Source of the DNA: Clytia hemisphaerica
Taxonomy: Eukaryota; Cnidaria; Hydrozoa; Leptothecata; Clytiidae
Assembly (NCBI GenBank): GCA_902728285.1
Contig: CACVBU010000292.1
Location: forward strand, 3,228,770-3,292,769
DNA length: 64,000 bases
Reading direction: 5' to 3'
The notes below the pieces were generated by a model. The model was not told the origin of the DNA, ran no database searches, and was given only the letters and a program-made list of their open reading frames with translations. Positions 1-64,000 of the stretch are shown in pieces (the stretch's first letter is position 1; every line of letters starts with the position of its first letter). Both the position numbers and the translations under genes were made by a program.

Positions 1-41
1 AAGTCAAACAAACGTTCAAATAATGTAAAGTTTGTCTGTAC

Positions 42-3000
42 CTTGGGAAGAATGAATCTTTTGGCTCGGTTCGTCTTGAAAAATTGGGAAGGCTGCAATG
101 AAAATCAAAACTGATCAAAATGAAAAGAAAGAAAATTCCTCAAATTGAATTAACTGGTTTCAAGATGCAACTAGAGGGCTGATGCATTTTTTATCAAGAT
201 AGCATATGTAACTAATTATGATTGATTGATACTTGATCTCTCGCAACGGCAGATTCAAGACAATAGAGCAAGTACATCAGAAACTTGCGAATGCAACGCT
301 CGTTAAAAGACAATAATTACAATTACAAGTCTCTTCCTTTGACAAGTTTGACATAGTCTAAAACCGCTGTCTACCCATAGTGTGCAAGGGGGTTCCAGGT
401 CCCACCTGAAAATTCAGGTCCCACCTTATCCTAAAATTCCCACCTTCAGCCCAGACTCCCAGATCCCAGCTAAAAACAAAAAAAATATACTAATTTGAGG
501 AACAAAACAAAACTTCTTTACCATAATATGAAGATGCAATATATTACATATGTTTAACTTTCCATTTGCCTATGACCTACATTAGGGGTAGAACTGGGTA
601 GAAACCAATCAAGTAGTCAGACGGCTTAGAAGTAAGTGTGAGTCGTTAGATATAAGTTTGGCATGAAATTATGGCTAATCCTCAAATAAGAAGTTTTGGG
701 GAAAATTTGTCCCGATAACTACAATATTAGTATAAATAAGTGAGGATTCGCCTACAACCATAACTGCAGGGAGGGAGGGAGGTAAAATATCTCATCCTGT
801 CAGCTTTCAGTTAGAGTGTCGACTTGAACAGGGAGATGTGATGGCCATTTTGAACATGACGTCACATGGCTATTAGCAAAGTAGACTCAGTTGGCGGAGG
901 GCACTTTTCAAACAAAAGTTAAACCGCAATTTAACCTATGTTAAATCCAAAATATATTAATATGTCTATTATATACATTTATGAAATATATAAAAAAAAT
1001 ATATCATAAGTCATAAAATCTGAAAATAAGAAACTTTACTTTAACTTTTTCCAAAACACCCAAAGTCCCACCTAAAGAAATTAACTCCCACCTTAACTTG
1101 TTTCTCCCACCTAAAACCTGGAAAACCCCAAATCCCACCTGAAAATTTTCGACCCAAATCAGCAAAACCCCCCCCCCACTATTCTGGGGGGGGGGGGGTG
1201 TGCACACTATGCTACCCGAAGGTAGGGGGTGCCACTCCTTTCCCTGATTTTCTCTACTTACCCTTAATCCGTCTCTTCAATTGCTGAGCATCAAGCAGAG
1301 AGGCATCAAGTACTATTTTGAGAATCTTTGGTATGACCCGGCTGGGGATCGAACCCACAACCCATAAAAATATCAAGGACTTAAATCCTATTTGATAGAA
1401 ATGTACCTTGTGATGGTTTGTCAGTTGGTTCGTCTTGGAATATTGGAAAAGCTATAAGTAAATTATAATAAAAATACAATATAAAGATAAGGAGATAAAA
1501 TATTGGAATATAAGGTCAAAGATCTCAATATGGGTTGCGTACATTTACAATTATATCTTGGACGAAGACTTCAACTTCAGAGTTTCAGCATTAAGGAAGA
1601 TTTCACTATATCAAAGAAAGGAAACTAATAAAAGAAGCTTAATAAAGAAGCTTAAAGAAGAAATTCTGAAAACATAGATCCAAAAATTTTCTGGCGTGTA
1701 AGAAGAAACCCAAGAGTATCGCTTCAATTGTAAATAAATAAAGAATATTCTCTTAATTGTTAGGGCTTGAAAACACAAGAAGTTTTTTTCACGTTGGTGC
1801 AATACAACATGCTCTATCCCACCAACACATGAAAAAAAGAAAAGAGAAATGGGGTGGGGACAAGAGAAAGCCGTACCTTGCGAGGGTTTTTCAGTTGGTT
1901 CGTCTTGGAATATTGGAAAACCTAGAAGGAAATGACAATGAAAATCGGTAAATCAGGGTAAATAAGAGAAGAGTGAGCAAAATATTAGAATTTTTCAAGG
2001 TCAAATATGTAACCATGGGTTGCGTACATTTACAATTATATACCTGACGAAGGTTTTGAAGACAGTTTTTGGCTTGGTTCATCTTGAAATATTGGGAACC
2101 CTAGAAAATATGAAAATGAAAAAAATTAGATCATTATTTATTATAAAGTATGAAAAGGTCAAGCGTATGAAATTGATCTATCAGGCTTTGAAGATAGTCT
2201 TTAGAATTTTTCTTTGACAAAGATGTTCTCATTTTCTCAACTTCAAGAAAAGTTCTTTCAAATACCTTGAGATGTTCCTTTCTCTTCGCCTTGATCATCA
2301 TCGAAAATAGAGAATCCTTGAAAAAAACAAGAATTAAAATTGATTAAAATGTGATTCGGGGTCACATTCAAATCCATGCACAATGGAAGAGGAGGCTTTT
2401 GAGAATTTTTTGTGGCTCACAGATTTGCATTGTGAAATCGAAATATAACTCAATAATGTCACTTTGAGCAACAGTCTCACCTGCTTGTTTCTGCATGAGC
2501 TGTAGGTTATTTTTCATGGAGTATTCGAACCTATCAACATCTAAAGTTTCTTGGAACATTTGTTTCACATTCTCAAGTGTCGGTGAAGAAGTTGCACCTA
2601 AGGTTTCGTTGCCAACCAAAGATGATGTTGCACCTAAAGTTTCGTTGCCAACCAAAGATGAAGTATTCCCTCCTGTAAAATAATTCAATTAGAAACAATT
2701 TAAAGAAGTGCTCTTTTAAACTTTCACTCTTTCTAGGTAAATATCATTCTCGAGATCAATCGTTTCGGTTATGATGATTTTCAATAGCCTCAATATACCC
2801 CGTCTCAATAAACCCCGTCTCAATAAACCCTGTCTCAACAAACCACTGTCTCGGAGAGTATTTTCCAAACAGTGTGGAATAGAATGATGGAAAAAATATA
2901 ATATTCTTTTATCTTTAGTCAATCAAAGGTGGGGTACCAATGCTTTGTTTTTTTTCACAACTCATAAAACACAGTAGAGATTTTGATTTAGCCTTAATGG

Positions 3001-6000
3001 CTCCTTAAAAGGTCTATGATTAGAGTGCGTGTTTCAACTTTACCTTCGACTTTCATTTTGAACATCATATTATTGATGGAATCACACGAATCGTTTTTCG
3101 AAGCGTTCTGTTGTCTTAACATGGAAATCCTTGAAGTATCATTTTCGTTGAATGATTGGAAAGCTCCTTGTTTATTGATGTTGGTAAAGGTAGAAGATGT
3201 ATCTCTGGTTTTATCCAGATCGTTCAAAATGTTGGTGGCGTTCATTGGCGTCCGATAGGGTTGACCGCCCGTTACTCCTTTCCCGAAGTGTGTGGTATCA
3301 TCCAATGCATTCAGTTGACAGGTCACGTTAGATCTTGGTTGCGACGAGAATGTTGAAGGTTTATTTGTTGAAAGGACAGTGTCGTCGATGGCTTGCAATA
3401 AGTGTGTTACGCCTGCTCTAGATTGCGTAGTCGATTGAGTGCGTCCAAATGGTGTAGTATCATTGAAAGTTTCTTGTGATGCTGATTTTGCGTTTTTCGT
3501 GTCATGTGGATCTTCCAGGGGAGGTGTTCTTTTAAATTGTTTAGTTTTATCCAGCTCTTGCAGCTGGCGAGTGATGTCTGTTTGTTTTCTATGCAAGGGG
3601 ATTGGTCTACCGAATTGAGTTGTGGCGTCTAGTTCTTGTAATTGGTTATCGATTTCACCTTGCTCTCTTATTGTTTTAGCAGTAGTGGGAAATCTACCAA
3701 ACTGTTCAGTCCTATCCAACTCTTGCATCTTGCATGTCAAATCCTCTTGGTCTTGGAGATTATTGGAGAAGATTTCAGTGATTCCCGTAATATCTGGTTG
3801 TTTAGTTTTCAGTGACCCAAAATAACCAGTACTTTCAATGGGCGAGTTGAATTCATCTTCGAGGTTCTGCAAAATATCACCAATGGTGTTGTTCTTAGCA
3901 CTGGATGGTGTACGGTTAATTGCTGGTTCTTGTGGTGTTCCTGGCAGTATTTGTTCTGTCGGTTCTGGTGTAAGGGATCTTGTTGCTGCTTGGTGACCAA
4001 AGTCCAAGGCTGATCGCACTATTTTTGGTCTAAAAGTAAAATGTTCGATATGTTGCTTCGGATGGCTAAGATGTGTTAAAAGTAATGCTGTATATGCCTA
4101 CATATTCGGAAACTTCGGTTAAAACGCTATCTTTGAGCTGGCTTAAATAAAACACAGATAGCTAAAATAACTTTGTATATTAGAAACATATTTTTCATTG
4201 ATTTTAACGAGAGGAATCCCTTAGATGGAAAATGAAGCCCTTATTTGCGATCCAAAATGCTTTACCCACGACGTTTTCACACAAACACCGGTTTGAAAGT
4301 AGAATCGGTTTAAAAAGCGTACCTAAATGAGTTAAATAGAATCGACTTGTAATACCTTTGTTCAGCAACAGTATCTTTCTTCTTGAACATATCATATCTT
4401 GGGAGTTGCGCTTTGATTTCTTCGAATGACATCTCTCTTGTGCCCATGTTAATGACATCTCTGCAATATTTGTGGATCACTTTCGGATCGTCAATCTATA
4501 CAGAAGAAGTTGATTTGTTTTGTGTATATTTTTGAAATATCGTTTGAATGCCTCGGGTAGCTAAACAACTGGAGAGTACGCGGGATGGAAGGGGAATCTT
4601 CCGAAACTTAATAACTGAGAGTTGGTATGAGTGTTTTGAAAAGAGATTGACAATTGGAACATTCAAAATCTTTGAAAAGCAAGCATATCCCATGTAGAAA
4701 ATTTATGTACTATTTAGTATTTTGAAAGAAAATAAAAATTAATGCACGCTCATGAAACGGGCGGATAATGCTCAAGGGTTAAAAATCATTTTCAAATCAG
4801 TCAATTATCACAAGAGAGGTCGAATGTGCTTTGCTTTGCACAGATCTTTACTCAATGGTCATTAAAACTTTGTGTAGGTGATAATCTGGGCGAATTATAG
4901 TTGTTCCCTCTACATTAAGGCGATGGCCGAACGGTCAAAGGCATCAATGTTAAAAAGGTTCGAATCACCACTCCTTCAAATGCTCGGTTATTAGATAGCC
5001 AAGACGGTTGGTCGAAAAACTATCTGAAAGTCTGAGATAACTGGGCTATCTACGCAAAATATCGACTCTTATTCATCTAGCTTAAGGTTTAAAAGCCTCT
5101 ACACCTTGGAAAGAACACTTGACTTACAGTTTTGCTGTAGAAAGGATCTTGAACTTCTTCACGTTTCTTCGAACTCAATGGTTTTCTTGAGCTGACGACG
5201 ATCTCTTTGGGTGTGGCAGCATGAATTTCAGTACTTTGTTCTTCTTCTTTGAAAATCTCAAACGCGCATGCTCCAGATGAAACTGACCCTCCTTTTACCT
5301 GCAAATAACCAATAAGAAAACTTAGCTAAATATGAAATTAAACAATTAAGAATCAAGTGTTCTACCAACTTAAACTGAAAATACCTGCAAATTACCAATA
5401 TCAACTATTAAATCACATTAATGATCTAAAGCTACTCTATAGGATCATTTTGAAGAGGAAAAAGTTAAGAGTTAAAGCTCCGCAATTTTTCAAATCCATT
5501 GTCAATTGATAACGGCTCAGATTGAAATCTCTTGAAATCTACACGGTACAAGGTATTGAAAGGGTGATAAAAATTTTGCTTTCCTTAATCAAAAAGCAAA
5601 TGTCAAATATAGCTTCTACATTTTGATAAAAGTTATGATTCACTTACTTTTGTTCCTTTCACTCTTTGCATCTGTTTGACATTCTCCCTATTATTGGTGG
5701 GATCCAAAGGATTGCTTTTCAATTGACCGGTTGCCGATGACAACATACCAGGGTTCGATTCGTCTCCGTAAATTTGGAATCCTCCCGATTGTCTATTTCC
5801 ACTTGGTTGCCGTGAAGAAGAGGTCAAAGAGCCAAGCTTTGTTCTTGAGCCTAAAATATAAATTATGTAATTTTGTCAAAGAGAACCTCCTTAAAACAAT
5901 TTCAGGGTTAAAACACATATAATGGAGAGAAATGAAATTTTACTTTGGTTTTTCATTCGGTCATTGCCAACTTTTCCAGACTTCATAGGTTTGAGGACGC

Positions 6001-8477
6001 CAAGAACTTTCCTGCTTCGAACCTTCTCCATTTCTTCTTCAACAGATTCTCCTGAAGCTCGTTTCATCATACGGTATTCAAATTCACTGGAAAAATAAAG
6101 AAAAAAACTTGCAAGTTTTATGAGTAAGATAATCAAGTTGCTGACCAACATCACCTTCCTACTTGAAATGTATGGATCCTCCTTTCAAAGAAAATGTCCA
6201 GCCAATTCACATTGATATAACCCTAACTAGAGATTTATCACAATGTTTCTCTAAGAGCCTGTCTGTAAGTGCTTAGGTTTCGAACACAGTCCATTGCGGT
6301 GCAAGTCTGTGATCGAAAACCTCACATTATTATCGATTGGCTTTTCAACTCCCGTTGGTTAAGTAAATAACATCGGTAAATTTTAAAACAAAGTAAAAGT
6401 TCCATTCAGAAGATCTAGGGCCTGAAGAAGTACTTAAATATAGTGCTTTTCATTATCCAAAACAAGCAAAAACTATTTTTCCCAGCTAAACTTTATCAAT
6501 TGCAACCAATAATACTGATAGACAGACCTATAAAATGCTTGTGACTAAAAAATCCTTACCTTTTAAATTCTTTCAACCAATCAAGGGGTTCAACATTTCG
6601 ATGAATTCCCAAGTTATAGATTTCATTTGCCTGCTTTGTTGATCCGATTAGTTCCAAGTGTTCAGCGTAACTTTTGTAAAAGCCAGCCAAAGATGTCCCA
6701 ATGTCGTTGTCCATCATAAACTTGAAAGTGTCAATTGGATCGTCCAAAATATCAGTCTAAAATAAAAATGGTAGAGTAAGAAGTGATCGCAACAATACTT
6801 TGATAATTCTTTTAGCCAAAAGCAAAACAGAGAGAGAGGAAAGAGAAAACCTTAGCCTTGGTGTAATACGAGTCTTAGCTATTGTTAGTCTAGATCAATC
6901 TTAATTAGAAAAAATAACTAGCAGTTTTGACCAAGTTGGACCACTATCATAAAAAAGTGAGATGTTCTATAAAAAGGGGTAAGTGATGTCTAACATTTCC
7001 TTAATCTAGTAGTAATATTTTTGTATTGAAAAATTGTCAAATTCTAATTGGATCACAGAGTTCCACTGAAAAAAAGGACTTAGTACCATCTTCAACCAGA
7101 GCTCAATATATGTTTCATTTTGATGGAATTCTTTCATATCTTTGTAATGAACCAAACAGTTTTGAAGCAATGTCACTGTATCTTTATTAATTCCTGTGTA
7201 ATTTTGCTCCCGCCAGCTGATGTATCTAAAAAATAGGGAATAACAAGTAATACTTTAATGGACCTACCTATTTATAAAACGAATAATCAGAATTTAATGG
7301 AAGTAATGTATAATTTTGGGCATTGCCATTTTACATCATTGTGCGAAAAATCATGAAAATCTGTCGAGTATAAGTTGAAAAAATGAAGGAAAACCGTTTT
7401 ACGCCGGTTTTCGCCTGTTCCGGCGATTTTTAAGGAGTTCCGGATTCAAAGGATGATTTTTTGGGAAATCAAACGATGCTAAGTTTTGGGCATCATCATA
7501 AAGAACATTTTTCTGTAAAGAAACAATTAAATAAGTTGAAAAAATGTGACGGAAATGTGAAAAAACGACGATTTCCGGCACATTTCCGGTTCTACAGACC
7601 GGAAAAAATTTTTTTCGGCAAACGGTTTTCGACACCTTTTCGGCAGTACTAATGTGCATCTATGTGCAAAAAATCGCAAAAAACTAATGATAAAATCTCG
7701 AGAAAATCTCAAAAAACCGCTTTTTTCGGGATATTTCCGGTTCTACCGGCCGGAAAAATTTTTTTTTCGAAAATTGGGCTCCGTCACATTCAAGGGTTTA
7801 TAGTAATGCACCTTTGTGCAAAAAATCAGAAAAATTGAATGAGCCAATCTCGAGAAAAGTTGGTAACTAACGAACGAACGAACGAACTAACTAACTAACT
7901 AACTAACAAACACGGGTTAATTTATAGGACCTCCACCCCACCGGGGTAGGTCCAAAAAGTGGGAGAAGAAAGTTTCAATAGAAAACGTCACCAAAAATGC
8001 AGAAATTAATTTCATCATTAAATTGCAAATCTATTGAGATATTTGTTTATGCACGATAGAACTAACCTATACCAAACATTCAATTTTTCTTGCTGATTCT
8101 CTCCAGTCTTTCTCAATTCAAGTTCGTAGCTTCTGTGAAAATGAAATTTTGTACAATATTAATATAGAGGGAAATATAAAGCGAAAATAAGTTCCAGAAA
8201 TTTCTTTCCAATTTAGTTCAATGAAAATTAGTAACCTTGAGGTAGGTAAGAGCATTGCCTTGAGTTTTATCATACAGTCTGTCTCCAATAGAAACCTTCA
8301 GAAATGAATGCAGAACTGTTTGTAAAATAAATATATAACATACTGTGCTTCATGATGTAAGTAGTTAGAATCCACTTGTAGAGCTCTTGTTAAATCACCC
8401 ATCCGTCGACCAGATTTGAGTGGTTGAACATTCTCTTTTGAAAGTTCCCATGCATTATCTACACCATCAACCTCCAT
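42..8477 (-). CDS. BUB1B: BUBR1/Mad3 spindle assembly checkpoint protein, 3' part beyond window
   Basis: Fifteen exons join in phase: 8477-8344, 8132-8067, 7225-7087, 6756-6560, 6086-5944, 5850-5648, 5298-5128, 4495-4356, 4029-3044, 2672-2481, 2316-2266, 2100-2044, 1921-1877, 1451-1407 and 92-42, all GT-AG (873 residues seen). Domains in order: KEN box in WELSKENVQPLKSGR (about residues 10-25); Mad3/BUB1 TPR region with YISWREQNY (45-179); ABBA motif FQIYGDE (251); REN where KEN2 should be (281); ABBA FEIFKEE (307); GLEBS, the BUB3-binding element, with MSFEEIKAQL (about 360-390); repeat-rich exon 9; ABBA-like FSIFDDD (792) and four FPIFQDE copies (809-858). Known family role: with BUB3, MAD2 and CDC20 it forms the mitotic checkpoint complex that inhibits APC/C. 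No kinase domain is visible; it could lie left of the window. An acceptor-like CAACAG just upstream of the ATG suggests a 5'UTR intron. KEN1 plus GLEBS favour BUBR1 over BUB1. Confidence 0.94.
374..1216. mobile_element. Foldback element with CATAGTGTGCA termini in BUBR1 intron
   Basis: The terminus TACCCATAGTGTGCA (374-388) recurs inverted near 1200-1216. Both ends carry adjoining G/C runs and CCCACCT-rich internal sequence; the right end has a C-run and a G-run that can form a hairpin (1168-1198). No coding capacity was seen. The rest of the intron 93-1406 shows no further exon I can support. Confidence 0.4.
1328..1366 (-). repeat. tRNA-derived SINE fragment (B box only)
   Basis: On the minus strand the stretch contains GGGTTCGATCCCCAGCCGGG, which fits a RNA polymerase III B box in a TPsiC-like arm. 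No full cloverleaf is present, so this is a SINE remnant and not a tRNA gene. Confidence 0.35.
1530..1605 (-). pseudogene. Degenerate extra copy of an ABBA exon
   Basis: Intronic sequence here repeats the 3' part of exon 12 (the AAGTCTTCGTC block) and its downstream intron (GGGTTGCGTACATTTACAAT on the plus strand). The donor GT has become AT and the FPIFQ-coding half is not recognisable. It looks like a duplicated exon that lost its splice donor and coding core. Confidence 0.5.
3190..3745 (-). repeat. Protein-level LDxTxxFGR repeat array in BUBR1 exon 9
   Basis: Within exon 9 (residues about 494-676 of the predicted protein) six to seven degenerate units of 19-32 residues recur. The clearest cores are MQELDRTEQFGR, LQELDATTQFGR and LQELDKTKQFKR; weaker ones are FNDTTPFGR, LQAIDDTVLS, LNALDDTTHFGK and LNDLDKTRDT. 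Most are preceded by a short [DNG][LIVA]T triplet (DLT, DIT, GVT, NVT, NAT). I do not recognise this array from BUBR1 in other animals. It looks like a set of short linear docking motifs in disordered sequence; the partner is unknown. Confidence 0.75.
4917..4975 (+). repeat. tRNA-Leu/Ser-like SINE head
   Basis: GGCGATGGCCGAACGGTCAA resembles an A box and D arm of a class II tRNA, followed about 30 bases later by GGTTCGAATCA, a B box. The anticodon arm is not well formed, so a SINE or tRNA pseudogene inside the BUBR1 intron is the best reading. Confidence 0.4.
7259..7954. mobile_element. Non-autonomous element, TGGACCTACC termini (copy 1)
   Basis: It begins TGGACCTACC and ends GGTAGGTCCA, a 10-bp terminal inverted repeat that may extend into flanking ACTTT/AAAGT. 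Near the right end lies an AACGAACGAAC/TAACTAACTAAC tetranucleotide tract, then CACCCCACCGGGGTAGGTCC. Sequence rich in CCGGAAAAA and GTGCAAAAAATC blocks fills the middle. It sits in the BUBR1 intron between exons 2 and 3. A second copy with the same ends lies at 28197-28773. No transposase ORF. Confidence 0.65.
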
Positions 8478-8779
8478 ATTTTCTTACCTGTTGAAAATTA
8501 TTTATTGACCTAAAAATATAGAGGATGTATAAATTTTCTGATATTCGATAATGAATAAATTATTATATTGATAATTGATGAACATTTTTGTTCAAGTTTT
8601 CTAAAATGTTCAGTTTAAAGTAAGTATTATCAAATATTATGGATGACGAGAAAGAAGTGACCGCTGACACTCAAAAAATACATCACATGTCACTGTTAAG
8701 TTTATTGTACCATGGATTATAGCTACGGATATGTCATCCTAGAAATTGCAAGTTTGCCTTTGCCCACTTTAATTCATAC

Positions 8780-8945
8780 GTCATCAACTACTCTAACTTG
8801 GGACAAAAGGGTCATTCACGTGGGACATGGGACTGTTGATATCTGGCCTGTATTTTCACTTACTGTTAAATCTCTTTGACAACAAATTAGTTTTGATAAC
8901 TCCACCAAGTTTATCAATCATACTTTCTGTCATAACATGTTAAGA
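8780..8945. repeat. Dispersed repeat, copy shared with 52145-52305
   Basis: A block of about 120-160 bp upstream of BUBR1 (GTTGATATCTGGCCTGTATT ... TTTCTGTCATAACATG) is nearly identical to 52197-52301. The family is unknown and there is no coding potential. Its closeness to the BUBR1 5' end could place it in the promoter region. Confidence 0.6.
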
Positions 8946-9464
8946 TAAATTTCAATGATAGTGTACCCTTTTTAACTTTTTTGTTTTCATTTAAAATGAC
9001 CAGACGCCGATTGAAGAATTAGAGAACGCCCACCGCCTAACCGCCTATCGCCCGATGGGATCAACAAATAACGAAATAACGAGTGTGGAACTTGCCACGC
9101 GATTGACGTCAAACGCTCCATCGTTTTGCCACTAATTTGGTCTTCTTCGTTCCAGACATTTGCGTGTGTTCCACTACGGATTTTTTTAATATTTCGATTT
9201 GAAAGCCTACTCGGTGCAAAAGAGAAATTGTGTATTTATTAAGGTATGTGGAAACCTTCTGCACCAGTCCTGACTCTTTTATTAATAGCTTTCGATACAG
9301 ATATATTTCAATGGTAAAAGTATATATTTTTGGAAAGCTTATCAAATTCTCTTGATTGATGTTGACAACAATAAATTTTGCCAATTTGACAAAGAAATAA
9401 AAGATGACAAAGGAAAAATGACCATGTTATCTTCAAAGAGTAATAAGGGGCTCCCCCAGGGGCT

Positions 9465-10450
9465 GGCGTGACACGTGAATGACCCTTTTTTCTGTCGTGA
9501 ATACGTGAATTGGACTTTTTCGGCGCTTGAATACGTGAATTGAGATATCGACGTGAACGTGAAAATAAGATTTTTCCAGCGTGAATTCGTGAATCGAGAT
9601 TTTGAGCGTGAACGTGAAAAGCGAATTATTGTCTAGAACAAAACTAAATAAACCTAAATCTAAAAAATTTTCTTGCTCGCTCCGCTCTCATATAATCTTG
9701 GATATCATACTGACGTAATGTTATTGTAAAGTTATTCAAAATAATCAAAACTTTATAAAAATTTATAGGTGAACAAATATTTTTCCTTATTTTTCTGAGG
9801 ATGCATTTTGTAAAATTTAATGACAACTTTTGTGATGCAAATACTGCATCCAACGATAGTGTTTTGAGCCAAAACGAAAGAGTCTTAGAGAAAATTTTCT
9901 CGGTCGACGCTTATGAAGGTTGTCTTTCTGTAGTCACTTATATTGTTACTAAATGCAGTACACAAAATGATACCGCATTAACTTGGAGACAGGGAACGGT
10001 ATTTGCTCTTTTAATGATTACATAAATAGGTAGTTCTAATAAATCTAATAAATGCACCATCGAACATTCAGAAGAAACTCTTGTGACGCCACACTGTGTA
10101 GGGCAGGTACCTCGCTCGCCGTACCAGGTTTTTGCCAGTAAGATTTTGAATGAATTGTGTGACCAAGAAGGCATACACAATAGCGTTTTAAGACCGTTTT
10201 CTCAGGAATAAAAGAAGAAAAAATTGTCGAAAATTTTTCGTACTCGCTTCGCTCGCGTTACCTTCTTTTCCAAAAAAACAATAGGTCAAACAGCTTTAAA
10301 AGGTCATATTTAGCCCAATAAGTTCACAATCGTTTAAAAAAAGAATTAAAATTAAAATTACCGCGTGAACATGAAAATGGTTTTTTTCGCATGTGAATAC
10401 GTGAATTGGCAAAAATTTGCACGTGAATACGTGAATTGAGGGTCGACTGG
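9465..10450. repeat. Element bounded by GTGAATACGTGAATTG repeats
   Basis: Degenerate GTGAATACGTGAATTG units occur several times at 9465-9620 and again at 10355-10445, with about 740 bp of unrelated sequence between. The layout resembles subterminal repeats of a non-autonomous transposon. No gene is recognised in 8500-12430. Confidence 0.4.
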
Positions 10451-11734
10451 GGGGGGGTAATTTAAACATTAATGTCGGTAATCTAATAAAACTTTTCATA
10501 TTATCATGATCCAGAAAGATAGACAAAAAATAGGTTACCACGTTTTTTTTTCTTCAAAAAACAACAAAAAAACATGAAAAGACTTTAGTTTAAAGCAAAA
10601 ACAAAGAAAAATGTGGCAACCGATTTTAGATCTATCTTTCCTGAGTACAATATGAAGTGACAAAATGAAGTCCGTAGCTCTTTCTGTCTTGAGATATCAT
10701 CGATTTAAGTTTTCTCCTTAATCTTTTGTTTGCACAAAAATTAAACAAAACTATTCATCAAACAACAGAAATTATAAACATAAAGTTCCTGTTCTCTCTA
10801 ACTATTTTTTACAAGAAAAATTCAATGAAATTATTCTTGTCTAAAAAGTTTGCTACTATATTTCGAAATAAATCATATATCCTTATTATGATACATTCAT
10901 CTGTTTTGGTGACTTCTAAAGGGCTCTATAATGGACGAAAAGATAATGGGCACCAGATTGACTGTTCTAATGAATTCTTTTGAAGCAGTCGTTCTTGTCT
11001 TATATAAAAAGGGGCAAAATACAAATGTCACCTCCCCTTTTTTGAACAGTCTTATTGAACTAGAGAAGAGAGACATTTTATTTACAAGTATTTATAAACA
11101 ACAGAAACAAGGAAGAGATACAAATCCTTTCATATCATCCAAAATATTTGGAATTAATAAACAATACACTTTTTTTTTAAGAAACACACTTTTAAGAAAC
11201 ATGAGGCTTGAATGCCTAAAAACTAAGAAACATCTAAGAAACATGCTGAGGCTGAGAATGAGAAAATAACATTTTTTAATTGGTTTTTTTTTAAAGAACC
11301 TTCAATGAGGCTGATTATGTCAAAAAGTTTAGAAACATGTAAGAACCATTTAACAGTTAGTCACACTAGGAAATCAAGGTTTCAGAAAAAACAACATCAG
11401 TCATCTATAGATGTATATATATTTGTAACAAAAAGGATGAGAGTTATTTGAATCAAGTTTGCAAGACAATTAATTGAAACTTGAAAGTTTGAAACAAAAT
11501 AAAACAAGCAGCAGCCAAAATCAAATAACCAAAAGGTGGATTCTGTCTCCCCCATAGATCTTTTGGATCTTCTTGGGAAGTTGATCTTGCAGTGCATTTT
11601 TTTGCTTGAGAGTCAAGTGACAAGTAACAATATAGCGTTTTCGCAGCATTAATCTTTGATACTCATTTTGGCGGGACGCTAGTGTGACTAACTGACAGAA
11701 GGGGGATGTTCGAATGACAGTCAATTTCGATCAC

Positions 11735-12005
11735 CCACCCGGTATTTCACCGAGTCTGCTAAATTACGTGGGTTACGTGCGTGTCGTGGGTTTGTGGGTC
11801 TGTGCCCTCGTGGGTGTTCGTGGGTTAAAATGTCTCGTGGGTTCGTGGGTCAAAATATCTTGTGGGTTCGTGGGTTCGTGGGTCCAAAAAAAATTCACGT
11901 GGGTTGAAATTGCTCGTGGGTTCGTGGGCTCGTGGGTCAAAATCGCTCGTGGGTCCAAATTTTCCAGTGGGTCCAAAATTTTTCGTTGGTCCGAAATGTT
12001 CCAAA
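11735..12005 (+). repeat. CGTGGGT minisatellite element, left copy
   Basis: Many degenerate CGTGGGTTCGTGGGTC units separated by short A/T stretches (CAAAATATC, CAAAAAAAATT). It is preceded by ATTTCACCGAGTCTGCTAAA. The same element, including that flank, recurs in reverse orientation at 18360-18592. Apparent ORFs across it are repeat translations only. Confidence 0.7.
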
Positions 12006-12436
12006 AATCCCAATACTGTAAGATCGTGTAAGATATGATATTTTAAGCAGCGAGAGCTGTAAACATTGTTTACATTTCGCTGTTTCATATCTATTCTTAA
12101 ATCCATCATCTTCTAAAACCCTAAAACACGTAATAATGATTCAATTATTTCATTTGTAAATTTCTTTGCGATTCGCGTGTTTCGATATTTGAAACCCTTG
12201 CGCAATTTTACCGCCCGAAGGACCGTATTTCAGCTAAGTTGATAAAGAAGAATTGTTAATGTTATAACCAATAGACATGACTTTTTATAAATACCCAGGA
12301 AATGTTTTTATTTTAATAATTATAAATTAAACGATTCTTTTAAAAGACTGTGACCTCTTGTATTAACTGTGTGGTAGGAGGAACATGGTAAACCGTAAAG
12401 GGAGATAAAAATAAGATTCCTCATAGTGACGTTAAT

Positions 12437-13800
12437 TCAGTGAGGCTGGAACTTCGATTTTGAAGGATTACGATTTTACCAGTTTTTTAGCGATTTTTGC
12501 CTCGCTAACCCAAATCTCGCAACCTCTTTGCCTTAAGGAAGATCACAATTTGAGTTTCTCAGCATTCCGAAAAAAATGCAGAGCAGAAATTTTTTCATCT
12601 TCACAGGAGCGATTCTCAACAACAAAATGCATCTTTTGGTCTTTGGGTTTGTCTCTGACGTTTTTCCTTCAAAGAATATCGATCACTTTCCTTTTTACCT
12701 TCAGCGCGTGAGAAAAAAATGATTAGCTTGCATTTTCGCGCGGGCGAATAAAGATGAGGCGGCAATCTTGCACTGAGGGTGCTACTTAGTTTCCGCCCTA
12801 TTTTGCACCCACGATAGAATGGTCCAAACACGGGGGTATTTCATATGATAAACTATGTCGTTCTGTAAGTGTTTATTTCCTGAGAGATACAAATAGTATA
12901 TTGAATGTTATTGACTTGTTCATTTATAGTGTGGTCGTGTTACAAAAATACAGGCCTGTTTGTAGGAAAAAAATAAGATCTAGCTGAAACTTTCTCCAGA
13001 CCTTCTCTATAGGATGCTTATACCTCAGGAAAAATTCCCCTAAAATCCCACTGGTGGAACATCCCTTTTTTAGGACATTTCTATTTTCCCCAGGCAAAAT
13101 CCTAAGGGCGAAATTTTTTGAAAATTTCAAACTTATTTCCAGACAATATCATGTGTACCATTCGAAAGCTCTCAAAAAACTATATAGAAGACTTTTAAAC
13201 GGTTATAGCTGATTTCCTTACCTAACTCGAGATATTTAATGCGCAAGTTCCACTTTTCGCCACACTTTGGTCAAAATTGACCATAAATAGCATCTTCTGC
13301 GTGAATTATCTTGAGTTAGGTAATGAAATCGGCTATACCCGTTTAAAAGTCTTCTATATAGTTTTTCGAGAGCTTTCGAATGGTATACTTGATAATGTCT
13401 GAAAATGAGTTTGAAATTTTCAAAAAATTTCGCCCTTAGGGTTTTGCCTGGGGAAAAAAGAAATGTCCCAAAAAAGGGATGTTCTACCAGTGGGATTTTA
13501 GGGGAATTTTTCCTGAGGCTTAACCATCCTATAGAGAAGGTCTGGAGAAAGTTTCAGCTAGATCTTATTGTTTTCCCGTAAATTATGCTAAACGACCCCA
13601 CTATTAAGTATTTTTGAGCGCAAATTTTTATATGGTTAAATAAAACACAAACGATAACAGTTCTGTTTATTCATCAAACCCCCAGGAAAAGTTTTTTTGC
13701 TGACTTAGCTATTTTACGAATCTCGGAAAAGAACTCCCATAGGAATTCCGACACCTAACCCGATTGGTTAATTTCGGAACGGCTTCAAGAAAGTCATAAT
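12437..13800. mobile_element. Dispersed repeat (CAGTGAGGCTGGAAC family), copy 1, interrupted
   Basis: The sequence starts CAGTGAGGCTGGAACTTC and ends near AAGAAAGTCATAAT; the same ends and interior occur at 34591-35440. Copy 1 is split by a 677-bp foldback element at 12927-13603, whereas copy 2 lacks that insert and has a different one. Its superfamily is unknown to me and no coding sequence is intact. Confidence 0.65.
12927..13603. mobile_element. Harbinger-like foldback MITE
   Basis: Nearly the whole element is one inverted repeat: arms of about 300 bp around a short centre near 13270. The ends are TAGTGTGGTCGT and ACGACCCCACTA, and both sides carry TTA (12924-12926 and 13604-13606). The related repeat copy at 35040-35100 shows the uninterrupted site. 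A 3-bp TTA duplication is characteristic of PIF/Harbinger transposons. No ORF; a transcript would form a long hairpin. Confidence 0.72.
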
Positions 13801-13976
13801 GGCAGATAATTTTAAAAGTTTCTGAGGAAAATGTGTGTAATTTATCGATGTTGATGGGTTGTTGATTCTTTAAAGAAAAAAGATAACAGGTATAGCTTTT
13901 TCTAATCCTGGAATATTGAGGTTCCAGCTACACTGTAATTTGGCTATATACCGTGAGAAAGGGTAACTTGCATCAG

Positions 13977-14343
13977 ATGAAGCGAAAGTTACAAGCGGAG
14001 TTCCACAAGGCTCAGTTCTGGGCCCCCTCTTGTTTCTGGTAATGATTAGTGACATAAACGAAAAGATTAAACATTCCATCCTCTCCATCTTTTGCTGACG
14101 ACACAAGACTTATGAAGGCAATATCTTGCGCTGCAGATGTGAGTCTCCTTCAAGATGATCTAGACGTTGTCTATGACTGGACATCCATCAACAATATGGA
14201 GCTCAATGGAAAAAAGTTTGAACACATTGCATACGGAAAAAATGAACAACTGAAAGTACACTCAGTCTACAAATCAGATGTACAGCAGCCAATCGAAATA
14301 AAAAGTGCTGTGAAAGACCTGGGTATCTTGCTATCAAACAACC
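13977..14343 (+). pseudogene. Non-LTR retrotransposon reverse transcriptase fragment
   Basis: Translation shows VTSGVPQGSVLGPLLFL and, after a one-base frame change, ADDTRLM, the catalytic FADD box, followed by LDVVYDWTSINNMELN and VKDLGILLSNN. This is the central RT region typical of CR1/jockey-type LINEs. Both ends are missing and the reading frame is broken just before the ADD motif, so it is inactive. Confidence 0.85.
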
Positions 14344-14377
14344 AGGTCATTCATTTGAGGGCTATGCATACGCACAT

Positions 14378-17300
14378 CAGTGCTGCAAATAACGGCCGGT
14401 GACCGGTAATTACCGGTCATTTCGTAGTTTCTACCGGTCATTCTGAAGCTTACTTTTTCACTTTGTCCGGTTAAAATTTATAGGCTTCTTTCGTAATTTT
14501 TAATCATTTTAATTACATTTCTTTAGTTCCTCATACTTACCAAACTATAATTATAAGAACTGCTCTAAAAAGTTGGTTCCTTCGTATTTACAACCTTGGC
14601 TATTTTCATAACAAAAAAGTTCTTTCTTATAAAAAGTTCTTAATACTCGATTGCGTCTGATATTTATGACGTCAATAAACACACTTTTTTGCACATCACT
14701 TTTGTATGAATCTGTTGTTAGTCTTTGACGCCTCTCGAAGAGATTTTCTTTTTATTGTTTTCCCTCTCTTTCTCCCTCCTACATGCTCTTTAAATTCTTT
14801 TATATATATTTTTTTATATACGGTGGAGCGTTGTTAATGAGAATTTTTTTACTCCTATGAACTCAAACAAACCTCTTGCGAAAGAGAAGAGGCCAAAATA
14901 GAAAGGAACATGGCATCTCAAAATTTTCCAAAAATAAAAACTCTTCAAAAATGGAAAAACGATTTTTCATGGTTAAATGTAAACCATTCTCAGGGAATGA
15001 CATGTAAACTCTGTGTCAAATGGGAAAAGACAATAGAATCGAGCAAAAATTATTCGGAAGCATTTGTGAAAGGATCTAAGAATTACAGAAAATCTGCTGT
15101 AGCTGAACATGAAAAGACAACACAGCATGACAAGAGTAAAGAACTTGAAGAAGAGGAAAGATGCAAAGCATCAGGAGCAGTTTACAGAAAAACTGTAACT
15201 CAGGTAAAAATAGTTTTGTATCAATTACATTACCTTGGTAAAGTTCTACTATACTGAAATTCGACCTATCATTATTTTGGATTTTAACAGCCATTATAGC
15301 CCTGGTAAGAAATCAACCATTACCCCCAGTATCCAGCTGAGTGAGTTTTAAGATTTGCCCTGGTGAACTTGTCACCAACTAAGTGTTTCTTTTTCACGAG
15401 GTAGTCATGAATGGCCTTTTTTCTTTTTAGAACACTCCAGTGGGTGCACCAATTGTCAAAGGGTTAAAAAAGATGTCCAACACTGAAAAAGAAGGACTTT
15501 TAAAACTATTCCAAATCGCATATTTGAATGCATACAAAGGCAGACCTTACGTTGATTTTACAGATTGGGTAGAATGGGCTGAGTTAAATGGTATTAAATT
15601 CAACGTTACTGCCTATAAAAACCGTACACAATGCACAGAATTCGTAAATGTCATTAGTGAGACAATATTCGAGGAAGATGTCAAGAAAAAACTGAAAAAT
15701 TCAAACTTCATTTCTGTATTTTGCGATGGAAGTACTGATTCTGCTGTCATTGAAAAGGAATGTGTGTACCTGATGTTTGTTGACCTCACTGAATTCGAGC
15801 CTACTCTTTCATTCATTGCTTTGAAAGATGTTCCCAGTCAGGACGCAGCAGGAATCAAAAGTGCTCTCACAAAGGCTTTTGATGACGTGGGAATGCCAGA
15901 ACTAAAGGATAAAATCGTTTTTTTAGCCAGCGATGGTGCCAGTGTAAATAGTGGTATTAAAACAGGACTTGCAGCTAAATTTCGAGAGGATGGTCTTGAA
16001 TGGCTTGTTTTTGTATGGTGTCTGTCACATAGACTTGAATTAGCATTAAAGGATAGTCTTGATGATGTTCTAGCTCCTGTTAAAAAAAGCTTGACAAATC
16101 TTTTCTACCTTTATCAGAAATCATCGAAAAAGTTAAGAGAATTACGTAAGCTACATAAAGTATTGAAAGAAATGTACGAGTTTGCTGATAATTGTGTCAA
16201 GCCAGCAAAGGCAACTGGAACACGTTGGATTGCCCATGTACTACGCAGCATGTCTGGATTGGTTGACAAATTCGGACTTTATTTGCAGCACTTTGAAAAT
16301 GTAATTGCTGACACCTCAAAACAGACGGATAAAGCAACTTTAGAAGGAAAGAGGAGACTGTTAACTGAGGCAAATGTTTTACTCCGATGTGGTCTATTTA
16401 TTGATCTGTTAAATCCAGCATTGAAATTTAGTCTTCAATCTCAAAAGGAAAATTTTGGAATCATTGAATTAGTTGATGAGTTAGATGACATGTTCCTGGC
16501 GTATTTCCTTATGAAAAGGCGATTCGAGAAAAATCCTGAACTATTTTCAATCTACCAAACCTACAAAAAGCTTTGCCAACATAAAGGAAGACCAAGATGA
16601 AAAAGGAAAAACAGTTTATAAATATCAAGACATCACTATTCAGTATTACAAAAGAGAGATCGACAGTATCAAACATAATACAACAAAGTATATCGACCTA
16701 ATACTCGAAGCATTGAAAGAAAGGTTTGCAGCTTTATCTGACGAAAATGATGGTGACGATGTAACTGGTACTCCCATTGCTGGCGATGCTATTTTGTACG
16801 ATGTTTGTCGCGTTGTAGATTCTCGCAAATGGATTTTGCCTGAAAAAATGACTATTACGATCGAATCAGTCGACTTCATGCTTCATGCTTAAGAACAATA
16901 TCGAGAGCTTATCGAATATCTTTGGTCACTTCGAAAAGATACTTAAAAAGACATCACCCAACATTTCACTCGAAAAAGTTACTGACGAGTACATCAGCTT
17001 AGTCATGTACACAATGAAACATTTCAATCACCAAATACACACTCCCATCAAGGTATGGCAGTTCCTCAATCCTTACAAAGACGACCGTGGATGGAGCAAT
17101 ATTTTTTTGATTGCAGAGCTGTGTTTTTGCGCGCCATCTTCAAATGCCTCACTTGAAAGGTTTTTTAGTCAAATGAGAATTGTTAAAACTGATTGGCGAA
17201 ATTCTTTGACAGAAAGTAATTTAACATCCCTGCTTCGGATTAAAGTGTCTGGGCCAACACTAAAAGTCTTTATTGATCGGTATTGTGAAAAAGCAGTGAG

Positions 17301-17921
17301 TAAATGGTACAATGACAAAGATCGTCGATTGAATCAAAAGCCTCGAAAAAAATACCGAAAACGTAAGTCCAATAAACCACCAAGGCAGGAGTTCCAGTTG
17401 CCATCCTTATTCGAAACAAGTAGTGAAAGCGAGGGAGAACAGGAAGAAGAAAATGATGAGGAAGTAACAATCTTGTGATTTATGAAATTAATTTTTTTTT
17501 AAAGAAAAATTATCAGGTGAAAATAGAATATTAACGAGTGCATCATTCATTTTATCTTTCCATATCTTCCTCTCTTCAAACTGAACATTTTTATTATACT
17601 ATAGTATATGTATACTATATGATAGCTGACCTATCTAAATTTCTTCGTTACAAACACTTGTGTGCAGTAGCAGCATAAAAAAGTGCTTTACAACCCAACT
17701 AGATGCTTTAATACCGCTATAAAAGAGGAACAGATTTTAAACTAAAATAGGTGTTTAGCCAATGTAAGGGTCATTTCGGACTCCAAAATTTTCTAAGGGG
17801 GCTCCGCCCCCTAGAACCCCCCTGGGGGGCTTAGAGCGCCCCCCAGACCCCCTGCTCAAAATTTACTCGCTACGCTCGTAAAAATTACCGGCCAACTTAG
17901 ATTTCCTTATTTGCAGCACTG
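14378..17921 (+). mobile_element. hAT superfamily DNA transposon
   Basis: Terminal inverted repeats CAGTGCTGCAAATAA (14378-14392) and TTATTTGCAGCACTG (17907-17921) bound the element. CGCACAT abuts both ends (14371-14377 and 17922-17928), consistent with most of an 8-bp target duplication. Subterminal ACCGGTAATTACCGGTC and AATTACCGGCC blocks lie inside. It carries a broken transposase gene, and the 3' side holds a GC-rich stretch (17800-17870). Confidence 0.85.
14910..17478 (+). pseudogene. hAT transposase (ZNF862/KIAA1586-like), two frameshifts
   Basis: Exon 1 (14910-15203) encodes a TTF-type zinc finger (MTCKLC ... HEKTTQHDK). A GT-AG intron leads to exon 2 from 15431. The RNase H-like core shows CDGSTDSA and ASDGASVNSG (acidic positions) and the WCLSHRLELAL motif; TGTRWIAH follows. 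The C-terminal hAT dimerisation block is APSSNASLERFFSQ with WRNSLTESNL (17130-17240). The frame breaks near 16567, where an A-run appears one base too long, and again near 16875-16890, where CTTCATG is duplicated in tandem. Apart from these breaks the reading frame is open and well preserved, so loss of function looks recent. It ends in an acidic tail (17420-17478). It cannot encode a full transposase as it stands. Confidence 0.88.
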
Positions 17922-18359
17922 CGCACATACACATACGCAGCTCCGCTCGCAGCTCTACTCTACCATTTTTGTTTTGATTTATTTTCGTATTTTAATGACC
18001 AGCCGGGCCTTTCATTTGAGGGCTATGCATGTTAGCCTCCACTGATGCAAGTTACCCTTTTTCACGGCATATTATAAAGCTTTCGATGGAAGTCGTTTTT
18101 TTAAGGACAGCGGTAGAATTAATATTAAAATCAGATCAGCTGGAAACATTTTCCATTTCGCTCTTTCTTCTCATAAAAACTATTGAGTTGATTATAGGGT
18201 GAGAAGAACAAGAACGAAGAACAATGAGAAAGTTTTTCAATTTTAAACTTTTACAATTTTTGCTTTACTATAGGTCGTAGATAGCGTTTTCGACTACTCT
18301 AAAAAATACCCGATAACCCATATGAATTTTTATAATTTATTTTTGGAAAATTATTAGAA

Positions 18360-18592
18360 TTTTTTAACCCACGAGATTTTTTTGGACCCACGAACCCACG
18401 AACCCACGAGCAATTTCAACCCACGTGATTTATTTTTGGACCCATGAACCCACGGACCCACGAGATATTTTGACCCACGAACCCACGAGACATTTTAACC
18501 CACGAACACCCACGAGGGCACGGACCCACGAACCCACGAACCCACGACACGCACGTAACCCACGTAATTTAGCAGACTCTATTTCACCGTAC
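18360..18592 (-). repeat. CGTGGGT minisatellite element, inverted right copy
   Basis: On the plus strand this reads ACCCACGAACCCACGAG in repeated units and ends TTAGCAGACTCTATTTCACC, the reverse complement of the start of the copy at 11735. The two copies form an inverted pair enclosing about 6.4 kb that contains the hAT transposon. Confidence 0.7.
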
Positions 18593-19291
18593 CGGTATGG
18601 GCAAATTTCAGAAAAATACATAGAAAGCAGTTAGAAAGACTTGAGAAAGTCAGAAAATCAGGATAGAAGATTTAGAAAAGTAGAAAATAGGGGGAAAATA
18701 AGAGAGGATGCATCCTGGTGGATGATATTGTTTGCCAACCATCTAAAAGCACTGAGAAAGTCTCGCATAATAGCCAAAAATCTATAAAACCTTGATTTTA
18801 GAAACAACCTTTTCAGCTACTCAGGAAACAGATACTGGTTTGTTGGGCTTGTCATGTGTCGATTGCACTCGATCTACATAGGGTTAAGAAATAGAAATGC
18901 TTCAAAAGAATATCAAAAAGAAGACGAGCCAAAAGCAAAAGCAACTACAACCAACAACGTCTTGCACATTTTGAAAAATTCGTAGAAAATTTTGCGCCAT
19001 CTTTTTTTTTGATCCCCGCCAGAATTTTCAAAACAAAATATTCGAAAAATCGGGCTCTGTTTTCGGTATGAACAAATAATTTCGGATTAAGGGCGGACGT
19101 GTAAAAGATGAGATGGGGCGGATCAGAGGCGGTGGCACCCCCCGTCAGCTCGCAACCCTAGTACCCCCCCGGGCGTGTAGTCTTGGTGAATAGACGCCTT
19201 TCTTTTGATAAGAATAGTGCAGATAGTGCTCAACATCTTAAGAATACCCTCTGAGGGTAAGATTTTGCGAATTGACAAGAGCGAAGACAAG

Positions 19292-19659
19292 AATACACGC
19301 TTTTTTATATGAATCTTTTTTTTCCATTTTAATTTTTATCATGGATATTTTTAACTTTTGGGGAAAATCAGCCTAAAATATTGTTAGGGTATATTCTTAG
19401 GTCAGGGTCGAAACTCAACCTAAATTTAACAAGAAATACACACCTGCAGTAAAAAAATGGCAAAAGTTTTGAGCCTCACTGAGCAAAAAATGGCAATTTA
19501 CAGTTAATGTTGCTCTATTATATTGCTCATTATTAGGTTTTGTTGCTAAAATCTATGATGTTAATATTCTTAGCATATTCTTAACTTTTCGGCCAATTTC
19601 ATATTACGAATATTTTTATAAAGAATTAAAGAATATTCTCATAAAAAAGCGTGTATGAT
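19292..19659. mobile_element. Foldback MITE, ATACACGCTTTTTTAT termini
   Basis: The left end ATACACGCTTTTTTATATGA is mirrored by TAAAAAAGCGTGTAT at the right end. The interior has repeated AATATTCTTA(G) blocks. No ORF. Confidence 0.5.
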
Positions 19660-19813
19660 AGGATTGGAAGAATTAAAAGGATGCATATGTATAATTTTAA
19701 ACATAAGTGATGAATTATTAAGTTTTTGATTATACACATGTTTTCGCAAAAATATAAACATTGATGATTCACTCCGTCACGTGTATGTCATACAACAATG
19801 GCACAATATTGTA

Positions 19814-20072
19814 ATATACACGTTTTTTTTTTATAAGCAACCTTAACTTTGCTCTGAGCCTGGAGTTCCTTATTTTTACAGAGAATTTCGGCTTCAAAGT
19901 TCCTTATTTACATAGCTGCTAAGTTTGGATAACCACCTCTTACTTTTCCTTAAAACTTGTTTTCTTATTCTCAGCCTGAGCAGTTCCTAAACAATTCCTT
20001 ATTTTTTGGACCATTTTCAGCCTCGAGTTCCTTATAAACGTGTTCCTTATATAAAAAAACGTGCAAATAATC
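19814..20072. mobile_element. Related foldback MITE, ACACGTTTTTTT termini
   Basis: It starts ATACACGTTTTTTTTTTATA and ends TATATAAAAAAACGTG. The interior has several AGTTCCTTATTT repeats and CAGCCTGAG. Related CTGAGGCTGAG and AAGAAAC-rich sequence appears in reverse sense at 11160-11330. The stretch from 20073 to the 3' end of the CUB gene shows no gene. Confidence 0.45.
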
Positions 20073-21022
20073 AAACATAAAATCCCATTCCACAAGCTTC
20101 TGCACACGAGGGCCTTTTCGTGACAGAAGTCTATTCTAATAGGAAATAGAAAATATATTGGGCCGGATGAAGAAGGTGAAAGCAGCCTAGTGTATATATG
20201 TTCAATTCATTTCATTTTTCACTAAATTTCAAAAGGTCATAATTCCATAATTGTATATGATTATTAAAGTTAAATATTTTGAAAGTGCAGATGGGTATAT
20301 AAGATTCATTAAAAAATTATAGTAGAATCATCTCCTGTACATTTGAACGGGTAAAATTATATTTTGTAGTATAAAATGTCGTCTTTAAATAAATTCAATT
20401 ATTTCACAAACCTAAACCCCACCTAACTAATATGTAAAAGTCCTCAAACATAAAATGTATATTCGTTTAAAAAATTTAAAAATTAAAACTACAGTAATCA
20501 AATTGTAATTCTAATGGTGAATTGACCAAAGGCGGAGGGGGCAATGACTTCGGAGACTGGCTGATTGAGTTGTATTACAGTACAGATCTTCTCTGGTATT
20601 GATTTCCAGAAAGACAAAAATGGACTCAAATGACCAAAACTCAACCCCTGAAAAAGAAACCGACAAGCAATACGTGTTGCTGCCTCAAGTTGCTCAGATG
20701 GCCACTTCCATTTAAATTACGAGTATGGCATTGGGTTTCAGCCTAGAATCGAAGATATTATCTTTGCCGCTTCATATTTGTGAAGTATTTTCTCTTGATA
20801 GCCCCAACTGTTAAAATTGACCATCAGGTCAACAGAACTTTTTAATGAAATATATAAAACTACACATAAAACGTATAAAAATTATTAAAAGTTATGAAAA
20901 TTAAAAAGTTATATTTTGGCCGCAAAAACCTTCACGAGAAAAAGAAACTCTCGTGATAGGTCGAAAAACGAAAGATCGCGAAATTATATATTTGAAGATT
21001 TTTCACGAGCACATTGAATGAC

Positions 21023-24000
21023 TCATGAAGGGGAATTAGTATGATGTACACTATCAACATTAACAGTTTCATTTGCATGAGAAGGTGAAACCCCTTCTTC
21101 GCTCCTCAATCTAGTCCTCCGATTACCGCTAAAGTCTGGTGAACTAATAGGTGATCGTGCTATAGAATTACAAATAGCATGTCTTGCCAAATCAGAATAA
21201 CTTCTCTCTTTCGCAGAGCCATGTCGTCTGATTTCCGGTGATAACCGGTCAAGGTCTCTTTCCGGATAAAAATCAACACCAGGTACCTCTAAGAGACTAG
21301 GTGGTCGTTTTCTTCGAGGTGACGTTGACGCTTGTTCACCTTCGGAATCTGAGTTTATGGGAGCGAGTCCGGAAGTTCCGGGTTCCAGACCCGGTATTGT
21401 TAACCCCGAACGTTTCCGGCGATTTTCATGATCACTTTCTTCGGTTTCTTCGTCCGAATCAGAATGAGAAAGAGTTCTATGAGCTTTATGTATAGTCGAT
21501 AATGAAGTCCTTTTAGACCTGGAAGCCCGATTCTTATTACGTGTATCATTTAAAGGAGTTGGAGAGTTTGCTTCAGCAGCATGATTTTCTGCCTCTGAAC
21601 CTTCTGAAGTCACGGCTAGATAAGAAGGTGGATTCCCGTTTTCTCCGACCAGTTTTGAGCGCGACCGCGACCGTGTGGAAGGTGATGTTTGTACGGGGAA
21701 CCATTCGTCTTCGCTTTCCGATACCACATCGTAAGAGGGAGTCGTGGGAAGAGGTAAGGTAGCCATTTCTATATTAGCAGAGTTTCGTCTACTTATATCG
21801 TGTTCATTGTCCTTCCCAGGGTATTTTGGCGGTAGTACAGTTGGAAGGTGTGGCGAACGAGACATGATGGGAGAAGCTTGAGGTGTTGATGGGTAGTCTT
21901 CAGGTGCTGCCAGTACTGATAAAGGAAGAAGAAGATTTTAAACAATCAGTCTTTCTAAACCGTCATCGCTGAAAGGGATATGAAAATGTTTCAAAATCGA
22001 TCACAAAATTAGTTGTACCGATGAGTGCATACTTCAGGTATAATAATAATGAGAAATTCGGAGACTTAACATTCACATAATGATAACAGAGAAAACTATA
22101 AAAACAATAGAGGTCAGATACCTCTCTTCAAAACCTCCTGAAATTCATACCTTTATTATAGGACGGGGGTGCAGCTCTTTGAATGGCATCATCAACGTCA
22201 TTTTCGTTTCCTTCTTCAATGTTTTCCTCGACGTCATTCGTAGGACGTCCCCTGGACCAGCGTTTGTACAGAACTGAACATAACATCAAACCGACGAAAA
22301 CACCAAAACTGATGGCTCCAAGAACAGCTGCCACTGACTGTAACCCTTCAAGATCTCCTGGAAATAAGTGAATTTTTCAAAAAGATTTTACGTTGAACTT
22401 TCATTATAGTCTAAAGCTAATAAAGCTAGTCTCCAAAACTGGAACAACTTTTCGTTCGCTGTAGCACGTATACTAAAAGTTTGTTAATTGAAGGGGCCAG
22501 TTATGGAAAGGTTTTAGTTTTAAAGGAGACTTCACTGTATCTAGGTAGTCGTCATTAGGCTTATTATCAAATAAAACTATGGCATTCAGTCAGCTTGCTA
22601 TTTGATTTTATATTGTGCACTTTTTACGACGAAGAACCTTTTGTTTGACATTGAACGAATGATGGTTGCTCCATTTCCTGGAGTTGCTTGGCTACTAGCT
22701 TAAGGATATAGGGTGTGCTGTACATTTTGTTTATGTATTATAAGAATAACTAAGAACTTCCATCCTTCTAAAAATAACAGTACAGCACAGTCCCTAGACT
22801 GGAGTCGTTTATCATAAGTGTTATCCAGTAATATAGGTGTTATTGTATGATGTCACCATAACTGTTATATGGTAATATTAGTCTTCATAAACTGTAATAA
22901 TGTCCTTAAGTTTTCCTTGTCATACCGATTTTTAGTCATCTAGTATGCTGGAAGAGTCGAAGTCCCAAAAATATTTATTCCTCGTGCGTCCTTATAAGCG
23001 TTTATTTATTAAATCAATAAAAAACTACCTTCCTTCTTCTTGCTTGTGAGCAGTATTTCAAAGCCGTTCGTGGTAGCACCATCCCTTGATTTGAATCTGA
23101 TGATCAATTTATTTTGAGAGGTTGTGTAAGAGGTGAGTTCGGTACCACAGTGTGGACCAGACGTGTCCTGTGACTCTGGGTCCTCAAAATCTATGTAGTC
23201 AACGCACGATGGTGGGAGTTTCAATTGCCTAAATTTGTAAATGATGAACAGATATTACAATGTTTGAGCTAAAATATGGGAGAGGTTTGACATTCATTTT
23301 GATGTGAAGCTTGTTTGATCTTGTATGATGTTTTGTTAATTGATGCCTAGGGTAGAGATTGAAATATCACGTACTACTGAGAATTGCCGACTTCTCATAT
23401 TTCTTATACAATATAAACATCTTTAGAGAAGAGAGAAAGAGAAGTGAACCCTCCGAATCATTCGGAATGGGCCCTATCCCTGGATAGATACCTACCCTAG
23501 GATAGGGAAATTACCACGCTTACTAGACACCGCTAACCCTGCGCTCGCGACACGTCAGAGTTATTGGTGTATAGACGACGATACTCGAAAAACCCGATAG
23601 GACATACATCTTCGCAGGTGTTAAACCTATGAGTATCGTCACCACACCACATGCGATGCCTGACATACTCCCCCATACTCTCTTATCAGAATGATGGTAG
23701 CCAGTTCCCCTCACAAGGCATGGGTCGACCCGGGCGAAGGTACATGCACTTGCCAAGTGAATCATACTTTAATGGGATAAAATTTCGCGGGGATTAAATT
23801 TCGCGGTTGGGCCTATCCGCGAAATTCAAAAATTTCGCGGGGATTAAATTTCGCGGGCGGCACTATTGGGTGGCAAAATTTTCACAATTTTGTATCTTTA
23901 TACTGTCAAATCATGCATATTGGTTGTTGAAATACCCATTATTTGCACTTCTTTGATGCAAGTAACCATTCAAAAAGTATTTATTTGACATGTTTTGAGT

Positions 24001-26249
24001 TTTGATTAGAAATATTCGCGGATGAGGCTTTTCCAAATTTCCATTTGGATTTAATTTCGCGGATGACACCCAAATCCGCGAAACCCGCGAAATTTAATCC
24101 CCGCGAAAGTTTATCCCATTAAAGTAGCACCGAGTGAGAATCGAACCCTGACCTCCTAGACAGGAATCAAGGTTGATAACCACTACACTACTACAGTTAA
24201 TTATTGATAACTCAAGCGATTTTTAAATCGTAATTTCGACTACAAAAATAATCTCCTGAATGTAAATTTTGGAGAGGTAGAATCTTTGTTAAGCATACCT
24301 TCAATTATATTCTTTTTATAGAAGAACTATGACCATGAAAATCGGTCATAGAAACAAACAAAGAAAAAAGAATTAAATGACGTCGTCCCAAAATTGATGA
24401 TGTCGATGCTACCCCCTTCAGGGTAAATAGGGTTAAGGCTTAGCGATAGTTAAGTACAATCTTACAGGAATTCAGCTCTGATGTAGTAATTGTCATCCTC
24501 GACAGAAATGTGCCAGTCGCAGTCACAATAATAGTCTTGTAAATCGTTTGGCTTTCGAATGAGCTTCGAACCATCTACCGGTAATCTGATTTCGTTGCCA
24601 CAATAACCTTCAAAATAGAAGCAAATTAAATTAGAATAAGATTTTTATAAGGAAGATCTATGAAATGATTATAAGGGTTAATCGCACGATGGGTTATTTG
24701 GCACGCCCTCAAAGAGAGCAATTAATCGTTAATTGCATCCTGTAGAGAGCTCTCCAATGCCGCGCCAATGTTTACAAAATTGATTTTAATGTTTTTTCTT
24801 ACGTTTTTTTTTGCATCGAACGTTTTAATTGCATTCGAAATTTATTTTGTGAGAAAGAAAATCAATAAACAACAATAAAAGAAAGACATAATAAAGAAAC
24901 TCTCAGTGTAATTTCTGTAATTTACTTTCCTAAATGGGAAAAAGCAGTGAAAGCCATTGTGCGATTAGCTCGTAATCACATAATAACTCGTACAATTCGA
25001 AAACTGCACTCGTGATTTTTTTGTTTTAAATTTTCCTCGTCCTTTCGGACTCGGAAAATTAATAACAAAAAAATCACTCGTGCAATTATATTCGAATTGC
25101 ACTCTTTATCATGTGATTACATATACTTAATGGCTAACTGTGTCCAAAGAACTAAAATAAAATAATAGTTATCATTTATTCACAGTTCCTAGCTGTGTTT
25201 AAAATGATGTGAATATTTACTTTTCCTTTTCAATGTAAAGATCAACCTAAAATTTGATATAAAACTTTGAATTTGGTTCAGTGGTCAAAAGTTGTAAACT
25301 TTTGAAGTTACATAAAATTTTTTGGAATTATAAAAAAACAGGTTTTAGGGTACAGTATCAGTAATCAGACTCATTTCTCTACCTGGTTCACACTGGAGTT
25401 GATATTTCATATTCAAATAGAAACCAGGTACATTTTTCGTCCAATCAAGCCTGAGTTCCCAGCTTCCTTTCATCCAAATCGTATATCGTTCCTGTTCATA
25501 CTTAGGTCCACACAGGTTGAAACATTCGCCACTGTTCCTTTAATAGGGAAATCATAAAAGTTAAACGCACTGAAACATCTTACAGGACGAAAGCAAACAA
25601 ACAAAGGAGCGTACATTATTATTGGGTGAGAGCTGGTCTTATAAATAACTAAATTGACCCAAATGATAAAGTATGTAAATATATCTGGATTCATTTACAT
25701 AAATGAGAGAGTGCAGTAGAGAATCAGATTAACTTGAAAGGTTACTCTCTGCCTCAAATTTGGACCCTCTTGTTTATTAAAATTTGCCACGGAAATATAC
25801 TAACAGTGGAATATTGCATAATTGTAGGGTAATGTCTTTGTTGCATGATAAATTGAAATGGAAGAGTTCTATGAGAGTTTGAAGGGTTCCTTGTCTCTCC
25901 AAACGCCAAACTTTTGGTGATGACTCTGTTTTTAGCTTTGTGTCATCAAACTGTATTACATCACTTCGACTGTTGAGGTAAGTTTGGCCTTTAACAAATT
26001 AAATACATAAATATAATTATAACTTAAATTAATCTCTTTTCTCTACAAGAATGACTTCAGTGAAACATAGAGTTACCTACAATACTGCATAAAATAACCT
26101 TTCGTTTGTATTTTATTGTTGTTGGGATCAAATAAAATAGTGAGTGCTCCAGACTAAAATAAAATAGCATCAAGATAGCAATTTTTACCTCCAGTAACAG
26201 CTGTAATAGAAGTCAACAAAAGGAAGCGTAATACAACATTCAATGACAT
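21023..26249 (-). CDS. Single-pass CUB-domain membrane protein with PPxY-bearing tail
   Basis: Seven exons in phase: 26249-26189, 25988-25805, 25537-25383, 24607-24466, 23228-23029, 22357-22151 and 21915-21023 (stop included), giving 613 residues. A signal peptide (VVLRFLLLTSITAV) opens the protein. Exons 2-3 (about 21-133) form a divergent Cys-containing CUB-like module. Exons 4-5 (about 134-247) form a clearer CUB domain: YCGNEIRLP, CDWHISV, CVDYIDF, HCGTEL, NKLIIRFKS, NGFEI. One transmembrane helix follows (about 255-277, VLGAISFGVFVGLML). The 335-residue cytoplasmic tail is Ser-, Arg- and acid-rich and contains three PPxY motifs (PPSY about 311, PPKY about 345, PPSY about 412), which are known ligands of WW domains in NEDD4-type ubiquitin ligases or YAP. 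CUB modules usually bind proteins or glycans at the cell surface. The ligand is unknown and I recognise no named orthologue. Confidence 0.85.
23470..24196 (-). repeat. tRNA-derived SINE, split by a MITE
   Basis: On the minus strand the head (24196-24125) carries GTAGTGTAGTGGTTATCAAC (A box) and GGGTTCGATTCTCACTCGGT (B box). The body continues after the insertion from 23767 to about 23470 and shares TTCACTTGGCAAGTG and CCTTCGCCCGGGTCGACCCA with the SINE at 33809-34046. It lies in an intron of the CUB gene. Confidence 0.7.
23768..24124. mobile_element. MITE with CTTTAATGGGATAAA termini, TA target
   Basis: Inverted termini CTTTAATGGGATAAAATTTC and its mirror ending TTTATCCCATTAAAG are flanked by TA on both sides. 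Several TTTCGCGGGGATTAAATTTC units lie inside. It interrupts the SINE between its tRNA-like head and body, so it is younger than the SINE. The TA target duplication fits a Tc1/mariner-type mobiliser. Confidence 0.72.
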
Positions 26250-28190
26250 TTTTGTTTGCATTTGATAGTCTGACTGTTCATCAAGAGTTTATGATCGATT
26301 ACTACACTTTCCATTTAATTAAATCAAATCAACACTGTGATTAAATGGATGCTTGTGATTTCTTTCCGTTAAGTCCTGTTTGTGATTTAAATATGAGAAT
26401 TGAAATCTTCCTCAATTGTCAGTTTCGATTGTCATTCGTCTACACACAATTTTCAGCAATACACACTTGAAAAGTCTTTATACAGGATGATTTTCTTGTT
26501 TTCAATAAAAATGTTTCAAATGTTCTTCGTTCTTTCTTTTAAAAACAGATGGCAGTGTTGTTCTGTAGGCTTTCTCAATTCTCCATCTACATTGTCCAAC
26601 TGGTCGAGTCTATTTCAGTTGTCACACTATGACTGGGAATTTTCAACAGTTCTTTTTTATTTGTTTCATTTTTTTTTCGTCGAAAAATCGTCTTCTTGTG
26701 AGAGTTATTTTTTATTCGTTTTCGTCTAATAAAATTTGAACTGAAAATGAAAAAGATTCAATTTTTGAATTATGTTTATACAAATATGAAATAAAGGTAA
26801 TTATAAACTTACAAATATCAAAGATAAAATTAACCAAAAAATAAAAATATTTTACTCAACAAAACCTAGAGGATAAATTTGTTAAGCATACCATCATCCA
26901 AAAATGGAATTTTCATTTTTCTATTAGTATTTCCCTGTACTATCCCAGCAAAAAGATTTTGGAATAATCTTACCTTTATTTTCACTCCAAAATGTCCCTT
27001 TCAACAAAATGTAATGTCGATTTCATTCACAAATATTCTATATAGTATTATATATAGACTTGGAAGATTAAATTAAAGATAAGGTTGTTCTTAAAACGCT
27101 AAATGAGACTGTTTAAGTAACCCACAAATTTCGAGCCGCCATGTCAACTCTTTCTTTAATTCGAACTAAAATGTTCCTTGGTCCCATCCATAGGCGGTTA
27201 CACCATGTCAAACTCATCAGAGGAAGAGATTTGTAATTTCATTGTCTTTTAACGAGCGTTGCACTCCTTCGCATGTTTCCGACGTACTGGCTCTATTTCC
27301 TTAAATCCACCAGTGCCATCAGCTAGAAAGTGGTTTAAATTACTCTCTGTAACCCGAATCTTTCTCTTATTCAAGGAAAATTTTTGTTCCAATGAAGATC
27401 GAATTAGAGAGAGAGTTGGCTGCAGTATTTATTTATGGCTGCAGTCAGTAAAAATCAAAAACATAACCCTTTATTGGGGATAAACACATGTCGTGTATAA
27501 TAACTTATAAATCATTTTAGCAAATCAGGTAGTTGCATATCAAATTGATCTCAAAATAGAAATTTTAAACTTCTTCTTATAAAATTAATCTAATGCACAT
27601 TTCTCTTAATAAAAATATTGCATTGTATCATTCATTAGAACCATAAACTGGGATAAAACTTGTAGCAGTGGCTTCTCTTATTGAATAAAAAATTTAAAGT
27701 TAAGCTTTAAAATTCCCCAACTTTTTATACCAAAGTCCCCCAACTGTCCATACTGTCCCATAGATTTTTATGCGCCTTCTATTTTTGGGCCTCCAATTTT
27801 CGGGCCTATAATTGTCCCACATCTTGTCATTTCCGGAATATTTTTTGATGAAAATGATTGTTTTTGGTGAAAAATATATTTAATAAAGAGGGTAAAAAAA
27901 AGACAGAAGTTTTAATCATTTTTAGTACAAATTTTGACCACATCACATCTTACACACCAGAGGTATCTTTAACATAAATAGAGGACTCGTTTCTTAAAAA
28001 GAGGGCAAAGATGATATTATTCATACACATTTATAGTGATAACTAATTTACACATCCACACTGTTGCACATTCAATTTTTTTCGCACGCCTTTTACTTTT
28101 GCGCATGTTTTCTGCCCAATATAAAAGGTGTGTACAAATAATGGGATTAAAAAAGGTAAGAAGGAAAAAACGAAGTTAAAACAAGTGATA
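26250..28190. other. Intergenic region upstream of the CUB gene, no gene seen
   Basis: AT-rich DNA with only short, low-complexity open frames. This side holds the promoter of the CUB gene (transcribed leftwards), but I see no clear TATA box. No repeat family was recognised except scattered microsatellite-like tracts. Confidence 0.5.
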
Positions 28191-28196
28191 CTTTTA

Positions 28197-28773
28197 TGGA
28201 CCTACCTGGTTATCAAACTAATCATTGAACATTGAAACAATGAAACACATAAGACATTTAACTGGTCAAAATACAAAAAAATGAAAGCATTTCTATTGGG
28301 AGAAACTATCAACACTATTGAAAAAGATTTTTGAAAAATAACCTCCATGACATTTTCATCTAAAAAAAAACTAATAAAAATAATAATATGGCTAAGAACA
28401 TTGATATATGCTTATTAATAGTGATTCTTATAGATAAACATGCATTTTTTGAGCCAACAAAATCTTTTTGCAAAAATCTGCTTGAGCCATCTTTTACCTA
28501 GATGATGGTGCCCTACTTTCATGCAAAAAATCAGAAAAAATTAATGATATTTCTCACAAAGTCCAAAATACCTGTTTTTTAGCTGTTTTTTGGCCCAAAT
28601 TTGCCCCAAAATTTTTTTTTTCAAAAAATCGGGCTCCGTCACATTTGCCACCACCATTCCTATGATTCAATCCTGCGAAAAGTTGGTATATAACAGACAA
28701 ACGGATGAACGGACGGACGAACAGACGAACACAGGTTAATTTATAGGACCCCCACCCCACCGGGGTAGGTCCA
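28197..28773. mobile_element. Non-autonomous element, TGGACCTACC termini (copy 2)
   Basis: It has the same ends as 7259-7954: TGGACCTACC and GGTAGGTCCA. It also shares the closing CACCCCACCGGGGTAGGTCC block, GTTGGTATATAACAGACAAA-type sequence and a GACGGACGAACAGACGAAC tract. No transposase. Confidence 0.65.
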
Positions 28774-28779
28774 AAAAAT

Positions 28780-31270
28780 AAATTTTTGTTTATAGCATGA
28801 TTGACATAACCTTTCTTAATGTTGACAGGTTTCCAAGTGCCGGGGGGTTGCCCAGAGACATTGACTAGGAGTCCTGACTTATCACTAACCCTGGGGTTTT
28901 GATGCCCAACTTATGGTATTGTTAAACGTTACAGGAGTGCACAAATGAAATTTAAAAAAACATTGAACATGACAAGAAACATGTTCATAAATGGTGAGAG
29001 AGTCTTATTCGTTTTAAAAAGTGTGATTGATCACAAAACCAAAAATCAATAAAACGTCCTGGTGTAACATAGTTCTCCGAGCATAGTTCATGGGTCAGAA
29101 AATAATATAACTGTAAGAATTCTTAATTTTGTTGCTATTTTAGCAAAAGACAGTCCTTCGATGTCCTAAAAGTTGAATTAAATCATTGCTTTATGATAAA
29201 AACACATTAACATGATGTATAGCTTTAAATAAGTGAGGTAGGATGTTCCTAAGTGACTAATCTTTTGATAATTTGATAATTCACTAATACACTGGATATT
29301 GAGCATGTTGATATAATGTATATAAGTTATTGTACCCAGTATAGTAGCTATCCCAGACTTTATGTTACATTTTTAAAGGACAAAAGAGAATATCCTTCTG
29401 CTGGTGCTGTTGAGAATTACCCTCTCTTACCTATTATCTTAACATTGAAAAAGTATCAACACTAGACATAATTCATTGGACCCTATATCTTACACTGGAC
29501 AAAAATGTGCAGGGTTTTTTCCAAACAGTAAGCAATGTCACCGTTGCTACTTTTGAATTGAGTTTCTCACAACCTATTAATGAGAGGTAGTTGTAGTATA
29601 CTCTGTAAATCTTAGTATTCTATAAACCTGACTGCCTTGGACACAAATCAAGTGAAATGATAAAGGTCTTTACAGCACTATACTTGATAAAAAGTTTGGT
29701 GGGATGCTAGTGTGATTAATTGTCTGGGTCCATGCCTTCTTCACAGTAGTGAAAAAGACCTGGACTTATGTCAGTGGCGTATTTAGGAATTTTGCCAGGT
29801 AGGTCAAAAATTTGAAGCCGAGTGGTTGCAAGTCTGGTTCTTGGAAAGTATATTTTCCTTGCAATTTGCGTTTATCATTTTTCATTTCATCGCTATCTGA
29901 GTTATTCTATGCAATATTCCACTCTTGTTGTATCGCACTCGTACTTTGCAAATTATGAGAAATTTTTTACTCAACAAATACCCTTGTCTCACGTTTTGAC
30001 TAGCTTTTTACGCTAATTAACCGCTTGTGGTAAAAAAAATAGATACTGATATGGAGCAATGTCTGTTTCCCCCAAACAAGAAATATAGAAGAGTTATAGT
30101 TGAGTTTATAGGCCTTATATATCCCTAAAATTATTTTTTATCTTTTGAATTGAATAGGAAGTAACTAAATGGTGTCAAATCATTTCAGATATTCATTTCG
30201 CTCACAACAACAACCAAAAAACAGGTAAAAACAAAGTTTTAAAAGACTTTGAAAAATGCTTCATTTTTGCTAAAAAATAACCATTATTTTAGTTCAACTT
30301 AAAGCAGTGACAACTGGTGCTGATGCTTAATACCCTGACGATCAATTCTTAGCAATCGACCCACAAGAAGTAAAGCTATAAGATCAGTTAAGACGTGAAA
30401 GTCACTTTGACTTTCACAAAATTTTAGACCAAACTCAAAAGTTAACTGGGTCGCTTCAGCCAATTTCAGCTCTGTAAACTGAGCTTCTCTCAATAAAAAC
30501 TGTGAAAGAGATAAGCTAGGAAATGTGAATTCAGTATTGTTTTTTTATAAACTCGACAGAGAAGCTGTACGTAGCCTCATAGCTATTACCCCGATTTTTT
30601 CAGAAATGTTGCTAGGTCTTTTCAGCCATTTCTAGCTATGTCTCTTGGCTTCATATTATCTCTAAATGAAAGGCGGCCAGAAATATAAGCAGTCATTGAA
30701 GGTCATTACATGTGAATTTGTAGAAAAGTTGAGCTCGGTAATAATATGATCCCAATTTGCTAGGGCGGAAGGGGTCAAAAAGGGTGTTTCTAAGTCACTC
30801 ATGCGGGGCGATATGGGTCGAGCGGTATTAGATAGGTTTTCAGATTATCAAAATAAAAGCCTCTAAATAGCGAAAGGTTCACGCGCAAAACATTAGGGAG
30901 GTAAAACTGCGGAGATAAATGTTAGTCTAAGTTTTAACTGCCGCATGCATAAAATTGATAAAGTTAATACGCAAGACATGGCATCCGAAGGAGACTATGT
31001 ATCATAAAAGGAATAAGAAAGCCTGTTTCACAATTTTTCGTATTTTTCAATTTCTTGGAACTTTGTCACTTGACCTACTTGACCTACCCTAAATACGCCT
31101 CTGTATGTTGTACGTTTCAGTCTCAAGTACACCAAGTTCATATTTTTTTCTGATTTTTGAAACTTTGTGAGTTATTTTCTATTTAAGATAGCGGATAAAG
31201 AAGTGTGTTGATTCCTGTTTTTGCAGGTTTGTAATTTCACTTTGAAACAGCCTAAATTCACAATCTACCT
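28780..31270. other. Region without recognised genes
   Basis: Only short open frames without homology or codon structure that I can recognise. The DNA is AT-rich and no tRNA or rRNA was seen. Confidence 0.45.
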
Positions 31271-31273
31271 ACT

Positions 31274-31722
31274 TACCGTGAGTGGTCCTAAATGCGACAG
31301 CCCTGCCTAAATCCAACCCCCCAAATAACTGCTATGAAAAAAAATTCTATGTTTACAAACAACATTCCCTCTCCAAGTTGAACAATATAAACTATTGCAA
31401 GAAATCTCGAAACAAAACATCTAATGAGATGACTATAATGTCAAGATGTCAATTAATGTGATCAAAAAAATAATTACCTCTATTATTCTGAATATGTTGC
31501 TCGTGTTTAAAAAACGTTAACAATTTTGTAATAAAAAATTATTAATAAAGCAATTATTGTTATCTGGTTCAATTGGTTCACTGTATCAAATCTTTCAGTT
31601 TAGTTGACACTTTGGTATCTTCATTGTGTCACAGCGAAAAATTTCTCTTTACTTTAGTTTGTATCTTTGAAAGACCCCATCGGATTTAGGCAGGGCTGTC
31701 GGATTTAGGACCACTCGCGGTA
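31274..31722 (+). mobile_element. TACCGTGAGTGGTCC MITE, copy 1
   Basis: Ends TACCGTGAGTGGTCCTAAAT and GGATTTAGGACCACTCGCGG(TA) are mirror images over about 34 bp, including GACAGCCCTGCC/GGCAGGGCTGTC. The terminal TA on each side suggests a TA target. The middle is AT-rich and non-coding. Confidence 0.75.
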
Positions 31723-32032
31723 TAGTGTGTATTTTATAGACCTATATATAATTAACATGTACCAGCAGGGTAGTAAAAGCCCCACAACCCTAGGGGTACC
31801 CCTACCACCAGGGCCTTGAACCCTATATTTTCTTATCAAAAGCTAGTTCCCAACCCTTTTTTGACTCTCGGGCTCCAACCCTGACCCTAACTGATCCTGG
31901 CCCTAACCATATATAATTGATTTCCACCCGCACTGAATAAGGAAAATCAGCGGAAAATATGATGTGGACGGATGACGCGAATAGAACAATTTCTCAATGG
32001 CCGCCTAAACTAAAAATCTACTTTCACCTGTA

Positions 32033-32252
32033 CTGTAAGCTGGTCTAATATCGACATCCCTTGTCTAATTCCCACACCCTTAGAGTGAGACAGGAATAAT
32101 ATGAAAGCTTGAATCACTGATTGAAAAAGGATTATTCCTTTGTGACCATTAAGCAAAGGAGAACTTTTTTGACCTTTCTATCAATTTCCGCTGATAAAAA
32201 GGGTGTTGTAATTAGATGAGGGATGTCGACATTGGGCCATTCCAGAATTTGT
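32033..32252. mobile_element. CTGTAAGCTGGTCTAAT MITE, short copy
   Basis: The left end CTGTAAGCTGGTCTAATATC and the inverted right end (GATGTCGACATTGGGCCATT) match the family of the longer element at 33774-34512. This copy preserves a CTTGTCTAATTCCCACACCC junction that is uninterrupted by the SINE found in the other copy. Confidence 0.5.
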
Positions 32253-32392
32253 CTGTAACAGGGGGCGGACAACACAGGATTTCCGAGGGCAAAAGTTTTC
32301 ACCAAAATTTCACCGTGCGAGTACTTTGATTGTTATTGATTACTTTCGATAACTTTGATAACCATTGATTTTTCGATAACCAGTTGATTAAA

Positions 32393-32605
32393 TACCGTGA
32401 AGTCGCGTAACTTGCATCAGTGGAGGCTAACATGCATAGCCCTCAAATGAATGACCTGTCTGGTCCTTAAAATACAAAGTTAAATCAAAACAAAAATAGT
32501 ACAGTAGAGTAGAGTTGCGAGCAAAGCTGCGTAGTTCATTTGTTTTGAAATTTTGCTGCTTTAATTGGTCAGTCGTTTGAGGGCTATCCATGTTAGCCTC
32601 CAAGA
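32393..32605 (+). mobile_element. TACCGTGAAGTC foldback MITE, truncated copy
   Basis: It starts TACCGTGAAGTCGCGTAACT and matches the intact 55348-55580 element through TTTGAGGGCTATCCATGTTA, but lacks the final inverted end. Internal GGAGGCTAACATGCATAGCC is mirrored by GGCTATCCATGTTAGCCTCC. Confidence 0.65.
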
Positions 32606-32765
32606 AACCATAAGAATCACCTTCAGTACTTCCCGGCCATTTTGAGTGTGCTCGCCCTGGGTTTCCTCAAATAACCCGCGCATTCTGATTGGTCGGAGAA
32701 AGCGAAAGTGGTTTTCGCGCGTAAATCGCGGGTTTTTATTGGATGAAATAAACTCAGTATATATA

Positions 32766-33227
32766 TACTGTGAGTGGTCCTAAATCCGACAGCCCTGCCT
32801 AAATCTGATGGGGTCTTTCAAAGATACAAACTAATATAAAAACAAGCCTTTCGCTGTGACGCAACAAAGATACCAAAGTGCCAACTAAACGGAGAGATTT
32901 GATACATTGAACCAATTGAACCAAATAGAAATAACAATAATTGCTTCTTATACAAAACATAATTTTTTATTGCAATATGTACAACAGCAGTAACAGCATC
33001 ATAAAAAGTAATTATTCTTTTACAATTCACACTTTTTAAATTACATTAATTGGCATCTTGACATTACAGACATCTTGTTAGATGTTTTGTTTCGAGAGCT
33101 CTTGCAATAGTTTATCGTTCAACTTGGAGTTGTTGTTAAACGTTTGTAAACATAGAATTTTTTTCATAACAGTTATTTGGGGGGTCGGAATAAGCCAGGG
33201 CTCTCGGATTTAGGACCACTCACGGTA
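32766..33227 (-). mobile_element. TACCGTGAGTGGTCC MITE, copy 2 (inverted)
   Basis: It has the same termini as 31274-31722 but the interior runs in the opposite direction: the CAAACTAATATAAA/TTTGTATCTTTGAAAGACC side is now on the left. The right end is CTCACGGTA. Confidence 0.7.
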
Positions 33228-33514
33228 ATGTGATCAAAAAAGTGTGAGTTGTAAAAATAATTACCTCTATTATTCTGAATCTGTTGCTTGTGTTTAAAAG
33301 GTTAACAATTTTGTAATAAAAAATTATGTTTTGTATAAGAAGCAATTATTGTTATTTGGTTCATTTAGTTCAGTGTATCAAATCTTTCAGTTTAGTTGAC
33401 ACTTTGGTATCTTCATTGCATCACAGCGAAAGATTTGCTTTCATTTTAGTTTGTATCTTTGAAAGACCCCATCGGATTTAGGCAGGGCTGTCGGATTTAG
33501 GACCACTCACGGTA
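33228..33514 (+). mobile_element. TACCGTGAGTGGTCC MITE, copy 3 (5' truncated)
   Basis: It matches 31456-31722 (ATTACCTCTATTATTCTGAA to GGATTTAGGACCACTCACGG) directly abutting copy 2 in head-to-head orientation. The left third is missing. The junction with copy 2 creates a large potential hairpin. Confidence 0.65.
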
Positions 33515-33773
33515 GTCTCATATTTTATTGGACGAGATAAACTTGGTTTCAGATTCCATCGCTTTGCTACAGGAAACATATCCGACACAATGGAGGAAGG
33601 TATTCAATATGATTGAAAGTGATTGAAACCAGACCCGATCAATCGAACTTGTCAAACTAATCGAACCATCGAACCACTGACCTTTATATACCCTGGACCA
33701 AGTTTCTCAATCCTGGCCAAGCAAAATCTTTGATCGGAGTTTATTGAAAAGTGGTACCCTAATGACGGCACTA

Positions 33774-34512
33774 CCGTAACTTGGTCTAATGTCGACATCT
33801 CTCGTCTAGGCGCTGTGGTATAGTGGTCATTGACCTTGGTTACTGAACAGGTGACTGAAGTTCGATTCCCACTCGCAGCGGTTCACTTGGCAAGTGAATG
33901 AACCTTCGCCCGGGTCAACCTATGCCATGTGAGGGGAATTGGGTAGTCAGTCCAAGGTGCTGACGGGGCGCTCATTGAAAGCGTCTATAGTTGCGAAAAT
34001 AGGCCTCAAAGCCTCCTGCAACTCAACCAAATAGAAATAGAAATCTTAATTCCACACCCTTTTCTAGAGCTGAAAAATGAAAAAAAGATTGAAATTATTT
34101 TTCTTTGCTTGTGGTAAGGGAGGATAGATCTTTTTTCAATCACCAATTCCAACTTTCATATTATTCCTATCTCTAAGGCGGTCATCGAAAAAATGCTATG
34201 TTCGCATCGCAACGGGTGTTAAAAATGCATGCGGGCGGACGGGCGGTCAAAAACATTCCCGGGTTTTTTTTAATCACGCCAGTAACTCAGGGGCGGGTGG
34301 TAACGCGAGCAAAACAATTTTTCGATGGTCGTCAGAGCAATTGAGAAAAAAGCTATACTTTAAAAGAACAAATTGCTTTTCCCAGATTTTTTTCCGCATC
34401 TCCGCAACGGAAAATCAGCGGAAAATTTGATGCGGGCGGGATTTTTCGATGACCGCCTAAAGAAGGGTGTCGAAATTAGAAGACGGATGTCGAGATTACA
34501 CCAACTTACGGT
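33774..34512. mobile_element. CCGTAACTTGGTCTAAT MITE, interrupted by a SINE
   Basis: The left end CCGTAACTTGGTCTAATGTC is mirrored on the right by GATTACACCAACTTACGG; TA precedes the left end and follows two bases after the right end. Internal GGCGGTCATCGAAAAA and TTTTTCGATGACCGCC are also mirrored. A SINE (33809-34046) sits inside the left arm. Confidence 0.6.
33809..34046 (+). repeat. tRNA-derived SINE
   Basis: The head GGCGCTGTGGTATAGTGGTC (A box TGGTATAGTGG) and GAAGTTCGATTCCCACTCGC (B box) indicate a pol III promoter. The body has GTTCACTTGGCAAGTGAATG and CCTTCGCCCGGGTCAACC, and the element ends in a short AAATAGAAATAGAAATC tail. It is the same family as the minus-strand SINE at 23470-24196. 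It is inserted in a MITE whose empty equivalent is at 32058-32080. Confidence 0.75.
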
Positions 34513-34590
34513 GTACTCAATAGCAGTGTAAATGCATCGAGAGCGCTAGATCTATATACTTTCCCTCTAAAATTTTTAGTGATGTATATA

Positions 34591-35440
34591 CAGTGAGGCT
34601 GGAACTTCAATTTTTGAGGATTACGATTTTACCAGCTTTTTTTGCCTCGCTAACCCAAATCTCGCAACCTCTTTACCTTAAGGAAGATCAAAATTAAAGT
34701 TTTTTCAGCGTTCCAAAAAGACGCATAGCAGAAATTTTTTCATCTTCACAGGATCGATTCTCAACAACAAAATACATCTTTTGGTCTTTGGGTTTGTTTC
34801 TGACGATTTTCCTTCAAAGAATATCGATCACTTTCCTTTTCCCCTTGAGCGCTTGAGAAAAAAATGATTAGCTCACGTTCTCGCACGGGCGAGAAAGATG
34901 AGGCGGCAATCTTGCACTGAGGGTGCTACTTAGTTTCCGCCCTAATTTGCGCCCACGATAGAATGGTCCAAACACGGGGGTATTCCAATTATGATAAACT
35001 ATGTTGTTCTGTATAAGTGTTTTTTTTCTGAGAGATACAAATAGTATATTTAATATTATTAAATTATTTATTAAAGTATTTTCGAGCGCAAATTTAAATA
35101 TATGGTTAGTTCTGTTTATTCCTCAAACCCCGGGAAAAGTTTTTTTTGCCGACTTAGCTATTTTACAAATCTCGGAAAAGAACTGCCATAGGAATTCCGA
35201 TACATAACCCGAGTGGTTAATAGACCTTTTTTCAAAGAGGCCACCCTGTTGAATAATTATGTAGTCCAGCAGAAAAACAATGATAAAACCATGCATAATT
35301 ATTACAATATGCATGATACAGTAATTATGAATGGCTCTATCATTGTTTTTATGGCTGGACTATATAATTATTCAACAGGACGTCCTCTTTGAAAAAAGGT
35401 CTATTTCGGAAAGGGCTTTCAAGAAAGTCATAATCATGGT
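34591..35440. mobile_element. Dispersed repeat (CAGTGAGGCTGGAAC family), copy 2
   Basis: It aligns over nearly its whole length with 12437-13800, for example GCTAACCCAAATCTCGCAAC and GAATGGTCCAAACACGGGGG. This copy lacks the Harbinger-like insertion but contains a 181-bp AGACC MITE at 35222. Confidence 0.65.
35222..35402. mobile_element. AGACCTTTTTTC MITE, copy 1
   Basis: 181 bp with ends AGACCTTTTTTCAAAGAGG and CCTCTTTGAAAAAAGGTCT and inner mirrored TTGAATAATTATGTAGTCCA / TGGACTATATAATTATTCAA. The dinucleotide AT lies on both sides (35220-35221, 35403-35404). The uninterrupted target in the repeat copy near 13765-13785 has a single AT, supporting a 2-bp AT duplication. Confidence 0.8.
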
Positions 35441-35459
35441 CAGTGCATCAACTAATCGA

Positions 35460-38400
35460 ACTTAGCTGGGAGACCCGACTTCTCTGTCTGTGTGGTTTCA
35501 AAAAAATATCAAAGTATAGACACAGTATAGTAGCCGGGAATTATACAAGATGCAAGAATCAATCGCAGAATTTGATTGGCTAATATTTTATTGTTATGAT
35601 TTGATAAACAAAAGTATGACGTCAAACAGCTCTATTGTTTCAAGAAGTGGCGCGAGCTTTTGAATTGTTTTGAAAAGCTAACGGTTTTTTCTTTTGTGAT
35701 TTGAAGTGATTTGAATTGAGTCAATAATTCCATACTCTGTATTTCAGTGAAGTTGTTGGGATTTGAACAGGATAGAAATATTTTTGTAACAGAGTATGGT
35801 CTCCAGACTAAATCGAACTTGAACATCAAACGATTAAAGTTCGATTTAAAAAATTAATCAAACTTAATATCGAACACTCACAATTTTACCGGAAATTGGA
35901 GTACGATTAGTTCCATCTTTTATGATTAAAAGTAACAAAGTATTAAACAACATACGATACGTTCAAACTCTGAACTCTTACATTTTTTTTGACATTTGGT
36001 GAAAACATAAAAACAGCCTGTGAAGTTATCGAAACAGTGTCGGGTCCAACTGTACAGTGTTTGAGTTCTTCAAAGATCTCACCAGAAACTTAGTACATAT
36101 ATTACGGTCAAACCCGACTGAACAGAATAAAAGCGCTGGCGCCCGCGTTCTATGTTTTTTTTTAATTACGTAATCTTATTCGACGTGCTTTTTGTTGACG
36201 TCATCGAAATCCCGGGGGCCTGGAATGTTCCCGAGTTATTTTTTCCCGATTATTTTTTCCGAGTTATTTTTCCCCACAAAAATGATAACTTGTGTTTTTT
36301 TTAGCTTATTGACTCGAAAAGTGAAAGGCACTCCCCCCCCCTGCACCGCAAGCATACACTTTTGAGAAGACCCCCCTCCCCCCTTAGTGCGTACGTACTA
36401 TGTGGACGGCCCCAATCCTGCCGTACTATTTCAAATTTATCGTCCTACTCCAAGATGGGTCCTAGATGCTAAAGGTCCCTATTACCGAGTTTATGTATGA
36501 TGTGTTTTTTTATCTGACGGAGACGGCAAGGTTCTAATTTCTCTAGATCCCGACTGACTGATGACGACGGTAAATTAGCACTTTTACCGGGTTATTCCAA
36601 CTTGATTCAGTCACTCTACCGTCCTTCAAAAGTTCAAATACATAAACTCGCAATTGATTTCAAAGCCTCAAACCGAAAGGGCTAATTCTGATAGTCCTGG
36701 ATATGGGAAATGAAGCCACTTATTTTACCAGCCAAAACACGTGACACGTGTTCAGATGTTTTTCAAACAAAATTTCAAAATCATAATGCTAAGTAAAACT
36801 TAAGGCTTCACTTTAACCCCTTCGGGGGCTTCATTCAAGCTAAATGGTCAGAGTCGTTGAATTTGACGTCAATCTTTTACAAATATCTAACGTTCATGCA
36901 CCCATTTTCGATATCTCGCATGGAAAAAGTATTTACAAAGATGGATAGCAAATGTGCAGAATTGTATGCGTCTGCAAATCAAATCACTTCAAAAGAAATA
37001 AAAATGAATGATCTTCGTATTAAAAAGAATCAAAAGTTAGAGTTATTGTCTTTCAGAAAGACATTCCTTTGCAACCTCGTTCCCGTGTATCCCAAACTTT
37101 ATTCACGTTACAGATGGACGCCAGGAATATTATCTACCTCTAGCCATAAAGACAGCGACAGCGATAAATTAGTAGATGTTTGCCTTAAATATTGGCCAGG
37201 AAAGTTTACTTTTAAAACAGGTGATATCAAGTCCATAATCGTCGATGGAAATCGTACCTATCGACCATCCTCCGCTGGCTACCAGCCCTGACTTCATGCC
37301 TTCCAGCCATATCGGCCCACTATTTTGATAATCCTCCTGATCCCAGTTTAAACCCCGCCAATTTGTTTCAAGGCTGTTTTATTTAGTATCGTCTACTCAG
37401 GCCCTTGCTATCTATCGATCCATGAGCCAAGGTATCTGAAATCGTTGACTTTTTTCACTACTGCGGCGGCTCTGAAGTTCCCGTACGTATATAGGGTATA
37501 CTAGTCAATCCTATATTGGAGTCCCATCCAGGGTGTCACACACGCGACAACGCGTATCAAACTGTCTTCGTGTGTCTGATGCGAAGAAAAAGTAGCAGCC
37601 TTGAAGGTCCATCTAAAAATGAAATCTTCAACCAAGATTTGGTCGGTATTTAGAATAACAGATTGAATATAGAGCTTTCTTTGATTTCATGCAGCATATT
37701 TTTCGAAATCTGCCGATGGATTTTGCTTTATATGGCGTTTGTGTGAAAACCACTGGCCACTGGCTTCATTTTCCTTCCAAGAGTTTCAACTCTACCCCTT
37801 TCAGGATTATGAGCTCGTTTGCTGTTTTCTCCTCTTTACTTTACTCCCTACTATTGGAAGGTAGAACAGGCTCAAATTCATTGGCGAGAATAACTTTATA
37901 ATAAGTTTATCCTAATTAAAGAATAGAAATAGAAATCAAAAAAGGCCTAAACTTATTGAAAAAAATAATTTAGCACAGAGATTGCCTTGGCGTCCTAGAA
38001 CCATCAGAGAAAAACCGAAATCGAATCCAAAAGTTTCAATGCGAACCATCGATGAACCAATCCCAAATAGGAGCATTTGGTAACGTGATCAAAAGCTAAG
38101 CAAATCGATTTTTATCTTTTGTTATTAACAAAGGAATAGCTATCAAAAAGTTAGAAAAATATGCTTCCAGACCAGAGTTTTTATACGGAGTTTTATATGT
38201 GGAAACCTATACAGACAGGCTAAATTAAACACCGTTGGAAGACCACTGAACGAAGATTATCGATTTACCGATAGACCCTCTGCATGGTTATTTTAAGGAT
38301 TTCAAGTAATCGGTTTTCGTCGAAATTTGATATCATTTGTTAAGAATTTGCCATATTCAAGTATATTTTATTAGCGGATCAACCCAAAGAGGGTACTTTG

Positions 38401-39990
38401 AATTGTCTGATTGTTCATATGATAGATACTTTGTCAAAAATAATGACCCTTGAGCCAGTCATGATTTGATTTCAAGATCGATTGTAATAATGAAGAAATG
38501 CCACCCTTCTTGACTATTGGCTAAGATCATATTTTTTGACAAAGAATTAAGAAGTTTGTCGCAATAGCAACAAATTCAAAATATTTTTGCGCAAAATTTG
38601 TCGGTATTTCTGTTAAAGTAATCCACTTGGCAGATTTTGTGGACTTAACATTCTACAAATTGACTTTGTTATTGTCTTTGTATACTTAATAAGTCGCTTA
38701 ATTGAGGAACACCCAGATCTTTTGACCCGGTTTGACGTTTTGAGAGGAGGGAGTTTAGTGCAAAATATTCGCTAGGCCAGGGTGATACTCGATGTGGACC
38801 TACCGTAGGTGCGGCCTTCAACCTAGACGATTTTATCGTCCGTTACATACCCTGAGTATCAGAGGTTAAATTTTCAAAGAAAATAGTAACCTCTGAAGAC
38901 AAATAATAGAAATTTTATCGCGCATGTGTCAATCTAATCACTGTAGAAAATATCAAAGATGAAGAGCAAATATTAGCATATTAATGTCTAGCAGACTGTA
39001 TCAGTATGCAGTTTACTATTTACGAATTCCCCAGAAACCTCCAAGTGTAGTTAAAATGAGTTTATTTCGAAAGAAATCTTTTACATGATCCCCAAATGTA
39101 TAACAGTAATTACTAAACTTTTAATTATGGAAATGTCACTTTAATTGAATCGAAATAATAGACAGACTTTATGTTATGATTCTCTATCACTGACTCTTTT
39201 TACAAAGCATTGATGACTTTTTGTAAGTTGTGTTTTCAACGACGGGAATAAAAATATCGACTATGACGCTCATCCAAGATCTTGGATGGTCGTCATGGTG
39301 ACTCTTGTCTTCGCCGATTGCGCGATGAATAGAATCTCGATTCGTCGGCACAGCGTAAATATATGATTTTGAGCTGTGCTTTTCACGGTATCCGTTACAG
39401 TAATAGTAAAGGCGGGAAAATATGGTGGTATGGCGTTATGGTGGTGTACGGAAAAACATCGGTGGTAAGACTGGCAAACTCTACCCGCTGTAAACTCTTT
39501 TCGGCAAAAAGCTCATTTGCGAATTTTCTTCGGCTTTGGGCTGATTTCTTAGATAGTGTCTTAGACCATAGCATAGTCATATTCAACCTTGCCAAATTGT
39601 ACTATGCTATATGTCTGATAAGGGTCAAAGACTGAGTCTGATCCTGGTCTTATCAATTCAGTTCCTTCATTTCGCCGTTTTAAGTTCTGCTGCGGTTGCG
39701 CAGGTGAGTAAAGTAGCTTCCAGTTTATGTGACAGGAGTGTTATTTCTCAAATTACACTCTTGTATCACAGACCCAGTGAGGCCCCCAACTTACTGAAAG
39801 ATTTGGTCAAAATCTTGTCCCCGGTGGAAAAATACTCTGTAATTTCAGCCCCACTGGGAAATGCACTCCGAGACAGCCCCACAGGATTTTTAAGCTTAAA
39901 ATAATAGAACTTTTATACTAATTGGGATTTTGAGAAAAGTTCATTCCCGCTGTAGAAAAAAATTCCACCGGGGCTGTGAGACAGGGGTGT
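35460..39990. other. Region without recognised genes
   Basis: Short open frames only. The longest, 36857-37291, has no recognisable domain, and part of it (CCCGTGTATCCCA ... TATTATCTA) is repeated at 46380-46445, which argues for a repeat. A run of C residues at 36332-36340 and CCCTCCCCCC near 36377 are low complexity. A block around 39740-39990 (CCCCACTGGGAAATGC, GGGGCTGTGAGACAGGGGTG) resembles 62760-63010. Confidence 0.45.
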
Positions 39991-40004
39991 CAAATTTAAC
40001 CATG

Positions 40005-41895
40005 CACTGCAAAAAATCATTTCTTGTTAGAAGAAAAAAAATAACGAGTTAAGTAAAAACTTACTTAAGATGAGAAATATTTTCTATTCCGATAGGTAAG
40101 AAAAATTTTCTTAAAATTCTTTAAGATAATTTTTCTTATACCATTAAGAAAATTTTTCTTATGTCAAGTATTTTTTACTTAACTTTATAAATAAATATTT
40201 TCTTGTGATGAGAAAATATCTTCTTTAATTTTCTTAAATCAAGAAAAAGTTCACATAAATTATCGGTAATAGAATACGCTACTATTTATAAGAAAAAGGA
40301 AAATATTACTATAAGAAATATTTTTATAAATTGTTAGAGCACCAGATAAAGTAGTTGGAAGACCTGGAATTTTATACACAACATAAATAGATTTTCATTT
40401 TCATGGATAGTCACTCACTTTTCACTCTATCATACAGCTGAGCTTATAAAATATTTATGGCTGGTACTAAAAACAGCACCGTTTAAAGTACTTGAAAGTA
40501 GACGACATCCATGAATTTTCCTGAATACGCTGTCTCATTCTTTCCCATTTTTACCTTCATACAGCTAAGCGAAAATCGTTATGGCTGGTACTACAAACAG
40601 CACTGGTTAAAGTACTTGAGAGTAGACCACATCCATGAATTTTCCTGAATACGCTGACTCATTCTTTCCCATTTTTACCTTCATACAGCTAAGCGAAAAA
40701 TCGTTATGGCTGGTACTACAAACAGCACCGTTTTAAAGTACTTGAGAGTAGACCACATCCATGAATTTTCCTGGATACGCTGTCTCATTCTTTCCCATTT
40801 TTACCTTCATACAGCTAAGCGAAAATCGTTATGGCTGGTACTACAAACAGCACCGTTTAAAGTACTTGAGAGTAGACCACATCCATGAATTTTCCTGGAT
40901 ACGCTGACTCATTCTTTCCCATTTTTACCTTCATACAGCTAAGCGAAAATCGTTATGGCTGGTACTACAAACAGCACCGGTTAAAAAGTACTTGAGAGTA
41001 GACCACATCCATGAATTTTCCTGGATACGCTGTCTCATTCTTTCCCATTTTTACCTTCATACAGCTAAGCGAAAATCGTTATGGCTGGTACTACAAACAG
41101 CACTGGTTAAAGTACTTGAGAGTAGACCACATCCATGAATTTTCAGGGATACGCTGACTCATTCTTTCCCATTTTTACCTTCATACAGCAAAGCGAAAAT
41201 CGTTATGGCTGGTACTACAAACAACACCGTTTAAAGTACTTGAGAGTAGACCACATCCATGAATTTTCCTGAATACGCTGTCTTACTTATTCCTTTCCAT
41301 TTCCTTCAATAAAATTTGCTTAAAGATTTGCTTTACATGTATCAGCTTATAACTGTGGTATGTTATAGCTTTACAGGCAAAAAAGCAATAAATAAACGAT
41401 AAAGTAACAATGAAAGAAAAATACTTATCTTTTAGGTTTTTGAAGACACGTGTTCTCGCACCGCGTGCTTTTTTGAAAATTAAAATTTTACACTCAACAA
41501 ACCTATATCTTCTCATAGAATTTTGGTACTATCTTTTCGTCAATTTCCAGAGAAACATTTTTTCAAATGTTTATTCGAAAGATAAAAGAAATATGTTAAT
41601 AGGAGTAAAAGCCTATTGTTAAAAATACGCTTGCTATTGATTTTCGCCCTTTTTAAGAAAATTTAAGAAAATTAATATTGTAATTTTCTTAACATAAGAA
41701 AAATATTGACAAAATCTTTACAGTAAGATTATTTTTCTTGAGCGAAGAATTCAGTATTTCGACTTTTGAAAATTCTAAGAAAATGAAAAACATTGAAATG
41801 GCGTTTTCTTGTATTAAGACTTAATTCCTTATTGGGAGTTTAACTTTCTTGCTATAAGATGTGTGACTTTCTTTAAGAAATGATTTTTTGCAGTG
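40005..41895. mobile_element. hAT-like non-autonomous element carrying a minisatellite
   Basis: A 21-bp perfect terminal inverted repeat begins CACTGCAAAAAATCATTTCT and is mirrored to 41895; CATG borders both ends. Subterminal zones are rich in TTTTCTTA/TAAGAAAA motifs. The centre is a 125-bp tandem repeat. CACTGCAAAAA ends are common in hAT-type non-autonomous elements, but no matching 8-bp duplication was found. Confidence 0.65.
40433..41283. repeat. 125-bp minisatellite, seven units
   Basis: The GGCTGGTACTA landmark recurs at about 40458, 40583, 40708, 40833, 40957, 41083 and 41208, a spacing of 124-126 bases. Units contain GAGAGTAGACCACATCCATG and CTCATTCTTTCCCATTTTTA and differ by a few substitutions, such as GCTGACTC versus GCTGTCTC alternating between some neighbours. 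Confidence 0.9.
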
Positions 41896-42904
41896 CATGA
41901 ATATTTTTGGAAACTAATTCAGAGTGATAAAGGAAACGTATAAAAACCATTTGCGAAGTTTTTCAACCTGTTTAGAGGAAATGTCTGGACGATATTTCAA
42001 ATATAGCTTAAGATATTTTTCCTCTTTGACGCATGGTGTGAAAGGGGGCTGGTTAAAGGAGATCCCCTGATGTCTGATACGTTTGCTCTGTTACGCAATT
42101 ACAGTGCAGGATAGTCTAAATCAGTAGCATTTTTATTTGAAGAAATTTTCGGTCTATCGTGCGTGAGGCGTATAGAGTGATTTCTTCTTTTAGAAACAAA
42201 AATAAGAACTTTTTTCCGTTTTTGGAGGGGCATATAGAAAATATTCATTAACCTCTTTTTCACTCGTCATTGTAATAGAAAAACATTCTGAACAGGAAAA
42301 AAGAATTATACAACTCTTTACAAAAAAGCCTGAAATTGTAGGATGAAGGAGAAATATGAACAAAATAACACCCTCCTCACCCTACAAGACTTTAGCACCA
42401 TTCGTGACTGGCAATAAACATGTAGGTCCAAAATTCCTCTGTTTGGACATACTTATCTTTTAATCCTCTTTGTGATTATCCATCCCATTCACGCTTGTGT
42501 AGTAGTCTTGTTTGTTTGTTTTCCCTAATACTCTAAACACTTTCAATGTCCTTAAGCCGAACTTGTTTTTTGTTTTTCTTTCTTTGAAGAATCAAGAGGA
42601 AAAATCGAGTCATTGAAGAGGCACATAAATATAAAAAATACCCCACATCAAAATCTTAAGCTTCGGATTAACGATCATAATAAACGACACGTTCCTCTTA
42701 GAAAGATCAAATCAGCTGCTACATCATCAAGAACAATCATATAGTATTAAAATAACATCATTGATAGGTAGATACTCGAAATAAAGGAAAAATACATGCG
42801 CCCGTATCTTTCTTGAGTCTCTTAAAAGAATTGACCGCCACGCGTGATCGGTGGGATAGATAAATGTCACCGAAAGAGTTTTTTTTAATAAGAAGATGAA
42901 ATGA

Positions 42905-42914
42905 TATAAAAAGG
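42905..42914 (+). promoter_or_regulatory. TATA box of the ShKT-protease gene
   Basis: TATAAAAAGG lies about 187 bases before the start codon at 43092. The expected transcription start would fall near 42935, leaving a 5' leader of about 155 bases. No gene is seen in 41900-42900. Confidence 0.65.
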
Positions 42915-43091
42915 AGGTCCATTACGCTGAGGATCGAAAATCAATCAAAACTTTCAATCTTGTCAAAATTAGCAGACAGATCGGATCATCAACTTGTTAT
43001 CATTGTTATTTGACATAATTTTTCAAAACGAAATTATTTTTACTTTTGGATTATTACGTTTATTAGCATTACTGCATTTCCTAAAAACGCA

Positions 43092-46000
43092 ATGACATAT
43101 ATCTTTGGTAGCATAAAATTGTTGTTTTTCTTTCTGGTGGCAACCACGCTGTGGCATAACAGTGAAGGTATGTATCTTGTTATTGAGTGACTGCCTACCT
43201 GATTGACTAGTCTTTAGCTTTGTCGACCAAATTTCATCTTGGTGATATACTTTATTTTGCGATTTTTCTTTCAACGCTTAGAGATAGACAATGAAGTATG
43301 TATTGCAGATTTTTTTTCTATCGAACCAAAATGGGTTTCATTGAGTTTGGCTATTCAATTGATAAGCAGCAGTCTAATATCTATTTCAGTTAGCTTTGTT
43401 ATCAAAGAAGTCAATTATTAGCATGACTTGGCCCAGGAAAAAGGTTGTCTCATTGTTTATTGTAAATTTCAACCAAATATTTCTCTCAGCATTCGGCATT
43501 GACAATTAGTTCACTATTTGCCCAGGAAATTTACACCGGATCATTGAGACAGGCGGGATGTATATATTTCATGTCTGGTTTGCAGCACGGTTCGACAGTC
43601 AGATTACCCCTCAGATAAAAATGTATAGTGGTCTGTCTGAATACACTTTGTCTGTTCCAACATAAACAAATACATACTCAAAGATTGGTGATCAAAACAA
43701 CCTTCTCAACTTGATACGTGTACTCAATGGGTTTTTACCGATTTGTTTGGCAAAAATCTTTACATAGATTGACGAACAACCTTTTTGATGGCTCTCTAAC
43801 AATACATGGATTTTATGGACTTTAGATGGACATTGTTTTTTGATATTTCGCACTAGTAGGAATTAGACCATTTCAGACGTTACGGTTCCGTATCGTTCCA
43901 AAACAAGTGTGAACGTCAAAAAAACGTCAAAAAAAGATGTTAAAAAGCAAAACAGATTGAAACGGTTTTGCTCCACTATTTTCATCGGAACGGAACATCT
44001 CCGTTTTCTTGCTCCGAAACGTTTCGAAACCAATATGAACACTCTCGATTTGTGACGAAAACCATACCGGAGCTGGCTATACGAAACCGTATCTGAACAT
44101 GGTCTTTGCAAAACGTAAGGACGCGAGGACGCGAGTGAGATGTTGATGAAAACACCCCTGTCTCAGTGACCCGGTGCAGTGTTTTGACCTAATTAATGCA
44201 ATTATTGACCAGGTTAAGACGATAAATTTCTTATTTTTGTTCAGGGAGGATTTGAATCTGTTTTGACCGGGTTTACTCATTATTCTACCAGTTTTTGGCA
44301 ATCTTTCCAGGGTGGATATGTCTGGGTTACTGATACAGGGGTGTAAGAAACGTGACAAGTTTTCCACGTAATGTATGTCTATGATAAGAATATGGTTTTT
44401 ATTATTGAATGCACTCATACGACATTTCCTAAGTAAACACTTAAAATTGCCACCCACTCTAGTCTAATTAAAATTGTTCTTTGGTAGCGTATTTGTCGAC
44501 AATGTTGCAATCGAAGTAGATCTGGCAATAGGCAAATTTCTTATTGAAGCCCGTTTGAAATGATAATGATGATGATGTAACTTATCACGAATTTTGTTTA
44601 CGGAACGAAGACCGGAACATACCGGAAGGACGCCGGTCATAACTTGTTTGTCGCGAGATGGACATGAAAGTTTTTTATGCGCATGAAAATATTTTTGATG
44701 TCACGAAAGGTTGACATAAAAAACTTTGTTTATTTGCTTTTTGAGGTAGTTTTCTCTTCTTGTTGTTTTTTAATTAAAGAACCTTTGCTTAACTGTAAGC
44801 ATTTTATATTGATCTTAATTTTAAAGAAAAAATCGCCATAACTCAGAAAAAATATTAAAATGCATCACATCTTTGAACATCCATAAAATTCACTAAGGTG
44901 AAAAAATCGATCATCTTCTAAAATATGAAATGCACATTGTTTCAAAGTTTATTGGACAATATGAACATTAGATGGACAATATATGGACACTCTTTTGTGC
45001 TTTGTAATCAATGCCTTTTCACAGCTCCAAAAGGGATATTTTACTTACATATAAGATCATAAAAACATTTTATTTCCTATAAAAGAATTTCCTTGTTGCA
45101 TTTTTGAGTTCAATAACAATTTTATCAAAAGTTTTTGTTCAAATATTAGGATTTGGTTAATCTCCGTATTATTGAAAATAGTTGACGCGACTGTCTTAAA
45201 TGTTTGTGTGGCAACATTATGAACATTAGATTATTGGCCAGGACAGTTTTGCCTTTGACCTTTATTTAACCTAAATAAATTTTAGATTCTTTTGCTTTGC
45301 AAAACATACTTTTAGGATAACTTTTGTCTCGTTCCAGGCCCATTCTTTGGTGGTATCTTAGGTATCTATTGATCAATAAACGTAGAACATGAAACAAGGT
45401 CTACTGTCTCAATGACTGGTCGAAAGATTTTACGCAGTACACGAATTATATTTGTGAAAGCTTAAAAACGCAAGTGAGTTAGTTATAAAAAGTCACATTT
45501 AAGATGTTTTGGTTAAAAAACATTCGGCCTAATGCAATGATTTTAAGAAGTATGCCGTGCTAACATCCCTTAGCCATTATAGTTATAAAGCAAACTAACG
45601 TTTTTAAAGAAGTTAAAAAACACTCATTATATGGTACCCGATGTAGAAATTTGCTCCGACACGCTTTGTTCTAAAGGTCGGACATATTTGGATATATTGA
45701 CCCGCTCTTTTAGAGCTTCAAAGTAGGCGTCTGCCGATACGTCATCGGAATATCAGATAAAAACACTCTCATCGACATCAATGTACAGCTAGTAGTAGGG
45801 TGGTCGGTTGGTAGATCCAAATTTCAGATCCCCAGTGACATTAAATTCAGCTCGCTTAGAATCATCAAGGGGTCTCGGAGCGAATTCTAAATTGATTTAG
45901 GAGAATTTTTTAAAATATCATTTGTTTCTTCGATTGTAAATCAATTCACACAAATCAATGTTATGTAACCTTCTACAGTAACAACTTTTCCTACCTTAAC

Positions 46001-48605
46001 CTCGAATAACTTGTCTCGCCAGGAAAGCTGAATAAATCTGTGCTGTTTGTGGAGCCTGGATAGTGAAAGCTGAAGGCTATTTTTAGTCTCACTTCTTGCT
46101 TTAAATTCTATTTGATTTTGATTGTCTGTGTGGTCTGTCTATGGATTGTGATTTTCAAATATACATACAAATTCCTCTTATACTATGGACGTTGAAAGGA
46201 TATTATTTCCGTTTGTTCGATGTTCTGCGGGAAAGAATATTGGTATCCTGTTTCAAAGGATGTCCTTCTACATCAGGGGAAATTCTATGAAGGCTGTTCT
46301 CACATTTTTTACTGGCTGCAACAGATTTCCTCAAGATTGTCTAGTGGGTAAAATTTTGAAAACTTTCTTGCAGCCTCGTCCCCGTGTATCCCAGCCTTTA
46401 TTTATGTTACTGATTGAAGCCAGAGAATACCCAGGGTATTATCTAGCGCTATCAGTGAGTATCAAAGCTGATAATGCGCAGGGAACGAGGTTGATTTTCT
46501 TGTAAATTTATTTCTTTCGTTATTTCTATATTTTTTTCGTTCGTAGGTTGTTCTGACAGGCTTCCCATACAATATTGTTCAAGTTACAAAGTGTTCTGTG
46601 ATAGTGCCGGTTTCAAGGATTATTTAGCGGTCAACTGCCCCCTGACCTGTAACAGATGCAAGAAAGGTAAGTTAAATATTTAAAAAAATTAACTTTTGTA
46701 CACAATATTACAGAATTCATTTTGGCGAATTAAGAAAATATCTTATTTTGGGAGAATTTGATTTTGGCGAATGATCCGTCATTTCATAATTATTTTAGCC
46801 GAGAAAGGAGGAAGAAGGGTTTGTTTCAAGAAAGAAGTACGAAAAAAATTGAAAAAGAATTAAAATTCGACTAGTTATAATTTTTTTTGAATTTTTGAGA
46901 AATTTCGCAAAATTTGCCAATTTGCCACTGGATTTTTCAATAATTAGATGTATTCACCCAAAAAGTCACAGTGATTTCTTTATTTTTCACCGGTTTTAAA
47001 ATTTTCCTAGCTGATAATTTATTGGTTATTTATATATGCAGGTCAAACAACGACATCTCAACCTATTAGAACTACCAGAAGGACCAACACAATACTCCAA
47101 GAACCTGGCAGAAGTATGATTTTCAAACTAAGTTTTATCTAATATCCTGGAAAACCTTTTGTACAATTTTTAAAGCTCCGAAACTTAGTACGAGTATCAC
47201 TTGATTTCAGCAAAACAGATAGAAAAGCTTTTAATCAATGCTGTAGTACCAGTTTATTCTCCCACATGTTTTTCATTTGTTAATGTTAAGTCAATCGTTT
47301 CACTCTATTTTTATTATAGAAAATGTTGAATCTTGTGGAAGTACAAAACCGGGCTACACTAAAATTATTGGAGGGCGTAACACCAAACCAGGAAATTCAC
47401 CGTGGCAGGTGGTATTGAACAGAGAGAATTATTCAAAAGGGCGTTTTTGTGGCGGTGTTTTGATCTCACAAGAGTTTGTTTTGACTGCCGCCCATTGTTT
47501 TGATAATCAGAGGAATTTCTCGAAATACGAAGTCATTGTCGGTAAGCATTGGTTTCTATCTTTTCCCCTTTTTCATACTTGAAGACTCCCTTGTTGTCTC
47601 GATTGTCTCGATTGTCAAATGCTGTTTAAATCGTTTCACCAAGAGTAGTCGATTGGTGTGCATTAATACAACCAGAAGTCATTAACATAAGATTTCAAGA
47701 AAAAAAGAAGTTAATTAATTTAGAGCGGGGTTCTCTCATTTATCTTATCTTTCAAATGTAGGTGTCCATGACTTGAACACAGTCAACCGCTGGCAACAAT
47801 CCTTCAAAATACAGCATGTTTTTATCCATCCAAAATACAGCCAATCGGGTGTTGACTACGATTCCGCCCTTATCCAGATCAAAGGCAAAGTCCGATACAA
47901 CGATCGTGTCCGGGCAGCCTGTCTTCCGGATGAAACTATGAATTTTGACGCTGGTACCATGTGTACGATTTCGGGATGGGGAAATGTGAAAGAAAAAGAA
48001 AGTGGACCCGCTGTAAGTATTATGAATATATCGTTTTTATCGTTAGATGAATTTTTTAGGGCTGAAGTTTTAATTACACAGAAAGAAGTATTTTTTTTAA
48101 ATAAAAGAATCACAATGCTTATTCTGCTCCTAATAGCCTGATTGTAACATATTATTTCAAAGGTTTCATGATCTTAACTTAGCTTAGTTATAAACTGACC
48201 CTTCAAGATACACTTATGAAGAACAAGTGGTTATGATATTAAATTGTCTTTACCAATTTCCAATAACAGATTATGCAAACAGCGCAAGTTCCATTGGTCA
48301 ATCGCAAAATATGCAATACAACCTTCCATCAAAAACACAAGTACACTGTCACAAGCCGTATGTTGTGCACTGCACACCAGAATGGCACCATCGGGCCGTG
48401 TGATGGCGACTCTGGAAGTCCTCTTGTTTGCAAAGCTGTGTCCCCAGACTCGGGTGAAGAGATTTGGTACGTTTGGGGCACCATATCATGGGGTCTAGGT
48501 TGCGCAAGGAAAGGATTATATTCAGTGCATGCCAATGTTAAATATTTCTTATCTTGGATCAATAGTACTGTCTTTCCAAAGAAGCGTTCTGTGCTGACAA
48601 CATGA
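43092..48605 (+). CDS. Secreted ShKT-domain trypsin-like serine protease
   Basis: Six exons in phase: 43092-43167, 46547-46666, 47042-47113, 47320-47541, 47762-48012 and 48270-48605, giving 358 residues. Exon 1 is a signal peptide (IKLLFFFLVATTLW). Exon 2 is one ShKT domain (about 26-65) with the six cysteines of the family. Exon 3 is a Thr-rich linker. The S1 protease domain starts after K104 at IIGG. The catalytic triad is visible: H148 (TAAHC), D197 (DYDSALI) and S295 (CDGDSGSP). The residue equivalent to chymotrypsin 189 is Gly (IGPC), not trypsin's Asp, so cleavage after Lys/Arg is unlikely. Gly197 of the GDSGGP motif is Ser. The neighbouring C95 could link the cut prodomain to the catalytic domain. 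It is probably an extracellular or venom/digestive enzyme zymogen; tissue is unknown. Intron 1 is 3.4 kb and transposon-rich. Confidence 0.93.
43865..44105. mobile_element. AGACCATTTCAGA MITE
   Basis: The left end AGACCATTTCAGACGTTACG is mirrored by CGTATCTGAACATGGTCT, flanked by TT on both sides. The interior has GGTTCCGTATCGTTCC and GGTTTTGCTCCACTATTTTC. A related copy at about 49228-49620 carries another insertion. It lies in intron 1 of the protease gene. Confidence 0.65.
44110..46540. other. Protease intron 1, right part, no exon seen
   Basis: No extra exon with compatible phase is recognised. The open frame at 46185-46505 overlaps a dispersed sequence also present near 37060-37130 and looks non-coding. 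TGATACAGGGGTGTAAG (44331) and CCCCTGTCTCAGTGACCC (44155) resemble the GGGGTG-containing block at 39980. Confidence 0.4.
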
Positions 48606-48803
48606 CGTCATGATAGAAAGGATGCTGTAATGTAGCCAGATGTGACGTCATACGATATCATAGCGTTTGGTATGTAGCAGTGCTATGGTTACAGATTTAA
48701 GATGTTAGAAATTGTGACCAATGCCGAATGGAAGATATAGACAATACGTGCTACTAAGAATAGTTTGATCAAGATAAATTGGTAATGTGATCAAAGGTTG
48801 ACA

Positions 48804-48836
48804 AATAAATCCTTATCTGTAATAAATACAAGATTA
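48804..48836 (+). terminator. Polyadenylation signals of the protease gene
   Basis: AATAAA occurs at about 48804 and again near 48831, about 200-230 bases after the stop codon on the same strand. Confidence 0.55.
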
Positions 48837-49227
48837 CATGATGCATGATAACAGATGATTTTGCATAGTGAACATTGTATTTTTCGTCAAAATCTTTTGA
48901 ATTTATCAGAATTAAATGATGATGGGAGTTTACTGATGTTTTAGTCAGTTGAAAAAAGATTGAAAAAAGATGTAAATAAATTATTTTAGATTTAGATTTT
49001 GCCATAACAAAGCGAGTAATGAAAATCGCTACATTGGAATTAGACTCCTTGTTTTTTAATTTTTCTCTAGTGCCAACTGAAAGGAAATCTTCCAAAATTT
49101 CATCTCCATCTAGAGATGAGGCACTACACATCCGTGTTAATTCAATGTTTAAAAAGCTTGTAAACTAAAATTCATGAGCAAGCATACGATATGACTCTTA
49201 TTTAAAAACAAAACCTTTAAGACGATG

Positions 49228-49620
49228 CTCAGACGTCACGGTTCCGTATCGTTCCGAAACGAAATGGTTCCGAAACAAGTGTGAAAGTCAAAATTCAAAA
49301 CATCAAAAAAGAAAACGTTACAATACAAAGCAAAACGAATAGACCTTTTCATAAAGTACGTTACGAACATCACTTATCTCTTTTTGAAATTATTGCCATG
49401 ATGATTAACTCCCAGCGGATTTTATTAAAACTACTTCCTATTCGTAAAAAATCATTAAAGGGAAGTAATCACCCTGGTAATTGTTTGAATACGAGGCAAG
49501 TGATGTTCGTGACGTAATCTATGAAAAGGTCTATTGAAACGGTTTCGCTCCACTATTTTCATCGGCGCGAAACTGCTCCATTTTCTTGCTCCGAAACGTT
49601 CCGAAGCCAATATGAGCATA
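49228..49620. mobile_element. AGACCATTTCAGA-family copy, interrupted
   Basis: CAGACGTCACGGTTCCGTAT and GGTTTCGCTCCACTATTTTC align with 43875-44030. The copy is split by a 192-bp MITE at 49341-49532 and its termini are decayed. Confidence 0.55.
49341..49532. mobile_element. AGACCTTTTCATA MITE, 192 bp
   Basis: The ends AGACCTTTTCATA and TATGAAAAGGTCT are followed inward by mirrored GTTACGAACATCAC / GTGATGTTCGTGAC. AT flanks both sides (49339-49340, 49533-49534), and the paralogous site near 43952-43960 has one AT. Confidence 0.75.
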
Positions 49621-49624
49621 ATAC

Positions 49625-51100
49625 TCTCGACCGAACTTTGGACCCTTAACGGGACTAAAAGGGAGGAAACAAAGGAAAATTTTGGGAATTTTACGACCCT
49701 TAGCGGGACAAATTTGATAAATTTTGACCAAATTTCGATCTTTCAGGGGTAAAAAGTTGAAATTTTCCTATTTTTCCGACACTTAGTGGGACTGAAATTT
49801 GATTTTCTGATTTTTCCGACCCTTAGCAGGACTTTGGAAGTCCAAAAAAGGTACCCTTAAGGGCGGCACATACCGTACCCTCCATTTGCCTAAGTACCCC
49901 CCCCCCCCCCCCCCCCGGGTTACATAGTCATTATCGAGTCATTATATATATTTAAGTAGCATTTTTTAAACATGAATGTTCATTATCACTACATATAAAA
50001 CCATTTAAAAATAAAAAGTGGCTAACAAAATAGTGAAGATTAGAAATTTAGACATAAAAACTCAGACTCGTAAAAAAAAAATGCCTACATTACATTAATA
50101 CTGATTAATAGGTTTTCAATTCTCTAAACTCAAAGTTACTTTAATGTCTTTAATCGATTCCTAATTACATAATGCAGATAATGGTAACTTTTGTTCGGTT
50201 TATCCTCCTCATATGTCGTATGGTTAAACCTGACAAGTATTAGCAACAATACCATAGTGCCATATATCCTGAGTTTAATTCCCACGTCTCAGATTAGATA
50301 AAGTATGAGGCCCTAGGAGGTTGAGGAAATAAGATAAGCAGCCAAAGTAGAAAAGGTACGAGAGGTTTTTGAAAGTGGTCGAAATGGACTGATCTAGGTA
50401 CCAAAGGATATGAGCAAACAAGAAGTTAAAGAAACGTAATTGTGCGGTGATGAAACAGTATATTTCGAAACGTAAACAAGAATGCCGAAAATGTATAATA
50501 GAACTTGGGATGACATTGGGGATGCATCAAGATATATATAACTGAGAGCCTAACCCGTTTTGACGACGGGTGTCCTGTTTTCCTAGCCTGTTTTGATGAC
50601 AGGTGTCGCCCCCTAGCCCCGTTTTGATGACGGAGGTTAATATAAACAGGGAGGTTGCCCTGGCGAACCTTAACACCGTTGGGAATACAGTGTGCGAACC
50701 TAATCCAGATCTAACTGGATCCTTCACCTTAGGGGATGTATCTAAGTAACTGCCTACTGACTTGCCAAGGTTACGTAGTAACCCAACACTAAACGTATCA
50801 TGATGCATCCCAAATGACCTAATCTCTGGTTAACACAGCCTTGCCCAGGGGAAACCATGAGATCAGGATCCGTCGCAGCAGCAGTCACCATGCTCTGATG
50901 AGAACGCAGTTGATATATAACTAAAAGAGAAAAAAAAGAAGAAGCAGAGAGCAGAACCGAAACTACAAGGGGCAAGCAGGGAGAGGGTGGGAGGGAAAGA
51001 TTAAAGTCGCAATCAATACAGGCTCAGTTTGAAGAGGGCTTGACACTAGAATATATATAGGCAAGGGAAGAACAACCGGCAGCCGAAATATACTATTTCT
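49625..51100. other. Low-complexity and repeat-rich region
   Basis: It contains CCCTTAGCGGGAC-type degenerate repeats (49640-49870), a long uninterrupted C tract at about 49893-49915, and three spaced GTTTTGATGACRGG units at 50555-50640. No gene is supported. Confidence 0.45.
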
Positions 51101-51520
51101 TAACCGCCTCGGCACGGTGGCGGGATGTACTTCATTCGACTTGGAATTAACCTAAGCTAAGGTTTAGCTCCAAATTAATTGGAGGGCTTGGAGCTGTGCC
51201 CGGGAGCTGTGATACTCAAAGGTAACAGCATAACAGAAGCCAGGCAAAATTCTGATGATTTGGATACTATATCCGCATCTTTGCGGTTCTTGTTCTTTTC
51301 GCGCCAAAATATCTTATGTACTTTCACTTTCAAATCAAAATGGTAGCTGAATGTGAATGAAAAAAACAAAATGCAGGATGTGTGTGTTGATAGTTGTCAG
51401 AAAATTAACTTTACTTTTCAAAATCAGGTAAGATGTGAAAAAGTAACTATATAGCCTGTCCAAAAATGCCAGATGCATGAAAAAAACTGGGCCTCAGACA
51501 TGGCATGGATATGGTCATCA

Positions 51521-51705
51521 TAGACCTTTTTTCAAAGAGGCCACCCTGTTGAATAATTATGTAGTCCAGCAGAAAAACAATGATAAAACCATGCATAATT
51601 ATTACAATATGCATGATACAGTAATTATGCATGGCTCTATCTATATTGTTTTTATGGCTGGACTACATAATTATTCAACAGGACGTCCTCTTTGAAAAAA
51701 GGTCT
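51521..51705. mobile_element. AGACCTTTTTTC MITE, copy 2
   Basis: Near-identical to 35222-35402 over its 185 bp, including both ends and the ATGCATAATTATTACAATAT centre, with AT on both sides. High identity between copies suggests fairly recent activity. Confidence 0.8.
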
Positions 51706-52107
51706 ATTACACTCCGATGTCCGACGAATTCAGCAAAATTCCTCAAAAAAGAAGCTTGATTGGACTGTAGGATGTAATTTTCAATAAATCACTGTTAACT
51801 AATAAACTATTCTGGAAATTGCGGCTTGGACGCCGGATATCTCCGATGTAGATTTGAGATTTGAGATCTGCTGCCTTCAACTTTTTCCAGTTAAGTTGGC
51901 GCAGCTCCGGCGTAACATTTCCCTTCTTTCCAGACTGGCTAATAAAGTCTTTTTCAGAAAATTAGGGAAAAACTCTTTGGGAGAACGCGCACACACAAAC
52001 CCTTTCCAGCCAAGACACTGCCTGCCCTGAACTTGAAAAGTCTACAATACACCTTTTCCATAATTCTCTAAACAGATGTGCACCCATTATTTTGATGACC
52101 ATTTAAG

Positions 52108-52305
52108 AATAATATGACCAAGTGGTGTTTATTTATGTTATTCTTTGTACCGTCAACTGCTCCAACTTGGGACGAGTGTACGCAACATGGGACTTGTTGA
52201 TATCTGGCCTGTATTTTCACTTACTGTTAAATCTCTTTGACAGCAAATTTGTTTTGATAACTCCACCAAGTTTATCAATCATACTTTCTGTCATAACATG
52301 CAGTT
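52108..52305. repeat. Repeat patches shared with 55177 and 8780
   Basis: AATAATATGACCAAGTGGTG and the next 25 bases recur at 55177-55220, on the far side of the Gypsy fragment. The next block (about 52148-52305) matches 8780-8945. The first pair are direct repeats bracketing the pol remnant but are too short to call LTRs. Confidence 0.5.
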
Positions 52306-52994
52306 ACATCAAAATGCCTCAAAAATATCAATATGAAAATTGCGTAATCAGAGAACGTATGTCTCGCTCATTATAAAAAGGCCGAGACAAACTTTCAATA
52401 GTTGGATTGTAACATCGAGTTAAGTCTCTTTTGTTAAGTCACCAGGGGGTAAATAAAACAGACCTTGATACATTTATCGTTCGTTTCAACTTGACAATTC
52501 GTTTAAAAACTCATCCTCCTAAATATTTGGGATAGGTAAAATATGTACAAAGAAATTCATACTTTTCCAGCCCGGCGAAAAAGAAGCGAACAATAAAATA
52601 TAATTACCCTTTTCAAATAAACCTCTTCGGTGGCGAGCATAGTCTACTCTGACGTAATTGTAAAATTTTATATGATGGGAGTTTGACATAGTAATATAAT
52701 GTTGTTTTGGGAATTATGAAGTTCTCTGGAATTTCAATTGCATTTATTCAGGTTGATTTTTTATGACTTCTAATGGTACTTTTTCTAATGAGTTTGATTA
52801 CTCTGTTCTCACACTTATGTCTTTTTTTTTTCGCGTCCTTTTCCGTGATTACTTTTATTTATATTTTTAAAGACAGGTAAGAAGGCATATTGATGTAACT
52901 GACATGTCACGATAACTTTCACTACATTTCGCTAAATGCTCAGAGCGCGACGGCCCATTTTCCCTTCTAACCGACCGATCTAATTTTCGCACCG

Positions 52995-53073
52995 AGTGGG
53001 ATTCGAACCACCACCAAAAAAAGACCTTCGGATTCGGAAGCCAGCGCTCTATCCGTTGAGCCATCGCCGCACA
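52995..53073 (-). repeat. tRNA-like sequence, probable SINE head
   Basis: On the minus strand GATGGCTCAACGGATAGAGC is a good A box and D arm, and GGTGGTTCGAATCCCACTCG a B box. The anticodon stem-loop lacks a U33-type loop, a T-tract sits in the variable region and the T stem has mismatches, so this is a tRNA-derived repeat or pseudogene. Confidence 0.55.
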
Positions 53074-53120
53074 GCAGAAACCTGCAATTCATAACAAATT
53101 AAATAGAACGGACAAACCTC

Positions 53121-55175
53121 TTATATATAGGTGACACTCCCAACCCTACCGGTGCCCCTAAATTTAGATCTCCTTGTATAATATCGAACTAATGCCAAGT
53201 CCCCTTGCATGATATCAGAGGGTTTTCGGTATTTTGAGGCATTGATAACCTCTTCATGTTGAATTTTCTTTTCTTTGTCTAGTGCCCGTGCTTTTTTTAT
53301 GTCATTTTCAGTCAAAGCCTTTCTTGGAAATTTGTCTTTCTGTCCGTCCCTGGGAATCCAAGCATTAAACTTTGTTCACAGCCTAGTTTATGATATTTTT
53401 GCTGCTTGTTTAACGCTTGGCGCAGGTAACTCGCCTGCAGGAAGATTTTTCCCTGCAATGCAGGTTCGGCCTGATTGGCCAGCTTTAGGCATATTACTTA
53501 GCAGTACTTTCGCGCACATTTTGATAATTTTGATGCGCGTGCATAATTTATGGAAAAAGCTGACTCTGTAAAAAAAAGGAAAACAAATGAAAATGAAAAC
53601 ATAGATTCATTTCGAAACAAAATGGCTGTTGACTGGAACTCTAAATACATGTGGCTGATGTTTTGATGTGGTTTTTAGTAGTTTTGAAAGTCTTTAAGAG
53701 CTTGTGAAAGAGTTTTTATGGTAAGTTGATTATGTGTGTTTGGCTGGGTTTCCAAAGTTCGGAAAGTCTGTCAACAAGAGCTCACACACAGACTGTTTAT
53801 AGCATTCTGTATCAGACTAATCTACCTGCACCAAGCTCTATAATCTTAGAACTTTGTGAAGTGAGGTATTTTTTGTTTTTTCTAAGATTATGAGCTTGGA
53901 TTCCCAGGCTAGGTGAGGGGTCTGTCGGTATGTTTTGAGCGTTTCCTGTAAGATCTCTGCTTCATTCGTTTTTGAGTGATGATTTATCTTCATTGATTTT
54001 CCCACGGTTTTAATGTATGTCTCAGCTGGATTTGACTAGGAAAATGAGCGGATGAGAACCTTGTTGCAACACCATGGCTTTTAGTAAACTCCTCCATTTT
54101 TCTGCTATTGAAAGGAGGACCATTGTCAGATATCTGATTTTCAGGATATCCATATTCATCATAGATCTCTGCTAGTGCAGGGATAACTTTTTCAGCTTTA
54201 GTTGAGGCTACGAGCTTTGATGCTGGGTATCTTAATCCCAGATCTTGAACAACACAACATGCTTGGATGATGGCATGGGACCAAAGAGTTCTACGGCCAC
54301 TGTGTCCCAAGAGTTTTCAGGTACCCTGTGACTGGTTATAGGTTCCTTTGTCTTTTTATCAACAAACAATGCACAATCATTGCAAGAACTGACAAAACTT
54401 TTCACCTTATCGTACATTCCATGGAAGAAAAAATGGAACCTAAGTGTCCTTTCAATTCCACTTTGTCCTGGGTGAGATCCCTAAGTGCTAGTTCAATAGC
54501 TAGTTTGTGTAGTGATTCTGGAAGAACAATTCTATCATCCTTGAGTGTTATTCCGTTCGCCATAACGGTTAGTTCGGACATGATAGGTCCAAATCTTTGA
54601 ACCTCTTTGGAGACGTTCTTAGGGATTGATTGATAGCCCTTCCGGAGATTTTTTTGAATCTGACTGAGTGTTTTATCATCAGCGGTTTCCTGAGAGATTC
54701 TCGCTAGTGAAATGTGATCAACAACTTGTGTCATATGGAGTATGTATAGAAGGTTTATTGAGGTCATTGTATTCTTCTCTCTGGCCAATTGGAAGACTGG
54801 AAAGCTTTCTCGCATGATGACTCATGTCTACTTGGTTAAGAGACCCTTTCTGGTATTCAACAAAAAAACGGTTTGTCTTGATGATTCAATTTGAACCAGA
54901 ACGCTTTCCATTGAATATGTGGACCAAGGGCTTGTGATCAGTGCTCACCTTGATAAGGGCAGGCAAACCTACAACATATTCACGGAACCGTCTGAGTCCA
55001 AAGTCAAGGCTAGCAGCTTCTAAATCCAACTGAGGACAGTGTTTTTCAGAATCATTAGTTGTCCTTGAGGCTAGAGCAACTGGTTTCGCTTCTTCTAAAG
55101 ATAGACCTTGTGCTAGAATTGCGCCTAGACTCGTCTTGTGGCCATCCACAACAATAAATCCCATCTTCGTCGCCA
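53121..55175 (-). pseudogene. Gypsy-type retrotransposon pol fragment
   Basis: Reading leftwards, broken frames encode: the RNase H region (about 55170-54890: SLGAILAQ, ALASRTTNDSEK, STDHKPLVHIF); the integrase zinc-binding region (54815-54400, ending with CNDCALFVDK); the integrase core (54370-54000: LFGPMPSS, ISDNGPPFNS); and an integrase C-terminal piece (53315-53121: ALVRYYTRRSKF). The usual first catalytic Asp is replaced by Glu at VELFGP, and the region of the third acidic residue is lost. Several frameshifts and no gag or RT upstream make it dead. It is a Metaviridae-like relic, not a host gene. Confidence 0.85.
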
Positions 55176-55347
55176 AGAATAATATGACCAAGTGGTGTTT
55201 ATTTATGTTATTCTTTGTATTTAATTGATTGACCCTGACTCTAAAGATAAGAAATATACAAAATATATTACATTTGGTCTCTAGAGGTAAACAAACCCGT
55301 TTTTGCCTGTGTTTCCTTAGAGAAGTTGGTTTTTTTAGTGTACACAA

Positions 55348-55580
55348 TACCGTGAAGTCAGGTAACTTGCATCAGTGGAGGCTAACATGCATAGCCCTCA
55401 AATGAATGACCTGGCTGGTCCTTGAAATACAAAGTTAAATCTAAACAAAAATGGTAGAGTAGAGCTGCGAGCGCAGCTGCGTAGTTCATTTGTTTTGACA
55501 TTTTGCTGCTTTGGTTGGTCAGTCATTTGAGGGCTATGCATGTTAGCCTCCAGTGATGCAAGTTACCCGACTTCACGGTA
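55348..55580. mobile_element. TACCGTGAAGTC foldback MITE, intact copy
   Basis: 233 bp with long mirrored ends: TACCGTGAAGTCAGGTAACT on the left and AGTTACCCGACTTCACGGTA on the right, continuing through GGAGGCTAACATGCATAGCC. The outer TA on both sides suggests TA target duplication. Relatives lie at 32393 and, in pieces, at 13951 and 18067. Confidence 0.8.
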
Positions 55581-56049
55581 GTCAGCTACAGGCTTTTTCT
55601 TTTAGGCCTTGCTCTTACTCTATAGGCACTGCTATAGGCGGCCACTAGTAACCATCACAGAAAATTAATTTTTTTGTCTAAGAAGCTTTGAACACCAAAT
55701 TTTGCTTTGAAAAAACAAAAGCGCCCCATCCTTCACACATTTTCATTTATAACTCAAATTTGATTCCAGAATCTTTCAGAAAATTTCAAATTATATACTT
55801 CCATTATAGGGTATATAATACTTTTATATAAAATTAATAAGAATTTAGAAAGCCAAATTTAAAATCGAGTACGTCTCGTCACAGATTTTTGCTAATGTAG
55901 ATATTCAAAAATTTAACTTAACACATGGTCAGAGCTTGTTTTCTCCACTATTTGAACTTAAACCTTCTCAATACATAAAATTATCAAATGTAATTTCCTT
56001 ACAAGGTGTGAATCCCAGAGTTACCGTAGGTGTAAGGCTTACACCTATT

Positions 56050-58130
56050 AATTAAAGTCTATCCAGATATAATTGGCAGTGGAAACAACAAGCGTTTGTA
56101 AAAAAGATAGGTTCTTAGAGGCCCACGGCGCGCCTTGAACCTCAATCCTTTAATAAATAAATAAATAAATAGCATAAGTAGAAAAAAAGCTTACAGAATG
56201 TCTGTAACTTTTGATAGTCAAACACAATTGGAAAATGTTTTTTTGCTTGTATTAGACAATCAAAAGCGCCATATTTGAATGTATTTTTGGTTGAGAAATT
56301 CGCTATTTTTAGCGGTTAAATTTGTGATTGCAAAAATTGAGCTTTTTTCTACTTATGCTATTTATTTATTTATTTATTTATTAAAGGATTGAGGTTCAAG
56401 GCGCGCCGTGGGCCTCTAAGAACCTATCTTTTTTACAAACGCTTAAAAGTTGTTATAATTTTCTTTAGGTACATTTTTGTTCTGGGGCTTCCCCTGACTT
56501 TCATTTGAGCATTGAGCTCGCGTGCTCTCTTGCAAAATTCTTTGATCGTCAATCGTTTCAAAATTGTGAGGTCTTCTGTTGCTCGATAGGATGTAGGAGG
56601 GCCTTTGTATGTCGTGATGGTTCTCAAGACTTTGTTCTTGTCTTCTTCATTTTCGAACACTACCTTGATTGGTCGATACCTCCCTTCCTCCTCTCTCTCT
56701 TCCGTGAATACTCCTCATCCTCTGTGTGTTTACGATTTTTATGTTCTTGATACCCACTCGGGATCCTCCAAATGTTCTTTGATTCCATGGAAAATTAGGT
56801 TGCATGCTGTGGATCATTGTTTGCCGACTGTTTCACTTCGAGTTATTTTCTCCACCTTATTTGATTGTTTATTCACCTGTTTGGATACAGCTTTAGCATA
56901 ACTAACCTCTTTCAGCTCTTGCTTCTTTTCGATTATGATGTTCTCGATCTTTGTTTCTATCTTCTTCTCGAGTATGCTCATCTTTGCTTCGAGGCTTTCT
57001 TTGATTTCTTTTGTAATAACGTTGACGTCTTTTGATTTCAGTTTGGAGATTTTTTCATTTTGTACTTTCATGATGTTTTCACATGCTTTAATATCCTTTT
57101 GAAGTCCTTCGATTTTGGTGTTTCTGCATGTTTCAACTCGTTCCATCAGCTCTGGTAAGATCTTAACACAACTTTGACACTGGAAACTTCTAGATTTAAA
57201 CGTTAAGCAAATCTGTATTTGGTAGATTGGTAGCTGGAAACAGTTATAATGAACATCTCGGTGGCACTTCCTGCAGGTCAGAGTGTCTTTCAAGCTGCAA
57301 TGCTATAATGCTCATTTTTACACTACCTTAGGTTAAGAAGGTTGTCAAATTTCAAGGCAAATAGAAAAGTTCTTCGGAAGATGTGGGACCCGAAATACCC
57401 CTTGGTAGCACTTTTCTGTGAAATATCAAATCTCCAACTTTTTACTGAAAACAGGGGTTATGCCATCTTTTTTTGAACAGTGGAATTAAAAGTTGTTAAG
57501 TGTTGCTAAGTGTTGCTGCATTGGTATTATTGGTATCATTGATCATTTCGAAACAAAGTGGAAATTACAATTTGATTGTTTTTATTGAGGCGATAAACAT
57601 ATTGAACTTATATATTGCCTTTGTTATTTTTAAATAATTAAAGAACTTTGCTAATTCCCAAAACACTAAGTACAGTTTGGCTATGAGGTCATTAAAGAGA
57701 TCGTAAAATGTGTTATGTTCGAAAATCTGTTTTATCATCACTACTCCCGATTTTGTTCAAAATTTGGAGAGTTGATGTTTCACAGAAAAGTGCTACCAAG
57801 AGGTATTTCGGGTCCCATATCTTCCGAAGGACTTTTCGGTTTGCCTTGAAATTTGACTACCTTCTTATTAACCTAAGGTTGAAATACCGCTGGTGTAAAA
57901 ATGAAGGTTATAACATAAGTAGAAAAAACGCTTAATTTTTGTAATCGCAAATTTAACCGCTAAAAATTGCGAACCAACCAAAAATACATTCAAATATAGC
58001 GCTTTTGATTCTCTAAAACAAGTGAAAGAAATTTTCGCGATTATTTTTGACTATCAAAAGTTACAGGCATTCTTGTTTCCACTGCCAATTATATCTGGAT
58101 AGACTTTAGATATAATTAGGTATAATTAAT
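56050..58130. mobile_element. Long-inverted-repeat element interrupted by a LINE
   Basis: The right arm (about 57720-58130) is one continuous block. Its reverse complement appears as two separated pieces on the left: 56055-56340 (AAGTCTATCCAGATATAATT ... CTACTTATG) and 57300-57440 (CATTTTTACACTACCTTAGG ... GGGACCCGAAATACC). Between the pieces lies a LINE ORF1 remnant. The left piece also contains an inverted copy (56092-56190) of the LINE tail and its flank. Confidence 0.65.
56341..57302 (-). pseudogene. LINE ORF1 remnant with zinc finger, coiled coil and RRM-like part
   Basis: The 57293-56814 frame encodes a PHD-like cysteine/histidine finger (CRKCHRDVHYNCFQLPIYQI, then CQSC) followed by a Lys/Glu-rich coiled coil and a Lys-rich stretch. 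After a broken interval, 56660-56433 encodes VLRTITTYKGPPTSYRATED and KRARELNAQMKVRG, like the RNA-binding part of L1-type ORF1 proteins. A (TAAA)n tract at 56385-56343 forms a typical LINE 3' end on this strand. No reverse transcriptase is present. Confidence 0.6.
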
Positions 58131-58134
58131 TTAC

Positions 58135-58980
58135 CTTATAATTATCCTTTGATGTTAAGATTACCCATTGTTCTGATTTTCATTTTGAGTCTCTGTTAGA
58201 ATGTCAGGGATCCAAAAATGTTCTCTACTTTTCACCATAAAAATGGTCGGGTCTGTAATTTTTCAAAATGTGAGAGGAAGGAAGACAAGATGGCGACAGC
58301 ACTCAGTAAACAGAAGTTGATTTTAGTACTTTTTACAAAAATTACTACAGTAACTAAAGCTACGGAGCAAATTTAAACCTTTTTTTCTTTTAATGACTGT
58401 TAAAAGGTTGTATTGTATTCTCACAAATTAAAGCAATAGGCTTCAGATATTTGGGCAAAAAAGGGGTATCCCACAACCTAGCTCAATTGGGGTAGCCGAT
58501 TGGCTACCCTGCTTTTTAGACCAAACCGTTATATTTTGAGAAAGAAGGGGCGTGTATGTATCTTCAATCAACAACAGTATAGCAAAAACGAATCAGGAGC
58601 TAAATTCTCAGCCTAAGAAATTAGGGTAAACATTGGTGAAAATGAAATCTCATGTTCCTGGGGGGATGGAAACGAATATTCATGTCTAATATAAGGAGAA
58701 AAAACCCCTCTTTAACTTGAAACCTTCAATAACCACCCTGAAAATATTAGGAAATGCTCACTTTATACGTCTCCTTTGAAAATTAATTTTTTAATAGAGA
58801 TCTTTAAAAACTTTCGTTTTTGTTTCAGAAAAATATTGAAGATTTTTTTCGAATAAAAAGACTTGAAAAATACTACAACTATAAAGATTATGTTTGGTAA
58901 GTTTAATTTGAGTTGTCCCGAAGGGATCCAAAATTTATATATGTGTGAAGAAATAAGAATTTTATTCACTCAGAAGATTT
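58135..58980. other. Region without recognised genes
   Basis: AT-rich DNA with short open frames only. A TACCCCAATTG-like mirrored AGGGTAGCC/GGCTACCC pair occurs near 58490. It leads into the ribozyme-bearing segment. Confidence 0.4.
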
Positions 58981-58983
58981 GTG

Positions 58984-59050
58984 TGGCAGAGCAGTTGTAT
59001 ACATTTCGTCCTTATTGGGACTCATCAGCACACTGCATACTGCACTCTGG
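58984..59050 (-). ncRNA. Type I hammerhead ribozyme
   Basis: On the minus strand the conserved core CTGATGA (59028-59022) is followed by stem II GTCC/GGAC closing a CAATAA loop, then GAAA (59007-59004). The cleavage triplet GTA lies at 59002-59000. Stem I pairs GCAG-TGTG (left of the core) with TACA-A-CTGC (right of the cut) with one bulged A, and a further AGAG/CTCT pairing lies beyond. Stem III is only two pairs (A-T, T.G) with no loop, the minimal form described for hammerheads of Penelope-like elements and retrozymes, which act as dimers. Cleavage is predicted between 59000 and 58999. The host element's ends are not visible. It lies about 195 bases from, and antisense to, the next gene. 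Confidence 0.85.
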
Positions 59051-59244
59051 CTGGCTAAATCGATTTATCTCTGACGACCACAAAATCACTTTAGGTTTGA
59101 ACTGAGACAGTGGACAGTAGGGAAATTCTCTACGTGACTCTTTGCAGACTTACTAAAAGTATATATACACTCTGCAAGAACTTTATGTATGTCTTTACCT
59201 TTCAATGTGGCGAAAACAAATTTTTCTGATGAAGCTTTTTAAAT

Positions 59245-61575
59245 ATGATGCTCTGTCGTTTAGGAAATCATTTTGGGAGACGGAAATCATTCCACCGACA
59301 CCCTTCGGAAGCCAACCTACCCTCATGTATCATTCATGATAATCATTATGTTAATTGGTACGATAATCGATACAATAATTATTCCAGAGATTTTTGGGGT
59401 TTCGACCATGGACCATTGACTGCTTTTACCTGCTCATTCTCATCTAATAACTCTAACATCTATAATGTGTGTTTTGCCCTGGAGGAGCAAGTATCATCAT
59501 ACAATGCTAGTAATTCAACAGGATTCGAATCTGTGGCTGCTTTTTATGAATATGATGGTATAAAGGAAGAACCTAAGAAACGTAAAAAGGAGAAGAAGGT
59601 TGATGAAGATGCTTGGAAACTGAACCCCATTGTTCAGGCAATAATGAAAAGAGATGAGGAACAAGCAGCCGCGAATCCCAAGGCCATTGAAGTAGTTTCT
59701 GATGGCGATTCCTGGAGTACTGTAGAAGAAGAAACAGTTTGCTCTTCTGGTGTAGGGGATGATGATGAATTTGATGAATTTGTTGGTGAAATTAAAGAAC
59801 TTAACAGCTTTGGTGATAAATCAAATGACATTGACAATTATCCAACAGATGGATATAGGAGTGGTGGTGGTGTTTCTCTTGGGATTGGTTTGAATGATGA
59901 TATTGAATGTCAATTGTTAGATTCAGATAGTAGTTCTGATGAAAATGTGGACACTGAAACTAAGAAAACCGAAAGAAAAGATACTGCATCTAGATTTATT
60001 AACGGTATCAATTTAGATACGTATGATGTCGATTCTGGTAAAATTTTCAGTAGTGTATCCTGTGATATTTATCAGAGAGATTTGGATGCCAATGCTTCTG
60101 AATCCAATTCTGGAGATTCTGACATCATTGAAATGGGTTGTTTTGGTAAAAATGATAACATTGACTATGAACAGAGTACAACTGCTAAGAAAAGGCGGAT
60201 TTGTTTCAGTAATGGTGAAGCCAAATATGAATCTGATGATGAGATAAATGTAGTTAATTGCAGATGTAATGGTAAAAACTATAAACAACTTAATGTTTCC
60301 AACAAAGTTAAACCTGGTGACCAGGAAATTGGAGATTCTCCCGGAAACAATTCCAATGAACAGGAACTTTCAAACAAATCCTACGTTGATGAAATGAATT
60401 ATAATGGTATTGGTGATATTGATAATACCGATGAAGAAGACAGTTTCGATGAGGAAAACGAAAGTGAAAGTGAAGAGCCAGAAGAAGAATCTGATGATTG
60501 GGAAAATATGGATATGGATACATATTGCAAAAGGATCATGGGTGATTTGATATACCCTGTCACTGTATTTATTGATAACACACCACTTCCTTTACCACGA
60601 TTTTCTAAATGTCAACGTTTTTTTACTGTACTGAAAGCCAAGACAATCGATGGATTGAAATGTATTAAAATGCTTGAAAAAGACCGTTTGGAAGATGGGA
60701 AAGATGCATCGGTTGAGACTTTTGTGTTGCCTTGTAAAGGTGAAGGTTTTGTAACCCAGAATGATGTTTGTATGTTGGCTATAGGTGACTTATATGCAGT
60801 TACTGCCAGGCGAAATGTACATACTAATGATACTTTAGTGTTTTGGAAAGTAGCCCTCAAAAGATGGACCAAGGATGAAATGTATTTGAAATATAACTGG
60901 ACGTTGGAACCAAATGATTATTTTTCTTCATCTGATTTTGGTGCATCGAATCGCCTTCAAGTGATTGATTATGAGTTTTCATCTAACGGGCAATGCATTA
61001 CTTTATTGATGCAAAATGGTTTCATTTTCACTGTTGATATTCAAAGAAAACATCAGGTCTGGCAAGTGTACCTACCACCAGGTGGCGATCGAATGGTCAA
61101 ACAACTTACCTTACATCCAACATTGAACGCTACATTAGTATTTGCAATGAAAAACGAATGTTATTCACTGGATTGTAGCTCCAAATCACAATCATGGGAT
61201 ATGATTCAATCAGTCATTGAATTACCAAGAGATTACATCATCAATTACATCACCTTTTCTCAAAGTAGAGATCTACTATCCCTCTGTACTGGCCCTGAAG
61301 GAGACGTGTTCATTTATTCAGTAGATAAACACCAATATAATCAACTTTTTAAACTTGAACATGATACAGTGGCATCTGCAATACACTGTGATTTTTCATG
61401 GACGTCTGAAGAACTTTTAGTGTCTTATGGTGATGCTGACTATCGAATCTGGCAATTGCCAAAGCATCTTAAGTTGAAAAAGATTGCTAGAATTCAATTC
61501 CTAAAATTAGTTCGTGGTTGTCATATAAACCAGTTGAAATTACCAAATTCATTGAAAGAATATTTACTATTTTAA
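59245..61575 (+). CDS. Acidic protein with propeller-like region and C-terminal SOCS box
   Basis: One uninterrupted 776-residue frame; an in-frame TGA lies five codons upstream of the first ATG. Residues 110-118 (PKKRKKEKK) and about 314 (AKKRRI) look like nuclear localisation signals. Residues 120-425 are Asp/Glu/Ser/Asn-rich and probably disordered. Residues about 430-740 contain repeating beta-strand patterns such as LAIGDLYAVTARR, LQVIDYEFSSNGQCITLL and SEELLVSYGDADYRIWQL, consistent with a WD40-like propeller. The end (about 742-776, LKKIARIQFLKLV then INQLKLPNSLKEYLLF) matches a SOCS box: a BC-box helix that binds elongin C, and an LPxxLxxYL-type cullin-5 segment. By family analogy it would be a substrate receptor of an elongin BC-CUL5 ubiquitin ligase. 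It is not recognisably WSB1/2. Lack of introns suggests a retrocopy or a large single exon. Confidence 0.8.
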   Translation: MMLCRLGNHFGRRKSFHRHPSEANLPSCIIHDNHYVNWYDNRYNNYSRDFWGFDHGPLTAFTCSFSSNNSNIYNVCFALEEQVSSYNASNSTGFESVAAFYEYDGIKEEPKKRKKEKKVDEDAWKLNPIVQAIMKRDEEQAAANPKAIEVVSDGDSWSTVEEETVCSSGVGDDDEFDEFVGEIKELNSFGDKSNDIDNYPTDGYRSGGGVSLGIGLNDDIECQLLDSDSSSDENVDTETKKTERKDTASRFINGINLDTYDVDSGKIFSSVSCDIYQRDLDANASESNSGDSDIIEMGCFGKNDNIDYEQSTTAKKRRICFSNGEAKYESDDEINVVNCRCNGKNYKQLNVSNKVKPGDQEIGDSPGNNSNEQELSNKSYVDEMNYNGIGDIDNTDEEDSFDEENESESEEPEEESDDWENMDMDTYCKRIMGDLIYPVTVFIDNTPLPLPRFSKCQRFFTVLKAKTIDGLKCIKMLEKDRLEDGKDASVETFVLPCKGEGFVTQNDVCMLAIGDLYAVTARRNVHTNDTLVFWKVALKRWTKDEMYLKYNWTLEPNDYFSSSDFGASNRLQVIDYEFSSNGQCITLLMQNGFIFTVDIQRKHQVWQVYLPPGGDRMVKQLTLHPTLNATLVFAMKNECYSLDCSSKSQSWDMIQSVIELPRDYIINYITFSQSRDLLSLCTGPEGDVFIYSVDKHQYNQLFKLEHDTVASAIHCDFSWTSEELLVSYGDADYRIWQLPKHLKLKKIARIQFLKLVRGCHINQLKLPNSLKEYLLF

Positions 61576-61579
61576 GTAT

Positions 61580-64000
61580 CTTTTACAATAACGTATGCTC
61601 CGGAGTACTTTTATGAAATTTGTTTTCTCTCTGTTCTTTGTCGAATTTTTTACTTTTTGGATTATCTTTTTTCACTTTTTCACCAAGATTTTGAATTAAA
61701 AAAAGTTATCTTGATAATCGTAAGGATTAATCTCAAGTATCGCTTTGAAATCTCAATATACCGACCACCAAGCAGTTATTATCAACCATACATTTATAAA
61801 TCCCGAAGCGCTAGATGTCGTGCTTTATACCATCGCTGGTAAAAAAAAAGTGAATATCGGAAAAAATATTGTTGCTATTGTTTTCGAAAAACCGCGAAGC
61901 TTCTGATTGGTCAAGCGCTGAAATTATATTGTAATGTCACGTGACCTAGGTAGGATTTCCTACCTAATCACGGCACACTTTTCAGCTAAAGTACGCCATC
62001 TAGCCTTTCGGGCTTTATAAATCTATGTGATAAGTGTATTTTTATTTTCACTAAGAGCATCATATCATGTGCAGTTTGAAATTTAATGCTCCCATCTGAA
62101 GAATGCACTTTCAACCAGTATAACTCGGAACTTTTAATCCTGTGAGATAGAACAAATAATGCACTTCAAAAGACCCATTTTAGAGGTGATTTTCAAAATC
62201 CTAAGAATATTTGTGTTTCGTGGAATTTAATTTCGCGGATTTGTTTAAAAACCGTGAAATTAATAGTATTTTGACTTCTTACTTTTAGGTAAAGTAGGGT
62301 TGGGAAGTTGTACATATTTCAAATTTTGACAAATAACTTTGAGGGAGAGGCAAGTTTATTAGAGACCTGATAGTATTAGAATTTTGGAAACAAACTTTTC
62401 TCTTGGAACGAAGAAAACTTTTCTCTTGGAACGAAGAAAACTTTTCTCTTGGAACGAAGAAAACTTTTCTTCGAGAGAATATTTAACATTTGACAAACTT
62501 CAATTGTTTTGTACATATATGCCTCACTTTTGGATCAGGTATTGTCACTGGGTGTCATCAAGGCAGGTGTGTATGATATTAACACTGCATGATCCCGCTA
62601 TTTTATATTTTAAAGTTTGAAAATACATTATAAAAAAAAATTTAACTTCAGGTATATATTTTCATTATTTCGACTGTATTCATTTAAGTTTATTTCGAAA
62701 TAAAAATTCTGTCAAATTTGCATATATCAACGGCAGATCCATTATTTTACAATTGAAAGACCACTGTCTCACAGCCCTGTGGAAGTTTTTCCCTCAAGTG
62801 GGACGAAAATTTCTATCGAAATCCCAATGGAGAAAGAATAAAAAATCCAGTGGGGGATGGTTTTGAGGTGCAATTTTTTACATGGAATTTCGAGGGATGA
62901 AATCAAATTCAATTTTCCAGTGGGCTGAAATTGTTGGACATCTTTCTCACCGGGGACGAAATTTCGACGAAATTTTCTAGTGGGTTGCAGGTTCTACCGG
63001 GTCTGTGACACAGTTATATCTGTTTCGTCTGCTTAATGTGCTATTGTAGGAAGAATCATTTGCTGTTAATGCCTCAACACCCCCTACAAAGTAAAATTTT
63101 ACTGATTGCTTTACCATCGCTGATAACCCTTGAAGCCATTTTTCGATTCGTCTAACAAGTAATCCTTGGATTTTTACCAATAAAACGTGTCGGCTACATT
63201 TCTTAGATGACTCACCTCCTCAACATGGGAATGTAAGGTTTTCTGCAATAGCCTGGTGATTACGATGTATGCCTTTCTCTTGTTTTTACTCATCTTCAAA
63301 TCATATTCTTTATTTATCCTTAGAGAAATAAAGAAAAATGATAGATGGCTAATAGCAATACATGTATCGGACGATGGAAAAAAATCCCAAAAGGGTAGAA
63401 ACAAATTTTATTACTGATTACCCTCTTGGTGTTCCAGCACTCGACTATATTTACACTTCCCTACTTTTTCAAACTTTAATCATCAGGTAGGTCCAATCAG
63501 CATTCCTTTATAAGAGACAGTAAATTTTTTTATGAGACTCAGCTTTTCTTTATTTTTCTTTTTCTTTTTTGCCACTTTGAGCCTCAAACTGTTCTGATCC
63601 TGTTCTTATTTATAGGGTTTTACTATTTTTACCCCTAAATCACTTGAAATTGAGTAATCTCAGGCGCAACGGTATTCTTAAATTGTTCTTATTTTTTGTC
63701 GATTTTTGACCCAATGGGGTTACAAGGGAAATTTGAATTTGTGATTTCTTTTTGGGTCCACTCACACCATCGCGCCGAAAATATCCTTTCAGCACGCTTT
63801 TAGAAATCATCGATCACGTCATCACCCCGTCATCACGTCAAAAAATAGGCCCAATCACGTTATCAAACAAACTGCTAGGGCTTTCTTATTAGATTGTGCT
63901 ACAAATATATATCTTCCTATTTTCAGAAACAGTCATTTGCAAAGAAATTAAACCAATGGAAATCAATCTTTCGTGATATTATTATTGGCATTTGTTGATG
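61580..64000. other. Downstream region, repeats only
   Basis: A 23-bp unit (ACTTTTCTCTTGGAACGAAG plus three A) repeats three times at 62392-62470. A block at 62760-63010 (CTCACAGCCCTGTGGAAG, CCAGTGGGCTGAAATT) is related to 39740-39990. AATAAA at 62699 and 62829 could serve the preceding gene but are distant. CGTCATCACCCCGTCATCACGTCA (63815-63840 area) is locally repetitive. No gene is supported to the window edge. Confidence 0.45.

Follow-up and report, generated by a model that had tools for sequence, protein, structure and literature searches.

An array of ABBA-motif mini-exons in a probable MadBub gene of the hydrozoan Clytia hemisphaerica

A BUB1/BUBR1-family gene of Clytia hemisphaerica contains 14 consecutive mini-exons (E11-E24; 42-111 nt each, every one phase 1-1) that encode 12 strict ABBA motifs, and its product has many more ABBA motifs than most of the relatives compared. 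ABBA arrays are already known elsewhere; what is new here is that symmetric mini-exons form such an array in an animal, within a MadBub protein (undivided BUB1/BUBR1) whose kinase is decayed. It is plausible that the array raises CDC20 binding, and we consider it somewhat probable that the array is a multivalent CDC20 dock that sits beside the Mad1-binding region and speeds assembly of the checkpoint complex.

The analyzed window is a stretch of 64,000 nucleotides (C207:3228770-3292769, plus strand). The gene lies on its minus strand; it starts at window position 8477, and its stop codon ends at position -8808 (C207:3219961), which puts the 3' half outside the window. Our model, for which left flank sequence was included, comprises 25 exons (E1-E25) and 1113 residues and ends at the start of the kinase-like part. 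The splice borders read AG at 24 of 24 acceptors (E2-E25) and GT at 25 of 25 donors, and the frame is open from end to end. E1 (8344-8477; this and all following window exons are on the minus strand) carries the start codon and KEN1 (ELSKENVQPL, residue 14), the TPR domain begins in E2 (8067-8132) and continues through E3 (7087-7225) and E4 (6560-6756), and E5 (5944-6086) contains the end of the TPR region and a putative D-box (RKVL, recognized by eye); all five exons are also present in the annotated protein P0001 described below. The ABBA1-KEN2-ABBA2 cassette is encoded by E6 (5648-5850; ABBA1 and the KEN2 position) and E7 (5128-5298; ABBA2), and E8 (4356-4495) encodes a putative GLEBS, a Bub3-binding stretch (MSFEEIKA) that aligns with human BUBR1. 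E10 (2481-2672) encodes a shortened CMI/CD1-like stretch (SPTLENVKQMFQETLD) in which, on alignment with Hydra, SPT and FQETLDVD are kept and the middle part is shorter than Hydra's. E25, to the left of the window (L005 6951-6741), encodes a KARD-like LxxIxE site (LSTIQE, residue 1066 of P0001, a pattern match only) and is followed by the kinase-like part.

Other repeated elements were seen in and around the gene. The long exon E9 (3044-4029) encodes a second array, of the motif LxxLDxT, with five copies by pattern and about seven by eye, often in the form LQELDxTxQFGR; shuffled sequences had a mean of 0.15 and a maximum of 3 (2000 shuffles), and elsewhere among the 139 family proteins compared there was at most one copy each. 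Within E10, coding sequence at window 2591-2661 is a 36-bp tandem duplication, and the preceding intron has a 15-bp tandem repeat at 2789-2852. To the left of the gene, at about -11843 to -15742 (L005, L006), long open frames resemble by eye a DIRS-type transposable element with reverse transcriptase and tyrosine recombinase.

The array begins in the window with E11 (2266-2316, FSIFDD), E12 (2044-2100), E13 (1877-1921, with intron sequence in common with E14), E14 (1407-1451), and E15 (42-92), the last four each encoding FPIFQD. The earlier note had reported these five mini-exons, and its exact span (42-2316) is borne out; all five have AG/GT borders and 1-1 phases. The sequences it gave are borne out as well, with FPIFQDE in E12-E15, FQIYGDE in E6, and FEIFKEE in E7, and E11 reads FSIFDDD. 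It had also suspected that the array might extend leftward and be followed by a kinase domain; E16-E24 (L005 9570 down to 7102) indeed add nine mini-exons with seven further strict motifs, and a kinase-like domain with decayed catalytic residues lies beyond them. With Fx[ILV][FHY]x[DE], the consensus from the literature, as the strict pattern, E18 encodes two motifs and each of E11-E17 and E20-E22 encodes one. The other three mini-exons have none: E19 and E24 show just a DMF core, and E23 reads FTIYNA. With the two cassette motifs in E6 and E7, the model holds 14 strict motifs. Chance can be dismissed as their origin, as 5000 shuffles of the model gave a mean of 0.12 motifs and never more than 3. 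In six-frame translation, 19 motifs occurred in window bases 9001-64000 and 13 in the 5.5-kb array region; isolated motifs are thus not rare in this AT-rich DNA, and it is splice context, not the motif alone, that decides.

A protein search returned the Clytia hemisphaerica record P0001 (1442 aa), annotated as 'probable inactive serine/threonine-protein kinase bub1 isoform X2'. The model and P0001 showed no mismatch over 1077 aligned residues. Their sole difference is the 36 residues of E15 and E16, which are missing from P0001. Twelve of the 14 mini-exons (E11-E14 and E17-E24) are therefore backed by the annotated isoform, which excludes misprediction for these, and isoform X2 has 12 strict motifs in all. 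Annotated gene models of this kind usually rest on RNA-seq. E15 and E16 are candidate exons read from the genomic sequence; when scored with a small position matrix built from the gene's own sites, E15 has ordinary splice sites and E16 has the third-weakest of 24 acceptors. Of the five mini-exons in the earlier note, isoform X2 thus includes E11-E14 and skips E15.

The gene had been called BUBR1. Membership of the BUB1/BUBR1 family is clear: PF08311 recognizes the TPR domain (8.6e-31), and human BUBR1 can be aligned over residues 8-392 (5.7e-35). Residues 204-259, which take in the putative D-box and ABBA1, match PF16500 (the APC/C-binding region of cyclin A) at 8e-8. The assignment to BUBR1 itself looks mistaken, as the protein is annotated as bub1 and no separate BUB1 was recognized. 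PF08311 has two matches in the Clytia assembly, both within this gene, and searching with a BUB1 kinase from coral produced 18 weak matches, none above 40 bits. No convincing second BUB1 kinase was seen among the seven inspected, of which the six strongest are other kinases by eye and one is the gene itself, in an assembly that may be incomplete. Because PF08311 is unique to the gene and no second BUB1 kinase was convincing, the gene looks like a single MadBub whose kinase has decayed and not like a dedicated BUBR1. The coral catalytic loop HGDIKPDN reads HCDLRPTK in Clytia (Asp kept, Asn lost) and HTNICLKN in Hydra (Asp lost, Asn kept), the coral DFG position is SFK in Clytia and GFY in Hydra, and the glycine loop is altered in both. 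We read the Clytia kinase-like region as a probable pseudokinase. Kinase residues kept in coral were lost in both hydrozoans (Clytia and Hydra P0002/P0003) by different changes, and a search for further relatives with the pseudokinase returned P0001 itself only.

For comparison we used 139 family proteins from two protein searches (the best 120 of 149 and the best 120 of 133 matches), mostly vertebrate and often near-identical, so that counts across the set are not independent. Among the proteins listed, only three have at least 12 strict motifs, and all are hydrozoan (Clytia with 12, Hydra with 12 and 15); the next-highest count is 6, in two proteins. The two Hydra records (P0002 and P0003, Hydra vulgaris LOC100198524) have an ABBA array at the matching place, with 14 and 18 units and strict motifs in 10 and 13 of them, respectively. 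Outside the array, identity between them is 93% on the N-terminal side and 97% on the C-terminal side. Like the Clytia protein, the Hydra protein is a hydrozoan MadBub with the array between a CMI or CMI-like stretch and the LxxIxE site and a decayed kinase; unlike it, the Hydra array, known here from protein records, has a near-uniform unit with a period of exactly 18 aa. Both genera belong to Hydroidolina but to different orders. The repeat tails look alike by eye (PSQ-KLSSKP in Clytia and PVQSKVPSKP in Hydra), but common ancestry of the units was not supported, as 85 of 300 composition-preserving shuffles reached the observed score in a comparison using 12 hand-typed Clytia tails, one per strict array motif, with E19, E23, and E24 omitted.

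Most vertebrate proteins listed have one to three strict motifs. Two salamander BUBR1 records (P0015 and P0044) have four each, with three clustered at residues 515-617 or 530-617, which may reflect a minor gain made independently. A metagenome protein of 1780 aa (P0029), possibly a chimeric record, is a MadBub with an intact-looking kinase and 10 MELT-like motifs ([ML][ED][LMIVF]T), of the kind found in KNL1, at residues 1212-1374, between the ABBA motifs and the kinase; shuffles of P0029 gave a mean of 0.34 and a maximum of 3 (2000 shuffles), and the rest of the 139 proteins have at most two. It would be unusual for a Bub protein to carry docking motifs for Bub3 itself.

The nearest precedents are the ABBA repeat arrays that Tromer et al. 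(2016) describe in MAD (BubR1/Mad3-like) proteins of Physcomitrella, basidiomycetes, and stramenopiles, in the portions of the article available (PMC5204127). They resemble the Clytia case in that a BUB1/BUBR1-family protein carries consecutive ABBA motifs. Going by that partial published description, Clytia differs in that the protein is from an animal and retains GLEBS, CMI-like, and kinase-like regions, with one or two motifs per symmetric mini-exon adjoining the CMI-like stretch. The words cnidaria, Nematostella, and Hydra are absent from the article's main text, and no earlier report of a hydrozoan array was found among the open-licence papers listed in our searches.

Several findings favor the dock: the 14 phase 1-1 mini-exons, 12 of them backed by P0001; the 12 array motifs that fit the consensus; docking residues kept under varying codons; the Hydra array; and, as described below, the conserved CDC20 residues and the arrest of Clytia embryos. 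Position favors it too. The array starts at residue 792, about 18 residues past the CMI-like stretch, and ABBA motifs occur near CMI in many species according to excerpts of PMC5204127. In human cells, as parts of PMC5472792 and PMC9605988 describe, CDC20 is recruited to kinetochores by the ABBA motif of BUB1, with Mad1-Mad2 put alongside by CD1 (CMI); human BUB1 resembles Clytia in having ABBA close to the Mad1-binding region but has one motif beside CD1, as against the 12 of the Clytia array. From this arrangement and the placement of the Clytia array, the array may be read as a multiplied dock. An ABBA site near the Mad1-binding region, as in many relatives, would have been multiplied by exon duplication into the 14 mini-exons. 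MadBub would be brought to kinetochores via Bub3, where the array could hold several CDC20 molecules, or rebind one repeatedly, beside Mad1-Mad2; CDC20 kept near Mad1-Mad2 would load faster onto Mad2, and the inhibitory complex would form faster. Since the exon phases are symmetric, single motifs might be skipped with the frame intact; isoform X2, which lacks E15 and E16, is an example. The binding, the number of CDC20 molecules held, the action at kinetochores, and tuning by splicing are parts of the model that we infer. The shortened CMI leaves it uncertain whether the Clytia protein binds Mad1, and it counts against the dock that E19, E23, and E24 have no strict motif and that E15 and E16 are missing from the sole isoform seen. 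Loss of ABBA was also less consequential than loss of CD1 in BUB1 (part of PMC5472792), and the checkpoint still works after deletion of ABBA3 in human BUBR1 (part of PMC5204127).

An alternative that we regard as unlikely is that the array acts in the finished inhibitor, where extra ABBA sites would tighten the checkpoint complex on APC/C-bound CDC20, perhaps offsetting a weakened KEN2. The Clytia cassette retains two ABBA motifs, FQIYGD at residue 251 and FEIFKE at 307. The KEN2 lysine is lost, the site reading REN at residue 281; it is IEN in Hydra and KEN in coral. In human cells the cassette ABBA motifs hold the checkpoint complex on APC/C-CDC20, which favors this alternative, but cassette spacing matters for that holding (both from excerpts of PMC5179498), and the array lies far from the cassette (residues 251-312) and near CMI. 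Owenia also counts against it, as the site likewise reads REN there yet the protein has no large array (5 strict motifs in all); the Owenia REN in addition weakens the KEN2 change as a hydrozoan hallmark.

Another alternative is that the array grew neutrally, in that phase 1-1 mini-exons would duplicate readily and harmlessly and motif number would mean little. The earlier note had inferred recent expansion from nucleotide and intron similarity between exons. When the 5.5-kb array region was compared with itself, five matches emerged, and only that between E13 and E14 (180 bp, 76%) reaches far into introns; the other four (42-72 bp) are mostly exon. The inference therefore holds for E13/E14, whose duplication looks fairly young, and fails for the rest, which look old from these matches. 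F1 and F4 are invariant at the protein level in all 12 array motifs, although F1 is encoded eight times by TTT and four times by TTC, and F4 six times by each. When the array copies were compared all versus all, and hence as non-independent pairs, pN was 0.04 at the docking positions (F1, I3, F4, and D6), with synonymous differences saturated, and 0.43 at the two free positions; pS exceeded 1 at the docking positions because such codons have few synonymous sites, and this denotes saturation and not a rate. Docking residues kept while their codons vary mostly rule out a recent origin for the expansion. Neutral growth would draw on the tolerance of symmetric phases for gain and loss, the unequal copy number of the two Hydra records, the skipping of E15 and E16 in X2, and the degeneration of some units, but conservation of the docking residues against saturated synonymous change makes it rather improbable, even though conversion between copies could contribute to that conservation.

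The presumed receptor is also present. Two multi-exon CDC20-family loci were found, L026 (C735), which reads as CDC20, and L027 (C294:935500-941500), which is more divergent by eye. Alignment of a fragment of Clytia CDC20 with the human protein (2.3e-107) shows identity at human R262, Y279, and I280, with positions numbered by way of chain offsets. The available part of PMC5179498 gives R262 and I280 as residues of the pocket and prints the tyrosine as Y179. ABBA motifs also bind CDH1. That the array serves a partner other than CDC20, such as CDH1 or an unrelated short-motif receptor, would draw on this binding and on the second family locus at C294, but it is the most doubtful reading, as the motif agrees with the consensus for CDC20 binding and CDC20 is conserved at the pocket residues compared.

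A bolder version of the multivalent dock, which we hold to be improbable, is that the checkpoint was rebuilt in hydrozoans: with KEN2 altered and residues of the BUB1 kinase gone, a spliceable ABBA array would have become the main strength setting. Each mini-exon would then be one more CDC20 dock and splicing a rheostat, which could, for example, keep the checkpoint of a large egg strong. Two-cell Clytia embryos (diameter 210 μm) show an Mps1-dependent mitotic arrest of up to two to three cell cycles, and sea urchin and mussel embryos likewise arrest (parts of PMC7290841). The Clytia arrest fits a strong checkpoint, but as the other embryos arrest too, a strong checkpoint is not Clytia-specific and the array is not shown to be its cause. 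The MELT arrays of KNL1/Spc105 offer a parallel in which the number of docking motifs is a possible setting of checkpoint strength; they involve another protein, motif, and partner (Bub3), as the sections available of PMC7292645 describe them, and an effect of number in Clytia is a prediction.

If no other BUB1 exists, the question arises of how hydrozoans manage without BUB1 kinase activity. Should checkpoint strength depend on how many CDC20 docks there are, the Clytia gene would be a natural graded series, with one motif in most mini-exons (two in E18) and all of them in phase 1-1; motifs could be removed exon by exon with the frame untouched, making dose against arrest length measurable, and Hydra, a second hydrozoan with unequal ABBA copy number between records, would add to the series.
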